DNA of 64,000 bases from Kitasatospora sp. NBC_01287 (GTDB lineage Bacteria; Actinomycetota; Actinomycetes; Streptomycetales; Streptomycetaceae): positions 1,860,001 to 1,924,000 of the forward strand of contig NZ_JAPEPB010000001.1 of NCBI RefSeq assembly GCF_026340565.1. Reading direction: 5' to 3'. Below the pieces are notes generated by a model. The model worked only from the letters and a program-made list of their open reading frames with translations, had not been told where the DNA came from and ran no database searches. Position 1 is the stretch's first letter, and each line of letters opens with the position of its first letter. A program made the position numbers and the translations under genes. This document shows, piece after piece, positions 1 to 64,000 of the stretch.

Positions 1-321
1 CCGCCGCGGCGCCGAGCGGCGGCGGTGGAACTGCTGACCAAGGCCGGGCTGGCCGGGGAGGAGCTGGCGGTTGCGGTCGAGGCGGCTCTGCTGTGCTTCG
101 CCGTCCGGGCGGAGCTGACCGGTGCACCGCCCCAGAACGCCGAGCAGACCCAGGTGGTGGGGATGGCGGACTTCGGCGCGGAGATCGCCTGGTTCCGGCG
201 GGTCGCAGCCATGACGCACGAGCCGGCCGTCGCCTCGGCGGTCCGAACCCTGTGCCTGACCGCCGGCATCACCACCGATGATGGCCCGCCCGTTCCGGAA
301 CCGGTCTCCTGGGCACCCTGA
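1..321 (+). CDS. Hypothetical protein, 3' part (5' end outside window)
   Basis: The reading frame is open from the first base and stops with TGA at 319-321, so the gene probably begins upstream of the window; a GTG at position 25 could also be a start. The visible residues are Ala/Glu/Val-rich and look helical, ending in a Pro-rich tail. I recognise no family. A strong hairpin follows directly, which supports this being the real 3' end of a gene. Function unknown. Confidence 0.5.
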   Translation, partial: PPRRRAAAVELLTKAGLAGEELAVAVEAALLCFAVRAELTGAPPQNAEQTQVVGMADFGAEIAWFRRVAAMTHEPAVASAVRTLCLTAGITTDDGPPVPEPVSWAP

Positions 322-332
322 CAGATCAGGAT

Positions 333-376
333 GATCGGCTCGCCGGGGCCGTGACGCGGGCCCCGGCGAGCCGATC
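333..376. terminator. Bidirectional hairpin terminator
   Basis: A perfect 18-bp inverted repeat (arms 333-350 and 359-376, 8-nt loop) lies between the stop of the plus-strand gene at 321 and the stop of the minus-strand Rpf-like gene at 383. It probably terminates both convergent genes. Confidence 0.85.
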
Positions 377-382
377 GGAGGC

Positions 383-1591
383 TCAGCCCTCGAACGCCGC
401 GGCGGAGATGGAGCTGATGTGGCCGTTGCCGTCCAGCAGCGCGACGCCGGTCCAGGTGCCGTTGGTGTTGCGCTGGTTGTCGTACACCTTGCCGGCCGCC
501 AGGGTCTGCACGTGCATGGTGCCGTCCGCCAGTCCGGCAGCCGAGACGCCGGTGATGTGGCCGTTGCCGTCCAGCAGCGCGACGCCGGCCCACGTGCCGT
601 TGGTGTTGCGCTGGTTGTCGTACACCTGGCCGGCCGCCAAGGTCTGCACGTGCATGGTGCCGTCCGCCAACCCGGCGGCGGAGATCGCGCTGACCTGCCC
701 ACCACCGTCCAGCAGCGCCGCACCGGTCCACGTGCCGTCAGGGTTGCGCTGGTCGTCGTACACCTTGCCGGCCGCCAAGGTCTGCACGTGCAGCGTCCCG
801 TCGGTCAGACCCGCGGCGGAGATCGCGCTGACCTGCCCACCACCGTCCAGCAGCGCCGCACCGGTCCACGTGCCGTCAGGGTTGCGCTGGTCGTCGTACA
901 CCTTGCCGGCCGCCAAGGTCTGCACGTGCATGGTGCCGTCCGCCAACCCGGCGGCGGAGATCGCGCTGACCTGCCCACCACCGTCCAGCAGCGCCGCACC
1001 GGTCCACGTGCCGTCAGGGTTGCGCTGGTCGTCATACACCTTGCCACCGGCCAGCGTGTCGACGTGGAACGTACCGTCGGTCAGCGCCGCGGTCGCGATC
1101 TGGGTGATCTGACCGTTGCCGTCCAACAGCGACACCCCACCCCAACTACCATCCGCGTTACGCTGGTTGTCGTACACATCGCCGTTCACCAACGTGTCCA
1201 CCCGCATCGGGAACGGGTCGGTGTGGTCGGCACCGAGAGCATACTGGCGGCCACAGTTGGGCCACCCACTCTGCTGGCCCTGAACAGCCAGCACCTTCTG
1301 GGCGATGATGATCTGCTGCGCCTCGGTGGCCAGGTTGGCAGTCGGCGCGTAATGCTGCCCGCCGTACGCGTTCCAGGTGGGGGCGTCGAACTGCAGGCCA
1401 CCGTAGTAGGTCACTCCGCCGAGCGTATCGACGATGCTCCAGTTCCCGCTGCTCTCACAGGACGCGACCTTCTCCCAGGTGCCGACAGAAGCCGCATACG
1501 CCGAGTCGGCCACAGCGGCGGTCCAGGAGAGTGCGGCGGCGGTGACAGCCAGGGCTACGGCAAGACGGCGTTTGCGAGGATACGTTGGCAA
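383..1591 (-). CDS. Secreted Rpf-like transglycosylase with six-repeat C-terminal domain
   Basis: A 402-residue secreted protein. A TTG start is chosen at 1591 because GGAG lies 8 nt upstream; the frame stays open further upstream, but that part only overlaps the next gene's repeats. Residues 1-34 look like a signal peptide (Arg/Lys-rich, then hydrophobic, Ala-x-Ala end). Residues 38-116 match the resuscitation-promoting-factor/transglycosylase fold: WEKVASCESSGNW with the presumed catalytic Glu46, then YYGGLQF and W-x-A-YGG, and Cys45 and Cys113 as the likely disulfide. Family knowledge: such domains cleave peptidoglycan glycan strands and promote growth resumption. Residues 129-402 are six 46-residue repeats shared with the next two genes upstream. 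It is last in the transcription order, 31 bp after the DUF1906 gene. The final residues (AAAFEG) differ from the other two copies. Confidence 0.88.
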   Translation of the reverse strand: MPTYPRKRRLAVALAVTAAALSWTAAVADSAYAASVGTWEKVASCESSGNWSIVDTLGGVTYYGGLQFDAPTWNAYGGQHYAPTANLATEAQQIIIAQKVLAVQGQQSGWPNCGRQYALGADHTDPFPMRVDTLVNGDVYDNQRNADGSWGGVSLLDGNGQITQIATAALTDGTFHVDTLAGGKVYDDQRNPDGTWTGAALLDGGGQVSAISAAGLADGTMHVQTLAAGKVYDDQRNPDGTWTGAALLDGGGQVSAISAAGLTDGTLHVQTLAAGKVYDDQRNPDGTWTGAALLDGGGQVSAISAAGLADGTMHVQTLAAGQVYDNQRNTNGTWAGVALLDGNGHITGVSAAGLADGTMHVQTLAAGKVYDNQRNTNGTWTGVALLDGNGHISSISAAAFEG

Positions 1592-4500
1592 GGCTGTGAC
1601 TCCGGAGGTCGATGGGTCGGGGCTATTCGCCGAAGCCTGCGGCGGAGATGGAGCTGATGTGGCCGTTGCCGTCCAGCAGCGCGACGCCGGTCCAGGTGCC
1701 GTTGGTGTTGCGCTGGTTGTCGTACACCTTGCCGGCCGCCAGAGTCTGCACGTGCATGGTGCCGTCCGCCAGTCCGGCAGCCGAGACGCCGGTGATGTGG
1801 CCGTTGCCGTCCAGCAGCGCGACGCCGGCCCACGTGCCGTTGGTGTTGCGCTGGTTGTCGTACACCTGGCCGGCCGCCAAGGTCTGCACGTGCATGGTGC
1901 CGTCCGCCAACCCGGCGGCGGAGATCGCGCTGACCTGCCCACCACCGTCCAGCAGCGCCGCACCGGTCCACGTGCCGTCAGGGTTGCGCTGGTCGTCGTA
2001 CACCTTGCCGGCCGCCAAGGTCTGCACGTGCAGCGTCCCGTCGGTCAGACCCGCGGCGGAGATCGCGCTGACCTGCCCACCACCGTCCAGCAGCGCCGCA
2101 CCGGTCCACGTGCCGTCAGGGTTGCGCTGGTCGTCGTACACCTTGCCGGCCGCCAAGGTCTGCACGTGCATGGTGCCGTCCGCCAACCCGGCGGCGGAGA
2201 TCGCGCTGACCTGCCCACCACCGTCCAGCAGCGCCGCACCGGTCCACGTGCCGTCAGGGTTGCGCTGGTCGTCATACACCTTGCCACCGGCCAGCGTGTC
2301 GACGTGGAACGTACCGTCGGTCAGCGCCGCGGTCGCGATCTGGGTGATCTGACCGTTGCCGTCCAACAGCGACACCCCACCCCAACTACCATCCGCGTTA
2401 CGCTGGTTGTCGTACACATCGCCGTTCACCAACGTATCCACCCGCATGATCGCCGGTAACTGCACGGCAGAACCCGACGCGACGTCCAGGTAGTCGGTGT
2501 CGACGCTGATCGTGACGCCGCCGTAGTTCTGGGTGACGTTGCCCCGGTACTGGTGGATGCGTTGATGGTTGGACCAGAGCGAGGAGGCGATCGCCGGCTC
2601 GTTGGTGTCCGCGTTGCCGTTCCAGTTCGCGTCCCAGATCACGTCCGGCATGGTGTAGTTACTCGCGTTGTTGGCCAGGTCGACGATGCCGGAGGAGGCA
2701 CTGGAGTAGGCACCGGAGCGGTAGCCGCGGGCGTGCAGCTCGGTCGTCCAGGCCGACAGGTAGCTCAGCACCGCGCCGCGGTAGCCGGAGCTGTACTGCT
2801 CCATGTCGTCGTAGATCGTCGAGCCGGGGCCGAAGCCGAGCGCGGCGGCCTGGTTGATCGCGTCGTCTGCCGACGCGGTCCCCTGACCCGCGGGGTCGGT
2901 GATGGCGCTGGCCTGGGTACCCACGTAGGTGGGGATGAAGTGCCAGCCCGCCGCGGCCTGCTGTTGAACCCAACCGGCCGTCAGCGCGGGCTGGGAGCAG
3001 CTTCGGCCGCCGCCGATGTAGATTCCCACTGCGCGGTACGGCGACGACCCCAGCCACGCACTCATGGCACTCGAGTTTGGGGCCGTGCAGGTGTCGAAGC
3101 CGTAGCCGGTATAGTCGGTGCTGGAGTTGGCTGCTACGGCCGTGAGGTCGGGGGCCACCGGAGCGGCGGCAACCCGGCTGTGACTCGCAGTGGTGGTCGG
3201 CTGGGCCAGTCCGGCCTGCCGCAGGATGTCCTGCACCAGGGTGCGATCACCGGCGTAGGTCGCGGTAACGGCGAGCCGGGGTGCGACGGCGTCGAGCTCG
3301 TCGGCGGGGCTGTTGTCCGTGGTGACGACGGTGGTGCCGGCGTCACTCCGGGGCGCGACGAGCAGGGCCTCGGTGCGGCCGGAGAGGTGGCTCGGACAGT
3401 CCTGAGTCGTGCTCGGGGTGCCGAGGTAGACGGTGTGCTGGTCGAAGCGCACACAGCGGGACGGATCGTGTGCCAGGTCGACGACCTGCCAGTCACCCGG
3501 AACCTGGAAGTGGTAGCCGAGGTAGGACACCGCCTTGGTCTCGCCGCTCGGGGCGGCGTGGGCCACTCCGGCGACGGAGGCCATCGTCGCGAGAGTGGCG
3601 CCGAAGGTCAGAACTGCTTTCCATGGATTGAGCCTTGGCCGATTCGACAAGGTCCGGTCTCCTTCTGCACAGTCGTCGGATCAGGTGCTTCGAACATTGA
3701 GTGGCCGCCGAATGTCAGGCGGTACAACGGAGCCGGCGGGCGGCCGAGGTGACCGGACCGCCCTCCGGCTCCGGGATGCCGACCGGCCTCGGCCTCAAGC
3801 CGGGCCGCCAGCGGCGGGATTCAACTGGTCGGGGCTATTCGCCGAAGCCTGCGGCGGAGATGGAGCTGATGTGGCCGTTGCCGTCCAGCAGCGCGACGCC
3901 GGTCCAGGTGCCGTTGGTGTTGCGCTGGTTGTCGTACACCTTGCCGGCCGCCAGGGTCTGCACGTGCATGGTGCCGTCCGCCAGTCCGGCAGCCGAGACG
4001 CCGGTGATGTGGCCGTTGCCGTCCAGCAGCGCCGCACCGGTCCACGTGCCGTTGGTGTTGCGCTGGTTGTCGTACACCTGGCCGGCCGCCAGGGTCTGCA
4101 CGTGCATGGTGCCGTCCGCCAACCCGGCGGCGGAGATCGCGCTGACCTGCCCACCACCGTCCAGCAGCGCCGCACCGGTCCACGTGCCGTCAGGGTTGCG
4201 CTGGTCGTCGTACACCTTGCCGGCCGCCAAGGTCTGCACGTGCAGCGTCCCGTCGGTCAGACCCGCGGCGGAGATCGCGCTGACCTGCCCACCACCGTCC
4301 AGCAGCGCCGCACCGGTCCACGTGCCGTCGGTGTTGCGCTGGTTGTCGTACACCTTGCCGGCCGCCAAGGTCTGCACGTGCATGGTGCCGTCCGCCAACC
4401 CGGCGGCGGAGATCGCGCTGACCTGCCCACCACCGTCCAGCAGCGCCGCACCGGTCCACGTGCCGTCAGGGTTGCGCTGGTCGTCATACACCTTGCCACC

Positions 4501-4659
4501 GGCCAGCGTGTCGACGTGGAACGTACCGTCGGTCAGCGCCGCGGTCGCGATCTGGGTGATCTGACCGTTGCCGTCCAACAGCGACACCCCACCCCAACTA
4601 CCATCCGCGTTACGCTGGTTGTCGTACACATCGCCGTTCACCAACGTATCCACCCGCAT
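386..4659 (-). repeat. Three nearly identical copies of an ~820-bp six-repeat module
   Basis: The 3' parts of three consecutive genes (386-1207, 1626-2447, 3838-4659) encode the same six tandem units of about 46 residues. Each unit follows the pattern H-V-x-T-L-A-x-G-K-V-Y-D-x-Q-R-N, then GTW-x-G, LLDG, and IS-A-A-G-L-x-DGT. The copies differ at only scattered bases, so recent duplication or gene conversion is likely. The unit layout resembles PLL/tectonin-type lectin propeller blades; this is inference from pattern, not a database match. A six-bladed propeller that binds wall or surface sugars would fit. Confidence 0.85.
1623..3650 (-). CDS. Secreted DUF1906 (glycoside hydrolase-like) protein with six-repeat domain
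   Basis: 675 residues. The TTG start has AAGGAG 8 nt upstream. Residues 1-32 form a signal peptide ending AHA. Residues about 40-170 are a region I cannot place. Residues 181-392 match the DUF1906 / Rv2525c-like glycoside-hydrolase-like fold: GYGFDTCTAP at 182-191, RAVGIYIGG, WHFIPTYVG, IYDDMEQY at 279-286, and IHQY before VDTDYLD. By analogy with GH25-type barrels Asp186 and Glu284 are the candidate catalytic acids; activity on peptidoglycan is inferred. Residues 401-675 are the shared repeat domain. It sits between the CHAP gene (184 bp upstream) and the Rpf-like gene (31 bp downstream), all on one strand, so a common role in cell-wall turnover is likely. Confidence 0.88.
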   Translation of the reverse strand: MSNRPRLNPWKAVLTFGATLATMASVAGVAHAAPSGETKAVSYLGYHFQVPGDWQVVDLAHDPSRCVRFDQHTVYLGTPSTTQDCPSHLSGRTEALLVAPRSDAGTTVVTTDNSPADELDAVAPRLAVTATYAGDRTLVQDILRQAGLAQPTTTASHSRVAAAPVAPDLTAVAANSSTDYTGYGFDTCTAPNSSAMSAWLGSSPYRAVGIYIGGGRSCSQPALTAGWVQQQAAAGWHFIPTYVGTQASAITDPAGQGTASADDAINQAAALGFGPGSTIYDDMEQYSSGYRGAVLSYLSAWTTELHARGYRSGAYSSASSGIVDLANNASNYTMPDVIWDANWNGNADTNEPAIASSLWSNHQRIHQYRGNVTQNYGGVTISVDTDYLDVASGSAVQLPAIMRVDTLVNGDVYDNQRNADGSWGGVSLLDGNGQITQIATAALTDGTFHVDTLAGGKVYDDQRNPDGTWTGAALLDGGGQVSAISAAGLADGTMHVQTLAAGKVYDDQRNPDGTWTGAALLDGGGQVSAISAAGLTDGTLHVQTLAAGKVYDDQRNPDGTWTGAALLDGGGQVSAISAAGLADGTMHVQTLAAGQVYDNQRNTNGTWAGVALLDGNGHITGVSAAGLADGTMHVQTLAAGKVYDNQRNTNGTWTGVALLDGNGHISSISAAGFGE

Positions 4660-5268
4660 GATCGCCGGTAACTGCACGCCGACCGGCTTGGCGTACCCCT
4701 GGAGGTCAACGGCATACCCGTGACTGGTCCACTCGTCAGCACCGACCGTGCCGGGCATGTTCGTGTCCGGCGACACGATGCCATCCTGGTTTCCGCCGAT
4801 CCAGTCGATCGTGCCATTGGCGTGCACGGCGGTGACGATGGCGACGTGGTCAAAGTTCGTACCGCTGAAGGAGTTCGGGTGGAAGAACACCGCGTCGCCG
4901 ACCTGCGGAGTGGCGGACAGGCCGCCGTCATAGTCGTTGGCGTAGTCTCGGAAGCTGTTGGCCAGGTCGTTGAGGACACCCAGGTTCTGCACGCCATTCT
5001 GGGCCCAGACCCACCCGGCGAAGTCGGCGCACCAGGCTTGGGCCTCTTTTCCGCCGCTGCCGCAGGAGGAGTTCTGACCGCTGCCCGGGGCGTAGTAGCC
5101 AGCGCCGCCGTTGCCGCAGGGGCCGCTGCCCAGCTGCCCGGAAGCCGTGTTCACGATGCCGCTCACTCCGGAGGCGTGGGCCGTGCCGGCGGAGAGCAGG
5201 CTGAGAGTTGCCGCAGCCAGTGCGGTCGCGGTGCCAACCGCGCTGAAACGCTTGACCTTCTTTGACAC
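3835..5268 (-). CDS. Secreted CHAP-domain peptidase/amidase with six-repeat domain
   Basis: 477 residues with a GTG start preceded by AAGGAG at 5-nt spacing. Residues 1-32 are a signal peptide (KKVKR, hydrophobic core, AHA). Residues about 34-195 form a CHAP domain: catalytic Cys80 in QAWCADFAGWVW, GDAVFFHP, His141 in DHVAIVT and Asn160 in IDWIGGN. Family knowledge: CHAP enzymes cut peptidoglycan cross-bridges or the amide bond to MurNAc. Residues 204-477 are the six-repeat domain shared with the two downstream genes, joined through the same LPAIM-like linker seen in the DUF1906 protein. First of the three enzyme genes, 73 bp after the lipoprotein gene. Confidence 0.9.
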   Translation of the reverse strand: MSKKVKRFSAVGTATALAAATLSLLSAGTAHASGVSGIVNTASGQLGSGPCGNGGAGYYAPGSGQNSSCGSGGKEAQAWCADFAGWVWAQNGVQNLGVLNDLANSFRDYANDYDGGLSATPQVGDAVFFHPNSFSGTNFDHVAIVTAVHANGTIDWIGGNQDGIVSPDTNMPGTVGADEWTSHGYAVDLQGYAKPVGVQLPAIMRVDTLVNGDVYDNQRNADGSWGGVSLLDGNGQITQIATAALTDGTFHVDTLAGGKVYDDQRNPDGTWTGAALLDGGGQVSAISAAGLADGTMHVQTLAAGKVYDNQRNTDGTWTGAALLDGGGQVSAISAAGLTDGTLHVQTLAAGKVYDDQRNPDGTWTGAALLDGGGQVSAISAAGLADGTMHVQTLAAGQVYDNQRNTNGTWTGAALLDGNGHITGVSAAGLADGTMHVQTLAAGKVYDNQRNTNGTWTGVALLDGNGHISSISAAGFGE

Positions 5269-5341
5269 GTGAGCTCCTTGACGAGGAATCGTGAGGATTA
5301 CGGTGAGATGAGGACTTGTACGGGCCCGGTCCGCGGGTCAG

Positions 5342-6109
5342 TCAGGCAGCAGCCACCCGCACGGACTGGGAGAGGGCCGCAAGCTGACTGCCGTCAGCCC
5401 CGAGGAGGTAGAAGTACGACTGCAGGCCCTGCGGCTGTGACCCGGCCGACACCGAGATCCGGTAGTGGACCGTCAGCGAGCCACCGGCCGGAATGCTGAA
5501 CGGCGTCTTTCCGTTGGCACCGACAGGAGCTGAGCCAACGTCAGATGCTGGTGCGGACACCCAGCGACCGGTTCCCGGGTCAAGGCGCTCGACGGCGGTC
5601 GTGACCGCGCTCCCGGTCAGCTGGAACAGCGGCGATACCGATGGCACCGCGCTTCCGGTGTCGTCAGTGAGCACGACGGAGAACTCGACGGGGCCGGCTC
5701 CAATGACCAAGGTGGCCGGCAGCTCGGCGAGTCGGACCTCAACCTGGCCAGGACGTGCCGCCCCGGCGGACGTTGAGGGTCCGGTCGAGACAGAAGCTGT
5801 CGGTACGGCAGACGCCGCAGGGATGTGGCTCTGAGGCGTGCCGGAAGCCGCCGGGGGTGACCCAACCGCTGCACCCGGGGGCACTTGGGCTGCCGCAGCA
5901 AGCCGCTGTGGCGCAGCGCTGCTGGTGACCCCGAGCTCGTCCGTGGTTCCAGGTGCCACGGACGACTTCGGCACGGCCGAGACGCTTGGCAGCTCCACCG
6001 CGGCACGGTGGCGCCCTGACGCGTGACCGCACCCGGACGCCGCGAGTGCGACGGCAGCCACGACCACAGCGAGCGCGATGACGGCAGGTCGGCGTGGGGC
6101 ACTGGGCAT
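5342..6109 (-). CDS. Putative secreted lipoprotein
   Basis: 255 residues; ATG with GAGGAG upstream. The N-terminus (three Arg, hydrophobic stretch, AASGC with Cys27) is a lipoprotein signal. Residues 30-130 are Ser/Ala/Pro-rich and probably a flexible wall-spanning linker. Residues about 130-255 look like a beta-rich immunoglobulin-like domain: acidic and hydrophobic alternation, SVVLTDDTG, then SIPAGGSLTVHYRI. I do not recognise a named family. It is the first gene of the minus-strand run that continues with three wall hydrolases, so it may be a surface partner of these enzymes; that is inference from position only. Confidence 0.7.
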   Translation of the reverse strand: MPSAPRRPAVIALAVVVAAVALAASGCGHASGRHRAAVELPSVSAVPKSSVAPGTTDELGVTSSAAPQRLAAAAQVPPGAAVGSPPAASGTPQSHIPAASAVPTASVSTGPSTSAGAARPGQVEVRLAELPATLVIGAGPVEFSVVLTDDTGSAVPSVSPLFQLTGSAVTTAVERLDPGTGRWVSAPASDVGSAPVGANGKTPFSIPAGGSLTVHYRISVSAGSQPQGLQSYFYLLGADGSQLAALSQSVRVAAA

Positions 6110-6594
6110 GGCGATATCTCCTCGGGTTCCCTTGGCGATGTGCGCGCTCGACCGACCAAGCAGTGAATTGACGGCATGACGAAGAACGCCATGGGTGTCA
6201 CGCGACGCGGTGGCATGGGAAATGCCCCTGCCTCAACGGCCGGGATCAGCCTGGATCGGATTCCGGACGGACCGTCAGGAGACTTAGCAGGTGAGCCGAT
6301 CCGCTTCTCTCATCGTTGCTTTCGACGAGCAACGGATGTCATCTTTGCCGCCACTCGAACAGAGTGTCAACCATAAAGTGAAGACCGCAGGCCCGCCTGA
6401 TGGGATAAGAATGCCCATCAAGACTGATAATTTAGGACATATGTCACCGGCCTGACGCCCGAGACCCTGCCGATCTTTCACTTCGTTGAATATCTGGGAC
6501 CGTCAGGCGAAGTTGCGCCGGATTGCCGGACATGTCGGCAACAGCTGAAATCGGGCTCTTCTGACTGATGTGCGGGGTATGTTGGAGGAAGTTG
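6110..6594. other. Intergenic region with A/T-rich segment
   Basis: No convincing gene. About 6340-6480 is clearly richer in A/T than the rest of the window and may hold the promoter of the minus-strand lipoprotein/hydrolase cluster or mark the edge of transferred DNA. The stretch borders the transposase scraps that follow. Confidence 0.4.
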
Positions 6595-6777
6595 GCGTCC
6601 CGGCGGTGTCGGGCGTTCGCCCCCAAGGGTGAGCATGACGAGGGTGATGACCGCGTCGGCGGTGCGGAAGCCCAAACCGCGGCGGATGATCAGTCTCGTC
6701 TTGGTTTTGATGGACTCGATCAGCCCGTTCGACAGCCTCTCGACCGAGGCGTTGACGATGGCCTCGCGGTGGCGGCA
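6595..6777 (-). pseudogene. ISL3-family transposase C-terminal fragment
   Basis: About 60 codons read as the conserved end of ISL3-type transposases: SNGLIESIKTKTRLI, then GFRTADAVITLVMLTLGG and a Pro-rich end. The rest of the transposase, including the DDE core, is absent, and the frame runs on into unrelated sequence on both sides. A dead remnant. Confidence 0.65.
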
Positions 6778-6784
6778 GACCCGG

Positions 6785-6962
6785 CATGCCCGAGCGCCGC
6801 ACCCACGACTACCTGCGCACGGTCTCACCACCCTCTTCGCCGCCTTCGACGTCACCACCGGCGAAGTCATCAGCTCCCTGCACTGCCGGCACCGCGCGGC
6901 GGAGTTCAAGAAGCTCCTCGTCAAGACCGACCGGCAGGTCCCCGACGGCCTCGATATCCGGA
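6785..6962 (+). pseudogene. IS630-family transposase fragment
   Basis: In one frame about 50 codons read HGLTTLFAAFDVTTGEVIS, then H-R-A-A-EFKKLL and VPDGLDI, the middle of an IS630-type DDE transposase. The preceding THDYLR motif lies in another frame, so there is a frameshift. N- and C-terminal parts are missing. It abuts the ISL3 scrap on the opposite strand. Confidence 0.6.
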
Positions 6963-7031
6963 CGAGTGCCTATCCGGCTCAGCGCTCATCTTTCAGACCG
7001 CTGCTGCTCTCAGCTGCCGTAAGCTTGATTT

Positions 7032-8481
7032 TTAAGCTGCGGCTGCGATCTTGGTGAGGTGGCCTTCGAGCGTGGGTTCGCGTTTGATGGTCTTCCCGAC
7101 GTCGTAACGGGGCGTCTGCCTGCGATTCTTCGTGCCAGGTGGGCGGCCGGGGCCTGGGTGTGCCGGTTGTGGCACGGCTGCGGGGCAGGGCGTCTTCGCG
7201 CGGATGTTGCGGAACCCGCGCCGGACCCGGGCGAGCGTGAGCCTGTTCGGCGGCGCGGGCTTCTCCCAGGGCCGGCGCAGGTCTTCGGCGAGGGGCCGGG
7301 CGAGGCGGAGCTGGGTGTGCGCGACGATGATCAGCCAGGTCCAGAGGTCTGCGGTGTCGGGGCGGCGGATCTTCGGGGTCGTCCATCCGAGTGTCTGCTT
7401 GACCGGCCTGAAGGTGTGTTCAAGGTCGAATCTGCGCAGGAACGTGCGCCGGATCCGGTCCAGGTGTTCCGCGTCGATGCCAACGGCGGAGGACCACAGC
7501 CATAGCGGTCTCGCGACCCTGTCCCCGGGCAGGTGGTCGACCTTGAGACGGATCAACGTGCCGCGGATCAACGGGATTTCACCCTCGTGGTCCAGCCACG
7601 GGCCGCGCTTTTGCAGCCGCTGGTGCATCCGGTCCCACGCGCGGGCCTCGGCCTTCCCGTAGCGGGTGGTGTCCGTGCTGGTGGTGACCTCAGGATCGTG
7701 CCAGCTGTCGGGCTTGGCGAAGGTGAAGACGCCGCCGTGCCGGCGCGGACGCCCACCCTTGGGGCCGGAGCGGGCCTCACCCGGGTCGCGGAGCATGACC
7801 CGGTCCGAGCGCAGCCGGCCGATCACCTCGACCGGCAGGTCCGCGAGCACGTAGGCCAGGCGGGTCACGTCGTAGCCGGCGTCCATCACGATGAGGATGT
7901 CCGGATCGCCCCGGCGCCAATGGCCTGCCGCGATGATGCGGTCGACGACCTCGCGCAGTTGGGCCGCGGTGACGGCGGTCGCGTCGTCGGCGGGTCCCAG
8001 CCGGACCGCGTCCAGCAGCCCGACCCAGGACGTGCGCCCGGAACTCCAGGGCCGCGACGAAGGAGTACGGCCAGCCGGGGACGAACTGGTCCGCGCTCCG
8101 GCCGCGGCCGTAGACGTGGCAGAACAGGCGCTCGTCGCTGGTCGGAGCGTCGGGGCGGAGCCAGTTGGAGACGTCCACCGCCAGGCCGATGCGCCCGTCC
8201 GCGAGCCGTGGCAGCGGGAGACCGGCCAGGGTGCGACGCAGCCGCGTCGGCTCCAGCCAGCCCCGGTCCAGCGCCTGGTACATCGCACCGTGCCCGCGCC
8301 GGTGCTCAAGGGCGAGCGACAACTCGACCAGCGTCTTCACCGGCCCGTCCGCGCACAGCACCGCGTCCGTCAGCTCGAAGAGCACGTCGGCACGGGTGTA
8401 CAGACAGTCGTAGAACTCAACCCGAAAGCGGGACAACACACCCAACGCCTCGCCTACGGGCGGGCCGAGAGGGAAACTCAT
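7032..8481 (-). pseudogene. DDE transposase (NF041680-like) with a single frameshift
   Basis: Two overlapping frames together give a full transposase of about 480 residues. The N-terminal part (from ATG at 8481) has FRVEFYDCLYTRADVLFEL, LCADGPVKTLVEL and AVDVSNWLRPDAPT. The C-terminal part has AVRLGPADDATAVTAAQLRE, ILIVMDAGYDVTRLA, DHEGEIPLIRGTLIRLK, FDLEHTFRPVKQTLGW and GPGRPPGTKNRR. The frame changes by one base near 8035-8045, between VAALE and SGRTSWVGLLDA, where one base too many or a sequencing error would explain it. Apart from that the sequence is well conserved, so inactivation is recent. I recall this family as NF041680; the name is from memory. Confidence 0.75.
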
Positions 8482-8543
8482 ACCTGCGTTCCGCGTAATT
8501 CAGCGGCCTGGAGGATTGAACCGCCCCGGGTTCGGTGGAGAGC

Positions 8544-9482
8544 TCAGATGGTGATTGTGACCAGGGGTTTTGCGGTTGCCAGGTAGTAGTTGGCTTCGTA
8601 CTCGATGGGCGGGATGTGGCCTATCTCTCCGTGGAGTCTGCGGTGGTTGTACCAGTCGACCCACTCGGCGGTGGCCAGCTCGACGTGGGAGAGGGTCCTC
8701 CAGGGTCGCTGGGGCTTGATGACCTCGGTCTTGTAGAGGCCGATCGTGGACTCCATGAGCGCGTTGTCGTAGGCGTCGCCGACAGAGCCGATCGAGGCCG
8801 CGATCTGGGCCTTGTCGAGGTGTTCGGCGAGCTTGAACGACGTATATTGCGAACCCGCGTCCGAGTGGTGCACGAGTTCCTTCGGCGCGGGCGGGCGGCC
8901 CTCACGGTCGCGCTGCCACAGGCCCATGTCCAGTGCGTCGAGGACGAGTTGGGTTTCTTTGGACGTCGAAGCTGACCAGCCGACGATGCGGCGGGAGAAG
9001 GTGTCCACGACGAAGGCGACGTAGACGACTCCGGCCCAGGTGGCGATGTGCGTGAAGTCGGCGACCCAGCAGCGGTTCGGCGCGGTGGCGACGAACTTGC
9101 GGTCCACCAGGTCCGGGGCACGCTCGGCGCCCGGGTCGGCGACGGTGGTGACCACCTTCTTGCCGCGCACCGCGCCGGCGATGCCGAGCTCGCGCATCAG
9201 TCGCTCGACGGTGCATCGGGCCACCGCGTGGCCCTGCCGGGCCAGCTCGCGCCAGACCTTCCGGGCCCCGTACACGCGGTAGTTGGCGTGGTAGACCTCC
9301 TGGATTAGCTCCTTGAGTTCCTTGTCGCGCACGGTGCGGGCGGATGGCGAGGCCACACGCTTCTTGTGGGCGTAGTAGGTGGAGGGGGCGATGCTGCAGC
9401 CGTGCTCGGTGAGTACGAGGCAGATCGGCTCGACGCCGCCGAAGCGGTCCCGGTGCTCGTCGACGAACGCTACGAGCGAAGG
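8544..9482 (-). CDS. IS3-family transposase OrfB (DDE catalytic subunit, expressed by frameshift)
   Basis: The orfB frame opens inside orfA and continues to TGA at 8544. Residues show the IS3 pattern: VDEHRDRFGGVEPICLVL, then YHANYRVYGARKVWREL, MRELGIAGAVRGKK, and the rve core with D in WVADFTHIATW, D in VHHSDAGSQYTS and E in AYDNALMESTIGLYKTE, ending WVDWYNHRRLHGEIG. All three acidic residues are present, so the enzyme could be active. It probably lacks its own start and is made as an OrfAB fusion by -1 slippage near 9480-9500. Confidence 0.88.
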   Translation of the reverse strand, partial: PSLVAFVDEHRDRFGGVEPICLVLTEHGCSIAPSTYYAHKKRVASPSARTVRDKELKELIQEVYHANYRVYGARKVWRELARQGHAVARCTVERLMRELGIAGAVRGKKVVTTVADPGAERAPDLVDRKFVATAPNRCWVADFTHIATWAGVVYVAFVVDTFSRRIVGWSASTSKETQLVLDALDMGLWQRDREGRPPAPKELVHHSDAGSQYTSFKLAEHLDKAQIAASIGSVGDAYDNALMESTIGLYKTEVIKPQRPWRTLSHVELATAEWVDWYNHRRLHGEIGHIPPIEYEANYYLATAKPLVTITI

Positions 9483-9796
9483 TGTGGCCGGTCGAGCTCG
9501 GCCGCGAAGAAACTCGCCGCGGCCTTGAGGATGTCGTTGGCGCGCTTGAGTTCGGCGATCTCCTTCTTCATCGCTTTGATCTGCGCGGACTCCTCCGTGG
9601 TCGTCCCCGGACGCTGCCCGGAGTCAACCTGGTCCCGGCGCACCCAGTTGCGCAGCGTCTCGGCGGAGCCGATGCCCAGCTTCTCCGCGACGGCCCGCAA
9701 TGCGGCCGACTCGTTCGGGTGGTCACCGAGGACCTCGGCGACCATGCGCACCGCACGACGGCGCAGCTCAGGCGGGTAGGAGGAAGGACGTGCCAT
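9470..9796 (-). CDS. IS3-family OrfA (helix-turn-helix DNA-binding subunit)
   Basis: 108 residues from ATG at 9796. Starts with the family pattern YPPELRRRAVRMVAEV, a helix-turn-helix (AVAEKLGIGSAETLRNWVRR) and a leucine-zipper-like segment (IKAMKKEIAELKRANDILK). Binds the inverted repeats and gives the N-terminus of OrfAB. Stop TAG at 9470 lies 12 bases inside the orfB frame, as expected for programmed frameshifting. Confidence 0.9.
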   Translation of the reverse strand: MARPSSYPPELRRRAVRMVAEVLGDHPNESAALRAVAEKLGIGSAETLRNWVRRDQVDSGQRPGTTTEESAQIKAMKKEIAELKRANDILKAAASFFAAELDRPHLRS

Positions 9797-9847
9797 GACT
9801 CGAATCCTTACACGAAATCGAGTCCCCACCGAACCCGGGGCGGTTCA

Positions 9848-10000
9848 ACCAGAGTCTTCACCGGTCCGTCGGCGCAGAGCATGGCATCGGTCAGCTCGAA
9901 CAGTGCGTCCGCCCGGGCAGTGAGGCATCATAAAAGCCCGCACGAAATCGGACATCAAGCTCAGTGCCCCGGCACGCTCGGCACTCTCCAGCACACTCAT
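9848..10000 (-). pseudogene. N-terminal scrap of a second NF041680-like transposase copy
   Basis: From an ATG at 10000 the sequence reads SVLESAERAGALSLMSDFV, then after a one-base shift LTARADALFELTDAMLCADG and PVKTL, colinear with residues 1-46 of the transposase at 7032-8481. It stops exactly at the IS3 inverted repeat. This is thus a second, diverged copy truncated at the IS3 junction. Confidence 0.7.
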
Positions 10001-10552
10001 CCTCAGTTTGTCATCGTGCCTTGCGGCCGAGCACATGATCACGCGGACATCCTCCAGCTGTCCTGCGAACACGAAAACCCTTGGTCAGCCATGGGGCCGA
10101 CCACAGGCAGAGGTTAAAGAACAAGCTAAGACACGCTCGCGGTATCCGCGGGCGATGGACGATGTCTGTCATTGGCCCGGACCGCGACATCACGGCCGGA
10201 CCGGACTTCGACCTCGGTCCGATGGATGCCTTCGCGGTGGCCCATCCCAATGAACCCTGGCGCTAACTGATCGCTGTCGACGACAAAGTGGCGGTCCTGC
10301 CTTGGAAGAATGCGATTCTTGTCAGCCGGCGTGGCGCCGTGCGTGTGGCCGGTCGGTCCACGTGCACGGCGCCACACCTGTGGGCCACGATCTGCGGTCT
10401 CGCGCCCCTACCCATCCCAGTGGCAACGGCGGCTGGTTTCGCACCGCTGCGGGGACACCTACCCGTCTTGCCAGGTAGAGGGAGCGCTATGCGACTGCCG
10501 GGAACGCGCTCCTCACCCACCACGCTGCCGCGTTGGGGTCAGCGCGATGCGT
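10001..10552. other. Intergenic region without recognisable gene
   Basis: Short frames exist on both strands but none shows a family motif together with a good ribosome binding site. One weak candidate on the plus strand starts at about 10162 and ends at 10266 (34 residues, VIGPDRDITAGPDF...); I do not call it. Probably decayed DNA between the IS cluster and the chromosomal genes. Confidence 0.4.
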
Positions 10553-11359
10553 TCACGGGCGTCGCAGGCGCGGGGTGGGGCAGTAGCGCGTGCCTCCTTC
10601 CACCGCGACAGTCAGCCCGGGGGAGATCTCGGTGAAGCCCGCGTCGCGCACCAGCGGCAGCCCGCCGCTGGTCAGCTCGCTCCAGCGGGCCGGGTCGGCG
10701 GTGCGCACCGCCAGCGCGAAGCCGCTCCGGGCCCACTCCTCGCGCTGCGCCCGGTCGAGCTGCCACCAGGCCAGCTGGGCCGCGTGGCCGGTCTGCGCCA
10801 TCGTCTTGCCGGCGCTCATCTCCAGCTCGGGGTTGATCCAGAGCACCGGCACGCCCTCGGCGGGAGCGGCGAGGCCGGCGCCCTCGGGATCGCTCAGCTC
10901 GGTGCCGGAGACCTGGGGGTTCGGGTGGGGTGCGTCTTGGGGATCGTCGGTCAACTCAAGCCCTGCCACCTGGAGCTTGGCCAGCTCCTTCGGCCAGCCG
11001 TCCAGCGGCACCGGCGGGTACACCCGCACCTCGGCCTGCTTCCCGATCACGGTGATGCCGGGCAGCTCGGCCGCCTTGCGCCACTCGCCGCCCCGGGCCC
11101 GCCGGACCACCTTCCGAATCCGGGCGTCCTCCCACGCATGCACCAGCTCGGCCCACTCGCCGTCCTCGGCGGTCACTCGCGGATCGGCGAGCAGCGTGAG
11201 CACAGCACGTGCCGACGTCTCCAGCGCATCGGTCCGCCTCGGCGGGTCGGTCTTCTCCAGGTGCAGCACCAAGGGCAGCACGAACTGCGGGTTGGCATCG
11301 CGGTCCGCGGGTGCGTCGGCGGGGCTGGGGGCGTCGAAGGGCTCGGATGATGAGGTCAC
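10553..11359 (-). CDS. PTH2-type peptidyl-tRNA hydrolase domain protein
   Basis: 268 residues from GTG. The C-terminal half carries the PTH2 signature: VLWINPELEMSAGKTMAQTG followed by HAAQLAWW, matching the MSxGKxxAQxxHAA motif where the Lys and His are functionally important. PTH2 enzymes release peptides from peptidyl-tRNA. The first 150 residues (LPLVLHLEKTDPPRRTDALE, alpha-helical, then ITVIGKQAEVRVYPPVPLDG) are a separate actinobacterial extension I cannot name. Nine bases downstream of a truncated GNAT-like frame. The start has no strong ribosome binding site, so the true start might be internal. Confidence 0.75.
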   Translation of the reverse strand: MTSSSEPFDAPSPADAPADRDANPQFVLPLVLHLEKTDPPRRTDALETSARAVLTLLADPRVTAEDGEWAELVHAWEDARIRKVVRRARGGEWRKAAELPGITVIGKQAEVRVYPPVPLDGWPKELAKLQVAGLELTDDPQDAPHPNPQVSGTELSDPEGAGLAAPAEGVPVLWINPELEMSAGKTMAQTGHAAQLAWWQLDRAQREEWARSGFALAVRTADPARWSELTSGGLPLVRDAGFTEISPGLTVAVEGGTRYCPTPRLRRP

Positions 11360-11368
11360 CGGGACAGG

Positions 11369-11830
11369 CTACCGGCGGGCTTCGTGCGGCCCAGGGGCAG
11401 CGTGGAGCCCCGCCCGCGCGCCACTGGGGAAGCGCGCAGGCACCTCGGGGTCGTCCGACTCGTAGGCGCACGGCTCGTCCGGGCCGTGGTCGTGAAGGGG
11501 GGCCGGGTAGCAGACGGCCACCGTCCCGGGGACGGCCAGCCGACGGAGCGCGGTGACGGCCAGGCGCATCCCCACCCCCTTGCCGCGCCGCTCGTCGGCG
11601 ACGTGGACCGCCTCCAGCAGCGGCAGAAGCGTCGGCTTCATCTCGGCCAGCGCGGGTACCAGGCCGCCATCCTCGGTGAAGATCACGCGCGGGATGCGGT
11701 CGAGAAACCCGAGGTCCACGCGCAGCACCGCGCCGGGGGTCCGGGTCACACCGCAGATTAGGCAGAGAGCCACGCACCTCAGGTCAGCGCGCATTTCAGG
11801 CCCGCCAAAGGGGGGTCCCCGATCGCACAA
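11369..11830 (-). pseudogene. Truncated GNAT acetyltransferase-like gene
   Basis: The middle of this frame reads like the acetyl-CoA binding part of a GNAT: LLEAVHVADERRGKGVGMRL (Arg/Gly-rich loop, R-x-x-G-x-G) and a following LAVTALRRL helix, then VAVCYPAPL, a pattern found in streptomycete GNATs. The N-terminal half of the fold is missing: the first 60 residues are not GNAT-like and the frame's start has no clear ribosome binding site. More likely a 5'-deleted gene than a functional one. It directly precedes the PTH2 gene. Confidence 0.5.
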
Positions 11831-11846
11831 CCGATCCGAGGCGCAT

Positions 11847-12005
11847 TCACGTCCCGGTCAGTGAATCGACCCACTGGGGAGTCACCCCTCCAGGGTCTGA
11901 CTGAACATCAACGACCTCGGCCACCCGTCCGGCGGCCGCGTCATGCTCTTGCTGCGCGGTGCTGGTGGGCGTGCGGTCACGCCCCGTCGTGGTCGAGGTA
12001 CTCAT
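11847..12005 (-). CDS. Small hypothetical protein downstream of decayed XRE gene
   Basis: 52 residues, ATG with GGAGG at 8-nt spacing. Sequence is Thr/Ser-rich at the start and acidic later (VAEVVDVQSDPGGVTPQWVD). No family recognised. Its position just after an XRE/DUF5753 gene matches that of the small gene at 15646-15831 after the intact XRE gene, with the same ribosome-binding-site layout, so it may be the companion of a now broken regulator. Confidence 0.5.
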   Translation of the reverse strand: MSTSTTTGRDRTPTSTAQQEHDAAAGRVAEVVDVQSDPGGVTPQWVDSLTGT

Positions 12006-12110
12006 GCGCGCTGCCTCCGCTGCGTCGCGTCTGCGACTGGGACGCCGTCGGCAGGAAGGTAGAGAAGACCGGACAGCGGCCGCCACGAACTCGCAGCAGC
12101 TTGCAGCCTT

Positions 12111-12543
12111 TCACCCGAGGGCGTCTATCGCTGCTGCGATCAGAGGCCGAGCAGCTCCCCCGTATACCGCCTGCTTGGACAGTTCCGTGAACGCCTTGAG
12201 GTAGTCGGCGATCTCCCTCGGGGCCGTCACCGTTACTGCTGCTGATAGGAGTTCGACGTTGACGCGCTGGTCATCGAAGATCGTGAACGTTGCGATTCGC
12301 CGCGACAAGGTCGATGGCCTGTTCTTCGGCTCCGCATGCTTTGCACCAGGCGCGAATATCAGCATCGGACGGAGCCGTGTTCCCGCTGGCGATCCGCGAG
12401 GACCTGGACTCACTCCAGCCGCACAGTGAAGCCGGTTCACGGCCAGTCAGGCCGACCTCACGCTGAAGCTCGCTCAGCCGCACGGCCAGGGCGGCCCGTA
12501 CGGCCCGTGCGGCTTGAGCACTTGATGATGGAGAGGAGGACAC
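12111..12543 (-). pseudogene. XRE/DUF5753 regulator with large internal deletion
   Basis: The 5' part encodes a helix-turn-helix domain (AALAVRLSELQREVGLTGRE, SRIASGNTAPSDADIRAWCK) and the 3' part the end of a DUF5753 domain (FTIFDDQRVNVELLS, VYGGAARPLIAAAIDALG). Both halves align with the intact regulator at 15932-16780, but about 150 codons between them are gone and the halves are out of frame, joining near 12300. A dead Scr1-type regulator lying outside the integrated element. Confidence 0.75.
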
Positions 12544-12609
12544 GCGGCAATGACCCGCTGGACCCGGATCAGATCTCGTAAGCGACTCACGGGCCAACTG
12601 GAGCGCCCC

Positions 12610-13530
12610 CTACCGCCGGTACCCCCGCCCCGTCTCGCGCTCCTCCGCCTCCTCGTAGCCGAGGAACCAGCCCTCCGGGTGGGTGGCGGCGAGCAGGGCG
12701 TCCAGTCGGACCTCGCTGTCCTCCTCCGCCTCCTGGCCGGCCATGTCGTAGACGCCGAGCAGCTCGTCGGCGCAGCCTTCCCAGTCGTAGTCGTAGAGGT
12801 CGGCGGGCAGGTCGCCCATCAGGTCGGCCACCGCCTGGGGCTGGGCGCCGAGCAGGGCGCGGGCGTCGGCGAGGGCCAGGCGCAGGGCCAACTCCTCGCC
12901 GGGGCAGCGCGGCAGCGGCCACTCGCCGAGGCCGAGGTCCTCGGCCAGGTCGTCGAAGGCGCGGGCCATGGCGCGGCGCCAGGACCGGTGCATGTGCCAG
13001 CTGCGCTGGGGCAGGCGGGCGAAGATCGCCCAGTCCTGGTCGTCCTCGTCGGTGACCGGTTCGTCGCCGTGCTCGTCCAGGTCGTCGTAGGCGGCGTCGG
13101 CGAGCGCGAGCAGCTGGGTGTGCAGCAGGCAGGCGGTGCGCGGGGTGAGGGTCCAGTCGCCCGCCTCGCCGTCCTCGCCGTCCAGCGGGAAGAGGTCGGC
13201 GAAATCGGGGGCGAAGTCCTCGGTGGTGCTGATCTCCAGGGTGCCGCCCATCGCCTCGATGCCGGGCAGCGCGCCGATCAACCGGTCCGGGTGCAGCAGG
13301 GCGCCGAGCGCGGCGTGCGGGTCCTCGGCGACCTCGCGCAGCAGCTCCGAGCGCTGGGCCGCGGGGTCGATCCCGGCGAACTCCAGCTCCTCGACGGCAG
13401 CCAGTGCCGCGGCCCGTAGCGCCGGCCAGTCGGTCACCCGGATCCCGAGCACCACGGTCGCCTCGACCTCCAGTGCCCCCGGATTGTCCGTCGCGCCTGG
13501 TCCCTGCGGATGATCACGTCGCTCGCCCAT
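12610..13530 (-). CDS. Conserved hypothetical acidic protein
   Basis: 306 residues from ATG at 13530; the frame is open further upstream, but that region is taken by the opposite-strand YbjQ gene. Rich in Asp, Glu, Leu and Ala, with no signal peptide or membrane segment. Visible features: GIRVTDWPALRAAALAAVEE near the start, many acidic stretches (LDEHGDEPVTDEDDQDW), and a Trp-rich RSWHMHRSWRRAMARAF near the middle. I do not recognise a family. It ends 66 bp from the deleted XRE gene and is divergent from the YbjQ-like gene. Confidence 0.6.
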   Translation of the reverse strand: MGERRDHPQGPGATDNPGALEVEATVVLGIRVTDWPALRAAALAAVEELEFAGIDPAAQRSELLREVAEDPHAALGALLHPDRLIGALPGIEAMGGTLEISTTEDFAPDFADLFPLDGEDGEAGDWTLTPRTACLLHTQLLALADAAYDDLDEHGDEPVTDEDDQDWAIFARLPQRSWHMHRSWRRAMARAFDDLAEDLGLGEWPLPRCPGEELALRLALADARALLGAQPQAVADLMGDLPADLYDYDWEGCADELLGVYDMAGQEAEEDSEVRLDALLAATHPEGWFLGYEEAEERETGRGYRR

Positions 13531-13632
13531 GCGCCTACGGTACGGCTTTTCGCGGCGCCGCTCACCGGTGCGGCCCCAGGTTTTCGGGCGCGGTTGCCGG
13601 ACTCGGCGCCGGTGGGCGCGCAGGATGGGGGG

Positions 13633-13968
13633 ATGAGCAACCTTGATGAGTACGGTGGCGGCCCCGGAGCGAACGCGGACGTCCTGGTGGTGACCACCAA
13701 CGACGCGCCCGGGTACCGGGTGGACCGGGTGATCGGGGAGGTGTTCGGGCTGACCGTGCGCAGTCGGCACCTCGGCACGCAGATCGGCGCCTCGTTCAAG
13801 TCGATGCTGGGCGGCGAGCTGCGCGGGCTGACCAAGACGCTGGTGGAGAGCCGCAACCAGGCGATGGAGCGGCTGGTCGAGCAGGCCAAGGCGCGGGGCG
13901 CGAACGCGGTGCTGATGATGCGCTTCGACGTCACCGAGGCCGCCGGAACACCTGTGCATCTTATCTGA
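13633..13968 (+). pseudogene. YbjQ/UPF0145-family gene, 5' part, interrupted by the integrated element
   Basis: ATG at 13633. The sequence follows the YbjQ (DUF74, heavy-metal-binding-like) fold: VLVVTTNDAPGYRVDRVIGE, SRHLGTQIGASFKSMLGGEL, ESRNQAMERLVEQAKARGAN and VLMMRFDV. After T-E-A-A the frame leaves the family and stops at 13968. The missing end (DLGTEICAYGTAVVI) is found in frame at 27208-27279 after the same 13 bases. Joining 13633-13932 to 27208-27279 gives a normal 123-residue protein. The gene is thus the attachment target. Confidence 0.92.
13933..13945 (+). other. Left attachment site core (attL)
   Basis: ACCGAGGCCGCCG, identical to 27208-27220. It encodes T-E-A-A within the YbjQ gene and marks where gene and element diverge. 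A 13-bp shared core is compatible with a large serine integrase, where the true crossover is a central dinucleotide. Confidence 0.88.
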
Positions 13969-13991
13969 GCTGCGGAAACGCGGCCTGTCTC

Positions 13992-14798
13992 TCACCCACG
14001 CAGGTGGAAAGCCCGCGCCCACCGCTCCGCCGCCTCCGTGAGCCGCACGCGCTGCGGCAACGGGTCCTCAGCAGTACGGCTTGCCCAGAACGCGTGGATG
14101 GTCCGGGCGAAGATCCCCAGCCGCTCCGGGTCCGCGTCGCGGTAGGCCGGGACGTGCCGGGCCACCTCGTGAGCCTGCTCCGGCGGGTGCCCCGCTGCGA
14201 TCAGCCGGGGCACCCACAAGGCCGCGTCCGTCCACTCCGGCCCCGGGCAGGACAGGGCCCAGTCGATCAGCCGGACACCGGAGCCGGTCACCAGGAGATT
14301 GAACTCCCCCGCATCGGTGTGAGCGAGCGTGCGCCCGTCCAGGGCCCCCTCACCGCCAGGGGGCACGAACCGGGCCAGGCGGTCACTCAGCGGCTTCTTA
14401 CTGACCTCGACGGGCCAGGGGTGCCCCGACACGATCGAGAGCGCGTAGGCAAGCGGGCGCAGGTCCGGCGAGTCGGGGGCGAAGCTGGGGTGCCTTCCCG
14501 CGAGCGCGCCGTACCCGTAGAGCAGCCAGCCCCCGCCCTCGGCCTGCCAGAGCAACGGCGGGGCCAGCGGAGCTGCGGCGGTCACCCGCGCCTCGTGCCG
14601 GTAGACCCACGCCGTAGGACTGTCCGCCGGGGTGGCCTTCACGAAGACGGGACCGGTTCGGGTGTCCAACATGCTGGCGAAAGCGGACATGACCCCCATC
14701 TCCGCGCTCCGCGCGCCGAGTACCTGACCCGTGTGGTTCTGCACCGCCTCCCGCGCTTCTTCGGGGAGTCCGGCCCAGTCGGTTCGTTGCGACGACAC
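13992..14798 (-). CDS. Aminoglycoside phosphotransferase-like (APH/kinase-fold) protein
   Basis: 268 residues; GTG start with AAGGA 6 nt upstream. Kinase-like features of the APH family: FVKATPADSPTAWVYRHEAR (Lys and Glu of the N-lobe), the catalytic-loop version LAHTDAGEFNLLVTGSG with H-x-D and Asn, and the metal-binding IDWALSCPGPEWTDAALWV. C-terminal helices follow. Substrate unknown; in this family it can be an antibiotic or a metabolite. It is the last gene of the element's left module and is separated from the preceding gene by a strong terminator-like hairpin. Confidence 0.78.
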   Translation of the reverse strand: MSSQRTDWAGLPEEAREAVQNHTGQVLGARSAEMGVMSAFASMLDTRTGPVFVKATPADSPTAWVYRHEARVTAAAPLAPPLLWQAEGGGWLLYGYGALAGRHPSFAPDSPDLRPLAYALSIVSGHPWPVEVSKKPLSDRLARFVPPGGEGALDGRTLAHTDAGEFNLLVTGSGVRLIDWALSCPGPEWTDAALWVPRLIAAGHPPEQAHEVARHVPAYRDADPERLGIFARTIHAFWASRTAEDPLPQRVRLTEAAERWARAFHLRG

Positions 14799-14824
14799 TG
14801 ATGATCCTTTGCCTGAACAGGGAA

Positions 14825-14853
14825 GGCCGGTGCCCCGCTACGGGGCACCGGCC
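14825..14853 (-). terminator. Hairpin between WH-motif gene and kinase-like gene
   Basis: Perfect 13-bp stem (14825-14837 / 14841-14853) with a 3-nt loop, just after the stop at 14866. It would separate the kinase-like gene from the rest of the module or make its expression depend on read-through. Confidence 0.75.
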
Positions 14854-14865
14854 GGGCTTGCTAGG

Positions 14866-15342
14866 TCAGCCCCTCTTGCCCGTGAACGGGCTGTCGGAGC
14901 AGTTGGCGTGGCACTGCGAGCAGTCCGCCAACTCGATCTCCGGCCAGAAGTCCGGTTCGAGCAGGAACCCCAACTCCGCGATGGCGTCGATGGCGCGGGC
15001 CCGCAGCACCTTGCCTCCGCCGTGCTCCTCCGGGTCCAGGTAGCCCGGCTTGTGGTGCACCATCTTGCCGAACGAGGACGTACACCACGTCATGTAAGCC
15101 TCGGTGTTGAGCACGAACGCGTGCCAGTAGTCATCCACCTCCGGCGACGGGCTCAGCGGCCGGTCGCTGGTGGCACAGGCGGTCAGGAACGCCGCCATCT
15201 GACCAACTCCCAGTTCCGCACGCTCCTCGGTCACCGCCGGGTGCTGCGCCCGCATCGTGGTGATGATCAGGGCGCGGACCTCCGGGCGGATGAGGGTGCG
15301 CGGGTCCGTGCCCGCCGACACAGGCTTGATGGTTTCGCTCAT
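14866..15342 (-). CDS. Glycine-rich-domain-protein-like (WH motif) protein with Cys cluster
   Basis: 158 residues; ATG preceded by GGAGG. The centre reads VDDYWHAFVLNTEAYMTWC, then FGKMVHHKPGY (Asp71, Trp73, His74, Tyr83, Cys87, His96, His97), the pattern found in proteins annotated as glycine-rich-domain-containing-protein-1-like. The tail carries CSQCHANC (Cys141, Cys144, Cys148), a likely metal or disulfide site. The conserved His/Asp/Cys set suggests metal binding, but no activity is established that I know of. Part of the XRE module in the integrated element. Confidence 0.65.
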   Translation of the reverse strand: MSETIKPVSAGTDPRTLIRPEVRALIITTMRAQHPAVTEERAELGVGQMAAFLTACATSDRPLSPSPEVDDYWHAFVLNTEAYMTWCTSSFGKMVHHKPGYLDPEEHGGGKVLRARAIDAIAELGFLLEPDFWPEIELADCSQCHANCSDSPFTGKRG

Positions 15343-15472
15343 GGTGCGTACCTCCGTGCGTCGAAGTGATTGGCGCTTGCAACCCGCCTGTCACATCCCC
15401 AGAGATGACAGGGCGGGGGCTTGGAACCCGTGACAGGCCGGACGACCCTTTCCACGGCCCGGCACGGGAGTC

Positions 15473-15646
15473 TCAGATGCGGTGGCGGTGCCGGGCCATG
15501 CCCTCACGCAGCCGCCGCATGGTGTCCGACTCGGCGGCAGGCTCCAACGCTCCGGGGCCGGAGGGGAACTCCGGGTCGCTGGACTGCTCGTCGGCCTCGG
15601 GCTCGCAGTAGGGCGAGTCGGCCGGCAGCTGAGGCTGACCGCCCAT
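15473..15646 (-). CDS. Small acidic hypothetical protein
   Basis: 57 residues. The ATG overlaps the TGA of the preceding gene (TGATG), so translation is probably coupled. Pro/Glu/Asp-rich in the first 35 residues (ADSPYCEPEADEQSSDPEF) and basic at the end (MRRLREGMARHRHRI). No family recognised. The overlap and shared strand make it a real gene more likely than chance. Confidence 0.6.
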   Translation of the reverse strand: MGGQPQLPADSPYCEPEADEQSSDPEFPSGPGALEPAAESDTMRRLREGMARHRHRI

Positions 15647-15831
15647 CACGCCGCCCCCTTTGCCACTCGGTGCCTGGGGCACTCACAGTGCTTCACGTAG
15701 GCGTGCCCCGGGCCCAGGTTCGCGGTCAGGCGTTCCACAGCCGTCGGGTCGTAGTCGTCCAGGGGGTTGCCGGAGCTCGGCTTGGTGCGCTGCTCCGCGC
15801 GGTACTGGGCCATCGTCCTCGGGCTGCTCAT
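15646..15831 (-). CDS. Small hypothetical protein with CxCxxH motif
   Basis: 61 residues; ATG with GGAGG at 8-nt spacing. Polar N-terminus (MAQYRAEQRTKPSSGNPLDD) followed by VERLTANLGPGHAYVKHCEC-PRHR, where Cys-x-Cys-x-x-His could bind a metal. No family recognised. It follows the XRE/DUF5753 regulator by 100 bp and is coupled to the next small gene. Confidence 0.6.
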   Translation of the reverse strand: MSSPRTMAQYRAEQRTKPSSGNPLDDYDPTAVERLTANLGPGHAYVKHCECPRHRVAKGAA

Positions 15832-15931
15832 GCTCACTACCTCCGGTGCAATCCCGTCTGCAATCCCGTTAGCAGGAAGGTAGGGACTGGGCAGACCGAC
15901 CCGCGAGCAAGTTGCACGACCTTGCACGGAT

Positions 15932-16780
15932 TCACCCGAGGGCGGCTATCGCCGACGTGATGAGCGCACGCGCCTGGGCACCGTAGACAGCCATCCGAGA
16001 CAGCTCTTGGAACGCCCGTGCATAGGTGGCAACCTCGCCGGGCGTCGTGATGACCACGCGCGCGGATAGCAGCTCCACCTGTACCCGGGCGTCATCAAAA
16101 ATGGAGAACGTCTCCATGGGCCACAGCTCCCGGCGGCCAGCGTGCGGCACCACTCCGAGCGACACGTTCGGCAGAGCGATCACGGCCAGCAGGTGACCGA
16201 GCTGCCCGGCCATGCCGTCCGAGTCGGCCATCTGGTGATGCAACACGCCCTGCTCGACCAGCAGGGCGAACCGGTGATTGCCCTCGCGGAGGACGTGAGA
16301 TCGCGCCACACGAGCCGCTACGGCTTCTGGCACGTCGTTTGGGATGCCCCGGAACTCAGTGATCGCCTCCAGCAATCCCGTTGCGTAGGCAGGGGTTTGA
16401 AGCAGTCCAGGCACCACCGTGGAGCAGTAGACCCGCATGAGGCGCGTCCGCTCGTAGAGCGGCACCACCTCTTCCTGCGCACGGCGCATGCCGCTGCTGT
16501 GGAGCCGCTTCCACTCGGTATACATCGAGTCGGCCGACCGGGACGCGGCGATAAGGTCAGGCGCTCGCTCCGGCACGCCGCACACCTCGCACCACACCCG
16601 GATATCGGCGTCGGAGGGCGTGGTGCGTGCGTTCTCGATCCGAGAGGACTTGGACGGGTGCCACCCACAGCGCTGGGCCAGCTCAAGGCCGGACAGTTCA
16701 GCGTCCCTGCGGATGGCTCCCAAGGCATCGGCGATGGCTTTCCGGGCCTCTTGAGCACTGGAGAGCGGAGAGGCGGGCAT
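15932..16780 (-). CDS. XRE-family regulator with DUF5753 (Scr1-type) C-terminal domain
   Basis: 282 residues. Residues 8-70 form a helix-turn-helix (AIRRDAELSGLELAQRCGWH, PSKSSRIENARTTPSDADIR). Residues 95-282 match DUF5753: VPLYERTRLMRVYCSTVVPG-LLQT, YATGLLEAI, RFALLVEQGVLHHQM, GVVPHAGRRELWPMETFSIF, VYGAQARALITSAI. Family knowledge: these regulators are abundant in streptomycetes and are often encoded beside a small partner protein in antitoxin-like or developmental pairs. Here it follows a DUF6879 gene by 21 bp. A broken relative lies outside the element at 12111-12543. Confidence 0.9.
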   Translation of the reverse strand: MPASPLSSAQEARKAIADALGAIRRDAELSGLELAQRCGWHPSKSSRIENARTTPSDADIRVWCEVCGVPERAPDLIAASRSADSMYTEWKRLHSSGMRRAQEEVVPLYERTRLMRVYCSTVVPGLLQTPAYATGLLEAITEFRGIPNDVPEAVAARVARSHVLREGNHRFALLVEQGVLHHQMADSDGMAGQLGHLLAVIALPNVSLGVVPHAGRRELWPMETFSIFDDARVQVELLSARVVITTPGEVATYARAFQELSRMAVYGAQARALITSAIAALG

Positions 16781-16801
16781 GGTCAGGCTTGTCCTGGCCC
16801 C

Positions 16802-17329
16802 TCAGACCTTGTAGTCGGCGTGAGGCGTCGCCAGGTCCCAGACAGCTGCGAACGCCGACGCGCACAGCGCCGCAACGGCAGGGGCCTCGGTGTACTCCGG
16901 GTCAGCGCTGGCCCCGTCGCCCGTGAAGTGGTTGAACCGCACGATCCGGCTGTCGAACAGCCAGAAGTCATTGCCGGGCAGTGTGAGCGGCGACGCCAAT
17001 CGGCGCGGCAGCCAGCGAACCTCCTCTCCCGCGCCGACCACCACCGACGTTCCAGCGTGCTCGTATCGGATGTACTCGGAGACGGGCTCCGAGACGATCC
17101 GCGCGCGGCGGACGACCACCCCTCGGCCGGTCGTCTCGCGGATCAACTCCACCCACGTCCGCCAGTGGTCCGACGTGGGGTCAACGTTGCGCGTGCCCGT
17201 CTCCCTCCACGTCCGCAGAGCCTCCGTCTCCCGCGCGATCCCGTAGCTGTCGTGCAGCTCAAGATGAACTGCGGACGTCTTCGCCACCCTCATCAAGTCG
17301 GCGACGGTGGGCACGCTCTGCGACATCAC
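16802..17329 (-). CDS. DUF6879-family protein
   Basis: 175 residues (two adjacent ATG codons). Pattern of DUF6879: AVHLELHDSYGI, W-R-x-x-x-W near 60-65, RRARIVSEPVSEYIRYEH, EEVRWLPRR, DFWLFDSRIVRFNHFTGDG, and a C-terminal AFAAVWDLATPHADY helix. Molecular function is not known to me. It starts 71 bp inside the preceding gene's 3' end in another frame and ends 21 bp before the XRE/DUF5753 gene, an arrangement common in actinomycete genomes. Confidence 0.8.
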   Translation of the reverse strand: MMSQSVPTVADLMRVAKTSAVHLELHDSYGIARETEALRTWRETGTRNVDPTSDHWRTWVELIRETTGRGVVVRRARIVSEPVSEYIRYEHAGTSVVVGAGEEVRWLPRRLASPLTLPGNDFWLFDSRIVRFNHFTGDGASADPEYTEAPAVAALCASAFAAVWDLATPHADYKV

Positions 17330-17558
17330 AAGCCTTTCGGATCATCGGCACCATGCGGAACGGAACACGGAAGATGCCCTCACCCTCGGGGCACCCGGAC
17401 GAGTGGCCGGGGATCTGGGTCTCAGAGCATGTGGCGACGGTCTCGGCGTCGGCCACGTACGACTGAAACACCAGGTCTTCGGCTTCCTCGTCCACCCACA
17501 CGGTAGGGCTCTGGTCCGTGTCCGTGTTGGGATCAATGCCGATGAACGTTAGCTTCAT
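17259..17558 (-). CDS. Small hypothetical protein upstream of DUF6879
   Basis: 99 residues from ATG at 17558 with a G-rich upstream stretch. Begins KLTFIGIDPNTDTDQSPTVW, a pattern I associate with small proteins that precede DUF6879/XRE pairs in streptomycetes; later VATCSETQIPGHSSGC and FRVPFRMVPMIRKACDVAER. No catalytic motif visible. It overlaps the DUF6879 gene by 71 bp, so one of the two starts may be further downstream. Confidence 0.62.
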   Translation of the reverse strand: MKLTFIGIDPNTDTDQSPTVWVDEEAEDLVFQSYVADAETVATCSETQIPGHSSGCPEGEGIFRVPFRMVPMIRKACDVAERAHRRRLDEGGEDVRSSS

Positions 17559-17744
17559 GGTCCCCACCCCTGTCGAGTCAGTTGCACTGGCATGCACGAC
17601 ACTCACCCTTCGGAGCGATGTGCGTCAAGGGTGCCGATGGATACTCAGCCTCTGGCGTAGCCCTCGCAGCCTGACGCCCCGCCAGAGTCACGCAGCGTCC
17701 GCCGCCGGCCGAGCAGAGGGTAACCAACCCAGAACGCACGAAAA

Positions 17745-17778
17745 GCCCCGGCTGCCCAGTTCGTCGGGCGGCCGGGGC
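17745..17778 (-). terminator. Rho-independent-type terminator
   Basis: 8-bp GC stem (17745-17752 / 17771-17778) followed on the minus strand by four T. It lies just after the stop at 17795 and ends transcription from the phage-gene block before the DUF6879/XRE module. Confidence 0.65.
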
Positions 17779-17794
17779 CGGTGTGCTCGGGCGG

Positions 17795-18142
17795 TCAGAT
17801 GCGGTTGCCCCAGCGGTGGGCAGCGAGGCTGCGGGCGGCGTTGGAGCTGCCTGCGGGGGGCTCGTCGCCGGGGAGGCGGACGCGGGCGATCAGGCGGCCC
17901 GCTTCGGCGCGGAGCTGTCGGGCCTCGGCGATCAGGGGGTGGGCGACCATGACGCCGTGGCGGGTGCCTCCGGCGATCAGGCGGCCGTCCGCGCGGACCT
18001 GTTCGTCGCAGTGGGCGGCGTCGCGTAGGTGGTGCTCGGCGAGGCGGAGCGCGGCGTCCTCCTGGGGGTCCAACTCGATCTCCAGGGCGGCGAGTCCGGC
18101 CCGCAGGTCGGTGATGATCTCGTGCAGGGGAACCCCTTTCAC
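17795..18142 (-). CDS. Small-terminase-like protein (P27-type), putative
   Basis: About 115 residues from a GTG at 18142; an in-frame CTG at 18127, 4 nt after AAAGGGGTT, could also serve as start. Pattern: EIITDLRAGLAALEIELDPQ, an Asp/Glu-rich helix, LIAGGTRHGVMVAHPLIAEA, RQLRAEAGRLIARVRLP. The central HPL-x-x-EAR and the final helix resemble P27-type small terminase subunits, which recognise phage DNA for packaging. The match is by eye only and no large terminase is present, so this is tentative. Confidence 0.45.
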   Translation of the reverse strand: MKGVPLHEIITDLRAGLAALEIELDPQEDAALRLAEHHLRDAAHCDEQVRADGRLIAGGTRHGVMVAHPLIAEARQLRAEAGRLIARVRLPGDEPPAGSSNAARSLAAHRWGNRI

Positions 18143-18785
18143 TACTATCAGCGGCTGACTGTAACGCTGTGCGCATGAGGGTTGGTCTGTGCCTGTGCGC
18201 ATCGGTGCTGGGCTGCTATGACGCCCCGGAGGGGAGAGAGGCGAAGAGGGGAGTCACCCCCCGGGGTGCCGCGACCGACGTCATGCACCGACGAGCGCCG
18301 AAACCTCGCGTTCGATCACGTCTCGCGCGCTTCGATTCGGCGAACGCCGACGCCAACTCGACCTTTCACAAGGCTCGTTCGGCTTCGCGATGCACTTGGT
18401 GCTGCGATCGGCCGTACGACTTTGAGCGTCGGTCGCGCATCGGCACGCGCGGCCTCATCAGCGGAAGCGAATTGATGGACAGCATGTCCACCAACCGCCT
18501 GTCCCGTCGTGGCCACCCCATAAAGGCCCCCGTGCGCCCGCCTCGTGGCCTAGCGGGGCAGCTCGAAGGGGGCACTCCGGCGGGCCCCTGAGCGGCTGCC
18601 ACGCGGGGGTCACAGCCTCCAGCCTTTGACCCTGACGGGGAGGGACAGCCTGTCCCTTTCGAAGCCCCTCGCACACGCGCCCCAGCAGGATTTCGAACCA
18701 CAGCCTGTGCCTCTAATTGCGGGTACTGCCTGTACCCGCTATTCCTCTGGCAGGGTCACTGCGGAATTTTCCGCAGTTGGCAGGC
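18143..18785. promoter_or_regulatory. Non-coding region with three GCCTGT-centred palindromes
   Basis: No gene seen in 640 bp. Within 100 bp there are three palindromes: AGGGACAGCCTGTCCCT (18641-18657), CACAGCCTGTG (18699-18709) and GCGGGTACTGCCTGTACCCG (18719-18738). All share the core GCCTGT. They might be operators for one of the two XRE proteins, a packaging signal next to the terminase-like gene, or a replication site. Which one cannot be told from sequence. Confidence 0.55.
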
Positions 18786-19265
18786 TCACCATGCCTGGCG
18801 GAGCAGCCGTTCGGCGATGGCTTGGTGGTCGGGCTTGGCGGGGGCTGTGGGGTCGAGTCCGCCCCGGCCGAACAGCGGACGCGGGGTGGCGGCCTCGGCC
18901 AGGTTGCGGCACAGCGCGTCCAGGTCCACGAAGGGGGCTGCGGCGCGGGCCGCGTCGGCGGCGAACGGCGGCAGCGAGTACCCGGCGATGACCTGTTCCG
19001 CTTCGGCTCGGCGGGCGTCCTCGGCGGCCTGGCCGCGCAGCTCGTCGGCTTCGATGGCCGCACCGTTGTGTTCCTCGCGGATGTGGGTCAACTCGGCTTC
19101 CAGGTCGGCGATTCGGGCGTCTCGTGGGTCGGGCTCGGGCTCCGGCCGGCCGGAGGGCTCAGCGTCGGGTGCGGGTGGCGGCGCGGCGTCAGCGGGCGTG
19201 GGGGTGTCGGGGTGGGCGACGCCCCCAGGGATGGCCTCGGCGGGGGTGGGGTGGTCAGTGGGCAC
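18786..19265 (-). CDS. Coiled-coil acidic protein, possible phage scaffold-like
   Basis: 159 residues. Residues 1-48 are Pro/Ala/Asp-rich; 48-85 form a charged coiled coil (DARIADLEAELTHIREEHNG, AAIEADELRGQAAEDARRAE); the C-terminus is amphipathic (FVDLDALCRNLAEA, FGRGGLDPTAPAKPDHQAIA). Such composition is typical of capsid scaffolding or minor structural proteins, but in phages the scaffold gene usually precedes the coat gene, whereas this one follows it by 154 bp. Function therefore unsure. Confidence 0.5.
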   Translation of the reverse strand: MPTDHPTPAEAIPGGVAHPDTPTPADAAPPPAPDAEPSGRPEPEPDPRDARIADLEAELTHIREEHNGAAIEADELRGQAAEDARRAEAEQVIAGYSLPPFAADAARAAAPFVDLDALCRNLAEAATPRPLFGRGGLDPTAPAKPDHQAIAERLLRQAW

Positions 19266-19419
19266 GGGCCTCTCCGGTCTTCGAGCAGGGGCAATCGGCT
19301 GTCAGAAATGACACCCGGTCGCCCCTGGATCTGTGGTGCGGGGGGCCTCGTCCATTTCTGGACAAGGTCCGGGCGCTGGGACCTTGGGCGGTTCTGGACA
19401 AGGTCCCAGCCCGGTGGGG

Positions 19420-20307
19420 TCACGCCTTGGGCGGGGTGACCGTGAAGGCGATGGCGCGGGCCGGGTCGATGGTGGCCACACCGCACAGGGTGTCCACGAT
19501 GGACACCTCGGACTTCACGGACGGGTCGAAGTCCATGGTCACGCGAAGCGCGTAGCCGTTGTCCGTGGCGGAGACGGAGCGGGCTCCGCCCTGGACCTCG
19601 GAGGGGGCGCGCACAGCGAGGGCGTAGGCGGTCTTGTGGAAGGCCACCGCGCCGTCCAGGTACGGGGAGACGACCACGCGGAAGCCGAACAGCTCGCCCA
19701 TGGTCGCGTTGCGCAGCGCGCGGGGGTCGCCCGCCTCGTTGACCTTCTGGAGCTGTTCGACGTCCAGCAGGATGTTCTGCACGTCCGGGCCGATGGCCAG
19801 GAAGCGATCGGCGGCGGGGATCTCGCGGCGGGTGAAGTCGGCGGCAGCGGCGGTGAGCATCTTCACGACGTGACCGGCCTCGCCGTACTTGGCGTCCGCC
19901 TTGATCACCCGGGCTCCGGTGGTCTTGCTCGCGGCGTTGAGCAGCGCTGCGGCGGCCTTCTCGACGTAGGTCGAGACGGCGTCCATCTGCGGCTTGAGGA
20001 CCTGCTCCCCGAAGCTCTCGATGCTGAGGGTCATGTCCTTGGTGGTGAACGCTGCGGCGTCGGTGGGCTCGTCGGTGAGCTTCACCAGCACGTGGCCTTC
20101 CTCCACCTTGGTGTAGACGGTGGTGCCGTTGAAGTTCTGCGCGATGCGGCGCTTGGGGGTCCGCACTCGCACCACGTCGCCCCGCCCACCGGTGAACGCT
20201 GCCTCGGCGTCGCGCATCACGCACTCGCCGAGTACGGAGTTGGAGCGCATCAGGGCCAGGCTCACGCCGACCACGTCGTTGATCTCGAAGGTGTTGTTGC
20301 TGGGCAT
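19420..20307 (-). CDS. Phage major capsid (P22 coat-like) protein
   Basis: 295 residues from ATG. N-terminus NTFEINDVVGVSLALMRSNS followed by V-L-G-E-C-V-M-R and FTGGRGDVVRVRTPKR, the start typical of P22-coat-type major capsid proteins. Then EGHVLVKLTDEPTDAAAFTT, a long helix-containing YVEKAAAALLNAA, a loop AADRFLAIGPDVQNILL, GELFGFRVVVSPYLDG, and a beta-rich end. Family knowledge: these HK97-fold proteins build icosahedral shells. Somewhat shorter than the P22 coat. It follows an XRE gene by 96 bp with a short hairpin (20354-20380) between. Confidence 0.75.
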   Translation of the reverse strand: MPSNNTFEINDVVGVSLALMRSNSVLGECVMRDAEAAFTGGRGDVVRVRTPKRRIAQNFNGTTVYTKVEEGHVLVKLTDEPTDAAAFTTKDMTLSIESFGEQVLKPQMDAVSTYVEKAAAALLNAASKTTGARVIKADAKYGEAGHVVKMLTAAAADFTRREIPAADRFLAIGPDVQNILLDVEQLQKVNEAGDPRALRNATMGELFGFRVVVSPYLDGAVAFHKTAYALAVRAPSEVQGGARSVSATDNGYALRVTMDFDPSVKSEVSIVDTLCGVATIDPARAIAFTVTPPKA

Positions 20308-20403
20308 CGTGGCGCCTTTCCTAGAGGCCCCGCCACGGCGGCGGGAACGGAGAAGCCCCGGCCATCTGCGTCACGGGGCTGGGGAGTTCGGGTGTCGGGG
20401 TGG

Positions 20404-20778
20404 TCAGCCGGCCGAAGCTGCGGGAAGCCCGTCGAACAGGTCGGCGGCGGTCGGCGGGCGGTAGCCGTCGGGGGCGCGGAACAGCCGCGCGTCACCGCTC
20501 ATGAAGTACTGGTCCCCCGCGCGACGCAGGCGCAGCAGGGTGGAGAGGAACATGAACTCGGCGTCCGGGTTGGCCTCCCACGCTTCGTGGTTGACCACGT
20601 CGCGGTAGGTCAGTCCGAGCGCGTTGCACCACGTGAGGTAGTGGGCGGGGGTCGGGGTCTTGTCCTCGGCCTCCCAGGCGTAGACGGTGGCGACGTGGAC
20701 GCCGACGCGGTCGGCGACCTCGGCTACGGACAGGTCCAGGGCCTTGCGGCGGGCGGAGAGTGAGAAGGGGTGGATCAC
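20404..20778 (-). CDS. XRE/Cro-type DNA-binding protein
   Basis: 124 residues; GTG at 20778 is preferred because AAGGA precedes it by 9 nt, although ATG codons exist 14 codons further upstream. Residues 1-60 are a helix-turn-helix: FSLSARRKALDLSVAEVADR, VGVHVATVYAWEAEDKTPT, then YLTWCNALGL. The C-terminal half (WEANPDAEFMFLSTLLRLRR, DARLFRAPDGYRPPTA) is unrecognised. Placed between the HNH nuclease and the capsid gene, it may be the element's repressor or a late-gene regulator. Confidence 0.75.
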   Translation of the reverse strand: MIHPFSLSARRKALDLSVAEVADRVGVHVATVYAWEAEDKTPTPAHYLTWCNALGLTYRDVVNHEAWEANPDAEFMFLSTLLRLRRAGDQYFMSGDARLFRAPDGYRPPTAADLFDGLPAASAG

Positions 20779-20966
20779 GGCTGGGGGTCCTTCATTCGGT
20801 CGGGTGACGGGGTTCATGATCACCAGGGGGTTCGGGGTGAAACGGCACGCTGGCAGGCTCGTCTGCCCCGAATCTGGTGATCATGGTCCGGGGTCGGGAG
20901 ACGGCTCGGGCCGCTGCGGCAAGGGGCTCGGCGGGGTCGGGGCGGGGTGCGGCCCCCTCCCTGGAC

Positions 20967-21797
20967 TCAGAGGGTCGGGGGGTTTGCGCACGTCACGACA
21001 TCCCCCCGAATCTGAGGTGGGGTCAGGCGTTCGCGGGGTGAGATCCACTCGGTCAGCAGCATGTCGCCCTTGTCGGTGTTGCAGTCCCGGCAGGCCCAGC
21101 GGAGATTGGCGATCTCCGTGCGCCCGCCGCGCGCCACCGGCACGACGTGGTCCAGGACTTCGCCCGGCGTGGCCAGTGCGGGCGGGCAGTACGCGCAGCG
21201 GTCGCCGTGGCGCTCGGACACCTTCCGGCGGATCGACTCTCGGCGGTCCTTGAGGCGGCGGCGCTGCTCGGCCTGGCAGGCTTGGCAGACGCCGTCCGGG
21301 AACTGCATCACCTCCTTGCGGAAGCGGCAGCGTCGGCATGGGCGGGGCTTCTCGCCTTGATCTCTACCGGCCTGCCGGGCCTTGCGGCGGGCGTGCTCGG
21401 CCGCGCGGGAGCACTTCTCGGAGCAGTAGCGCCTGCGGGGGTCCGCCAGCGCGTCCACGACGCCCGTGCACCGGGGGTTGTGGCATGGCCGGGGGCCCTG
21501 TGCGGTGCGCTCCAGTAGTTCGGCGCGGCGGGCGTCCTCACGGCGGCGCGCCCTGCGGTCGGCCGCGCACCGTTCGCAGTAGGTGACCTGCCCGGCGAGG
21601 GCGGGCCGCCTGCCCGACGGCTCGCCGCACTCACCGCACAGCGCGGGGTCCGCAAGCTCTCTCAGCGCCGCGCGCTGGGACTCCTGTGCCAGGGCGAACG
21701 CCCTGCGGCAGCGGTCGTCCGCACAGACCGCCTGCGGGCCGTCCCGGGCCCGGGGCCGCACCCCGCACACCCGGCACCGAGCCGTGATGGTCTCCAT
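20967..21797 (-). CDS. HNH endonuclease with multiple zinc-ribbon knuckles
   Basis: 276 residues; ATG with GGAGGAG upstream. The C-terminus holds an HNH domain: DRCAYCPPAL, LDHVVPVARGGRTEIANLRW, ACRDCNTDKGDMLLTEW (first His of HNH in LDHV, Asn in NLRW, final CxxC). The first 190 residues carry at least five CxxC-type knuckles (CRVCGV, CGECGEPSG, CERCAADRR, YCSEKCSRAAEHARRKARQA, CRRCRFRK, CQACQAEQRRR), more than usual for phage HNH enzymes. Phage HNH proteins often sit near terminase and help DNA packaging, but this one lies upstream of an XRE gene. A nicking or packaging role is inferred. Confidence 0.85.
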   Translation of the reverse strand: METITARCRVCGVRPRARDGPQAVCADDRCRRAFALAQESQRAALRELADPALCGECGEPSGRRPALAGQVTYCERCAADRRARRREDARRAELLERTAQGPRPCHNPRCTGVVDALADPRRRYCSEKCSRAAEHARRKARQAGRDQGEKPRPCRRCRFRKEVMQFPDGVCQACQAEQRRRLKDRRESIRRKVSERHGDRCAYCPPALATPGEVLDHVVPVARGGRTEIANLRWACRDCNTDKGDMLLTEWISPRERLTPPQIRGDVVTCANPPTL

Positions 21798-21893
21798 GTC
21801 CGGCACTCCTCCCCCCGACGAAACGCGGTGATCATGAACAGGTGCAGGCGCAACCGCCCCTCTCGCCTGCGGGCGAATCCCGAGGCAAAAGCA

Positions 21894-21922
21894 AGAGACC
21901 CCGGCACACGGCCGGGGTCTCT
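21894..21922. terminator. Hairpin upstream of the HNH gene
   Basis: Perfect 12-bp stem (21894-21905 / 21911-21922) with 5-nt loop. It separates the HNH gene's promoter region from transcripts coming from the integrase side. Confidence 0.65.
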
Positions 21923-22137
21923 CACAGATGCAGCCAAAGGCACCGCGCGCCTGCATCTCTGCACATATGTTCAGGCAGTCCGGTTAAGAGCGTTGTGGTG
22001 AACCGTGCGGCGTTCGAGGTTTGCAGGTGGGGAGGGTGAGCGTTCGCACGCAGGTGCCCGTGACCGCTTGGGCGTGAAGCAACGGGCCCCTTGGTAGAGA
22101 GCTGGTTGTCGAGACCGCTTTCGCCCGAGGAGGCCCG

Positions 22138-23103
22138 TTGCCCAACCAGTTCAGCACTCCCGGTGCCGGCGAGTCCACTGCGCTCACTCCGGGGTGTGAC
22201 TGCTACGTGCACCTGTACGGGGCGATCGGGGAGGGGCACCGCGCGCCGCGCTACGACAGCGACATGACGGACGCCGAATGGGCGGTGATCCGCGGCGCGA
22301 TGCCGATGCCCGCCTGGCTGGAGGGGAAGGGCGGACGCCCTGAGGCGCACTGCCACCGGGGGGTGATCGACGCGGTGCGCTATCTGGTCGACAATGGCGT
22401 CAAGTGGCGCAATCTACCTGCGGACTACCCCTTCTGGCGGGCGGTGTACGACTTCTTCCGCCGCTGGCGCCGCCACGGCTACATCCGCGAGCTCTACCAG
22501 CGCTTGCGCCGCACCGAGCGCAAGAAGCAGGGCAAGGCGACGGAGCCGAGCGCGGGCATCATCGACTCTCAGTCCGTGGACGGCTCGGAGACCTGTCCGG
22601 CCACCTCACGCGGCTTCGACGGCGGCAAGCTGCGCGACGGGCGCAAGCGCCACGTCCTGACCGACACCGGCGGACTGCTGCTGGAGGTCACCGTCACCGC
22701 GGCCAACGTGCACGACTCCAAGGCCGCCCCGGAGTTGCTCGAGGCATTCATGGCCGAGCCCGGACGGCTGCTCGAACTCGTGTGGACGGACTCCGCCTAC
22801 CAGGGCCAGGAACTGGCCGACGCCTTCGCCGCGCACGGGGTGAGAGTGGAGGTGGTCAAGCGCACCGACGGAACCAAGGGGTTCAGGGTACTGGCGCGCA
22901 GGTGGGTGGTGGAGCGCACGCTCGGCTGGCTCTCGCGCTCGCGGCGCCTGAACCGCGACCACGAGCGCCGCGACGACCACCACGTGCAGATGGTGTGGTG
23001 GGCCGCCTCGATCACCCTCGGCCGGCGGATGGCCCGCCAGCGCCTGCACTGGCCCGAGTTCCGCCCGCACCGGCTCCCCGCGCCGGGCCCGGCGCGGGGA
23101 TGA
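22138..23103 (+). CDS. IS5-family DDE transposase
   Basis: 321 residues; TTG start with GGAGG 4 nt upstream (an internal ATG at MTDAEWAVIRGAM is the conserved family start and remains possible). DDE features: Asp in IIDSQSVDGSE, GFDGGKLRDGRKRHVLTDTG, Asp in LVWTDSAYQGQELAD, then RWVVERTLGWLSRSRRLNRD with the catalytic Glu. Intact, so probably active. Confidence 0.93.
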   Translation: MPNQFSTPGAGESTALTPGCDCYVHLYGAIGEGHRAPRYDSDMTDAEWAVIRGAMPMPAWLEGKGGRPEAHCHRGVIDAVRYLVDNGVKWRNLPADYPFWRAVYDFFRRWRRHGYIRELYQRLRRTERKKQGKATEPSAGIIDSQSVDGSETCPATSRGFDGGKLRDGRKRHVLTDTGGLLLEVTVTAANVHDSKAAPELLEAFMAEPGRLLELVWTDSAYQGQELADAFAAHGVRVEVVKRTDGTKGFRVLARRWVVERTLGWLSRSRRLNRDHERRDDHHVQMVWWAASITLGRRMARQRLHWPEFRPHRLPAPGPARG

Positions 23104-23668
23104 ACAACCCGCCCGGCACCCGCCCCAGCCAGCCCCTGGCCTGCAGCGCATAGGCCCGGTGACGGACCTTCTCGATCTCCTTCAGCCGCTCTGCGTCCCG
23201 CCCCAGCGCGACAGTCAACGCCTTGACCGCCACCGGGGCACCCGCACCCGCGACCACATCGAAGACCTGCCGATAGGCCCCGGCCAGCACCTCCACGCCC
23301 AGGCCCGGCTGCCACGCAGGCGGCCGCGGATCGTAACCCGTCCGCAGGACCGAAGGCACCGCGGGCACTGCCGGCTCCGGCACGCCGTCCCCCGCCTCGT
23401 GCGGCGGCTGCGGCGGCACTTGCGGTGCCGTCACCGGCGCCAGCGCGCGAGCGGTGGGCGTCACCGCAGTCAGCGGCTGCACCATCACGGCCTCGGCCTC
23501 CTCCGCCAGCGCACGCAGCACCTCCTCCCGGCCGATCCGCGCACACTCCAACCGCTCCTGATGGACAGCCACCTGCTCCTGGGCCTCGCGCAGCAGCTCC
23601 TGCCAGGCATCCAACTCTTCCCGGGCCCGCGCCTCACGACGCTCCAGCAACGCAATCACCGACGGCAC
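23012..23668 (-). CDS. Passenger protein in IS5 element: coiled coil plus winged-helix-like end
   Basis: 218 residues from GTG at 23668 with GGAGG at 8 nt. Residues 1-60 are a long charged coiled coil (IALLERREARAREELDAWQE, LLREAQEQVAVHQERLECAR). Residues 60-130 are Pro/Val-rich. Residues 130-195 look like a winged helix (AYRQVFDVVAGAGAPVAVKA, LTVALGRDAERLKEIEKVRH, RAYALQARGWLGRVPGGLFI). Its 3' end overlaps the transposase 3' end by 92 bp. I know similar proteins beside streptomycete transposases but no tested function; a regulator or target-choice factor is plausible. Confidence 0.7.
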   Translation of the reverse strand: MPSVIALLERREARAREELDAWQELLREAQEQVAVHQERLECARIGREEVLRALAEEAEAVMVQPLTAVTPTARALAPVTAPQVPPQPPHEAGDGVPEPAVPAVPSVLRTGYDPRPPAWQPGLGVEVLAGAYRQVFDVVAGAGAPVAVKALTVALGRDAERLKEIEKVRHRAYALQARGWLGRVPGGLFIPAPGPARGAGAGGTRASAGAGGPSAGRG

Positions 23669-23795
23669 GAACGACACCTCCACCACCGACCCAACCAACC
23701 GTCAGCTGGCTGCCCTGAAGAAGCCATCCACACACCACCGTGCTGAGGAAACCGCAGCTCATCGAGCTACAGAGCGGTTCACCACAACGCTCTAA

Positions 23796-24084
23796 CGCCG
23801 TCCCGTCTTCTCATGACAGAGAACGTCTCCACACATATTGAGCCGGGGCGGTTAACAAGCGTCAGGGTCGCGCGTGCCCTCCTCCTTCTACTCCCACCCT
23901 CGCGGCTTCTGCCACACCATCTCCAGCAGGTCCGCCGATAACCGCGCATCCTGTGGAAGCCCTACAAGCCCTGGAGCACACAGCCGCTCAATCCCGGGCC
24001 GCCACCCCAGCCGCCGGCTGGGAGGTTTCCTACAACGACAGCGGGCCGCCCGCCGGAGTCGGCAGACGGCCTGTCGGGCACCCC
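23796..24084. other. Gap between IS5 element and integrase 3' end
   Basis: No recognisable gene. Short frames on both strands lack ribosome binding sites and family motifs. This would have been directly downstream of the integrase gene before the IS5 insertion. Confidence 0.4.
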
Positions 24085-24561
24085 TCAGGCGGCAGCCAGT
24101 TCGGCCCACTTGATCGACACGCGCTTGTGGCCGTCGAACCCCCGGACACCCCGGACACCCTTGGTGATCACCACACGGTCAATGGCCAGCCGGAGCAGGT
24201 CCCGCCGAAGCGGCAAGTCGGCAGCCTCCCACGCCTCCCGCGCCCACCGGTGCTCCAGCAGGAACCCGATCTCCAGCGGCCCGCCGCCCGAAAGCTCCGT
24301 AACCCGCTCCTGCGCTGTGACCAACCGGGCCTCGGCCTCGGCAACCAGTCGGGGGAGGTGCTTCCCCATCGCGCCGCTGTAGAGCCCCGCTGCGTGCGCT
24401 TCCGCGAGCCGCTGTACGCCCGCCTCGGCGGCTTTCAACGCGCCTCTGGCCTCGTCCAGCTCCCGCGTCTCATCCGGGTGCTGGTGAGCCGCCCAGCGTT
24501 GCGCCACGACGGCCAGCAACTCCAGGTCATCCGGGTTCTCCGCCCTCTCTGTCAGCCTTGG
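24085..24561 (-). pseudogene. Large serine integrase, C-terminal part (detached by IS3 insertion)
   Basis: About 150 codons that start at the IS3 boundary and end with TGA at 24085. Sequence fits the C-terminal coiled-coil and tail of large serine recombinases: ELLAVVAQRWAAHQHPDETR, a heptad-like region (ARGALKAAEAGVQRLAEAHA), YSGAMGKHLPRLVAEAEARL, then LPLRRDLLRLAIDRVVITKG and a basic end. It continues the gene whose N-terminal part is at 26048-27143. Confidence 0.8.
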
Positions 24562-24621
24562 GTGAGACGTCCCGCTTTGTCGGGTTAGCCTGAGAGGGCC
24601 CGAGTAGGAGTTCCATCCCTG

Positions 24622-25005
24622 ATGACCAGCACCAATCCGTCCGCTGCCGACCCGGCTCCCAGGCCGAAGCGCCGCACGTTCAGTCCCGAGTACAAGCTGC
24701 GGATCGTCGCCGAGTACGACGCCGCGCCCAAGAACGAGAAGGGTGCGGTTCTGCGCCGCGAGCGCCTGTACCACTCGCACGTCACCGAGTGGCGGGCCGC
24801 GCGCGATGCCGGGGCCCTGGAGAACCTGGTCGACCACCGCACCAGCCCGGCCCGCCCGAAGAAGTCCGCCACCGAGGTCGAGAACGAGAAGCTGCGCCGG
24901 CAGGTGGAACGGCTGGAGAGGGAGCTCGCCCGGAACAAGGCAGCGTTGGAGGTCCTGGGAAAAGCGTCGGCGCTCTTGGAAATGATCTCCGAGAGCGCGG
25001 ACTGA
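24622..25005 (+). CDS. IS3-family OrfA
   Basis: 127 residues. RRTFSPEYKLRIVAEYDAAP is the family start; helix-turn-helix in VLRRERLYHSHVTEWRAARD; coiled coil ENEKLRRQVERLERELARNK; end LGKASALLEMISESAD. A GGAAAAG stretch at 24958-24964 is a plausible -1 slippery site for OrfAB synthesis. Confidence 0.9.
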   Translation: MTSTNPSAADPAPRPKRRTFSPEYKLRIVAEYDAAPKNEKGAVLRRERLYHSHVTEWRAARDAGALENLVDHRTSPARPKKSATEVENEKLRRQVERLERELARNKAALEVLGKASALLEMISESAD

Positions 25006-26030
25006 AGCACGCCGCGGACCCCGTCGTGGACGAGGCGTTCACCGCCGTCGAACACGAGCTCGGCACCACGGCCGCATGCCGGCTGACCGGCCGCTCCCGG
25101 GCCACCCACTACCGCAGGCTTCAGCCGACGCCCGCACGCAAGCCCAGGTCGCCCCAGGTCCAGCCATCGGCCCTGACAGCCGAAGAGCGCACTGCGGTAC
25201 TGGAGTTGATGAACAGCCCCGAGTACGCCGAACTGGCGCCCGCGCAGATCTGGGCCCGTGAGCTGGACACCGGGCGCTACCACTGCTCGGTCTCCACGAT
25301 GTACCGGATCCTGCGTGAGCGGGGGCAGTCCGGTGAGCGCCGCCGCCAGGCCACCCACCCGGCCAAGACGGTGCCCGAACTGGTCGCCGACGGCCCCTCC
25401 CAGGTGTTCACCTGGGACATCACCAAAGCTGCCGGCCCCAGGAAGGGCATCTGGTACCACGCCTACGTGATCATCGACATCTTCAGCCGCTACATCGTCG
25501 GCCACACCGTCGAACTGGCCGAATCAGCCGAGCGGGCGGAGGAGTTGATCCGCGAGACCATCGCGCGCAACGGCATCGTCCCCGAGACCGTGCACGCCGA
25601 CCGGGGCACCTCGATGACCTCCAAGAAGGTCTCCCAGCTGCTGATCGACCTCGGCGTCACCCGGAGTCACTCGCGTCCGAAGGTCTCCAACGACAACCCT
25701 TACAGCGAGGCCCAGTTCAAGACCACCAAGTACATGTCCGACTACCCCGAGCGGTTCGACTCCCTGGCCCATGCCCGCGAATGGTTCGACGCCTTCATCT
25801 CGTACTACAACCACGAGCACAGGCACTCGGGTATCGGACTTCACACGCCCGCCAGCGTCCACTTCGGCACGGCGGAGGAGATCCGCGACCAGCGGTCCGT
25901 CACCCTCGCCGAGGCCTACGCGCGCCACCCCGAACGCTTCGGCCGCCGTCCCAGACCACCCGAGATCCCGAAGACGGCATGGATCAACGACCCCGCCAAG
26001 CGCAGGGAACCCGCACCACAAACCTCATAA
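24960..26030 (+). CDS. IS3-family transposase OrfB (expressed by -1 frameshift)
   Basis: The frame one base behind orfA runs to TAA at 26030. Contains HELGTTAACRLTGRSRATHY, APAQIWARELDTGRYHCSVS, and the rve core: Asp in VFTWDITKAAGPRKGIWYHA, Asp in TVHADRGTSMTSKKVSQLL and Glu in SNDNPYSEAQFKTTKYM, then EWFDAFISYYNHEHRHSGIG. Catalytic residues are all present. The start given is the probable slip site; a separate internal start cannot be excluded. Confidence 0.88.
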   Translation, partial: KSVGALGNDLRERGLKHAADPVVDEAFTAVEHELGTTAACRLTGRSRATHYRRLQPTPARKPRSPQVQPSALTAEERTAVLELMNSPEYAELAPAQIWARELDTGRYHCSVSTMYRILRERGQSGERRRQATHPAKTVPELVADGPSQVFTWDITKAAGPRKGIWYHAYVIIDIFSRYIVGHTVELAESAERAEELIRETIARNGIVPETVHADRGTSMTSKKVSQLLIDLGVTRSHSRPKVSNDNPYSEAQFKTTKYMSDYPERFDSLAHAREWFDAFISYYNHEHRHSGIGLHTPASVHFGTAEEIRDQRSVTLAEAYARHPERFGRRPRPPEIPKTAWINDPAKRREPAPQTS

Positions 26031-26047
26031 CGTCACGACCGTCTCAC

Positions 26048-27143
26048 TGGACTTGAAATCTTCCGCCGGGTCCGCCGTGGTCAGCCGGGCGAGCCACATC
26101 CGAGTGACGAACTCCTCCAGCGGCGGGCGGCTCACTGACACCGGGGCTGGGCAAAGCTTGCCCTGCGTATGCCAGGAACAGACGTGACTGCGGCCGGTGG
26201 ACGGCGCAGCCCCGCCACAACCGCCGCACTCGGCAAGGTCAGTGAGCAGATGCCGCGCGGTCCCCTGCTTCGCGCCCTGCCCACGGATCGGCATCACGTG
26301 GCCTGCCAGCGCCCGGCGCGCCCGATCGGCGAGGTCCTGCGAGACCAGCTCAACACCCTCGGCCACCACCGACACCCGGTCCCCGGCCGCGTCGCGGTAT
26401 TCGACCGCGTGGCCCGGCACACCCTTGCGGTTCGTCACCTGCCATCCCTGATAGGCGGGGTTGTAGATGATCCGGTGGATGGACGACACCGACCACTGAC
26501 CACCGCGCGCGGGCCGACTCGCCCATGTGTCAGCGGCGTTCATCTCCCGCGCCGTCGCCCGACCAGACTTGCCGTCGGCGATGGTCTCGAACAGCCTCAG
26601 GACCGTCGCCCAGAGATCAGCCTGCCCCGGCTTGAGCTTTCGCGTCTTCGGGTCCACGTCGAGCCCGTACGGTGCCTGCCCCAACCACTTGCCAGCGTTG
26701 CGCTGTGTGGCCTTCGTGTCCCGGACGTTGTAGCTCAGCCGGTCGGAATACTCGCGGGCCTGCTCGGCAGAGTCGATGATCCTCCGCCGATCGCGGGGCT
26801 CGGCGGAGTCCAGCCGCTCATAGTCGAAGATCAGCCGCTTACCGGCGTCCAGAATCGGCACCACGTCCCCGGCACCCTTCCGGGACCACCGGTCCATGGC
26901 GTAGCACCACAGGGCAGGAACGTCGTCCGCTCGCAGCGCCGACAGGGCCTTGTCGAACTCCGGCCGCTTGATGTCCGACCACGCCGACAGGTTGTCCACC
27001 CACACCCGCCGGACCGTGTACCCGTGGTCATCCGCCCAGCGGCGACCCCGATCCTCCTGTGCCTGCACGGACAGCAGGTCGCGGGCTTCGCGCTCCCGAA
27101 CGACCTTGGACTTCCGTAGGTACAGGTCGATTTCCTCGGCCAT
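26048..27143 (-). pseudogene. Large serine integrase, N-terminal and recombinase part
   Basis: ATG at 27143. Catalytic domain: LYLRKSKVVREREARDLLSV with Ser12, then VRRVWVDNLSAWSDIKRPEF and LWCYAMDRWSRKGAGDVVPI. Recombinase domain: YGLDVDPKTRKLKPGQADLW, ATAREMNAADTWASRPARGG, QWSVSSIHRIIYNPAYQGW. Zinc ribbon: AECGGCGGAAPSTGRSHVCS with C at the end in KLCPAP. After EDFKS the frame enters the IS3 element. About 150 C-terminal codons lie detached at 24085-24561. The enzyme would catalyse attP x attB recombination; in the present form it lacks the coiled-coil part and is probably inactive. 65 bp from attR. Confidence 0.92.
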
Positions 27144-27207
27144 GCTCTCAGTCTCCGCGCGTCGCTGGATCCCCGCACGTCAGAGGAGGTGCGGGGGTGT
27201 TCCAGCA

Positions 27208-27220
27208 ACCGAGGCCGCCG
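27208..27220 (+). other. Right attachment site core (attR)
   Basis: ACCGAGGCCGCCG, the same 13 bases as at 13933-13945. From here the YbjQ frame resumes. Confidence 0.88.
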
Positions 27221-27279
27221 ATCTGGGCACCGAGATCTGCGCCTACGGCACGGCGGTGGTGATCAGCCCGGTCGCCTGA
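27208..27279 (+). pseudogene. YbjQ/UPF0145-family gene, 3' end
   Basis: Reads T-E-A-A-DLGTEICAYGTAVVISPVA and stops with TGA at 27277-27279. This is the canonical end of YbjQ proteins and continues exactly from residue 100 of the gene beginning at 13633. Confidence 0.9.
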
Positions 27280-27374
27280 GAACGAGGCTCGCCCCGGCCC
27301 CCGACCCCCGGCCCCGGGCAACCCGGGGACCGGTCCCGCCAGCCGACCGCTCAGGCGACTGCTCAGGCGACCGC

Positions 27375-28442
27375 TCAGGCGTCGTAGTCGACCGTCACCT
27401 TGTCCGACACCGGCCGGGCCTGGCAGGTGAGCACGTAGCCCGCGGCCAGCTCCTTCTCCTCCAGGGCGAAGTTGCGGCGCATCACCACCTCGCCCTCGGT
27501 GACCTGGGCGCGGCAGGTGCCGCAGACCCCGCCCTTGCAGGCGAACGGCAGGTCGGGGCGCGAGTGCTGGGCACCGTCGAGAACGCTGCGGTCGCGCGGC
27601 AGGCGCAGGGTGCTGCGGCGGCCGTCGAGGACCACGGTGACCTCGCTGGCCCCCTCGGCGCCGAGCTCCTCCTCCGCGCGCTCGGCGACCGGCTCGTCCT
27701 CGGCGTGGAACAGCTCCTGGTGCACCGCCTGCGGCGCGACGCCGAGTGAGCCCAGCAGCTCACGGGCCTCGGTGACCATCCCGTAGGGGCCGCAGAGCCA
27801 CCAGTGCCCGACCGCCGGCACGTCCACCAGCGCGGTCAGCAGCGCCTTGACCCGGTCGGTGTCCAGTCGACCGCTGAGCAGCTCGGCGTCCCTGGCCTCC
27901 CGGGAGAGCACGTGGACCAGCTCGAAGCGGTCCAGGTACCGGTCCTTCAGGTCGGCCAGCTCGTCGGCGAACATCACGGTGTCGCTGCGCCGGTTGCCGT
28001 AGAGCAGGGTGACCGCAGCCTCGGGGTGGGCGGCCAGCACGGTGGCGGCGATGGAGACCATGGGCGTGATGCCGGAGCCGGCGGCGACCAGCACGTGCCG
28101 GGCCGGCACGCTCAGATCGGCGGTGAACGCGCCGCTGGGCGGCAGCACCTCCACGGGGTCCCCGACGGCCGCCCGGCGCACCAGCCACTCCGAGAAGAGC
28201 CCGCCGGGCACCTCGCGCACCGCGATCCGCAGCGCTCCGCCGACCGGCGAGCAGATCGAGTACGAGCGCCGCTCGTCCGCCTCCGCGCTGACCTGGCGCA
28301 GCGTCAGCGTCTGCCCGGCCCGGAAGGCGAAGTCCTCGGCCAGCTCGGCCGGCACCTCGAAGGTGACGGCCACCGCGTCGTCGCAGAGCCGTTCCAGGAC
28401 GGCGATCCGCAGGGGGTGGAACTGCGCACGGCGGGGCGCCAT
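27375..28442 (-). CDS. paaE: Phenylacetyl-CoA epoxidase reductase subunit PaaE
   Basis: 355 residues. FAD/NAD(P)H reductase of the ferredoxin-NADP reductase type followed by a plant-type [2Fe-2S] ferredoxin. Visible: RSYSICSPVGG (FAD), HVLVAAGSGITPMVSIAATV (NAD-binding), WWLCGPYGMV, and FACKGGVCGTCRAQV plus YVLTCQARP (four Fe-S cysteines). It passes electrons from NADPH to the PaaA di-iron site. Its ATG overlaps the paaD stop (TGATG), so translation is coupled. Last gene of the paaABCDE operon. Confidence 0.95.
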   Translation of the reverse strand: MAPRRAQFHPLRIAVLERLCDDAVAVTFEVPAELAEDFAFRAGQTLTLRQVSAEADERRSYSICSPVGGALRIAVREVPGGLFSEWLVRRAAVGDPVEVLPPSGAFTADLSVPARHVLVAAGSGITPMVSIAATVLAAHPEAAVTLLYGNRRSDTVMFADELADLKDRYLDRFELVHVLSREARDAELLSGRLDTDRVKALLTALVDVPAVGHWWLCGPYGMVTEARELLGSLGVAPQAVHQELFHAEDEPVAERAEEELGAEGASEVTVVLDGRRSTLRLPRDRSVLDGAQHSRPDLPFACKGGVCGTCRAQVTEGEVVMRRNFALEEKELAAGYVLTCQARPVSDKVTVDYDA

Positions 28443-28960
28443 CAGATCTCCTTCATGCGTTCGAACGGCTCTCGGCAGGCCCGGCAGCGCCAGAGCGCCT
28501 TGCAGGCGGTGGAGCCGAACCGGGACAGCTCCTCGGTGTCGGCCGAGCCGCACTGCGGGCAGTCGACGATGAGCCGGGTGCGGCCCAGTTGCAGCAGGCC
28601 CGCCGAGGGCGGGGCGATCCCGGCGGCGGCGAGCTTGTCCCGGCCCGCCGCCGTGATCAGGTCGGTGCTCCACGGCGGGTCGAGCCGCAGCCGCACCCGC
28701 ACCTCGGCGAAGCCGGCCGCGCGCAGCCGCCGGTCCACGTCGGCGGCCATCTCGGCGACGGCCGGGCAGCCGGAGTAGGTCGGGGTGAGCCAGACCGTCA
28801 CCGCCTCCCCTGCCTCTCCCTCCCCGGTCTGCTCGACGCCGGCCAGCACGCCCAGGTCCGCCAGGGTGAGCATGGGCAGCTCGGGGTCCGGCACGGCGCC
28901 CGCGATCTCGGCGGCGTTCGCGGTCCCGGCGGCGTTCGCGGCTGCCAGGGTGCTCACCAT
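28442..28960 (-). CDS. paaD: Phenylacetyl-CoA epoxidase assembly protein PaaD
   Basis: 172 residues. DUF59/MIP18-type domain: VPDPELPMLTLADLGVLAGV, VTVWLTPTYSGCPAVAEMAA, RLDPPWSTDLITAAGRDKLA; then a zinc-ribbon-like tail CPQCGSADTEELSRFGSTAC and CRACREPFERMKE. PaaD is thought to help Fe-S cluster maturation of PaaE. The ATG overlaps the end of paaC by 7 bp. Confidence 0.93.
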   Translation of the reverse strand: MVSTLAAANAAGTANAAEIAGAVPDPELPMLTLADLGVLAGVEQTGEGEAGEAVTVWLTPTYSGCPAVAEMAADVDRRLRAAGFAEVRVRLRLDPPWSTDLITAAGRDKLAAAGIAPPSAGLLQLGRTRLIVDCPQCGSADTEELSRFGSTACKALWRCRACREPFERMKEI

Positions 28961-29829
28961 GTCGCACCCGGGTGCTCGCGGGCCACGCACTGCAGCTCGG
29001 CCAGCAGCAGCCCGAGCGCCTCGGTGTGCACGCCCTCGCGGCCGGCCCGGCCGCCGATCCGGGCCAGCGGACCGACCGCCGGCACGATCAGCCCGGCCTC
29101 GGCCAGCACCTCGGCCAGTTCGGCCAGCACCGCCTCGCGCAGCTCGGCGGGATCGAGCCCGAGCCGCAGCTCCACCTCGTGCGCGGTGAACAGCTCGTCC
29201 AGCAACGGCCAGAGCGCGTCGAGACCGGCCTGCATCCGCTGGGCCGAGTACTCGGTGCCGCCGCCCAGGCGCAGCGTCCAGGCCCGTGCGTACTCCTGGT
29301 GGTAGGCAAGCTCCTTGACGCCGCGGGCGGCCACCGCCGCGAGCACCGGGTCGGGCCCCTGGGCGACCCGCAGGTAGAGGGCGCGGCGGGCGGTGGCGAA
29401 GAGCAGCAGGCGGGCGACGCAGTGCGCGAAGTCGCCGTTCTCCAGCTCCACCAGGCGCACGTTGCGGAACTCGTGCTCGGCGCGCCAGTAGGCGAAGTCG
29501 TCCTCGGTGCGGCCGGTGCCGTCCGCCTGGCCGGCCCGGGTGAGCAGCAGGCGGGCCTGGCCGAGCAGGTCGAGGCCGAGGTTGGCCAGCGCCACCTCCT
29601 CCTCCAGCTCGGGCGCCCGGGTGCACCACTCGATCAGCCGCTGGGCCAGGATCAGCGCGTCGTCGCCGAGCAGCTGGCAGTAGAGCGCGAGGTCGGCCCC
29701 GTCCAGCTGCGGCGGCACGGCGGTGTCGACGCCGAGCAGCGGATCGGCGAAGCCGGTGCCGTAGGCCCAACGGGCCTCGGCCTCGTGGTCACCCTCGGCA
29801 AGCGTCAGGTAGACGTGATCGTCCGTCAT
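28954..29829 (-). CDS. paaC: Phenylacetyl-CoA epoxidase structural subunit PaaC
   Basis: 291 residues, all-helical, ferritin-like. Markers: ALYCQLLGDDALILAQRLIE, EEVALANLGLDLLGQARLLL, EHEFRNVRLVELENGDFAHC, GVKELAYHQEYARAWTLRLG. PaaC is a catalytically inactive paralogue of PaaA that forms the A2C2 core. 12 bp after paaB. Confidence 0.95.
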   Translation of the reverse strand: MTDDHVYLTLAEGDHEAEARWAYGTGFADPLLGVDTAVPPQLDGADLALYCQLLGDDALILAQRLIEWCTRAPELEEEVALANLGLDLLGQARLLLTRAGQADGTGRTEDDFAYWRAEHEFRNVRLVELENGDFAHCVARLLLFATARRALYLRVAQGPDPVLAAVAARGVKELAYHQEYARAWTLRLGGGTEYSAQRMQAGLDALWPLLDELFTAHEVELRLGLDPAELREAVLAELAEVLAEAGLIVPAVGPLARIGGRAGREGVHTEALGLLLAELQCVAREHPGATW

Positions 29830-29841
29830 CGGGTCCCCCGA

Positions 29842-30121
29842 TCAGATGTGCGGGACATCCTCGGGGATGTCGTAGAAGGTGGGGTGGCGGTAAACCTTGT
29901 CGCCGCTGGGCTCGAAGAACGGGTCGCGCTCGTCGGGCGTGGAGGCGGTGATGGCGTCCGAGCGGACCACCCAGAGGCTGACCCCCTCGTTGCGCCGGGT
30001 GTAGAGGTCGCGGGCGGCCAGCAGCGCCATCCGGTCGTCGGGGGCGTGCAGCGAACCGACGTGGACGTGGTTCAGGCCACGCCGCGGCCGGACGAAGACC
30101 TCGTAGAGCGGCCAGCTGTGG

Positions 30122-30129
<8 letters not shown>
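29842..30129 (-). CDS. paaB: Phenylacetyl-CoA epoxidase subunit PaaB
   Basis: 95 residues. [40 protein letters not shown], and a C-terminal tail with [13 protein letters not shown] match PaaB. Bridges the core dimers in the epoxidase complex. Its start overlaps paaA by 8 bp. Confidence 0.95.
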
Positions 30130-31117
<988 letters not shown>

Positions 31118-31131
31118 GATGACTCCTCCCG

Positions 31132-31149
31132 ACTGACCGTTCGGTCGGT
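31132..31149. promoter_or_regulatory. Palindromic operator upstream of paaA
   Basis: ACTGACCGTTCGGTCGGT: half-sites ACCG/CGGT around TT, symmetric but for one base. Its shape and place just before the operon fit a TetR-type repressor; actinobacterial paa genes are known to be controlled by the TetR regulator PaaR. No paaR gene is adjacent here. Confidence 0.65.
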
Positions 31150-31254
31150 TCCATTGTGTAGCCAGCGGCCTACCGATGACAAGGACCTACGGCTGACCGG
31201 TGGAAAGGCCGAGCGGTGGAAGGCTGACCGGCGGAAAGGCCGAGCGGCGAAAGG

Positions 31255-31289
31255 CCGAGGGCGAGCCCGTGCGACGGGCTCGCCCTCGG
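31255..31289. terminator. Hairpin terminator after the M20 peptidase gene
   Basis: Perfect 16-bp stem (31255-31270 / 31274-31289) with a 3-nt loop, between the M20 gene stop (31325) and the paa promoter. Two imperfect ~31-bp direct repeats (about 31190-31250) lie between it and the paa operator. Confidence 0.85.
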
Positions 31290-31324
31290 TGGTGCGCGTG
31301 CGGCGCGTGCGGCTGGGCGCGCGG

Positions 31325-32695
31325 TCAGGCGCGCGGCCGCACTGCCTCCGGGGTCGCGCCCGTGCGGGGCCGCAGCCGGGGCAGTGGCACCGCGAGCAGC
31401 CCGGCGAGCAGGGCGATCCGCGGCGCCAGCTGGTCCAGCGCGATGCGCTCGTCACGCGCGTGCGGACCGGCGCCGACCGCGCCGAGACCGTCCAGCGTCG
31501 GCAGCCCGCGGGCGCCGGCGAGGTTGGTGTCCCCCGCCCCGCCGGCCGGGGCGCCGTCCACCTGCTGCCCCAGCGCCGCGGCCAGCGAGCGCACGTGGCG
31601 CAGCAGCGCGTTGCCGCCGGACCGCTCGGGCCAGGCCGGGCGGCTGGAGAGCACCTCGGTGGTGATCAGCGCACCCGGCCGCAGCGCGGTCAGGTGGGCC
31701 AGGCTGTCCAGCGTGCTGCGCTGCGCCTCGGCGGTGGAGAAGCGCAGGCCGAGCTCGGCCTCGGCCTGGCCGGCCACCACGTTGGCCCTGGTGCCGCCGC
31801 GGATCCGGCCGGTGTTCAGCTCGGTGCCCGGCAGGTGGCCGAGCTGGTCGCGGACCGCGACGAGCTGGTCGACCAGCTCGTCCACCGCCGAGGTGCCGTC
31901 CTCGGGGTGGCTGCCGGCGTGTGCCTCGTGCCCGGTCACGGTGAGCTTGACCCGGCTGACGCCCCGGCGCGCGGTCTTCAGCCGGCCGTCCTCGTGCGGC
32001 GGTTCCAGGCCCAGGACGGCGGCGGCGCCGGGGAGCTGGCGCTCCACCACGCGGCGGCCGTCCGGGCTGCCGACCTCCTCGTCCGCGGTCACCACCACCC
32101 GCACCGAGTGGTACGGGCGCAGGCCGAGGTCGGCGAGGAGGGCGAAGGCGCCTTCGAGGAGGGCCAGTCCGCCCTTCATGTCGAGCACGCCAGGGCCGCT
32201 GAGCACACCGTTGTGCTCGGTCACCGGCCAGTCCGCCAAGGTTCCGGCGGGCCAGACGGTGTCGTGGTGGCCGACGAAGAGCAGGTGCGGCAGGCTCTCG
32301 TGCTGGCCGCGCCAGTGCAGCAGCAGGTGGTCGCCGGCCGCGCCCTGCTCCCGGCTGACCTCGGCGCCGGTGGCCCGGTAGCCGGCCGAGAGCTCCTCGG
32401 CGAGGTTGTTCAGCCGCACCGCGTCGCCGCTGGGCGACTCGATCCGGGCCAGGTCGGCGCAGCGGCGCAGCACCGCGCCGGAGAGGGTGCGGGCCCTGGC
32501 GGTGAGGGTGCTCGGCAGGTCGGGCAGCGCCTCGGCCGCCGCGGCCGGATCAACGCCTGGCGCCGGATCGACTCCTGGCGCCGGATTGACGCCTGGCACC
32601 GGATCGGCGGACGGCTCGGGGCCGGCGGAGGGGGCGGGGGCACTCGGGGCGGGGGCGGTCGGCAGCGACGCCGACGTGGTGGTGTGTGGGCTCAC
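31325..32695 (-). CDS. M20-family metallopeptidase (carboxypeptidase G2-like)
   Basis: 456 residues; GTG start overlapping the TGA of the upstream small gene (GTGA). Residues 1-60 are a Pro/Ala/Gly-rich low-complexity region built on a P-x-PGVDPA repeat. Metal-site motifs: LLFVGHHDTVWPAG (His, Asp), VLDMKGGLALLEGA (Asp), VVTADEEVGSPDGR (Glu-Glu), GLEPP and GAVGAGPHARDE (last His). Dimerisation part: GVSRVKLTVTGHEAHAGSHP. Resembles glutamate carboxypeptidase/CPG2-type enzymes that remove a C-terminal residue; real substrate unknown. No clear signal peptide. Confidence 0.87.
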   Translation of the reverse strand: MSPHTTTSASLPTAPAPSAPAPSAGPEPSADPVPGVNPAPGVDPAPGVDPAAAAEALPDLPSTLTARARTLSGAVLRRCADLARIESPSGDAVRLNNLAEELSAGYRATGAEVSREQGAAGDHLLLHWRGQHESLPHLLFVGHHDTVWPAGTLADWPVTEHNGVLSGPGVLDMKGGLALLEGAFALLADLGLRPYHSVRVVVTADEEVGSPDGRRVVERQLPGAAAVLGLEPPHEDGRLKTARRGVSRVKLTVTGHEAHAGSHPEDGTSAVDELVDQLVAVRDQLGHLPGTELNTGRIRGGTRANVVAGQAEAELGLRFSTAEAQRSTLDSLAHLTALRPGALITTEVLSSRPAWPERSGGNALLRHVRSLAAALGQQVDGAPAGGAGDTNLAGARGLPTLDGLGAVGAGPHARDERIALDQLAPRIALLAGLLAVPLPRLRPRTGATPEAVRPRA

Positions 32696-32922
32696 CGGGC
32701 ACCTCCGCGGCGGCGTTCCGTACTCAGCGCACCCGGCGCCACCGGTCGGCCGCCGCGGCCGGCCGTGGCGGCCCTGGCCTGGCCGGCGGCCGGCGGACAG
32801 CGGTCCGGGCGGGCGCCGGGCACCGCCGCGCGCCGGGCCGACGGCCGGGCGACCCGGTGCGGCGACAGCGGTACGGCGGGTGGCCGAAGGGTCTGTGGTG
32901 CGATGGAACGGCTGCTCGACAT
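32692..32922 (-). CDS. Small basic protein translationally coupled to the M20 gene
   Basis: 76 residues; ATG with GAGGAGG upstream and stop overlapping the M20 start by 4 bp. Arg/Pro/Ala-rich (RSIAPQTLRPPAVPLSPHRV, ARPSARRAAVPGARPDRCPP), without recognised domain. The ribosome binding site and overlap argue for a gene, perhaps one that controls entry of ribosomes into the M20 gene; the composition alone is not protein-specific in this GC range. Confidence 0.45.
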   Translation of the reverse strand: MSSSRSIAPQTLRPPAVPLSPHRVARPSARRAAVPGARPDRCPPAAGQARAATAGRGGRPVAPGALSTERRRGGAR

Positions 32923-33458
32923 ACGTCCTCCTCGCTCGATCCGGCGGCCCCGGTACGACCGGGACCCCCGTGGGCAGCGGCCTCCAGGTTGCGGCGTGGG
33001 TGACACCGTGGCAGGGGAAGCCGAAGTGAGCCTAGAAGAACGCCTCGGTTTCCGGCGAGGTGGCCCTGCGCCGCGGACCGGACCAGGGGCGTGCGCGGGC
33101 TCGCCAGGGGTTGCTGGCGGGGGCTTCGGGGCGCGGCTGGTGGCACGTCGCGGCGCTCGGACCCGGACCGGCCGGTGCGGACGCGGTCACCGGATCGCGC
33201 CCACCTCTCCACGATGGACCTCTCGCGGCGCTTCAGCATGACGAACCGCCAACGGCGCACCGATCCACGCCGGATGGGTGATGGCCGGGTCGACTCCCGG
33301 TACCAGTTGCTCGTACCGGTTGCTCGTACCGGTTGCTCGTACCTGCCGCTCGTACCTGCCGCGCCTCACGGGGCGTCAGGCGCTCTCCGTCGTCGCGGGT
33401 CACCGATGATGGACAGCACCGAGCAGCGAACGGCCGCCCGTAGGAGGAGACAGCCCCG
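32923..33458. other. Intergenic region with a 13-bp tandem repeat
   Basis: No gene seen. At 33300-33364 five 13-bp units follow GTACC(A/G/T)G(T/C)(T/C)GC(T/G)C without spacers. The rest probably contains the divergent promoters of the small gene/M20 pair and of the GNAT gene. Confidence 0.5.
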
Positions 33459-33761
33459 ATGACCGTGACCGTGCACGACAATCCGTCGGCGAACCGATTC
33501 GAGGCGGAGGTGGACGGCAAGCCGGCGGGCTTCGCCGCGTACATCCGCAACGACAACCTGGTGGTCTACCCCCACACCGTGGTCGATCCCGCCTTCGAGG
33601 GGCAGGGCGTGGGCGGGACGCTGGCCAGGGCGGCGCTGGACGACGCCCGCGAGCGCGGGCTGCCGGTGCTGGCGACCTGCCCGTTCGTCCACGGCTGGAT
33701 GGAGCGGCACCCCGAGTACCAGGACCTCGCGTACGAGAACCGGAGCGCCGTCAGTGACTGA
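33459..33761 (+). CDS. YjdJ-type GNAT-like acetyltransferase
   Basis: 100 residues; ATG with TAGGAGGAG upstream. Short GNAT-fold protein: FEAEVDGKPAGFAAYIRNDN, VVYPHTVVDPAFEGQGVGGT (acetyl-CoA loop Q/G-x-G-x-G), LARAALDDARERGLPVLATC-PFVHGWMERHPEYQDL. The type is often encoded next to a YjdI Fe-S protein, as here (8-bp overlap). Substrate unknown. Confidence 0.9.
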   Translation: MTVTVHDNPSANRFEAEVDGKPAGFAAYIRNDNLVVYPHTVVDPAFEGQGVGGTLARAALDDARERGLPVLATCPFVHGWMERHPEYQDLAYENRSAVSD

Positions 33762-34218
33762 GGACGCCGGGCCGCAGGAGCGCCCCCGCTCGAAGAGCTA
33801 CCCGGGCGAGGGGATCGAGGTCACCTTCGAACCCGGGCTCTGCCGCCACGCCGCCGAGTGCGTGCGCGGGCTGCCGGAGGTCTTCGACACCGCGCGGCGG
33901 CCGTGGATCACGGCGGACGCCGCGGATCCGGCGCGGGTCGCCGAGGTGGTGCGCCGCTGCCCGACCGGGGCACTGACCTACCGGTGGGCCGACGGGCGGG
34001 GCGAGGAGCCGCCGCGGCCGACCGAGGTGGTCCGCACCGCGGACGGCCGGCTGCTGCTCCGCGACGAGCTGCTGCTGGACGAGGAGGGCGCGGCGGCGGG
34101 CGCGAACCGCGCGCCGCGGCCGGCCGGCGGACGGCCTGCGACGCGCGCGATGCTCTGCGGCTGCGGGAGCAGCGGCGCGCAGCCGTACTGCGACCGAAGC
34201 GGCAGCTGCGGGCGCTGA
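33754..34218 (+). CDS. YjdI-type 4Fe-4S protein fused to an atypical CDGSH-like end
   Basis: 154 residues; GTG start overlapping the GNAT stop. N-terminal YjdI part: YPGEGIEVTFEPGLCRHAAE, CVRGLPEVFDTARRPWITAD, VVRRCPTGALTYRW (Cys ligands). After a variable linker comes a CDGSH-like end: AMLCGCGSSGAQPYCDRSGS-C. The C-x-C and P-Y-C-D ligands are there, but the normal Gly-Ser-His after Cys-Asp is Arg-Ser-Gly, so the His ligand is missing and the domain is cut short. The cluster may thus be 3-Cys ligated, or lost. Confidence 0.85.
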   Translation: MTEDAGPQERPRSKSYPGEGIEVTFEPGLCRHAAECVRGLPEVFDTARRPWITADAADPARVAEVVRRCPTGALTYRWADGRGEEPPRPTEVVRTADGRLLLRDELLLDEEGAAAGANRAPRPAGGRPATRAMLCGCGSSGAQPYCDRSGSCGR

Positions 34219-34297
34219 CCGGTCGGGTCGGCGCCGGGGCCGGCCCGACCGGCCCGAGCTGATCGGTACAGGTCAGCGGCGGACCGGTACAGGTCAA

Positions 34298-34328
34298 CGG
34301 CGGACCGCGCTGGGTGCGCGGTCCGCCG
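34298..34328. terminator. Bidirectional hairpin terminator
   Basis: Perfect 13-bp stem (34298-34310 / 34316-34328) with 5-nt loop between convergent genes. A ~21-bp direct repeat (GGTACAGGTCA(A/G)CGGCGGAC) stands just before it. Confidence 0.82.
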
Positions 34329-34356
34329 CCGTGGCCGGGGTGGGCCGAGGGCCGGG

Positions 34357-36906
34357 TCAGCCGGTGGCGGCCAGCTGCCAGCTCTGGTTGGCGCCGCCGT
34401 TCGGCGGCCACTGGATCGCCTGGGCGCCCAGGGTCAGGGACGCTCCGTCGATGTCGACCAGGTCGCCGTCCGAGCGCGCCTCCAGCGTGTAGCGGCCGTT
34501 GCCGGCCGGGACCACCAGCCACTGCTGCTCGGCGGCCCCGTTCGGCGTCCGCAGGTCGAGCTGGGTGCCGGGCAGGGGCCCCGCGCCGGGCACCTCCAGC
34601 GCCTTGCCGCTGGCCACACCGGTGATCGTGTAGTAGCCGTCACCGGTGGCGGTCAGCCGCCACTGCTGGTTGGCGCCGCCGTTGGCCGGCCACTGGATGA
34701 CCGGGGTGCCGTCGGCCGTTCCCTGGTTCGCCGCGTCCAGCAGCTGGCCGCTGTTGCCGTTGACCAGCCGGTAGGTGCCGTCCAGCGGGGTGCCGCCGCC
34801 CGGGGTGATGGTCAGGTCGCTGAACTGGGCGTTGTAGTAGCCGCCGGTGCCGAGCGCGATCTGGCCCGCGCCGTAGCTGGTGTCGGTGACGGTGGCCAGG
34901 ACGGTGCCGTCCAGCCGGGCGGTGATGGCGCTGCCTCGGAAGCTCAGCTCCAGGTGGTGCCAGGTGTTCAGACCGAGCGTGGCGACCTTGCCCGAGGCGA
35001 GGGTGGTGAAGCTCCAGCCCTGGCCGTCCTTGAGGATCGTCCAGCTGCCGTCGTCGCCGACCCGCAGGTTGTAGGCGTTCAGGCCGCCGTTGTTGCGGCC
35101 CTGGGTGCCGACCCGGCCGAGCAGCTCGGCGGTGCCGGAGTGTTCGAGCAGGGCGTCGACGCCGACCGTGTAGTCGGCCCAGCTCAGGTCGCCCATGGTG
35201 GTGTAGGGCTGGTCACCGGTCTCGTCGGTCCACCGGATCGGGGTGGTCGGGGCCTGCTGGCGCAGGCAGTTCCCGGTGCGGCCGCCGGCGCACGGCTCGG
35301 TCTCGAAGGCGCCGTTCATGCTGCTGAAGTAGCGGGCCTCCTGGCCGGTCGCGGTGCCGGCCAGGGTGTCCTGGTACGGCAGGGCCAGCGGGCCGCGCTG
35401 CGGGGAGGCGGCGGTGCCGGCGCCCTGGCCGGTGGTGGTCGTGACCGTGTAGATCCGGCCGGGCAGCAGGGTCAGCTGGTAGCCGCCGTCCGCCGCGGGG
35501 ACCAGGTCGGGGCCGGGCACCAGATGGGCGGTGGCGGAGCTGGAGGAGAAGTCGGTGGACCAGACGTGCAGCGGGCCGCCGGGCAGGCCGCCGGTGACGT
35601 GCAGGGTCGCGGTCTGCGGTCCGGTGGCGTCCATGGTCTCGAAGACGGTGCTCCAGGCGCCGCGGTCGGGGGACGCGTAGCTGACGTAGCTGCCGTTGGC
35701 CCGGTCGCCGGCCAGGTAGCCGGAGGCGGTGTCCAGGTACTGCCAGCCGGGGGCGGTGAACTGGCTGGTCTGCGCGATGGCCCAGGTGCCGCGGCCCACC
35801 GCGTAGGCGCCGGACCAGGGCTGGTTCGCCGTCACCAGGCCCATCGTGTTGAAGCCGAGGTTGGGGTAGAGGGCGGCGACCAGCGGCCAGTTGATGAAGG
35901 CCGTCAGTTTGCCGTCGAGGTAGCCCCGGTTCAGCGCCCGGGCGATCGGGGCGGCGCCGGTGTCGGCGTCCTCGGAGCCGTTCTCGCTGGCCCAGAGCGG
36001 CTTACCGGTGGCCAGCGCGTCGGGCGTGCTGGCGCAGCTGGTCATCGCGGACATGTAGCCGCAGGGGTAGTGGGTGCCGATGATGTCGACGGCGTCGTCG
36101 AACGCGGAGTCGTCGCGCATGGCGGTGGCGACCGCCCAGGTGTCGTCGGCGCCGACCACCTGGGTCGAACCGAGGCCCTTGGCCGCCAGGGTGGAGTGCA
36201 GGTTCTCGTACCAGGCGGCGTTGTAGCCGCGCTCGTTCCAGCCGCCGAGGTAGTCGATGGCCAGGCCGTGCTGGTGGGCGCAGCCGATCCAGGAGACCAG
36301 GTAGTCGACCATGTCCTGGGACCAGAAGTTGCCGTTGCCGATCCAGCCGGGGGCACCCCAGGAGAGGGCGTAGAGCTTGATCCCGGGGTTGCGGGCCTTG
36401 GCCTGCTCCATCAGCCACCACTCGTAGCCGTTGTCGCAGTCGACGACGCCGCGGGTGTGCTCGATGGAGGACTCGGCGCCGTCGGTGGAGTTGGTGTCGC
36501 CGCCGATCTCCACCTTGAGGATCTGCAGGGCCGCTCCGGAGCCGGGCTTGAAGAGGTAGTCGAGGATCTGGTCGCGCTGGGGCTCGGGGTAGTCGAGCAG
36601 CAGGCGTGAGTTGCCGCCGCCGCCGCTGATCGCGCCGACGCCGTCGAAGGTGCGGCCGGGTGAGCGGCCGTCGACCGTGATGGCGGTGGGGGCGATGGCA
36701 GCGGGGGCGGCGGCAGGGGCAGCGGCAGGGGCAGCAGCGGCAGCGGCAGCGAGCGTGGCCGAGGGGGCCGACGTGGCTGCGGCGGGCAGGGGGGTGGCTT
36801 GGGCCCGGGGGGTGAGCAGGGCCAGGCAGAGCGCGAGGACGGCCAGTGCGGCAGGGGCGGCGCCTCGGGGGCGGCGCTGGGGTGGGGTGCGGGGGTCGGT
36901 TCGCAT
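34357..36906 (-). CDS. Secreted GH59 galactocerebrosidase-like enzyme with ricin-type lectin domain
   Basis: 849 residues from ATG at 36906 (GGGAGG 11 nt upstream; an upstream in-frame ATG has no such site). Signal peptide, then an Ala/Pro-rich linker to about 75. GH59 core: FDGVGAISGGGGNSRLLLDY, PEPQRDQILDYLFKPGSGAA, ILKVEIGGDTNSTDGAESSI, YLGGWNERGYN with acid/base Glu225 and KPLWASENGSED with nucleophile Glu308. Then a beta-rich region as in GALC, and from about 715 a ricin-B/CBM13 domain with repeated QxW units (NGGANQQWRLTATG, NGAAEQQWLVVPAG, NGGANQSWQLAATG). It should release galactose from beta-galactosyl lipids or glycans outside the cell. Confidence 0.92.
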   Translation of the reverse strand: MRTDPRTPPQRRPRGAAPAALAVLALCLALLTPRAQATPLPAAATSAPSATLAAAAAAAPAAAPAAAPAAIAPTAITVDGRSPGRTFDGVGAISGGGGNSRLLLDYPEPQRDQILDYLFKPGSGAALQILKVEIGGDTNSTDGAESSIEHTRGVVDCDNGYEWWLMEQAKARNPGIKLYALSWGAPGWIGNGNFWSQDMVDYLVSWIGCAHQHGLAIDYLGGWNERGYNAAWYENLHSTLAAKGLGSTQVVGADDTWAVATAMRDDSAFDDAVDIIGTHYPCGYMSAMTSCASTPDALATGKPLWASENGSEDADTGAAPIARALNRGYLDGKLTAFINWPLVAALYPNLGFNTMGLVTANQPWSGAYAVGRGTWAIAQTSQFTAPGWQYLDTASGYLAGDRANGSYVSYASPDRGAWSTVFETMDATGPQTATLHVTGGLPGGPLHVWSTDFSSSSATAHLVPGPDLVPAADGGYQLTLLPGRIYTVTTTTGQGAGTAASPQRGPLALPYQDTLAGTATGQEARYFSSMNGAFETEPCAGGRTGNCLRQQAPTTPIRWTDETGDQPYTTMGDLSWADYTVGVDALLEHSGTAELLGRVGTQGRNNGGLNAYNLRVGDDGSWTILKDGQGWSFTTLASGKVATLGLNTWHHLELSFRGSAITARLDGTVLATVTDTSYGAGQIALGTGGYYNAQFSDLTITPGGGTPLDGTYRLVNGNSGQLLDAANQGTADGTPVIQWPANGGANQQWRLTATGDGYYTITGVASGKALEVPGAGPLPGTQLDLRTPNGAAEQQWLVVPAGNGRYTLEARSDGDLVDIDGASLTLGAQAIQWPPNGGANQSWQLAATG

Positions 36907-37086
36907 CAGGGTGCAGTCCTCCCGTGGTTCGCCGTGGGGGAATGTGCGCGGGTGTCGCGAAAACGAACGCAACTGAGCAAAATCACACAGTAGGGAGGGT
37001 GCGATGGGGCGTCAAGGATTGTGTACGGGTTGGCAGTTGGGCGTGTCGCCGTGACGGATGACGGATGTCAGTCGACAGATGAGCGA

Positions 37087-37108
37087 TGACAGTATTTGAA
37101 ATCTGTCA
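37087..37108. promoter_or_regulatory. Near-palindromic operator upstream of aldo/keto reductase gene
   Basis: TGACAGTATTTGAAATCTGTCA: arms TGACAG/CTGTCA and inner ATTT/AAAT around G with one extra T. Located 57 bp before the aldo/keto reductase start. Probably the target of the TetR-type regulator encoded just downstream (38294), which is inference. Confidence 0.6.
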
Positions 37109-37165
37109 GCCGTCATGCCAAAGTTGTCATCAAGACGCCCGACCCCCGTCCCCTCGGAGCCTCAG

Positions 37166-38200
37166 ATGACCGCCGTCACCACCCGCAAGCTCGGCCGCAC
37201 CGGCCCCACCACCTCCGCCATCGGCCTCGGCGCGATGGGCATGTCCGACCTCTACGGCCCGGCCGACGAGGCCGAGAGCATCGCGACCATCCACGCCGCC
37301 CTCGACGCCGGGATCACCCTGATCGACACCGGCGACTTCTACGGCATGGGCCACAACGAGTTGCTGATCCACGACGCGCTGCGCGGCCGCGACCGCGCCG
37401 CCGTCCAGCTCAGCGTGAAGTTCGGCGCCCAGCGCGGCCCGGACGGCGCCTGGCTCGGCTACGACGCGAGCCCCGCCGCCACCAAGACCGCCCTCGCCTA
37501 CACGCTGCGGCGCCTGCGCACCGACTACATCGACGTCTACCGCCCGGCCCGGCTCGACCCGAACGTGCCGGTCGAGGAGACGGTGGGCGCCATCGCCGAG
37601 CTGGTGAAGGCCGGCTACGTACGCCACATCGGCCTCTCCGAGGTGGGCGCCGCGACCCTGCGCCGCGCCGCCCAGGTACACCCGATCAGTGACCTGCAGA
37701 TCGAGTACTCGCTGATCTCCCGCGGCCCGGAGGCAGAGGTGCTGCCCACCGCCCGCGAGCTGGGCATCGGCGTGACCGCCTACGGCGTGCTCTCCCGCGG
37801 CCTGCTCAGCGGCCACTGGTCGCCGCAGCGCGAGCTGGCCGGCACCGACTTCCGCGGCTTCAGCCCACGCTTCCAGGGCGAGAACCTGGCCCACAACCTG
37901 ACCCTGGTCGAGGCACTGCGGGCGATCGCCGAGGCCAAGGGCGCCAGTGTGGCGCAGGTCGCGATCGCCTGGGTCGCCGCCCAGGGCGAGGACATCGTGC
38001 CGCTGGTCGGCGCCCGCCGCCGCGAGCGCCTCACCGAGGCACTCGGTGCCCTCGACGTGCGGCTGGAGGCCGCCGACCTCGCGGCCATCGAGGCGGCCGT
38101 CCCTGCCGGGGCCGCGGCCGGCGACAGGTACGCTGCGGCACAGATGGCCCACCTCGACAGCGAGCAGAGCGAGCAGCACGGCACGCCCCGCGAGCACTGA
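37166..38200 (+). CDS. Aldo/keto reductase
   Basis: 344 residues; ATG with GGAG upstream. TIM-barrel NADPH oxidoreductase: KLGRTGPTTSAIGLGAMGMS, Asp54 and Tyr59 in TLIDTGDFYGMG, Lys85 in SVKFG, RRLRTDYIDVYRPARLDPNV, VRHIGLSEVGAATL, YSLISRGPEAEVLPTARELG, ending with VPLVGARRRERLTEALGALD. The His normally found after DVY-x is replaced as in the PAR subgroup. Substrate (a small aldehyde or ketone) unknown. Followed after 93 bp by a TetR gene on the same strand. Confidence 0.93.
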   Translation: MTAVTTRKLGRTGPTTSAIGLGAMGMSDLYGPADEAESIATIHAALDAGITLIDTGDFYGMGHNELLIHDALRGRDRAAVQLSVKFGAQRGPDGAWLGYDASPAATKTALAYTLRRLRTDYIDVYRPARLDPNVPVEETVGAIAELVKAGYVRHIGLSEVGAATLRRAAQVHPISDLQIEYSLISRGPEAEVLPTARELGIGVTAYGVLSRGLLSGHWSPQRELAGTDFRGFSPRFQGENLAHNLTLVEALRAIAEAKGASVAQVAIAWVAAQGEDIVPLVGARRRERLTEALGALDVRLEAADLAAIEAAVPAGAAAGDRYAAAQMAHLDSEQSEQHGTPREH

Positions 38201-38293
38201 GCCGACCGGCCCGCTCCCCCGGCACACCGCCCCGGGAGCAGGCCGCCCCCACCGTCAGCCGTACCCGCCGGACCAGTAAGGACGTAGCACTCC

Positions 38294-38923
38294 GTGACCA
38301 CCGACAGCAGTCTCACCCCCGAGCAGATCCTCACCGCGGCCGAGGACGTGCTGCGGCGGTTCGGCCCGGCCAAGGCGACCGTGGTGGACATCGCGCGCGC
38401 CCTCGGGGTGAGCCACGGCAGCGTCTACCGGCACTTCCCCAGCAAGGCCGCGCTGCGCGAGGCGGTCACCCAGCGCTGGCTGGACCAGGCGCACGACGCC
38501 CTGCAGTCGATCACCGTGGAGACCGGACCGGCCGGCGAGCGGCTGCACCGCTGGCTGGCCACCCTGTTCGCGGCCAAGCGCAAGAAGGCGCTGGACGACC
38601 CCGAGCTCTTCGCCACCTACCTGGCCCTGGTCGCCGAGCACAGCGCCACCGTGGACGCGCACCTTGAGACGCTCACCGGCCAGATCGCGCACATCGTCCA
38701 GGACGGGATCTGGCAGGGCGAGTTCAGCGCGGTGCCGGTCCAGGCCGCGGCCCGCTCGGTGTTCCAGGCCAGCGCGCACTTCCACGACCCCGCGCACGCC
38801 GCCGAGTGGACCGACGCGCGCCGCTCGACCGCCGACTTCGAGGCGCTCTGGGCGCTGCTGCACGCCGGCCTGCGCGGTCGCTGGGGCGGCGCCGAGTCCA
38901 CGCAGCGCCCGGCCGCGAAGTGA
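38294..38923 (+). CDS. TetR-family transcriptional regulator
   Basis: 209 residues; GTG start with AAGGA upstream. Helix-turn-helix at 10-58: ILTAAEDVLRRFGPAKATVV, DIARALGVSHGSVYRHFPSK, AALREAVTQRWL. C-terminal TetR ligand-binding part resembles the TetR_C family with WLATLFAAKRKKALDDPELF. Likely controls the aldo/keto reductase gene and itself via 37087-37108. Confidence 0.9.
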   Translation: MTTDSSLTPEQILTAAEDVLRRFGPAKATVVDIARALGVSHGSVYRHFPSKAALREAVTQRWLDQAHDALQSITVETGPAGERLHRWLATLFAAKRKKALDDPELFATYLALVAEHSATVDAHLETLTGQIAHIVQDGIWQGEFSAVPVQAAARSVFQASAHFHDPAHAAEWTDARRSTADFEALWALLHAGLRGRWGGAESTQRPAAK

Positions 38924-39492
38924 CCACGCGCCTGTGACCAGCTGGATGTGACGGAAAGTCAGGCCGCTGCCACAGCAGAGCCGTTCACCCACCGACCATC
39001 CGCCAACCATCCGCCGATCAGTGGGACCTTTCCGAAACGTCCCACTGATCAGCCGGGTTGAGGATTTCCTCCAGGTAAAGGATCGTTCCGGCGCCTTGCC
39101 GCTCACGGTAAACGCACACTAACGTCAGCCCCACACCAGCCCGCCCCTCACCGCGGACCGGTGCGGGGCCTTCTGCTGTCATGGCCTTGACATCCCACAG
39201 GGTGTCATGAGCCTGCCAGCGGCAGACCCCCGTTCGCGCACTCGCTCCCCCACCCGCGTGCGCGGCCCGCGGTAGGCGGTCCGCCCGCGCCGTACAGATC
39301 AGCGCGTCCGCACGTCACCAGCACCGACCGCACCGCCGACGGCATGCACTCGCCTGCGGTGCGTCCGGCCCGCGGCCACCAGCCGCCGGGCCGTCCGCAC
39401 GTGCCGAGATCCACCAGCACGGGCCCGCCCCGGTCCGCGGCCTCACCCCAGGCCGACCGGGCGCCGCCCTGACCCCCACGGAGGGTTCTCTC
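38924..39492. other. Intergenic region with hairpin; leader of the S53 protease gene
   Basis: No gene. A perfect 12-bp inverted repeat (39016-39027 / 39039-39050, 11-nt loop) near the TetR end is either a terminator or an operator. The remaining 440 bp form a long 5' region before the protease gene; nothing clear was recognised in it. Confidence 0.5.
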
Positions 39493-41742
39493 TTGCGCAC
39501 CCACACCTCGGCCGGTCCACGCCCGCGCAAACTGCGCGCGCTGACCGCCGTACTGCCGACCACCGCGCTCGCCGCGCTGGGCCTGCTCGCCCCGACCGCG
39601 CACGCGGCCACCACGCAGAGCGCCGCCTCGGACACGGTCCAGCGGGTCTGTGCCGCTCCGACGCACCCGGACGAGATGGCCTGTCTCGCGCTGAAGCGCA
39701 CGAACGTCGTCGAGCCCAACCTGGCGTCGCCGAACGCCACCCCGTCCGGCTACGGCCCGAGCGACCTGTCCTCGGCCTACGCACTGCCCAGCGGCGCGGG
39801 TGGCGGCCAGACCGTCGCCATCGTGGATGCGCAGGACGACCCGAACGCCGAGTCGGACCTGGCCACCTACCGGTCCACCTACGGCCTGCCCGCCTGCACC
39901 ACGGCGAACGGCTGCTTCAAGAAGATCGCCGAGGACGGTAGCACCAACTACCCGACGGGCGACACCGGGTGGGCCGGCGAGATCTCGCTCGACGTCGACA
40001 TGGTCAGCGCCGTCTGCCCGAACTGCCACATCCTGCTGGTCGAGGCCACCTCCGCGAACATGGACGACCTGGGCACCGCGGTCAACCAGGCCGTCTCGCA
40101 GGGCGCGAAGTTCGTCTCCAACAGCTACGGCGGGTCCGAGGACTCCACCGACACCAGCTCGGACAGCAGCTACTTCAACCACCCGGGCGTGGCGATCACC
40201 GTCTCCTCCGGTGACGAGGCCTACGGCGCCGAGTACCCGGCCGCCTCGCAGTACGTCACCGCGGTCGGCGGCACCTCGCTGAGCAAGGCGTCCAACTCCC
40301 GCGGTTGGAGCGAGTCGGTCTGGTCCACCTCCAGCACCGAGGGCGGCGGCTCCGGCTGCTCGGCGTACGACGCCAAGCCCAGCTGGCAGAAGGACACCGG
40401 CTGCTCGAAGCGGACCATCGCGGACGTCTCCGCGGTCGCAGACCCGGCCACCGGTGTCGCGGTCTACCAGACCTACGGCGGCTCCGGCTGGGACGTCTAC
40501 GGCGGCACCAGCGCCTCGTCCCCGATCATCGCCTCGGTCTACGCGCTGGCGGGCACCCCGGCGGCGGGCAGCTACCCGTCCTCGTACCCCTACGCCCACA
40601 CCAGCAACCTGAACGACGTGACCACCGGTAACAACGGCACCTGCTCGCCGACCTACCTGTGCACCGCGGGCCCCGGCTACGACGGCCCGACCGGCCTGGG
40701 CACCCCGGCCGGCACCGCTGCCTTCGCCTCCGGCACCTCCACCGGCAACACGGTGACGGTGACCAACCCGGGTAGCCAGAGCGGCAAGGCCGGCACCGCC
40801 GTCAGCCTGCAGCTCTCCGGCACCGACTCCGCCTCGGGCCAGACCCTGAGCTACACCGCGACCGGCCTGCCGGCCGGCCTGTCGATCAGCTCCTCGGGCC
40901 TGATCTCCGGCACCCCGACCACCGCGGGCACCTCCTCGGTCACGGTCACCGCCAAGGACTCCACCGGCGCCACCGGCTCGACCACCTTCTCCTGGACCGT
41001 CTCCTCGGCCACCGGCAACACCGTGACCGTGACCAGCCCCGGCAACCAGTCCGGCACCGTCGGCACCGCGGTCAGCCTGCAGGTCTCCGGCACCGACTCC
41101 GCCTCGGGCCAGAGCCTGAGCTACTCGGCCACCGGCCTGCCGGCCGGCCTGTCGATCAGCTCCTCGGGCCTGATCTCCGGCACCCCGACCACCGCCGGCA
41201 CCTCCTCGGTGACCGTCACCGCCAAGGACTCCACCGGCGCCACCGGCTCGGCGACCTTCTCCTGGACCGTCGCGGCCGGCACCGGCTGCACCGGCGGCGG
41301 CCAGCTGCTCGGCAACGCCGGCTTCGAGACCGGCACCGCCTCGCCCTGGACCGCCAGCGCCGGCGTGATCGACAACTCCTCCTCCGAGCCCGCCCACTCG
41401 GGCAGCTGGAAGGCCTGGCTGGACGGCTACGGCACCACCCACACCGACACCCTCTCGCAGACCGTCACCATCCCGGCCGGCTGCAAGGCGACCTTCAGCT
41501 TCTGGCTGCACATCGACACCGCCGAGACCGGCACCACGGCCTACGACAAGCTCGCCGTGACCGCCAACGGCACCAACCTCGCCACCTACTCCAACGTGAA
41601 CGCGAACACCGGCTACGTGCAGAAGTCCTTCGACCTCTCCTCCTACGCCGGCAAGTCCGTCACCCTGAAGTTCACCGGCACCGAGGACTCCTCGCTGCAG
41701 ACCAGCTTCGTGATCGACGACACCGCGCTCAACGCCAGCTGA
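39493..41742 (+). CDS. Secreted S53 (sedolisin-like) protease with two Ig-like repeats
   Basis: 749 residues; TTG start with GGAGG 8 nt upstream. Signal peptide 1-38 (AHA). Sedolisin-like core: [60 protein letters not shown] (Glu and Asp of the triad), [18 protein letters not shown], and [20 protein letters not shown] with the catalytic Ser. Two near-identical ~90-residue He_PIG-type Ig modules follow (from residues 419 and 509), each with [18 protein letters not shown]. Last 125 residues form a carbohydrate-binding-like beta-sandwich. Lacks a clear pro-domain of usual size. Confidence 0.9.
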
Positions 41743-41775
41743 CATCTCGTCAGTAGATCGACCGGTTCCACACCC

Positions 41776-41804
41776 AAGGGCCGCGGCTGTACGCCGCGGC
41801 CCTT
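41776..41804. terminator. Hairpin terminator after S53 gene
   Basis: Perfect 12-bp stem AAGGGCCGCGGC / GCCGCGGCCCTT with 5-nt loop, 34 bp after the stop. Confidence 0.82.
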
Positions 41805-41936
41805 CGGGCTGTCCGTGCTTTCCACGCCGTCCGGGCTGTCCGGGCTGTCCGGCCGCCCGGGGCGCGGGCGTTCGGGCTCCGCACGGAAGCGGGCACGCGC
41901 AAGGACGCGGATCCGTGGGGGCGGCGCTGGAAGCCG

Positions 41937-42203
41937 TCAGCGGCGGGAGTTGCCGAAGAAAAGGCGGTAGAGGACCAGCAGGACCAGGGCGCCCACGATG
42001 GCGGAGCCCCAGGTCGCGGGGTCGAAGAAGTGCTTGGCGACCGGCCGGTGCAGGAAGTGCGCGGAGAGCCAGCCCCCGACGAACGACCCCGCGACGCCGA
42101 TCAGCGTGGTGACGATGAAGCCCCCCGGGTCACGCCCGGGCAGCAGCAGTTTGGCGATGGCTCCGGCCAGCAGGCCGAGCACGATCCAACCGACGATGCC
42201 CAT
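41937..42203 (-). CDS. GlsB/YeaQ/YmgE-family membrane protein
   Basis: 88 residues with three membrane segments: MGIVGWIVLGLLAGAIAKLL, LPGRDPGGFIVTTLIGVAGS-FVGGWLS, and ATWGSAIVGALVLLVLYRLF. Typical transglycosylase-associated / stress-response small membrane protein; exact role unknown. Confidence 0.93.
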   Translation of the reverse strand: MGIVGWIVLGLLAGAIAKLLLPGRDPGGFIVTTLIGVAGSFVGGWLSAHFLHRPVAKHFFDPATWGSAIVGALVLLVLYRLFFGNSRR

Positions 42204-42465
42204 GTCTCTTCCCCTCTCTTCACTGTCCTGTTCTCGCGGCGCACTGCCGTTCGGGACGCGCGACGCCGGGCGCTCGGTTGCGTACCCGGGTCCGGGCGCT
42301 TCATGCGGGGCCCGGTGCGGGCGGCCGAGTCATGCGCGGGCGCTTGAGCGGGCGCTTCATGAGAGAACTCTCATCCGCGCGTGCGACCGTGGGCGGCCCG
42401 CCGGCCAGAGCCGCGGACGGAGCGGCGGAGCGGGCCGAGTCGGGACAGTCGAGTGAGGAGCGCCG

Positions 42466-43182
42466 ATGACCAGCGGTGACAGTGTCGGGCGGGTACTGGT
42501 CGTGGACGATGACGACACGATCCGCCGCTCGCTGGAGCGCGGGCTGCGGCTGAGCGGCTTCGCCGTTCGCTCGGCCGGAGGCGGCCGAGCCGCGTTGGAA
42601 CTGTGCGCCGCCGAGCCGCCGGACGTGCTGGTGCTCGACGTCTCGATGCCGGATCTGGCCGGCACCGAGGTCTGCCGGATCCTGCGCGAGCAGGGCAGCG
42701 ACACCCCGGTGCTGATGCTCTCCGCCCTGGACGAACTGGCCGACCGGGTAGCCGGGTTGCAGGCCGGGGCGGACGACTACCTGGTCAAGCCGTTCGCCCT
42801 GGAGGAGTTGGTGCTGCGACTGCGCGCGCTGCTGCGCCGCCGCCCTCCGGTCACCGACGACGTGCTGCGGGTCGGCCCGCTGGAGATCGCGCCCGGCACC
42901 CGCGAGGTGCGCCGGGACGGCGAGCCGCTGCGGCTGACCCGCCGCGAGTTCGAGCTGCTGGAGCAACTGGCCCGCAACGCCGGCCTGGTGCTCACCCGGG
43001 ACCAGTTGCTGGACCGGGTCTGGGGCTACGACTTCGACGTGCGGACCGACGCCGTCGACACCTTCATCAGCTACCTGCGCCGCAAACTGGAGGAGGGCGG
43101 GCGGCCGCGCCTGATCCACACCGTGCGCGGCGTGGGCTTCGTGCTGCGGGTCCCCGGCACCGACGGTGGAGCCGCCCGATGA
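42466..43182 (+). CDS. OmpR/PhoB-family response regulator
   Basis: 238 residues. Receiver: VLVVDDDDTIRRSLERGLRL, Asp58 in DVLVLDVSMPDLAGTEV, LMLSALDELADRVAGLQAGA, DDYLVKPFALEEL. C-terminal winged helix: RDGEPLRLTRREFELLEQLA, DQLLDRVWGYDFDVRTDAVD, TFISYLRRKLEEGGRPRLIH, TVRGVGFVLR. Similar to PrrA/MprA-like regulators. ATGA overlap with the histidine kinase. Confidence 0.95.
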   Translation: MTSGDSVGRVLVVDDDDTIRRSLERGLRLSGFAVRSAGGGRAALELCAAEPPDVLVLDVSMPDLAGTEVCRILREQGSDTPVLMLSALDELADRVAGLQAGADDYLVKPFALEELVLRLRALLRRRPPVTDDVLRVGPLEIAPGTREVRRDGEPLRLTRREFELLEQLARNAGLVLTRDQLLDRVWGYDFDVRTDAVDTFISYLRRKLEEGGRPRLIHTVRGVGFVLRVPGTDGGAAR

Positions 43183-44636
43183 GGCTCGCCACCAGGATCG
43201 CGATCTGGGCCGCCGTCCTGCTGCCGCTGCTGGTGCTCGGCACCGGCGCACTGCTGCTCGGCCTGGTCACCCACGACCTGCGCAACGAGCAGGACGCCAA
43301 GCTGGCCGACCGCGCGCAGGCGGTGCTGCCCGACGCCCGCGCCCTGCTCACCGCCGATCTGCGGGGCCGCACCCAGGTCGCGGAGAACCAGCACCGCAAG
43401 GTGCTGGACGCCGCACTGGACGTCGGCATCCGGCTGGACGACGCGAGCGGGGCGGAGGTGACCTCGGGCGGCCCGCTACCCCCCGCGGCTGCGCTGCCGA
43501 TGCCCGTCGGCAACGGTTCCGGCCCGGTGACGGTGCGCTCCGGCGGACACTCCTGGCGGGTGCTGGCCCGGCAGGTGAACGGGGCCGGCCCCGGCACGCT
43601 CTGGGTCGCCGCCCCGGCCTCGGCCGCCGATCCGCAGGTCAGCGCGGTGCGCCGGCGGGTGATCCTGGTCGCCCTGCTGGCCGCGCCGCTCTCCGGCCTG
43701 CTCGCCTACGGGCTGGCGCGCCGCGCCACCGCACCGCTCAGTCGGCTCGGTCGCCGGGCCGCCGCCCTGGACCCCACCGCCGGCGCGGCCGACTTCGGCC
43801 ACCAGCGCAGTGGCATCGGCGAGGTGGACGAGCTGGCCGCCGCCCTGGAGAGCGCGCTGGCCCGCTACGACGACCAGGCCGCCCGCACCGCCCAGGCGCT
43901 GGACACCGCGCGCTCCTTCTCCGCCGCCGCCTCGCACGAGCTGCGCACCCCGCTGATGGGCCTGCAGACCAATCTCGACGTGCTCAGCGCCCACCCCGAC
44001 CTGCCGCCGATCGAGCGGGCCGAGATCCTGACCGATCTGCGCAACGACCACCGCCGCCTGCTCGACCTGCTCACCGCGCTTCGCACGCTGGCCCGGGGCG
44101 ACCTGGTGGAGCAGGAGGCGTTCGGCCCGCTCGACCTGGCCGAACCGGTCACCGCGGCGGCGGACGAGCTGCGCCGCCGGCAGCGGGACCTGGACCTGCG
44201 GATCGACCTCCCCTCACCGGCCGGCACCGGCGGGCTGCGGGTCTACGGCTGGGAGGCGGGGCTGCGGATCGTCTGTGACAACCTGCTGCTGAACGCCGCC
44301 CTGCACGGCCGACCCGGTCGGATCACGGTCGGGGCGCACCGGGACGGCGGCGCGGCGGTGCTGACGGTGGACGACGAGGGGCCCGGCATCCCGCAGGCCC
44401 AGCGCGCCGCCGTCTTCGACCGGTTCCACCGGCGGCCGGACAGCCCCGGCTCCGGACTCGGGCTGACGCTGGTCGCCCAGCAGGTGGCGCTGCACCGGGG
44501 CACCGTGACGGTGGCGACCGGGCCGGGCGGCCGCGGCTGCCGGTTCGAGGTGCGGCTGCCGCTGGTCTCCGCGGAGGCGCCGACGCTGCCGCTGCCTGCC
44601 CGGCCGGACTGGATCGGGGCGCACGCGAGCGGGTGA
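43179..44636 (+). CDS. Sensor histidine kinase
   Basis: 485 residues. Two membrane segments (about 9-30 and 165-185) flanking an extracytoplasmic sensor region; HAMP after the second; H-box FSAAASHELRTPLMGLQTNL; N-box CDNLLLNAALHGR; G-boxes VDDEGPGIPQAQRAAVFDRF and GSGLGLTLVAQQVALHRGTV. Signal unknown. Partner of the response regulator before it, which it overlaps by 4 bp. Confidence 0.95.
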   Translation: MRLATRIAIWAAVLLPLLVLGTGALLLGLVTHDLRNEQDAKLADRAQAVLPDARALLTADLRGRTQVAENQHRKVLDAALDVGIRLDDASGAEVTSGGPLPPAAALPMPVGNGSGPVTVRSGGHSWRVLARQVNGAGPGTLWVAAPASAADPQVSAVRRRVILVALLAAPLSGLLAYGLARRATAPLSRLGRRAAALDPTAGAADFGHQRSGIGEVDELAAALESALARYDDQAARTAQALDTARSFSAAASHELRTPLMGLQTNLDVLSAHPDLPPIERAEILTDLRNDHRRLLDLLTALRTLARGDLVEQEAFGPLDLAEPVTAAADELRRRQRDLDLRIDLPSPAGTGGLRVYGWEAGLRIVCDNLLLNAALHGRPGRITVGAHRDGGAAVLTVDDEGPGIPQAQRAAVFDRFHRRPDSPGSGLGLTLVAQQVALHRGTVTVATGPGGRGCRFEVRLPLVSAEAPTLPLPARPDWIGAHASG

Positions 44637-44730
44637 GGCTGAGTGGCGGGCGGGTGTCCGTGTGCGGGCGGATGGCAACCGAAGGGGGCGGTCGGCGAGC
44701 AGTCGACAGCGCGCGGCGCCATTCTCGCTG

Positions 44731-44828
44731 ACGACCGACGACCGACGACCGACGACCGACGACCGACGACCGACGACCGACGATCGACGGCTGACGGCTG
44801 ACGGCTGACGGCTGACGGCTGACGGCTG
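44731..44828. repeat. 14-unit heptanucleotide tandem repeat
   Basis: Seven ACGACCG, one ACGATCG and six ACGGCTG units follow without gap. The sequence changes type halfway, as if two arrays were fused. Right after it there is a CTGACAG...CTGTCAG inverted pair. Located in the 370-bp gap between the kinase gene and a small secreted protein gene; otherwise I see nothing in that gap. Confidence 0.92.
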
Positions 44829-45006
44829 ACAGATTCCGTCATCTGTTACCTGTCAGCCGTCGATCGACAGCGGACAGCCAGTAGTCGGCAAACCCCCGCG
44901 CACCGACTCACAAGGAATCCACAAAGAGCCCCTCTACCGTCCTGCTCGGCCGGGCCACCACGGGCCCGGTCCGACCAGCAGTTCCATGACCCGGAGGGAC
45001 TCCGTC

Positions 45007-45429
45007 ATGATCTCCTACCGCAAGGCCGGCGCCGCCCTCGGCGCCCTCGCCCTCGGCGGCACGCTGCTCGCGGCCGCCGCTCCCGCCCAGGCCGCGAGCC
45101 CCTCGCCGGCCACCGGCCTGGCCGCCCCCAAGGGCGACGGCGCCAAGGCCATCTGCAAGCGGCTGCCGAAGACCGAGCAGCGGATCCAGAACGCGCTGAC
45201 CCGGCTGAACGGCCCGGTGGGCGAGGCCGGTTCGGTGGCCCGCCTGGAGCAGCGGGTGGGCAACGCCAAGACCGCCGGGCAGACCGCGATCTACACCTAC
45301 CTCAACGACCGGCTCACCTTCCGCAAGAGCCTGATCCCGACCCTGACCACCCGGCAGAGCGACCTCGCCGCGGTCGCCTCCTGGTGCACCTCGCAGGGCC
45401 TGGGCAATTCCTCCGGCACCGCCCAGTGA
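45007..45429 (+). CDS. Small secreted hypothetical protein
   Basis: 140 residues from ATG at 45007. Signal peptide 1-29 (ALGALALGGTLLAAAAPAQA). Mature part is helical: AKAICKRLPKTEQRIQNALT, SVARLEQRVGNAKTAGQTAI, YTYLNDRLTFRKSLIPTLTT, with two Cys that may form a disulfide (KAICKR, ASWCTS). No family name known to me. Overlaps the next gene by 4 bp. Confidence 0.75.
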   Translation: MISYRKAGAALGALALGGTLLAAAAPAQAASPSPATGLAAPKGDGAKAICKRLPKTEQRIQNALTRLNGPVGEAGSVARLEQRVGNAKTAGQTAIYTYLNDRLTFRKSLIPTLTTRQSDLAAVASWCTSQGLGNSSGTAQ

Positions 45430-45689
45430 CCCGGGCACTGCGCGCGGTCGGCCTCACCGCGGCCGCCGCACTGGCCGCCCTGACCCTGACCGCGTGCGGC
45501 GGGAACTCCGGCGCCGCACAGCCCCCGGCCCCCGCGTCAGCAGCTACGGGCACGGCCACGACCGGGGCCACTGCCACTGCCGGGGGCGCTGCCGGGGCCG
45601 ACCAGCAGCTGAAGGACATGCAGCAGAAGCTCGACGCCGCTGACAGCGCCGCCGCGGCCGCCGATTCGGATGCCGCACAGAACAACTGA
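45426..45689 (+). CDS. Small putative lipoprotein
   Basis: 87 residues; GTG start inside the previous stop (GTGA). Lipoprotein signal ending LTLTACGG. The rest is Ala/Thr/Gly-rich, then a helix DQQLKDMQQKLDAADSAAAA. Probably made with the preceding secreted protein and anchored to the membrane outside. Function unknown. Confidence 0.7.
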   Translation: MTRALRAVGLTAAAALAALTLTACGGNSGAAQPPAPASAATGTATTGATATAGGAAGADQQLKDMQQKLDAADSAAAAADSDAAQNN

Positions 45690-45721
45690 CCGCTCGTCGA
45701 TCGGTACCGGCCGCACGACCC

Positions 45722-45772
45722 ACCGCCGTCGGTGCGGGCGAACCCCTCGGGTTCGCCCGCACCGACGGCGGT
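45722..45772. terminator. Very strong hairpin terminator
   Basis: Perfect 24-bp stem (45722-45745 / 45749-45772) with a 3-nt loop, 32 bp after the lipoprotein stop. After it, 45773-46106 contains nothing I can name. Confidence 0.9.
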
Positions 45773-46106
45773 CGCCTTCGCCCCCCTCCAGCACCAGCCG
45801 GGCGCACCACCTACCCCACGCACCCCACACGCGCCGCCCGCCTCGCACGCGCGCCGCACGCGCGCCGGACGTGCCAGAGTCAGCCCGGCTCCAGGAGCTG
45901 ACCACCGCGTCGATCACGACGTCGCGGACCGTGCCGCGGTCGAACGTCAGCCTGTCCGCCGGAGCCCCTGGTCACGGGCAGGCTCGGCCGCCGCTCGCGG
46001 CAGGCTCGAACGACCGGGCGCGAGCGGCGGGCCGACCGGCTCGTTTGGTGAGACCCGCCGTCCACCGGCTTGACGTCCCGGTGGCCGATCAACCACTATC
46101 TCGGGC

Positions 46107-46184
46107 ATGGACCACGGCACCGTTCTCGTCTGCCGCCTGCACGTCGATCTGCGACGCCAGGCGAGCGACATGTGTGCCTGCTGA
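46107..46184 (+). CDS. Actinobacterial sulfur-type leader peptide (attenuator ORF)
   Basis: A 25-residue frame: M-DHGTVLVCRLHVDLRRQAS-DMCAC, then TGA. The R-x-H-V-D-L-x-R pattern and a Cys near the end match the short 'putative leader peptides' that precede sulfur-assimilation genes in streptomycetes. Cys at positions 9, 23 and 25, two next to the stop, suits a cysteine-sensing attenuator. It lies 195 bp before the cysteine dioxygenase gene. Confidence 0.8.
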   Translation: MDHGTVLVCRLHVDLRRQASDMCAC

Positions 46185-46379
46185 CCGGCTGAGCCTCCGC
46201 TCTCCTGCTACGCCACGTCCTCGTTCAGCCCTGTGACCGCCTGCCGGGGTGCGCGAACCGCGTGGTCTTCTCCGCAGCCTCGCCACCGTCGTCATCAGCG
46301 CACCCGCCGTCCATGCCACCGTCCCTCCCGGGCCGACGATGCGAGCGCGCGCCTCCCGAGCTTCCGTGAGGACTCCCGC

Positions 46380-46946
46380 ATGACCACAGACCTGAGCCCC
46401 GCCCCGACACCCGCCCCGACACCCGCAGCCACATCCGCACTCGCGGCCGCGCTCGCACCCGCGCCCGCGGTCGAGACCGGGGCAACCGCGGCCCCCCTCA
46501 CGCCCGCGGCGCTGCGCGCGCTGGTCACCGAGCTGGCCGAGCGGCCGGCGGAGTGGATCGACAAGGTCCGCCTCTCGGTCGAGGAACGCTGGTACGAGCG
46601 GCTGAGCCTGACGGAGGATCACGAGATCTGGCTGATCAGCTGGCTGCCGGGCCAGTCGACCGGATTCCACGACCACGGCGGCTCCCGGGGCGCCTTCACG
46701 GTGGCCCTCGGGGAGTTGGAGGAGCTCTCGATCGGCGGGGCGGACGGCGAGCTGCACACCCGGCGGCTGCCGACCGGTGCGGCGCGGGCGTTCGGGCCCG
46801 AGTTCCTGCACGATGTGCGGAACACCACCACCGGCCCGGCGGTGACCATCCACGCGTACTCACCGCCGTTGAACGAGATGTCCCGGTACGAGCTGCGCGC
46901 CAGCGGCCTGCGGCTGACGGCACGCGAAGGAAAGGAGCAGTGGTGA
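46380..46946 (+). CDS. Cysteine dioxygenase (type I, cupin)
   Basis: 188 residues from ATG at 46380. The first 50 residues are a low-complexity Ala/Pro/Thr stretch. Cupin: WYERLSLTEDHEIWLISWLP, GQSTGFHDHGGSRGAFTVAL-GELEE (two His iron ligands), LHTRRLPTGAARAFGPEFLH (third His nearby) and IHAYSPPLNEMSRYEL. It oxidises cysteine to cysteine sulfinate. Coupled to the rhodanese gene by GTGA. Confidence 0.92.
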   Translation: MTTDLSPAPTPAPTPAATSALAAALAPAPAVETGATAAPLTPAALRALVTELAERPAEWIDKVRLSVEERWYERLSLTEDHEIWLISWLPGQSTGFHDHGGSRGAFTVALGELEELSIGGADGELHTRRLPTGAARAFGPEFLHDVRNTTTGPAVTIHAYSPPLNEMSRYELRASGLRLTAREGKEQW

Positions 46947-47341
46947 CCACCACCATCGACGACCTGGTCGCACGGGCTCGCGCGGGCGTGCACCGCCCGG
47001 GCGCGCAGGAGGCCTACCGCGCGCAGCAGCACGACGGCGCGCTGCTGATCGACATCCGGCCGGCCGCCCAGCGCGGCATCGAGGGGCAGATCCCGGACGC
47101 ACTGGTGATCGAGCGCAATGTCCTGGAGTGGCGCCTCGACCCGACCGGCAGCCACCGGATCCCCGAAGCCACCGGATACGACCTGCCGATCGTGCTGGTC
47201 TGCTCCGAGGGCTACGCCTCCAGCCTGGCCGCCGCCTCGCTGCGCGAGCTGGGGCTGCACCGGGCGACCGACCTGGACGGCGGCTTCGTCGGCTGGGCCG
47301 CCGCCGGCCTGCCGACCGTCCCGGGACCGCAGCCCGCCTGA
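46943..47341 (+). CDS. Rhodanese-domain protein
   Basis: 132 residues; GTG within the previous stop. Rhodanese fold: GALLIDIRPAAQRGIEGQIP, ALVIERNVLEWRLDPTG, active-site Cys in IVLVCSEGYASSLAAASLRE, LDGGFVGWAAAGLP. Likely handles sulfane sulfur together with cysteine dioxygenase; the pair is common in actinobacteria. Confidence 0.93.
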   Translation: MTTTIDDLVARARAGVHRPGAQEAYRAQQHDGALLIDIRPAAQRGIEGQIPDALVIERNVLEWRLDPTGSHRIPEATGYDLPIVLVCSEGYASSLAAASLRELGLHRATDLDGGFVGWAAAGLPTVPGPQPA

Positions 47342-47350
47342 CCCGCGCAC

Positions 47351-47382
47351 CACCGCGGCACCGCGGCACCGCGGCACCGCGG
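47351..47382. repeat. Four 8-bp tandem repeats in ABC transporter leader region
   Basis: CACCGCGG repeated four times, directly behind the rhodanese gene. The rest of 47342-47635 shows no gene; it must hold the transporter promoter. Confidence 0.8.
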
Positions 47383-47635
47383 CACGGCACCACCGCACCA
47401 CGACACACCGTCACGCACGCGTCACATCCGATCCGAATTCGGTTCACGATCGACCGAATGTCACCCAGAATCTGACATCGGACCAGGTCCGCCCGGCGTG
47501 TCGGATCCGTCACCGATCGCCGTTCAGGGTTTCCCTTGGTCCTGGCGGGGGCAGGCAGCCACGGGTGTCCGCCCTGACAACGCTTCACCCGCCATACCGA
47601 CGACGGTGCTCCGGCACCCAGCTAGGAACTGCTCA

Positions 47636-48835
47636 GTGATCAGATTCGACGGCGCCGGCAAGCGCCATCCGGACGGCACCATCGCCGTCGAGGGCCTCGA
47701 CCTCACCGTGCCCGAGGGCCGGACCACTGTGCTGGTCGGGCCGTCCGGCTGCGGCAAGACGACCATCCTGCGGATGGTCAACCGGATGATCGAGCCGACC
47801 TCGGGCCGGGTCCTGCTGGACGGCACCGATGTCGCCCAGCTGGAGGCCGCCAAGCTGCGCCGCGGCATCGGCTACGTGATCCAGCAGGCCGGGCTCTTCC
47901 CGCACCGCAAGGTGCTGGACAACATCGCCACCGTGCCGTACCTGCTCGGCTGGGACCGCAAGCGGGCCCGGGCCCGGGCGATGGAGCTGCTCGAACTGGT
48001 CGGGCTCGCGCCGGAGACGGCCAAGCGCTACCCGTTCCAGCTCTCCGGCGGGCAGCAGCAGCGGGTGGGGGTGGCCCGGGCACTGGCCGCCGATCCGCCG
48101 CTGCTGCTGATGGACGAGCCGTTCAGCGCGGTCGACCCGGTGGTCCGGGCGGGCCTGCAGGAGGAACTGCTGCGCCTGCAGGGCGAGCTGAACAAGACCG
48201 TGCTCTTCGTCACCCACGACATCGAGGAGGCGGTGCGGCTCGGCGACCAGATCGTGGTGCTGCGCGAGCACGGCCGGATCGGCCAGGTCGCCGATCCCGC
48301 CACGCTGCTCAGCGCCCCGGCCGACGAGCAGGTGGCCGCCTTCCTCGGCCGCGACCGCGGCCTGCGCGGGCTCGCGCTGCGCCCGGCGGCGGGCATCGCG
48401 CTGCTGCCGCCCGCCGGTCCCTACGAGGGCTGGACGCTGACCGTGGACGAACAGGGCCGGCCGAGCGGCTGGCAGCGGTCCGAGAGCGGCGAAACGATCC
48501 GCCACGTCGCCGTCTTCCACCCGGGCGCGGACACCCTGCGCACCGCCCTGGACAGCGCCGTCCTCTCCCCCGCCCGCGCGGCGGTGGCGGTGGACGCGGA
48601 CGGCCGGGTGCTCGGGCTGGCGCCCCGCGCGGCGGTGCTCGACGCACTCGACGCGGCGGGCCCGCAGGCCGCCGCCCTGGCGACCACCGCGACCACCAGC
48701 ACCACCGCGGCTACCGGCACCGCCGCGAGCCCGGCGACCGCGCTCACGAAGACCACCGCGACCGCGGAAGCCGCCGAGAGCGCCGGCATACCCGCCGACC
48801 AGGCCGCCGGCAGTGGAGCGGGCCATGGACGGTGA
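47636..48835 (+). CDS. Osmoprotectant-type ABC transporter ATP-binding protein
   Basis: 399 residues; GTG with AGGA upstream. Walker A VGPSGCGKTTILRMVNRMIE, Q-loop VIQQAGLFPHRKVLDNIATV, signature FQLSGGQQQRVGVARALAAD, Walker B LLLMDEPFSAVD, H-loop FVTHDIEEAVRLGDQIVVL. Matches the ProV/OpuCA group. The last 130 residues (degenerate CBS-like part, then a Thr/Ala-rich tail) are partly low complexity. It energises import by the two permeases that follow; stop overlaps the first permease. Confidence 0.93.
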   Translation: MIRFDGAGKRHPDGTIAVEGLDLTVPEGRTTVLVGPSGCGKTTILRMVNRMIEPTSGRVLLDGTDVAQLEAAKLRRGIGYVIQQAGLFPHRKVLDNIATVPYLLGWDRKRARARAMELLELVGLAPETAKRYPFQLSGGQQQRVGVARALAADPPLLLMDEPFSAVDPVVRAGLQEELLRLQGELNKTVLFVTHDIEEAVRLGDQIVVLREHGRIGQVADPATLLSAPADEQVAAFLGRDRGLRGLALRPAAGIALLPPAGPYEGWTLTVDEQGRPSGWQRSESGETIRHVAVFHPGADTLRTALDSAVLSPARAAVAVDADGRVLGLAPRAAVLDALDAAGPQAAALATTATTSTTAATGTAASPATALTKTTATAEAAESAGIPADQAAGSGAGHGR

Positions 48836-49493
48836 ACCCCTGGTCCGCTGGCCCTGGATCGGCGACCACCTCGGCTACCTCTGGGGCCTGCTGCTCGACC
48901 ACGCGGTGATCTCGCTGGTGCCGGTCCTGATCGGGCTGGCCCTGGCGCTGCCGCTCGGCCTGCTCTGCACCCGCTTCCCGCGCCTCTACCAACCCCTGGC
49001 CGCGGTCTTCAACGTGGTCTACGCACTGCCCTCACTCGCGGTCTTCGTGGTGCTGATCCCGTACACCGGACTGGCCACCCAGGCGACTGTGATGATCCCG
49101 CTGACCTGCTACGCGCTCGCCGTGCTGCTGCCGACCACGGTGGACGGGCTGCGCGCGGTGCCCGAGCCGGTCCGGCAGGCGGCCACCGCGCTCGGCTACG
49201 GTCCCTGGCGACGGCTGGCGGCGGTCGAACTGCCCTCCGCGGTGCCCTACCTGATGGCGGGTCTGCGGGTGGCCGCGGTCTCCAGCATCTCGCTGGCCAG
49301 CGTCGGCGCGCTGGTCGGACGCGGCGGCCTGGGCTACCTCTTCATCGACGGCTTCCAGCGCACCTTCCCGACGCCGATCGTGGCGGGCATCGTGCTGGTG
49401 GCCGTCCTCGCGCTGGCCACCGACGCGGTGCTGCTGCTGGCCCGGCGCCTGCTGGCGCCGTGGGCGGTCCGGGAATCGGCGGTGGGACGATGA
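48825..49493 (+). CDS. Osmoprotectant-type ABC transporter permease 1
   Basis: 222 residues from ATG at 48825. About six membrane segments, with the EAA-type loop QAATALGYGPWRRLAAVELP. Resembles OpuCB/ProW-type permeases. Overlaps the next permease by ATGA. Confidence 0.93.
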   Translation: MDGEPLVRWPWIGDHLGYLWGLLLDHAVISLVPVLIGLALALPLGLLCTRFPRLYQPLAAVFNVVYALPSLAVFVVLIPYTGLATQATVMIPLTCYALAVLLPTTVDGLRAVPEPVRQAATALGYGPWRRLAAVELPSAVPYLMAGLRVAAVSSISLASVGALVGRGGLGYLFIDGFQRTFPTPIVAGIVLVAVLALATDAVLLLARRLLAPWAVRESAVGR

Positions 49494-50155
49494 ACTGGTT
49501 CAGCTGGCTGTCGACGTTCTTCACCGATCCGGACCGGCTGCACGGCCCGGACTCGATCGGCAACCGGGTCAGCGAGCACCTGATCCTCACCGGCGAGGCG
49601 CTCGGCCTCGCGATCCTGCTCGCGGTGCCGCTGGGCCTGCTGCTCGGCTACACCGGCCGGGCCGCCGGGCTGGTGACCGCGCTCACCGGCGCGGCCCGGG
49701 CACTGCCCACCCTGGGCCTGGTCACCCTCGCGGTGCTGGTCGCCGGGGTCGGCGACACCGCCGTGCTGGTGCCGCTGGTGGCGCTGGCCGCCCCGGTGCT
49801 GCTGGTCGCCGCCTGCGAGGGGGTGCGCGGTACCGACCCCGACCTGCGCGACGCCGCTCGGGGCATCGGCCTGACGCATCCCCAGGTGCTCTGGCAGGTC
49901 TGCGTGCCGTGGGCGCTGCCCGCGCTGCTGGCGGGCCTGCGCACCGCCGCCGTCCAGGTGATCGCGACCGCCACCGTCGCCGCCTACGTGGGCCTGGGCG
50001 GCCTGGGCCGCTACGTGGTCGACGGGCTGGCCACCAAGGACTTCCCGCAGACCCTCGGCGGCGCGCTCCTGGTGGTGCTGCTCGCGGTGGCCACCCAGTT
50101 GATCTTCGCGGCGCTGAACCGCTTCGCGCTGCCCGCCGGGCTGCGCCGGCGCTGA
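49490..50155 (+). CDS. Osmoprotectant-type ABC transporter permease 2
   Basis: 221 residues; about five to six membrane segments. EAA-type loop DAARGIGLTHPQVLWQVCVP. Pairs with permease 1 to form the channel (OpuCD-like). 65 bp before the binding-protein gene. Confidence 0.93.
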   Translation: MNWFSWLSTFFTDPDRLHGPDSIGNRVSEHLILTGEALGLAILLAVPLGLLLGYTGRAAGLVTALTGAARALPTLGLVTLAVLVAGVGDTAVLVPLVALAAPVLLVAACEGVRGTDPDLRDAARGIGLTHPQVLWQVCVPWALPALLAGLRTAAVQVIATATVAAYVGLGGLGRYVVDGLATKDFPQTLGGALLVVLLAVATQLIFAALNRFALPAGLRRR

Positions 50156-50220
50156 CCGGCGCTCCTCCCCGCTGCTCCCCGCTCCCTGTTCCTCCCCCCT
50201 CCAACAACGAAGGACCTTCC

Positions 50221-51135
50221 ATGCGTTCGCGTTCGCGCGCCTTCAGCTCCGCCGTCCTGCTCAGCGCCGTCGCACTGGCGGCCAGCGCCTGCTCCAGCTC
50301 CTCGTCGAGTGATCCGCTGGGCGGGAGTTCAAAAGCCGCGAGCGGCAACTCGACCGTGGTGATCGGGTCGGCGAACTACCCGGAGAACGTGCTGCTCGCC
50401 TCGATCTACTCGCAGGCGCTGCAGGCCAAGGGCGTCAAGGTGACCGAGAAGTTCAACATCGGCAGCCGCGAGGTGCTCTACGGGCAGATCAAGGACGGCA
50501 ACCTCACGGTGCTGCCGGAGTACAACGGCGCCCTGCTCGCCTACCTGGACAGCAAGTCGACCGCGGCCACCGAGTCCGACGTGAACGCCGCGCTGACCAA
50601 GGAACTGCCCAGCAGCCTGGGCATCCTGGACTCGGCCGCGGCCGAGGACAAGGACTCGCTGACCGTCAGCCAGGACACCGCGTCCAAGTACAACCTGAAG
50701 ACCATCGCAGACCTGGCCCCGCAGGCCGCCGACTTCACCGTGGGCGGCATGCCGGAGTTCAAGTCGCGCCGTGAGCAGCAGTTCAAGGACGTCTACGGGC
50801 TGACCTTCAAGGACTGGAAGCCCACCGCGGACACCACCGCGAACGCGATCAAGGACGGCACCGTCCAGGTCGGCGACGTCTTCACCACCGACCCGAAGCT
50901 GCTGCAGCTGGGCCTGGTCTCGCTGGCCGACCCGAAGGACCTGTTCGGCGCGCAGAACGTGACGCCGCTGGTCTACAAGGCCGGGGTGGACTCCACCGCG
51001 AGTGCGGCGCTCAACGCCGTCTCGGCGAAGCTGGACACGGCCGGGCTGGTGACCCTGATGAAGAAGGTGTCGATCGACAAGGACGACCCGCAGGCGGTGG
51101 CCAAGGACTGGGTCAAGGCCAACGGCCTCGGCTGA
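50221..51135 (+). CDS. Osmoprotectant-type ABC transporter substrate-binding lipoprotein
   Basis: 304 residues; lipoprotein signal ending LAASAC with Cys24. OpuAC/ProX-type domain: VVIGSANYPENVLLASIYSQ, ALQAKGVKVTEKFNIGSREV, NLTVLPEYNGALLAYLDSKS, GGMPEFKSRREQQFKDVYGL. Binds glycine betaine, choline, carnitine or similar; which one cannot be told. Last gene of the operon. Confidence 0.93.
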   Translation: MRSRSRAFSSAVLLSAVALAASACSSSSSSDPLGGSSKAASGNSTVVIGSANYPENVLLASIYSQALQAKGVKVTEKFNIGSREVLYGQIKDGNLTVLPEYNGALLAYLDSKSTAATESDVNAALTKELPSSLGILDSAAAEDKDSLTVSQDTASKYNLKTIADLAPQAADFTVGGMPEFKSRREQQFKDVYGLTFKDWKPTADTTANAIKDGTVQVGDVFTTDPKLLQLGLVSLADPKDLFGAQNVTPLVYKAGVDSTASAALNAVSAKLDTAGLVTLMKKVSIDKDDPQAVAKDWVKANGLG

Positions 51136-51201
51136 GCGGCACGGCGCGCCGTGCCGCCCGGCCCAGCCCCGCGGGCAGCGGCAACAGACACGGACACGGC
51201 G

Positions 51202-51267
51202 CTGAACGCCGACGGCGCGGGCCCCGGACGGATCTCTCCGCCCGGGGCCCGCGCCGTCGGTGTTCAG
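51202..51267. terminator. Long bidirectional hairpin terminator
   Basis: 26-bp stem with one mismatch (51202-51227 / 51242-51267), 14-nt loop, between convergent transporter and transglycosylase genes. Confidence 0.88.
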
Positions 51268-51288
51268 CCAGGGTCAGGACCGGTCCAC

Positions 51289-52056
51289 TCAGTACCAGTG
51301 GTGGGTCTGCCAGAAGGACCAGGCCGCGTTCGGGCTGCCGTACCGCTCGTTCATGTAGTTCAGCGTCCACTTGATCTGGGTCACCGGGTTGGTGCGCCAG
51401 TCCGAGCCGGCCGAGGCCATCTTGCTCGCGGGAAGCGCCTGGCCCAGGCCGTAGGAGCCGGAGGAGGGGTTGGTGGCCTTGAAGTTCCAGCTGCTCTCGT
51501 GGTTGACGATGTTGGCGAAGGAGGCCCACTGACCGGCGGGCACCATGCTCTGCGCCAACGCGCGGATGCCGCTGGGGCTGGTGTCGGTGGCCACCGGGGC
51601 GGCCGGCTTCGGCGGCGCCGGCTGCGGCTGCGGAGCGGGGGCAGGCGCGGGCTGCGGCTGCTCGGCGGGAGCGGGAGCGGGCGCGGGCACGGGAGCCTGC
51701 TGCGGCGCCTGCTGCGGCTGGGGCGCGGGCTCCGCCTGCGCCTTGGCACCGACCCCGGTACCGAAGGGCGCGAAGGCCGCGGCGTGACCGCCGCCCTGCG
51801 CGGTGTTCGGCGTCACATGGCTCGCGTCCTCGATCGAGACGGTGGCGGGCTTGGCGGCACTGAAGGCGAGCACGTCACCGTGCGCGCCGGCCGGGGCCCC
51901 GGTGGCGTGGCCCGCCTGGGCCGGGGCGGCGGTGGTTGCGGCGTCGGACGGCAGCGCGAAGGCCACGGCGGAGGCGGCAACGGTGGCGGCCAGGCCGGCC
52001 GAGGCGAGGACCACGGAGGATCGTCGGCGGACGGTGGTCATCAGGGCGTTGCGCAT
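51289..52056 (-). CDS. Secreted lytic transglycosylase (SLT-like)
   Basis: 255 residues from ATG at 52056 with GAGGT upstream. Signal peptide 1-40. A Pro/Ala/Gln-rich linker (about 95-150) spans the wall. C-terminal domain: IRALAQSMVPAGQWASFANI, VNHESSWNFKATNPSSGSYG (catalytic Glu in HES), LGQALPASKMASAGSDWRTN, ending YGSPNAAWSFWQTHHWY. Cuts peptidoglycan glycan chains. No c-di-AMP riboswitch that I could recognise in its 440-bp upstream region. Confidence 0.9.
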   Translation of the reverse strand: MRNALMTTVRRRSSVVLASAGLAATVAASAVAFALPSDAATTAAPAQAGHATGAPAGAHGDVLAFSAAKPATVSIEDASHVTPNTAQGGGHAAAFAPFGTGVGAKAQAEPAPQPQQAPQQAPVPAPAPAPAEQPQPAPAPAPQPQPAPPKPAAPVATDTSPSGIRALAQSMVPAGQWASFANIVNHESSWNFKATNPSSGSYGLGQALPASKMASAGSDWRTNPVTQIKWTLNYMNERYGSPNAAWSFWQTHHWY

Positions 52057-52366
52057 GCTCGGGCTACCTCGTTCGTGTTGCCGGTCCCGGGCGCACGGCA
52101 GCAGCGCGGCAGCAGGCCGCTGGCTGGTGAAGGCGCGTCGGTGACCGTGGGCACCCCGGTGTCGGTCGGTGCCGTACGGAAAGCGCTCCGCCCCGGAGGC
52201 CAGAAGGTGGCGGCACCGGAACAGCAGCCCCGGTGCGGGCGGCGCGCTTGGCGACTCGTCCAGGTTTAACCCGGTCCGTCCCGGGGCAGCAAGCAGCGCC
52301 ACTACGACGGTCGGTCGTCGGCCGGCCCCGCTCCGGCCGCCCACCCCCTCCCCCGCCCGGGTCAGC

Positions 52367-52389
52367 GACTACGACGGCAGGTCGTAGTC
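52367..52389. promoter_or_regulatory. 9-bp inverted repeat between divergent genes
   Basis: GACTACGAC-N5-GTCGTAGTC in the 442-bp space between the transglycosylase and the methyltransferase gene. A weaker copy (ACTACGACGG..GGTCGTCG) lies at about 52300-52317. Probably a transcription-factor site; the factor is unknown. I see no gene in the space. Confidence 0.6.
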
Positions 52390-52498
52390 CCGCTCGGCCT
52401 GTGGTCGTTGTCACCAGCTTCGCCACCGAGGGTGACCAGCCGATCGCCGAAGGAAATCGCTTGCATTGCCGGCGCCGTCACGGCCAGGCTGCTGGATC

Positions 52499-53308
52499 AT
52501 GACGAAGTCGCTCGCCCCGGAAGTCCTCGCCTACTACGACCGCGGCCAGGAGGCCGGCCGCCTGCTGCGCGGCAAGAACCAGCTGGAACTGTGGCGCACC
52601 CAGGACGTGCTGCGCCGACTGCTCGCCGCGGCCGCGCCGGACGGCCGGGCGCTGCGGGTGCTGGATGTGGGCGGCGGCGCGGGCGTCCACGCCGAGTGGC
52701 TGGCAGCCGACGGACATCAGGTGGAACTGCTCGACCCGGTCCCGCTGCACGTCGAGCAGGCAAGCCAACTGCCCGGCGTTACCGCTACGCTCGGTGACGC
52801 ACGCGAGCTGCCCGCCGCCGACGCGTCGGTGGACGTGGCGCTGCTGCTCGGCCCGCTCTACCACCTGCCCGAGCGCGCCGACCGGCTGCGCTCGCTGACC
52901 GAGGCCCGCCGGGTGGTGCGGCCCGGCGGCCTCGTGGTGGCCGCCACCATCAACCGGTTCGCCGGGCTCTACGACACGATGCGCAGCGGCGCGTACTTCG
53001 AGCCGGCCAACCGGGCGGCCACCGATGCCTGCGTGGCCACCGGCGAACTGCGTCCCGCCACCGACCAGAACCTCTTCACCACCGCCTACTTCCACCTGGC
53101 CGACGAGGTCCCGGCGGAGTTCACCGAGGCCGGGCTGATCGTGCACGGACAGTACGGCTTGGAGGGTGCGGCCTGGCTGCTGGGGATCGAGGAGCGGCTC
53201 GACGACCCGGCGCAGCGGGCGGTGGTGCTGGACGCGCTGCGCCGGGCCGAGTCGGAGCCCTCACTGCTCGGCATCAGCGGGCATCTGCTCACGGTGGGTA
53301 GTCACTGA
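52499..53308 (+). CDS. Class I SAM-dependent methyltransferase
   Basis: 269 residues from ATG at 52499. Motif I VLDVGGGAGVHAEWLAADGH, then VELLDPVPLHVEQA, ATLGDARELPAADASVDVAL, LLGPLYHLPERADRLRSLTE, ARRVVRPGGLVVAATIN. Substrate not visible. Free-standing gene followed by a terminator. Confidence 0.9.
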   Translation: MTKSLAPEVLAYYDRGQEAGRLLRGKNQLELWRTQDVLRRLLAAAAPDGRALRVLDVGGGAGVHAEWLAADGHQVELLDPVPLHVEQASQLPGVTATLGDARELPAADASVDVALLLGPLYHLPERADRLRSLTEARRVVRPGGLVVAATINRFAGLYDTMRSGAYFEPANRAATDACVATGELRPATDQNLFTTAYFHLADEVPAEFTEAGLIVHGQYGLEGAAWLLGIEERLDDPAQRAVVLDALRRAESEPSLLGISGHLLTVGSH

Positions 53309-53348
53309 CGGCCACTCGACCCCCCTCCCTGAACACCACTGACTGAAC

Positions 53349-53389
53349 ATCACTCAGCCGGATCCGGTCCCCGGGTCCGGCTGAGTGAT
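53349..53389. terminator. Hairpin terminator after methyltransferase gene
   Basis: Perfect 14-bp stem ATCACTCAGCCGGA / TCCGGCTGAGTGAT with a 13-nt loop, followed by TTGTTA. Confidence 0.85.
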
Positions 53390-53410
53390 TGTTAGGACTC
53401 TTGACAGATA

Positions 53411-53426
53411 AGTGGTCTAGTCCAAC
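53411..53426 (+). promoter_or_regulatory. DasR-like box (dre) in chitinase promoter
   Basis: AGTGGTCTAGTCCAAC agrees in at least 12 of 16 positions with the known DasR palindrome (ACTGGTCTAGACCACT). A perfect -35-like TTGACA stands at 53401-53406, so the box would lie within the promoter. DasR is the GlcNAc-responsive repressor of streptomycete chitinase genes. Confidence 0.8.
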
Positions 53427-53604
53427 CATAAGGTCTGTCCATCCGACCGGGATGCACTGTGGGGGTGTGACCACCGGCCGGCAGGGACTTGCCCTGCCCT
53501 GACCTGCCCACCCGCCCCCTACCGATCCGCGCCACCCCGACCACGACGCGAGGCCTCCGCGCCGCTCGTTGTCATGCCCATATCCGGTTCGGATCACCGC
53601 CGTT

Positions 53605-53684
53605 CACCGCACACCTCCGTCATCGCGCATCTCAGTCATCGCGCATCTCCGTAACCGCACATCTCCGTAACCGCACATCTCTGT
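53605..53684. repeat. Five 16-bp tandem repeats in chitinase leader
   Basis: Units such as CATCGCGCATCTCCGT and AACCGCACATCTCCGT follow each other without spacer, between the DasR-like box and the start codon. They probably lie in the 5' untranslated part of the mRNA. The remaining leader (53427-53729) shows nothing else clear. Confidence 0.88.
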
Positions 53685-53729
53685 CACCGCACCATCCCCC
53701 TTCCCGTTTCACGTCTGCTGGAGCACCGA

Positions 53730-55790
53730 ATGCGACTTCACAGATCCGTCCAGGCCGTGCTGACCGCCGGCGCCACGCTGGCCGCCTCGGCCGGCATGGT
53801 GATCGGCGCGACCACCGCCGCCCAGGCCGCCGCGCCCACGCCGCTGCCCGCCCACGTCTTCGCCCCGTACTTCGAGGCCTACAACGGCGACAACCCGGCC
53901 ACCCTGGCCTCCCAGTCGGGCAACAAGTACCTGTCGATGGCCTTCATCCAGGCCGCCACCAAGGGCTCGTGCACCGCCTACTGGAACGGCGACACGAGCA
54001 GCCCGGTCGCGGCCGCGACCTTCGGCAGCCAGATCAGCTCGATCCAGGCCGGCGGCGGCGACGTCGTCCCGTCCTTCGGCGGCTACGCCGCCGACGACGG
54101 CGGCACCGAGATCGCCGACAGCTGCACCGACGTTAACCAGATCGCGGCGCAGTACGAGAACGTGATCACCACGTACAACGTCAGCCGGATCGACCTCGAC
54201 ACCGAGGACAACTCGCTGACCAACACGGCCGGCATCGACCGCCGCAACAAGGCGATCAAGCTGGTCGAGGACTGGGCGACGGCGAACGGGCGCAACGTCC
54301 AGTTCTCCTACACGCTGCCGACCACCACCAGCGGGCTGGCCGCCAGCGGCCTGGCCGTGCTGAAGAACGCGGTCACCAACAACGCCCGGATCGACGTCGT
54401 CAACATCATGACGTTCGACTACTACGACGGTGCCACCCACGAGATGGCCACCGACGCGGAGAACGCCGCCAGCGGCCTCTACGGCCAGCTGGCCAAGCTC
54501 TACCCGACGAAGACGGCCGCCCAGCTCTGGGGGTCGATCGGGATCACCCTGATGCCCGGCATCGACGACTACGGCGCGGCCGAGACCACCACGGTCGCCG
54601 ACGCCGGCGCGGTGCAGAACTGGGCCACCACCAAGGGCGTCAACACCCTCTCGTTCTGGGCCCTGCAGCGCGACAACGGCGGCTGCCTCGGGACCGCCGG
54701 CTCCGACACCTGCTCCGGCATCAGCCAGGGCACCTGGGACTTCAGCCACGCCCTGGAGCCCTTCACCTCCGGCGGCGGCGTGGTCACCAACGACTTCTCG
54801 CTGAGCGCCTCCCCCGCGAGCGGCTCGGTGCTGCCCGGTGCCTCGACCAGCGCCACGGTCAGCACCGCCGTCACCTCCGGCAGCGCGCAGAGCGTCGCGC
54901 TCTCCGTCTCCGGCGCCCCGGCCGGCGTCACCGCCTCGCTCAGCCCGACCAGCGTGACGGCCGGCGGCAGCAGCACCCTCACCATCAGCACCACCGCGGC
55001 CGTCGCGCCCGGCAGCTACCCGCTGACCATCACCGGCACCGCCGCCTCCGGCAGCCACACTGCCACCTACACCCTGACCGTCAACGGGACCACCACCAAC
55101 GACTTCTCGCTGAGCGTCAGCCCGGCGAGCGGCTCGGTCACCGCCGGCGCGGGCGCCACCGCCGCGGTCAGCACCGCCGTCACCTCCGGCAGCGCGCAGA
55201 GCGTCGCGCTCTCCGTCTCCGGCGCCCCGGCCGGCGTCACCGCCTCGCTCAGCCCGACCAGCGTGACGGCCGGCGCCGGCAGCACCCTCACCATCAGCAC
55301 CACCGCGGCCGTCGCGCCCGGCAGCTACCCGCTGACCATCACCGGCACCGCCGCCTCCGGCAGCCACACCGCCACCTACACCCTGACCGTCAACGGCTCC
55401 AGCGGTGGCAGCGGCCTGGCCAACGGTGGCTTCGAGACCGGCAGCCTGAGCCCGTGGACCTGCCAGACCGGCGGCGCCGTGGTCAGCACCCCGGCGCACT
55501 CCGGCAGCCACGCGCTGCAGGTGACGCCCACCGCCGCGCAGACCGGTGAGTGCGACCAGGCCGTCACCCTGCTGCCCAACCACGCCTACACGCTGACGGG
55601 TTGGGTCCAGGGCAACTACGCCTACATCGGCGTCAGCGGCGGCGCCACCGGCTCCACCTGGGCCAACTCCAGCAGCTGGACCCAGCTGACCGTGCCGTTC
55701 ACCACGGACGCGACCGGCAAGGCCACCGTCTACGTGCACGGCTGGTACGGCCAGGGCAACGTCCTCGCGGACGACTTCGCGATCAACTAG
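53730..55790 (+). CDS. Secreted GH18 chitinase with two Ig-like repeats and CBM-like end
   Basis: 686 residues. Signal peptide 1-34 (AQAA). GH18 barrel 38-345: [61 protein letters not shown] with catalytic Glu159 in D-x-D-x-[34 protein letters not shown]. Two ~103-residue Ig-like modules (NDFSLS..PASGSV...) begin at about 354 and 457 and are nearly identical at DNA level. Last 120 residues form a CBM4/9-like sandwich ([14 protein letters not shown]). Degrades chitin outside the cell; promoter has a DasR-like box. Confidence 0.94.
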
Positions 55791-55835
55791 CCCCGCCCGC
55801 CCGGGGCCGGACACCGCTCCGGCCCCGCACACCTG

Positions 55836-55873
55836 CCCCCGGTCCGCCGCCCGCACGGGCGGCGGACCGGGGG
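55836..55873. terminator. Hairpin terminator after chitinase gene
   Basis: Perfect 17-bp GC stem (55836-55852 / 55857-55873) with 4-nt loop, between convergent genes. Confidence 0.87.
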
Positions 55874-55911
55874 CCGATGCCGTTCTGACGCCTCGTCAGA
55901 ATTCCTAACGC

Positions 55912-56595
55912 TCAACGCTGCTGGTCGAGGAAGGCGCGGAAGAGGTCCACCTCGGCGCCCGTGAGCGGGTCACCGTGGCCGAAGCCGACGGCCCTGACAT
56001 CGGCGGGGATCCGACTCAGGGCCCCCGCCCGGGCGGCGGGGTCGAAGGAGAACATCGCCGGCCCCAGCCCGAGCTTGCTGCCGCGGAACAGGGCGTCGCC
56101 GACCAGCGCGGCGCCGGCGGGCTCGTGCAGCAGGACGATGTGGCCCGGCGTGTGGCCGGGGGTGTGGACGACCCGCAGCCCGCCGGAGCCCTCGACCAGG
56201 TCGCCGTCCTCCAGGACCTCGTCGGCCTCGAACGGCGTCCACCGGCCGAGCGGCAGGTTGTCGAGCCCGCGGGCCAGCACGCCGGAGCGGCACCCGGCCG
56301 GCACCCGGCCGGCCGGCAGCCAGGCGGCGTCGGCACGGTGGATGAGCACCCTGGCACCGGTGCGCGCCCGCAGCTCGGGGACCGCCTGCACGTGGTCGGG
56401 GTGGGCGTGGGTGATGACGATGCCGGTGACGTCGGCGGGCCTGCGGCCCAGCTCCTCGATCGCCTTCAGCAGCGCGCCGACCCCCTTGGCCAGGCCCCCG
56501 TCGACCAGGATCAGGCCCGCGTCGCCTTCGACCACGAAGGCGTTGCTGGTCTTGGAGGTGGCGACGTGGGTCACGCCGGGTGCGACGGACAGCAT
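55912..56595 (-). CDS. Metallo-beta-lactamase-fold hydrolase
   Basis: 227 residues from ATG at 56595 with AAGGAG upstream. Metal-binding THAHPDHVQAVPEL (H-x-H-x-D-H), VVHTPGHTPGHIVLLHEP, VGDALFRGSK, VGFGHGDPLTGAE give the full ligand set. Glyoxalase II-like hydrolase of unknown substrate. Divergent from the epimerase gene with a palindromic region between. Confidence 0.92.
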   Translation of the reverse strand: MLSVAPGVTHVATSKTSNAFVVEGDAGLILVDGGLAKGVGALLKAIEELGRRPADVTGIVITHAHPDHVQAVPELRARTGARVLIHRADAAWLPAGRVPAGCRSGVLARGLDNLPLGRWTPFEADEVLEDGDLVEGSGGLRVVHTPGHTPGHIVLLHEPAGAALVGDALFRGSKLGLGPAMFSFDPAARAGALSRIPADVRAVGFGHGDPLTGAEVDLFRAFLDQQR

Positions 56596-56642
56596 GCGGT
56601 TCTCCTTGCGACGATTCCATGAACTAATCATTCATCGATAGA

Positions 56643-56656
56643 ATGGTTCGTACCAT
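56643..56656. promoter_or_regulatory. Palindrome in divergent promoter region
   Basis: ATGGTTCGTACCAT (arms ATGGT/ACCAT), next to a second imperfect pair CATTC-N7-GAATG (about 56631-56647). Both lie between the divergent MBL and epimerase genes and may be operators controlling both. Confidence 0.5.
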
Positions 56657-56760
56657 AGCAGGTCTTGGCGCCGTGTCGCTCCGCACAGCCGCGGGCGAGG
56701 GCGGGGGCGGGGCACCCGCCCGGCGCGCCCGAAAGCGCCGCCCCGACCCCGGGAGTGACC

Positions 56761-57753
56761 GTGCGTCAGGTCCTGATCATCGGTGTGACCGGGACCGTCG
56801 GCCACCCGCCGGCCCGTCAACTCATCGAGCGCGGCGACCGGGTACGGGCGCTGGTGCGCGATCCGGACCGGACCGGACGGGTGCTGCCGGCCGGGGTGCT
56901 CGCGGTCGTGGGGGACGTCACCGACGCCGCCTCCGTGCGGGCCGCGGTCGCGGGCTGCGACACCGTCTTCCACACCGCCGGGCTGCCCGAGCAGTGGCTG
57001 CGGGACAAGGCGCAGTTCCACCGGGTCAACGTCACCGGCACCGGGCACCTGGTGGACGCGGCGCTCGCCGAGGGGGTGGCCTGCTTCGTGCACACCAGCA
57101 CCATGGACGTCTTCGAGCGCCCGCAGGACGGCGCCTTCGACGAGTCCGTGCTCGCGCACGCGCCGCTCGGCACCGCCTACGAGCGCTCCAAGCAGGAGGC
57201 CGACCGGCTGGTCACCGAGGCGGTCGCGACCCGCGGCCTGCCCGCCCGGATCACCCACCCCGCCGCGGTCTTCGGTCCCGGGCCGACCCGGGCCACCGCC
57301 CTCAACCGGATGCTGGTGGACCTGGCCAGGGGCCGGGTGCCGATGCTGCCTCCCGGCGGCATGGCGGTGGTCTTCAACGAGGACCTGGCGCGCGGGCACC
57401 TGCTGGCCGCCGAGGCGCCCATCGGCTCGCGCTACCTCTTCGCCGACCGCTACCTGGAACTGCCGGCCCTCGCCGAGTTGGTGCGGTCGGTGCGCCCCGG
57501 CGCCCGGGTCCCGCTGACCCTGGCGGCGCCCGCCGCCTGGGTCTTCGCGGCGGTCGGCGAGCTGACCGCGAGGGTCACCGGCAGCGCCCCGCAACTCTCC
57601 TTCGGCGAGCTGCACTTCCTGAGCTCCGAGGTGACGCCCGATGCCGCGCTGGCCCGGCGCGAACTGGGCTGGACCGCCACCGAGCCGGCCACCGCCGTCA
57701 CGGCGACGCTGCAGCACTTCAAGGCGCTCACAGCAGCTTCCCGGGATTCATGA
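56761..57753 (+). CDS. NAD(P)-dependent epimerase/reductase (extended SDR)
   Basis: 330 residues; GTG at 56761 chosen because GGGAG lies 5 nt upstream. Rossmann motif VLIIGVTGTVGHPPARQLIE, then RALVRDPDRTGRVLPAGVLA, VVGDVTDAASVRAAVAGCDT-VFHTAG, STMDVFERP, active-site Y-x-x-x-K in AYERSKQEADRL, and PAAVFGPGPTRATALNRML. Atypical His-Pro in the glycine loop (GTVGHPP). Substrate unknown. Its 3' end overlaps the converging oxidase gene by 26 bp. Confidence 0.88.
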   Translation: MRQVLIIGVTGTVGHPPARQLIERGDRVRALVRDPDRTGRVLPAGVLAVVGDVTDAASVRAAVAGCDTVFHTAGLPEQWLRDKAQFHRVNVTGTGHLVDAALAEGVACFVHTSTMDVFERPQDGAFDESVLAHAPLGTAYERSKQEADRLVTEAVATRGLPARITHPAAVFGPGPTRATALNRMLVDLARGRVPMLPPGGMAVVFNEDLARGHLLAAEAPIGSRYLFADRYLELPALAELVRSVRPGARVPLTLAAPAAWVFAAVGELTARVTGSAPQLSFGELHFLSSEVTPDAALARRELGWTATEPATAVTATLQHFKALTAASRDS

Positions 57754-59155
57754 TCCCCTGCGGGTCCAGCGCCGCCTTCACCGTGCGCAGCAGCGTGAGT
57801 TCCAGCGGCGAGCGGGCCTGCGCCAGCGCCTCCCGCTTGAGCACGCCGATCCCGTGCTCGGCGCTGATGCTGCCGCCGAACTCGCCCACCACCCGGTAGA
57901 CCACTGCTGAACTTCCTTGCCCAGCGAGCACGTTGAGGTGAACGTTGCCATCGCCCACATGCCCGAAGGCGTTCACCACCGCGCCGGGGCACTCCCGGGC
58001 CAGCGCGGCCTGCGCCGCTTGGAGGAACTCGGCGATGGCGCCCAGCGGCACGCTCACGTCGTGCTTCATCGCCCCGCCCGCACGCTTCTCGGCCTCCGGC
58101 AACGCCTCGCGCAGCGCCCAGAACGCGCGCGCCTGGGCCCGGTCGAGGGCCGGCACCGCGTCCACCGCCACCCCGCGCTCGATCGCCTCGGCCAGCAGGC
58201 CCTCCAACTGCGTGGCCAGCGCCCCGCCGTCCCGGGCCGCGCTCGCCTCCACCAGCACGTACCAAGGGTGCGGCCGGTCGAACGGGTCCCGGTGGCCGGT
58301 CAGCCGGTCGAGCACCAGGTCGAGCCCGGTGCGGCCGAACAGCTCCAGCGCGGTGAGCCGCTCCTCCAGCCGTTCGCGGGCCAGCGCCAGCAGCCCGGTG
58401 AGCGCGCCGGGGCCGGGCAGCGCGAGCAGGGCGACGGCGTGGTGCCGGGTGGCGGGGAAGAGCCGCAGGGTGGCGGCGGTGACGATGCCCAGGGTGCCCT
58501 CGGAGCCGATCAGCAGTTGTTTGAGGTCGTAGCCGGTGTTGTCCTTGCGCAGGGTGCGCAGCCCGTGCCACACCTGACCGTCCGGCAGCACCGCCTCCAG
58601 GCCGAGGACCAGGTCACGGGTCATGCCGTAGCGCAGCACGTTGCTGCCGCCGGCGTTGGTGGCGACCACCCCGCCGATCCGGCAGCTGCCCTCGGAGGCG
58701 AGCCGCAGCGGGAAGAGCAGCCCCGCTGCGGCGGCGGCCCGCTGGACGTCGGCGACCACGCAGCCGGCCTCGGCGGTGAGCGCGAAGTCGGCCGGCGCCA
58801 CGCTGCGGATCCGGTTCAACTCGCGCACGCTCAGCACCACCTGGGTCCCGGTGCCGAGCGGCAGCGCGCCGCCGACCAACCCGGTGCCGCCGGCGAACGG
58901 GACCACCGGCACCCCGTGGCGGGCGCAGAGCGCGACCGCCGTGGCCACCTCGGCGGTGTCGCGCGGGCGCAGCACCGCGGCCGGGTGCGCGGGCAGCAGT
59001 CCGCGCTCGTCGCGCACGAAGGCGGCGGCAGGCTCGTCCGGGGCGAGCACCCGGCCCGGCCCCAACGCCCTGCGCAGTTCGGCGAGCGCCGTGCTCAGCC
59101 CGCCGACCTGGGCAGTTGCGGGATCCGTTGCGGGATCTGTCGCGGGATTCGTCAC
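57728..59155 (-). CDS. FAD-linked oxidase, GlcD/D-2-hydroxyacid dehydrogenase type
   Basis: 475 residues. N-terminus has a short ATDPATDPAT repeat. FAD PP-loop VPVVPFAGGTGLVGGALPLG, LTAEAGCVVADVQRAAAAAG, SCRIGGVVATNAGGSNVLRY, GMTRDLVLGLEAVLPDGQVW, QLLIGSEGTLGIVTAATLRL; C-terminal metal/substrate part KHDVSVPLGAIAEFL, GHVGDGNVHLNVL, GEFGGSISAEHGIGVLKREA, LDPQGIMNPGKLL. Oxidises a D-2-hydroxy acid such as D-lactate, glycolate or D-2-hydroxyglutarate. Confidence 0.93.
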   Translation of the reverse strand: MTNPATDPATDPATAQVGGLSTALAELRRALGPGRVLAPDEPAAAFVRDERGLLPAHPAAVLRPRDTAEVATAVALCARHGVPVVPFAGGTGLVGGALPLGTGTQVVLSVRELNRIRSVAPADFALTAEAGCVVADVQRAAAAAGLLFPLRLASEGSCRIGGVVATNAGGSNVLRYGMTRDLVLGLEAVLPDGQVWHGLRTLRKDNTGYDLKQLLIGSEGTLGIVTAATLRLFPATRHHAVALLALPGPGALTGLLALARERLEERLTALELFGRTGLDLVLDRLTGHRDPFDRPHPWYVLVEASAARDGGALATQLEGLLAEAIERGVAVDAVPALDRAQARAFWALREALPEAEKRAGGAMKHDVSVPLGAIAEFLQAAQAALARECPGAVVNAFGHVGDGNVHLNVLAGQGSSAVVYRVVGEFGGSISAEHGIGVLKREALAQARSPLELTLLRTVKAALDPQGIMNPGKLL

Positions 59156-59205
59156 AGGATCAACGGTATCCCCCCGCCACCGGCCCCTCGGCTAGATTGC
59201 GCGGT

Positions 59206-59874
59206 ATGACGAGCACATCGCAGTCCACCGACCTCTTCGACGCGCTGAGCGCCGGCGCCGTCCGCGATCCCGCCGAGCTGCGCGCGATCTACGAGGCGCC
59301 GAGCCAGGCCGCGATGCACAAGCAGGTGGACCGGATCCACGACGTGGCGCGGCGGCTGATCGGCTGCTCCTCCTTCGTGCTGGTGGCGAGCGCGGACCCG
59401 GCGGGGCACTGCGACGTGAGCCCGCGCGGCGGCCCGCCCGGGTTCGTCGCGGTGCTGGACGAGCACACCCTGGCGATCCCGGACGCGACCGGCAACAAGC
59501 GGCTGGACTCGCTGCACAACATCGTCGCCACCGGCCGGGCCGGGCTGCTCTTCCTGATCCCGGGGCGCAACGACACGCTGCGGGTGAACGGCCGGGCCTG
59601 CGTCTCGACCGATCCGCAGCTGCTCGCCCAGCTGACCGCCGTCGGCAAGCCGCCGCGCAGCGCGATCGTGCTGCGGGTCGAGGAGGTCTACGGGCACTGC
59701 CCCAAGTCGCTGCTGCGCGGCCTGATGTGGAAGCCCGAGCAGTGGCTGCCCAAGGACGCCGTCCCGAGCTCGGCCGAGGTGACGCTCGCCCACCTCTCGG
59801 TCACCCTGGACGGCCTGACCCTGGAGCAGGTCGAGCAGAACGAGCGCGACGCGCTGCTGCACCGTTACGAGTAG
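59206..59874 (+). CDS. Pyridoxamine 5'-phosphate oxidase-fold protein (MSMEG_1061-like)
   Basis: 222 residues. LRAIYEAPSQAAMHKQVDRI, HCDVSPRGGPPGFVAVLDEH, TLAIPDATGNKRLDSLHNIV, GLLFLIPGRNDTLRVNGRAC and VYGHCPKSLLRGLMWKPEQW are the pattern of this FMN/F420-binding subfamily. Likely a flavin-dependent oxidoreductase; substrate unknown. Divergent from the oxidase gene. Confidence 0.9.
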   Translation: MTSTSQSTDLFDALSAGAVRDPAELRAIYEAPSQAAMHKQVDRIHDVARRLIGCSSFVLVASADPAGHCDVSPRGGPPGFVAVLDEHTLAIPDATGNKRLDSLHNIVATGRAGLLFLIPGRNDTLRVNGRACVSTDPQLLAQLTAVGKPPRSAIVLRVEEVYGHCPKSLLRGLMWKPEQWLPKDAVPSSAEVTLAHLSVTLDGLTLEQVEQNERDALLHRYE

Positions 59875-59923
59875 CCCGACTGCCCTCGGCCTGCTGCCGC
59901 GCTCGGCACCTACCCCTCGGCAC

Positions 59924-60439
59924 CTACCCCTCGGCGCGGGCCAGCAGCTCGACGGCGTGGGCGCCGTCGATCGACTGGCGGATCACGTCGGCGTGGCCGG
60001 CGTGCCGGGCGGTCTCCTCGATCAGGTGCAGCAGCACCCAGCGGGCCGACCACTGGGCCGCCTGCTCGTTCGCGCAGGCAACGCCGAGGTCGGGCAGCTC
60101 GGCGATGATCCGCTCGGTCTCCTCCGCCGCCCGCCGGTAGGCCGCCAGCAGCGCCGGGACCGTCTCCCCCGGCGCACGGGTGAGGTCCGCACCGGGGTCG
60201 GTCATCGGCCACAACCCCGGCAGCGGGCGCCCGGCCAGCGCGGCCACCACCCAACGCCGCTCGGTGACGGCGCCGTGCTTGAGCAGACCGGCCAACGAGA
60301 GCTCGCTGGCACTCGGCACCGACCAGGCCTGCTCCTCCGTCAGACCCAGCACCGCGTGGGCCAGGGCGGCGCGCTGCTGAGCGAGGAAGGCGAGCAGCGC
60401 GGTGCGCTCGTCGGCGACCGCCGGGACGAAGCGGGGCAT
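59924..60439 (-). CDS. DinB-family protein (DUF664)
   Basis: 171 residues; ATG with AGGAGG upstream. Four-helix DinB fold: ERTALLAFLAQQRAALAHAV, ELSLAGLLKHGAVTERRWVV and HLIEETARHAGHADVIRQSI-DG supply the three metal His. Such proteins include thiol-dependent transferases; role here unknown. Confidence 0.92.
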   Translation of the reverse strand: MPRFVPAVADERTALLAFLAQQRAALAHAVLGLTEEQAWSVPSASELSLAGLLKHGAVTERRWVVAALAGRPLPGLWPMTDPGADLTRAPGETVPALLAAYRRAAEETERIIAELPDLGVACANEQAAQWSARWVLLHLIEETARHAGHADVIRQSIDGAHAVELLARAEG

Positions 60440-60989
60440 GGGGACCTCCTGGAGAGCTGTTCCTCCTCACCATCGCACGCCCCACCGACACCACGGCCGC
60501 AGGTGGCGCCGTACCGCTCTCCAGCCTGCTCCGCCGCTGCCCCATCACGTGCCTGACGGCCGGTCCGGTGGTCCGGCTTCCGTCCACCGCGAGCTCGGCG
60601 CCGGCCACACAGCAGCCCGCTTCCGCCACCGACCTGACCCCGGCGGCGTTGAACCTGCCCGAGGTCCCACCACGCTCGGCCGTGACTGGCTCCGGATTTC
60701 TCTTGAGTAAACCGGAGACAGCAAATGGCTCGAACGTGCTGCGGGTCATTGGAATCGAGACCGAATCGCTTTCCACCTGCGTAACTTTTGCCCCTTGAGT
60801 AACCCTGGACACTTCCGACATGAAGGCTACTGAAACACTCACTGAATCTTCCGGAAGGCATTGATGCGATTCAGCCAATCGTTCGATCTCTTCCTAAATA
60901 TGTCGCACACTGACGGATTCATCAACTAGACATGGACATGCATGCGCGACAGGGGATCGCGAGGCACCATCTACTCTGTGGGGGATCTG
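60440..60989. other. Intergenic region, A/T-richer leader of the RHS gene
   Basis: No gene with good support. From about 60690 to 60960 base composition falls well below the window average, with stretches such as TCTTCCTAAATATGTC. It is probably the promoter region of the following RHS gene and may mark transferred DNA. Confidence 0.45.
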
Positions 60990-63900
60990 ATGTGGCGTGT
61001 CCGTAAATCGGTCACGGTGGTAGCTGTTGTACTTTCTATGCTGTTAGGTTTGTTCGGGTCTGCACCGACGTGGGCATCCCCGACTTCTCCGACACCCCAG
61101 GCGCGGCCGGCTTCTGCCGCTGCTGTTCGAAAGATCCCTGCGCCGCCCCGTCCCGACACGGCCGCGCAGCGTCAGGCGGAGATCGATGCGCTCCTTCCCA
61201 AGGCTGGGTCAGATCCCGGTGTCAGCCTTCCGGGTGGCGGGGTCGTGATCCCGCCACCGGCGGGTGTGGCGGCTGGACAGGCGAAGCTCAGGCCGAATAT
61301 GCCGGCTGTGGCGGGCGTTTGGCCGCCGACTTCCTGGCGTGACGGTCGGCAATACACTCCGAGCCTCAGCTACCAGACGACGATCTGGTCGGTCACCTGG
61401 CCTGACTCGGGTGTGTACGCATATCACTTCACTCTGTACAGCGCTTCCGACAATCAGCAGGTTTATGCCTCCTCCTGCCAGAACACCGTCGCCCCGGACG
61501 GCACCGCCGCCCCGTTCTGGGCGGACGTGGTGACGATGCTCAACCCTCCGGCCCGTATCGGCGGTGGGAAGCTTCAAGCCGGGGTGGGCTATTACGGCAA
61601 GCTCGCTGCCTCGCACACCAATCCCGGCGCGGCGCGCAACAGCGGCGACTGGAGCTGCGACACCGGTTGGAGCAGCGAGGTCCAGACCGCGACGTTCACG
61701 GCGTACAGCAACGGTCAGAGCGTGCCTGCAGCCGAGACCTCAGGCTGCGGCTGCGCCGACTCCTCGGGCCGGGACTCCATCCAGGGACACCGCGGTGACC
61801 CGGTCAACACGCTCTCCCTGGCGGAGGACGAGCAGGCGACCGACATCAGCCTGTCCGCGCCGGGTGTTCCGTTCGTGCTGAACCGCACCTACGCCTCGGA
61901 CCACGCGACGATCCAGAACGGCGTCTTCGGCGCGCAATGGACATTTCCGTACTCCGCCAGGGTCCAGGACTCGTCGAGTTCGGTCCAGGTCACACTGGAG
62001 GACGGCTCGGTCGCTGCCTACAACCGCGGCTCCTCAGGGAACCTCACACCAGTGGACGGGGTGCGCTCCACCCTCACCGGGAACTCCGCGTCCGGCTACA
62101 CGATGACGACTCCCGACAAGCAGATCCTGACGTTCGGCACCTCGGGCCGGCTCCAGACGTGGACGGATCTCAACGGTATCGGGCTGACCGTCAACTACCA
62201 GGGCAGCACCGCGACCACTCCGTCCAGCATCACCGACGCGGCCGGACACACCGCGACGCTGGCCTTCGACCCCTCCACCTACCTGCTGACCAAAGTCAGC
62301 CTCTCCGACGGCCGGTCCGTCAGCTACGGATACACCTCCCGTCTGCTGACCTCGGTCACTGGGCTCGACGGCGGCACCACCGTCTACGGATACGACACGG
62401 GCGGGCTGCTCAACAGCATCACCGACCCGGCCGGGCACCAGGTCATGAGCACGACCTACACCAACGGCCTGGTCTCCTCACAGACCGATGCCAACGGCCG
62501 AACCCTCAAGTTCAGCGGTACCGCCAACAGCAACAGCTTGTCGAACTACTCCAGCTACACCGACGCCAACGGCGGCATCTGGAGCGACATCTACTCAGGC
62601 GGCGAGCTGTACCGCTCGATCGACCCGCTCGGCAACCAGACCAACTACGCCTACGACAGCAACCTGCACCTGTCGCAGGTCCTCGACGCCCAAGGGCACT
62701 TCACCCAACTGCTCTACGATCCCGCCGGTCACATGACGAGCCGGATCCTTCCTGACGGTTCGACGGAGAGCTGGACCTACAACAGTGCGGGCGACCAGAC
62801 CTCGCACACCACGCCCAGCGGGGCCAAGACGACCTCGGCCTACGACACCGCGAACCGCCTGATCAGCCAGATCGACCCGGCCGGCGGCACGACCTTCTAC
62901 ACCTACACCACCAATGGCCAGCTGGCCTCGCAGACCTCCCCGGCGCACCGCACCACCCGCTACAGCTACGACGGCGCGGGGAACCTCACCTCGGTGACCG
63001 ACGCCGCCGGCAACAGGACCAGCTACACGTACGACGCCGACGGGGACCGCCAGAGTGTCACCGACCCGCGCGGCAACGTCGCGGGCGCCGACCCCACGAA
63101 GTACACCACCACCTACACCTTCGATGCCGCCGGCCGACTGCTCACCAGCACCGACCCGACCGGTGGCAAGGCCCTCTACAGCTACGACGGCGCGGGCAAC
63201 CGCATCTCCGTCACCGACCCGCTCGGCAACCGCGCGACGAGCACCTACGACAACGCGCACCGCCTGCTGACCAGCACCGACCCGGCTGGCAACAGGAGTA
63301 GCTACACCTACGACGCCAACGGCAACCAGCTCACCGCCACCGACCCCACCGGCGCGACGACCAGTTCCACCTACGACGCCGACAACAACCGTCTCACCCT
63401 GACCACCGCACGCGGCAACGCCGCTGGCGCCACCGCCGCTGCCTACACCACGTCCTACACCTACGACTCGCTCGGCAACCTCACCAGCACCACCGATCCG
63501 AGCGGTGCCGTCACCAAGACGACCTACGACGCGTTCAGCCGGCCCGTCACCGCCGTCGACGCGCTGGGCAACACCACCACCAGTGCCTACGACGCCGACG
63601 GCAACCTCCTCTCCACCACCGACCCCACCGGCGCCGCCACCACCAACACCTACGACCCACACGGCCTGCTCGCGTCCAGTACCGACCCCCTGGGCCACAC
63701 GTCCTCCTACACCTACGACGCGGACGGCAACCGCGTCTCGGCCACCACTGCCGCCGGCAGTACCACCACCTGGACCTACGGACCCGGTGGCCAGGTCAGC
63801 AGCACTGTCGACCCGCGCGGCAACGCGACCGGCGCGACAGCCTCGAACTACACCACCAACTACGGCTACGACCCGGCCGGGAACCAGACGACCGTCACCG

Positions 63901-64000
63901 ACCCACTGGGCAACACCACCACCACGGTCGTCGACGCGCTCGACCGCACGACCTCGGTCACCGACCCGCTGGGCAACGCGACCGGCGACGCCTACGACGC
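60990..64000 (+). CDS. Secreted YD-/RHS-repeat protein (3' end beyond window)
   Basis: Open without stop from ATG at 60990 to the window end (1003 codons), so it is incomplete here. Signal peptide at 1-32 (SVTVVAVVLSMLLGLFGSAP). Then a spacer with YGKLAASHTNPGA and CGCADSSGRDSIQGHRGDPV, where the DUF6531-type motif DPVNTLSLAEDEQ-AT-DISL and PFVLNRTYAS begins. From about residue 390 come many YD repeats: SYTYDADGDRQSVTDPRGN, YSYDGAGNRISVTDPLGNR, and so on. Family knowledge: RHS proteins form a closed shell that encloses a variable C-terminal toxin, or are wall-associated. The C-terminal cargo cannot be seen here. The signal-peptide region has lower GC than the rest. Confidence 0.92.
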   Translation, partial: MWRVRKSVTVVAVVLSMLLGLFGSAPTWASPTSPTPQARPASAAAVRKIPAPPRPDTAAQRQAEIDALLPKAGSDPGVSLPGGGVVIPPPAGVAAGQAKLRPNMPAVAGVWPPTSWRDGRQYTPSLSYQTTIWSVTWPDSGVYAYHFTLYSASDNQQVYASSCQNTVAPDGTAAPFWADVVTMLNPPARIGGGKLQAGVGYYGKLAASHTNPGAARNSGDWSCDTGWSSEVQTATFTAYSNGQSVPAAETSGCGCADSSGRDSIQGHRGDPVNTLSLAEDEQATDISLSAPGVPFVLNRTYASDHATIQNGVFGAQWTFPYSARVQDSSSSVQVTLEDGSVAAYNRGSSGNLTPVDGVRSTLTGNSASGYTMTTPDKQILTFGTSGRLQTWTDLNGIGLTVNYQGSTATTPSSITDAAGHTATLAFDPSTYLLTKVSLSDGRSVSYGYTSRLLTSVTGLDGGTTVYGYDTGGLLNSITDPAGHQVMSTTYTNGLVSSQTDANGRTLKFSGTANSNSLSNYSSYTDANGGIWSDIYSGGELYRSIDPLGNQTNYAYDSNLHLSQVLDAQGHFTQLLYDPAGHMTSRILPDGSTESWTYNSAGDQTSHTTPSGAKTTSAYDTANRLISQIDPAGGTTFYTYTTNGQLASQTSPAHRTTRYSYDGAGNLTSVTDAAGNRTSYTYDADGDRQSVTDPRGNVAGADPTKYTTTYTFDAAGRLLTSTDPTGGKALYSYDGAGNRISVTDPLGNRATSTYDNAHRLLTSTDPAGNRSSYTYDANGNQLTATDPTGATTSSTYDADNNRLTLTTARGNAAGATAAAYTTSYTYDSLGNLTSTTDPSGAVTKTTYDAFSRPVTAVDALGNTTTSAYDADGNLLSTTDPTGAATTNTYDPHGLLASSTDPLGHTSSYTYDADGNRVSATTAAGSTTTWTYGPGGQVSSTVDPRGNATGATASNYTTNYGYDPAGNQTTVTDPLGNTTTTVVDALDRTTSVTDPLGNATGDAYD

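What the first reader, a model, noticed from the sequence alone, without database searches (positions are those of the whole stretch)
13933..27220. A 13.3-kb element splits a YbjQ-family gene and can be excised on paper with an exact join
Both halves of a YbjQ gene lie 13.3 kb apart and share ACCGAGGCCGCCG; joined they give a normal 123-residue protein. The serine integrase lies beside the right core. This defines attL, attR and attB exactly, and a YbjQ gene is not among the integration targets I know best (tRNA genes and others).
Basis: seen in the sequence. Interest (0 to 1): 0.85.

Follow-up and report, generated by a model that had tools for sequence, protein, structure and literature searches.

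The report
Phage satellite parked inside YbjQ gene
A small DNA element that carries virus shell genes but no complete virus sits inside a bacterial gene at an exactly defined site; in this genome its integrase gene has been cut in two by a jumping gene, so it is probably stuck.

Summary
ACCGAGGCCGCCG occurs only at 13933 and 27208; the joined flanks give a 123-residue YbjQ protein; 68 of 70 held genomes of the genus have the gene in one piece. The other split genome, G088, holds the same element in the same codons, with an intact 510-residue serine integrase and neither insertion sequence. The crossover lies in GAGGC, most likely at GA, the centre of a palindromic attP (arms agree at 22 of 24 positions in G088, 17 of 24 here). 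And the window's integrase is split by an IS3-type element (24543-26065), so excision is 'on paper' only. The cargo is phage head genes: capsid protein, scaffold-like and small-terminase-like proteins, plus an HNH nuclease; no large terminase, portal or tail was recognised. A diverged cousin (G021) has capsid, scaffold and small-terminase-like genes too, and relatives of all three lie in a prophage of the same genome. Best reading: a satellite that redirects a helper phage's head assembly and packaging. No paper listed by my searches names YbjQ as an integrase target.

The parts
13633..13968 (+). 5' part of the YbjQ-family gene (host), ending in an element-derived tail GTPVHLI and stop
   Evidence: NCBIfam YbjQ-type models, best 4.7e-20, scores below their cut-offs for this truncated form
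13933..13945 (+). attL core (13-bp copy); likely exchanged dinucleotide GA at 13936-13937
13992..14798 (-). accessory gene; resembles the phosphotransferase (APH/choline-kinase) fold by eye only (recalled); no Pfam match at E<=0.01
14866..15342 (-). accessory gene, unknown; 27% over 83 residues to a gene of the G088 element
15473..15682 (-). small ORF kept in the G088 element (80%)
15932..16780 (-). XRE-type regulator with DUF5753
16802..17329 (-). DUF6879-type gene (51% to the G086 homologue that matches DUF6879)
17795..18202 (-). small-terminase-like protein
   Evidence: phrog_1496 3.6e-4 (the G086 and G021 counterparts 1.3e-4 and 1.2e-4); 35% E 5e-14 to the gene next to the large terminase in the G000:C2 prophage
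18786..19265 (-). scaffold-like protein (unstructured N-terminus, long helix 47-95, C-terminal helix)
   Evidence: no family match of its own; 40% E 3e-12 to the prophage protein that matches head scaffolding phrog_233; model pLDDT 78
19420..20307 (-). major capsid protein
   Evidence: PF11651 P22 coat 1.4e-14; phrog_283 9e-41; PDB 8zdh major capsid protein 9e-17; matches in 432 phage records, all under 60% identity
20404..20823 (-). HTH regulator
20967..21956 (-). HNH endonuclease
21988..23792 (+). IS5-type insertion sequence (DUF4096/DDE transposase 22138-23103), 3-bp target duplication TAA
   Evidence: ends read from the comparison with G088
24085..24542 (-). C-terminal part of the serine integrase, cut off from its start
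   Evidence: 97% to residues 356-510 of the G088 integrase
24543..26065 (+). IS3-type insertion sequence (transposase frames with HTH_Tnp_1 and rve matches), 3-bp target duplication CCG
   Evidence: ends read from the comparison with G088
26066..27143 (-). N-terminal part (about 359 codons) of the large serine integrase; the frame runs on into the IS to 26025
   Evidence: Resolvase and Recombinase domains; 98-99% to G088
27208..27220 (+). attR core (13-bp copy); GA at 27211-27212
27211..27279 (+). 3' end of the YbjQ gene (host)

Best explanation
The 13.3-kb insert is a phage satellite of about 9.9 kb plus two later insertion sequences. A large serine integrase put it into the YbjQ gene by one exchange between a palindromic attP and the codons for Val-Thr-Glu-Ala (shown by sequence: attL, attR, empty site, second copy in the same codons of another genome). 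When mobile, it would depend on a tailed helper phage for large terminase, portal, protease, tail and lysis, and supply its own capsid protein and scaffold to set the kind or size of head and its own small terminase (perhaps with the HNH nuclease) to steer packaging to its own DNA (inferred from gene content). In this genome an IS3-type insertion has split the integrase, so this copy is probably locked in and YbjQ stays truncated (inferred).
For: Same site and element with an intact 510-aa integrase in G088. Between the two genomes dS is 0.12 for the integrase and 0.09 for HNH but 0.37 for host YbjQ, so at least this part of the element moved after the hosts diverged. dN/dS on head genes is low: 0.13-0.24 (capsid, 3 pairs), 0.17-0.26 (scaffold, 3 pairs), 0.25 (TerS-like, 1 pair). 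The block HNH-HTH-capsid-scaffold-TerS recurs in G000, G088 and G086, in G086 with another integrase (41-46%) while its YbjQ is intact. G021 has a diverged cousin (integrase 55%, capsid 34%) whose own frames match head scaffolding (phrog_233 1.3e-6) and small terminase (phrog_1496 1.2e-4). No large terminase, portal or tail match in the frames scanned or by tblastn with prophage proteins. The same genome holds a prophage with a full structural set, whose TerS-like, scaffold and capsid proteins are relatives of the element's.
Against: No circle, packaging or transfer was observed. Small-terminase and scaffold labels rest on weak family hits (window scaffold: none of its own) plus homology and position; the prophage TerS-like gene has no Pfam or PHROGs match; the TerS model is poor (pLDDT 61). 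No primase or replication gene was recognised. G088, G086 and G021 show no second related capsid gene at the cut-off, and the window's capsid protein is only 28-30% identical to that of the resident prophage, so this prophage need not be the helper. dN/dS of the HTH gene is 0.53-0.62. The tblastn probe is of limited reach: it missed large terminases in L115 and L118, which look like prophages.
Confidence: 0.63

Rival explanations
1. Decayed prophage: a temperate siphovirus integrated in YbjQ, lost terminase, portal and tail genes, and is now a remnant.
For: Phage integrase, HNH and capsid genes; two insertion sequences and a broken integrase in the window copy.
Against: The same compact gene set recurs in three genomes, and in part in G021, with open frames and dN/dS of 0.13-0.26 on capsid and scaffold genes; G088 lacks both insertions. 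Gene order is capsid-scaffold-TerS, not the TerS-TerL-portal-protease-scaffold-capsid order of the resident prophage, so simple deletion does not give it. The integrase moved between genomes.
Confidence: 0.18
2. Integrative element that carries captured phage head genes for another use, for example as defence by poisoning the capsid assembly of infecting phages, and moves by some other route.
For: No replication genes recognised; accessory genes differ between copies; the capsid homologue Ccm blocks phage growth (PMC5052747, passages).
Against: No conjugation gene among the frames scanned; PADLOC gave only weak HNH and HTH matches among ten proteins; small-terminase-like genes point to packaging.
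Confidence: 0.12
3. Developmentally excised element that restores YbjQ on cue, like the skin element in sigK or the fdxN element (recalled).
For: Serine recombinase and exact restoration of the frame; a weak match to XisF (37 bits against a cut-off of 375).
Against: Present in 2 of 70 genomes; cargo is phage head genes; XisF score is a tenth of its cut-off; the enzyme is broken in the window.
Confidence: 0.03

Closest known systems
SaPIbov5 and other cos-type SaPIs with Ccm (PMC5052747 and PMC8569155, abstract and passages seen)
   Same: Integrated satellite with a homologue of a phage capsid protein; Ccm takes the pentamer positions and makes an isometric instead of a prolate head.
   Different: Here scaffold-like and small-terminase-like genes come with the capsid gene, and the integrase is a serine one; relation by sequence was not tested.
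MulchRoom and MiniFlayer, Streptomyces satellite phages (PMC10690885, abstract and sections 12 and 17)
   Same: Satellite-encoded capsid protein, scaffold, small terminase and HNH, no primase; MulchRoom has a GntR-type HTH gene, as does the G088 element.
   Different: They also carry large terminase, portal and head-tail adaptor; MulchRoom has a tyrosine integrase; their helpers are virulent phages.
Capsid-forming PICIs (as mentioned in PMC10690885; the primary paper was not read)
   Same: Satellite with its own capsid gene.
   Different: They have a packaging-and-capsid module (recalled: with large terminase, portal and protease) that this element lacks.
SCO2603-type elements at the phiJoe attB (PMC5311408, passages)
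   Same: Serine-integrase elements of varying content in a conserved protein-coding gene of Streptomyces; crossover dinucleotide at the centre of an imperfect inverted repeat.
   Different: Target is a radical SAM gene, 74 bp from its end; no head genes are mentioned in the passages seen.

Membership tests
Large serine integrase element | Resolvase + Recombinase + zinc-ribbon integrase | tested here: met
   Resolvase and Recombinase above cut-off, zinc ribbon below it; whole 510-aa frame in G088. In the window the gene is split
Large serine integrase element | attL/attR with short core, palindromic attP, uninterrupted attB in relatives | tested here: met
Large serine integrase element | Integration, and excision with a directionality factor | not testable with these tools
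   no directionality-factor gene was identified
Phage satellite (broad sense) | Small integrated element with phage packaging or head genes but no full virion gene set | tested here: met
Phage satellite (broad sense) | Mobilised in helper-dependent particles | not testable with these tools
   needs induction or infection
PICI (strict) | Primase/replication module | tested here: not met
   none recognised in the scanned frames; divergent genes could be missed
Capsid-forming PICI | Large terminase, portal and protease with the capsid gene | tested here: not met
   none by Pfam, PHROGs or tblastn with the prophage proteins
Conjugative element of actinobacteria (AICE) | FtsK/Tra translocase and replication initiator | tested here: not met
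   no such match in the scanned frames
YbjQ family | Full-length similarity to UPF0145/YbjQ | tested here: met
   joined protein matches 2gtc (named UPF0145 protein) and 1vr4, E about 2e-6, residues 18-119 and 18-117

The most novel reading that the evidence does not exclude
A family of actinobacterial satellites that carry just the genes needed to take over a helper's head programme (capsid protein, scaffold, small terminase, often HNH), borrow portal, motor and tail, and travel with interchangeable serine integrases; one branch uses YbjQ as its address. This would be a minimal 'head-swap' satellite between Ccm-type SaPIs and capsid-forming PICIs.
Probability: 0.43. Interest if true: 0.65.

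Novelty: new variant of a known kind. Interest (0 to 1): 0.5.

Why it matters
It gives a mapped integrase/attP/attB set for a gene found in all 70 held genomes of the genus, with an intact integrase in a sister genome. More importantly it points to a satellite type whose head genes have relatives in a prophage of the same genome, so capsid and packaging redirection can be tested directly.

Tried and rejected
Rejected: the 13-bp repeat as the exact crossover (G088 narrows it to GAGGC). Rejected: an intact integrase in the window. Looked for and not found: other elements in the same YbjQ codons. Of 394 family genomes 291 match YbjQ; I looked at 20 with several or weak matches and, apart from G000 and G088, none is split near residue 104; six look frameshifted, gapped or truncated elsewhere. 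The rows in the middle were not printed, so this is not exhaustive.

Led nowhere: a GACGTCACCGA motif shared by the YbjQ attB and the G021 insertion region. Exact in G021; in 0 of the other 13 upstream stretches (the window's own among them), with 1.2% chance per stretch; the stretch tested is the attR side, so the test was also poorly aimed. The G086 target could not be named: its flank matches a multi-copy sequence, and the overlapping frame has no Pfam match. The genome-contig scan gave one partial relative (63%, Streptomyces sp. NRRL S-350); viral scans gave one integrase relative at 45% and five capsid relatives at 29-32%. Tblastn of the scaffold-like and TerS-like proteins against phage records found nothing. 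The TerS model was too poor to search and I made no fold search. In one search the row G088_MCP was translated out of frame and is ignored.
Full report
OBSERVATION. ACCGAGGCCGCCG occurs twice in the window, at 13933 and 27208, and nowhere else. Reading from ATG 13633 through the first copy and on from the second gives 123 residues and a stop; without joining, the frame stops after 104 native residues plus GTPVHLI. The joined protein matches two solved chains, 2gtc (UPF0145) and 1vr4, from residue 18 to 117-119.

EMPTY SITE. All 70 held genomes of the genus match the protein; in 68 the match is one piece over residues 1 to 121-123, and only G000 (the window) and G088 are split. The exchange point was read in the 48 intact-gene loci then at hand (of 68 intact genomes): 47 have GA there and one (L028, genome G005) has CA.

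SISTER COPY. In G088 (L057, opposite strand) the same element lies between the same codons. It measures 9830 bp from GA to GA against 13,275 in the window. The difference is mostly two insertion sequences absent from G088: an IS3-type unit at 24543-26065 with duplicated CCG and an IS5-type unit at 21988-23792 with duplicated TAA (ends read off by eye against G088). Without them the window element is about 9.94 kb. The IS3-type unit cuts the integrase: about 359 codons remain beside attR and the rest lies at 24085-24542. G088 has the whole gene, 510 residues, 98% identical over the shared part. The only other integrase match in G000 at the cut-off is 47% identical. So excision by its own enzyme is unlikely in the window strain; this is inference, not test.

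ATTACHMENT SITES. In the window attL and attR share 13 bp, but in G088 only GAGGC is common around the exchange. Reassembled attP is a palindrome centred on GA: arms agree at 22 of 24 positions in G088 and 17 of 24 in the window; the next best centre within 15 bp gives 10 and 11, and 20,000 shuffles of the G088 sequence reached at most 16. attB shows no such symmetry at GA (9 of 24 in the window, 7 of 24 in G088). The exchange point is thus most likely GA, in the codon after the conserved Val-Thr (or Val-Ser).

HORIZONTAL MOVEMENT. Between G000 and G088 dS is 0.12 for the integrase and 0.09 for HNH, against 0.37 for the first 100 codons of host YbjQ. Capsid and scaffold genes differ more (0.26 and 0.38), so the element is a mosaic. 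G086 carries the HNH-HTH-capsid-scaffold-TerS block (capsid 90%) with a different integrase (41% over 482 residues; 46%) and an intact YbjQ. Of 394 family genomes, 10 had an integrase relative at the strict cut-off, and only G000 and G088 were above 55%.

COUSIN IN G021. Here an integrase 55% identical and a capsid protein 34% identical lie with an HTH gene, a protein that itself matches head scaffolding (phrog_233 1.3e-6), a small-terminase-like gene (phrog_1496 1.2e-4), a DUF6879 and an XRE-DUF5753 gene. The insert, roughly 8 kb, lies between two diverged copies of the 3' end of a Pyr_redox_2/Reductase_C gene, so it seems to restore its target, unlike the YbjQ element.

CARGO. The capsid protein is secure, and so is HNH. 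The 159-residue protein has no family match of its own but is 40% identical to a prophage protein that matches head scaffolding families; its single-sequence model shows a long helix and a C-terminal helix. The 135-residue protein has a weak small-terminase match, as have its G086 and G021 counterparts; the G088 version matches Terminase_4 below cut-off. It is 35% identical to the gene next to the large terminase of the prophage, which itself has no Pfam or PHROGs match. Large terminase, portal, protease or tail were not found: the main frames of the window and G088 elements were scanned with Pfam and PHROGs, eight frames of G086 and six of G021 with one or both, and all four by tblastn with the prophage proteins. 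That tblastn missed such genes in L115 and L118, so it is the weaker test.

RESIDENT PROPHAGE. At G000 C2, about 463-498 kb, PHROGs finds large terminase, portal, protease, scaffold, head-tail adaptor, major tail protein, tape measure, endolysin and exonuclease among ten proteins scanned; the capsid match lies beside the scaffold. Its ends were not mapped. It could be a helper, but its capsid protein is only 28-30% identical to the element's, and G088, G086 and G021 show no second related capsid gene at E 1e-20.

SELECTION. dN/dS is 0.13-0.24 for capsid (3 pairs), 0.17-0.26 for scaffold (3 pairs), 0.25 for TerS-like (1 pair), 0.06 for integrase (1 pair), 0.26-0.38 for HNH (2 pairs) and 0.53-0.62 for the HTH gene (3 pairs) (simple Nei-Gojobori counts, no significance test). 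This speaks against plain decay of the head genes.

HOW IT LIKELY WORKS. Shown by sequence: site-specific integration, target, att sites, two carriers at one site, gene content, damage in the window copy. Inferred: helper-dependent packaging, with the element's capsid, scaffold and small terminase acting with a helper's portal, motor and tail. The nearest tested parallel is Ccm of SaPIbov5, a capsid-protein homologue that occupies the pentamers and shrinks the head (PMC8569155, abstract and passages; PMC5052747, passages). Another SaPI uses Rcm, a small helical protein that binds the helper's capsid protein and is thought to compete with its scaffold (PMC12409344, abstract and passages). Streptomyces satellites MulchRoom and MiniFlayer carry a fuller head set (PMC10690885, abstract and sections 12 and 17).

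NOVELTY. Searches for YbjQ or UPF0145 with integrase, attB, prophage or integration terms listed no paper holding either name; but 20 of 647, 12 of 1,088, 15 of 1,903 and 40 of 4,404 papers were listed. The recombinase survey PMC10083194 was seen in passages only and its target tables could not be opened. For satellites with capsid, scaffold and small terminase but no portal, searches listed none that I recognised by title or abstract. So 'not seen', not 'new' with certainty.

Noticed in passing
L108 8318-8900 (G090:C1:2463317-2463841): Intact YbjQ followed after about 55 bp by a second, degraded copy of its last ~35 codons including the attB core: a tandem partial duplication or scar.
   Followed up: partly
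L109 2820-3080 and 10935-11195 (G021): The cousin element lies between two diverged copies of the 3' end of a Pyr_redox_2/Reductase_C gene, so it seems to restore its target.
   Followed up: partly
G128, G155, G240, G276, G348, G384: YbjQ looks frameshifted, gapped or truncated in six family genomes, so the gene may be dispensable.
   Followed up: partly
G000:C2 about 463-498 kb (L110-L112): Siphovirus-type prophage with a full structural set; the integrase at its edge is 42-47% identical to that of the YbjQ element.
   Followed up: partly
L113 3553-8246 (G227) and L114 6007-13465 (G228): Two further regions with a related capsid gene near an integrase (serine in L113, tyrosine in L114) and no tblastn match to the prophage large terminase or portal: possible further satellites; L113 also has a VG15/protease-like match.
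   Followed up: partly
13946-13968: The element supplies an immediate stop: YbjQ ends in GTPVHLI (GTPLHLI in G088), superficially like the lost strand GTAVVIS; probably chance.
   Followed up: no
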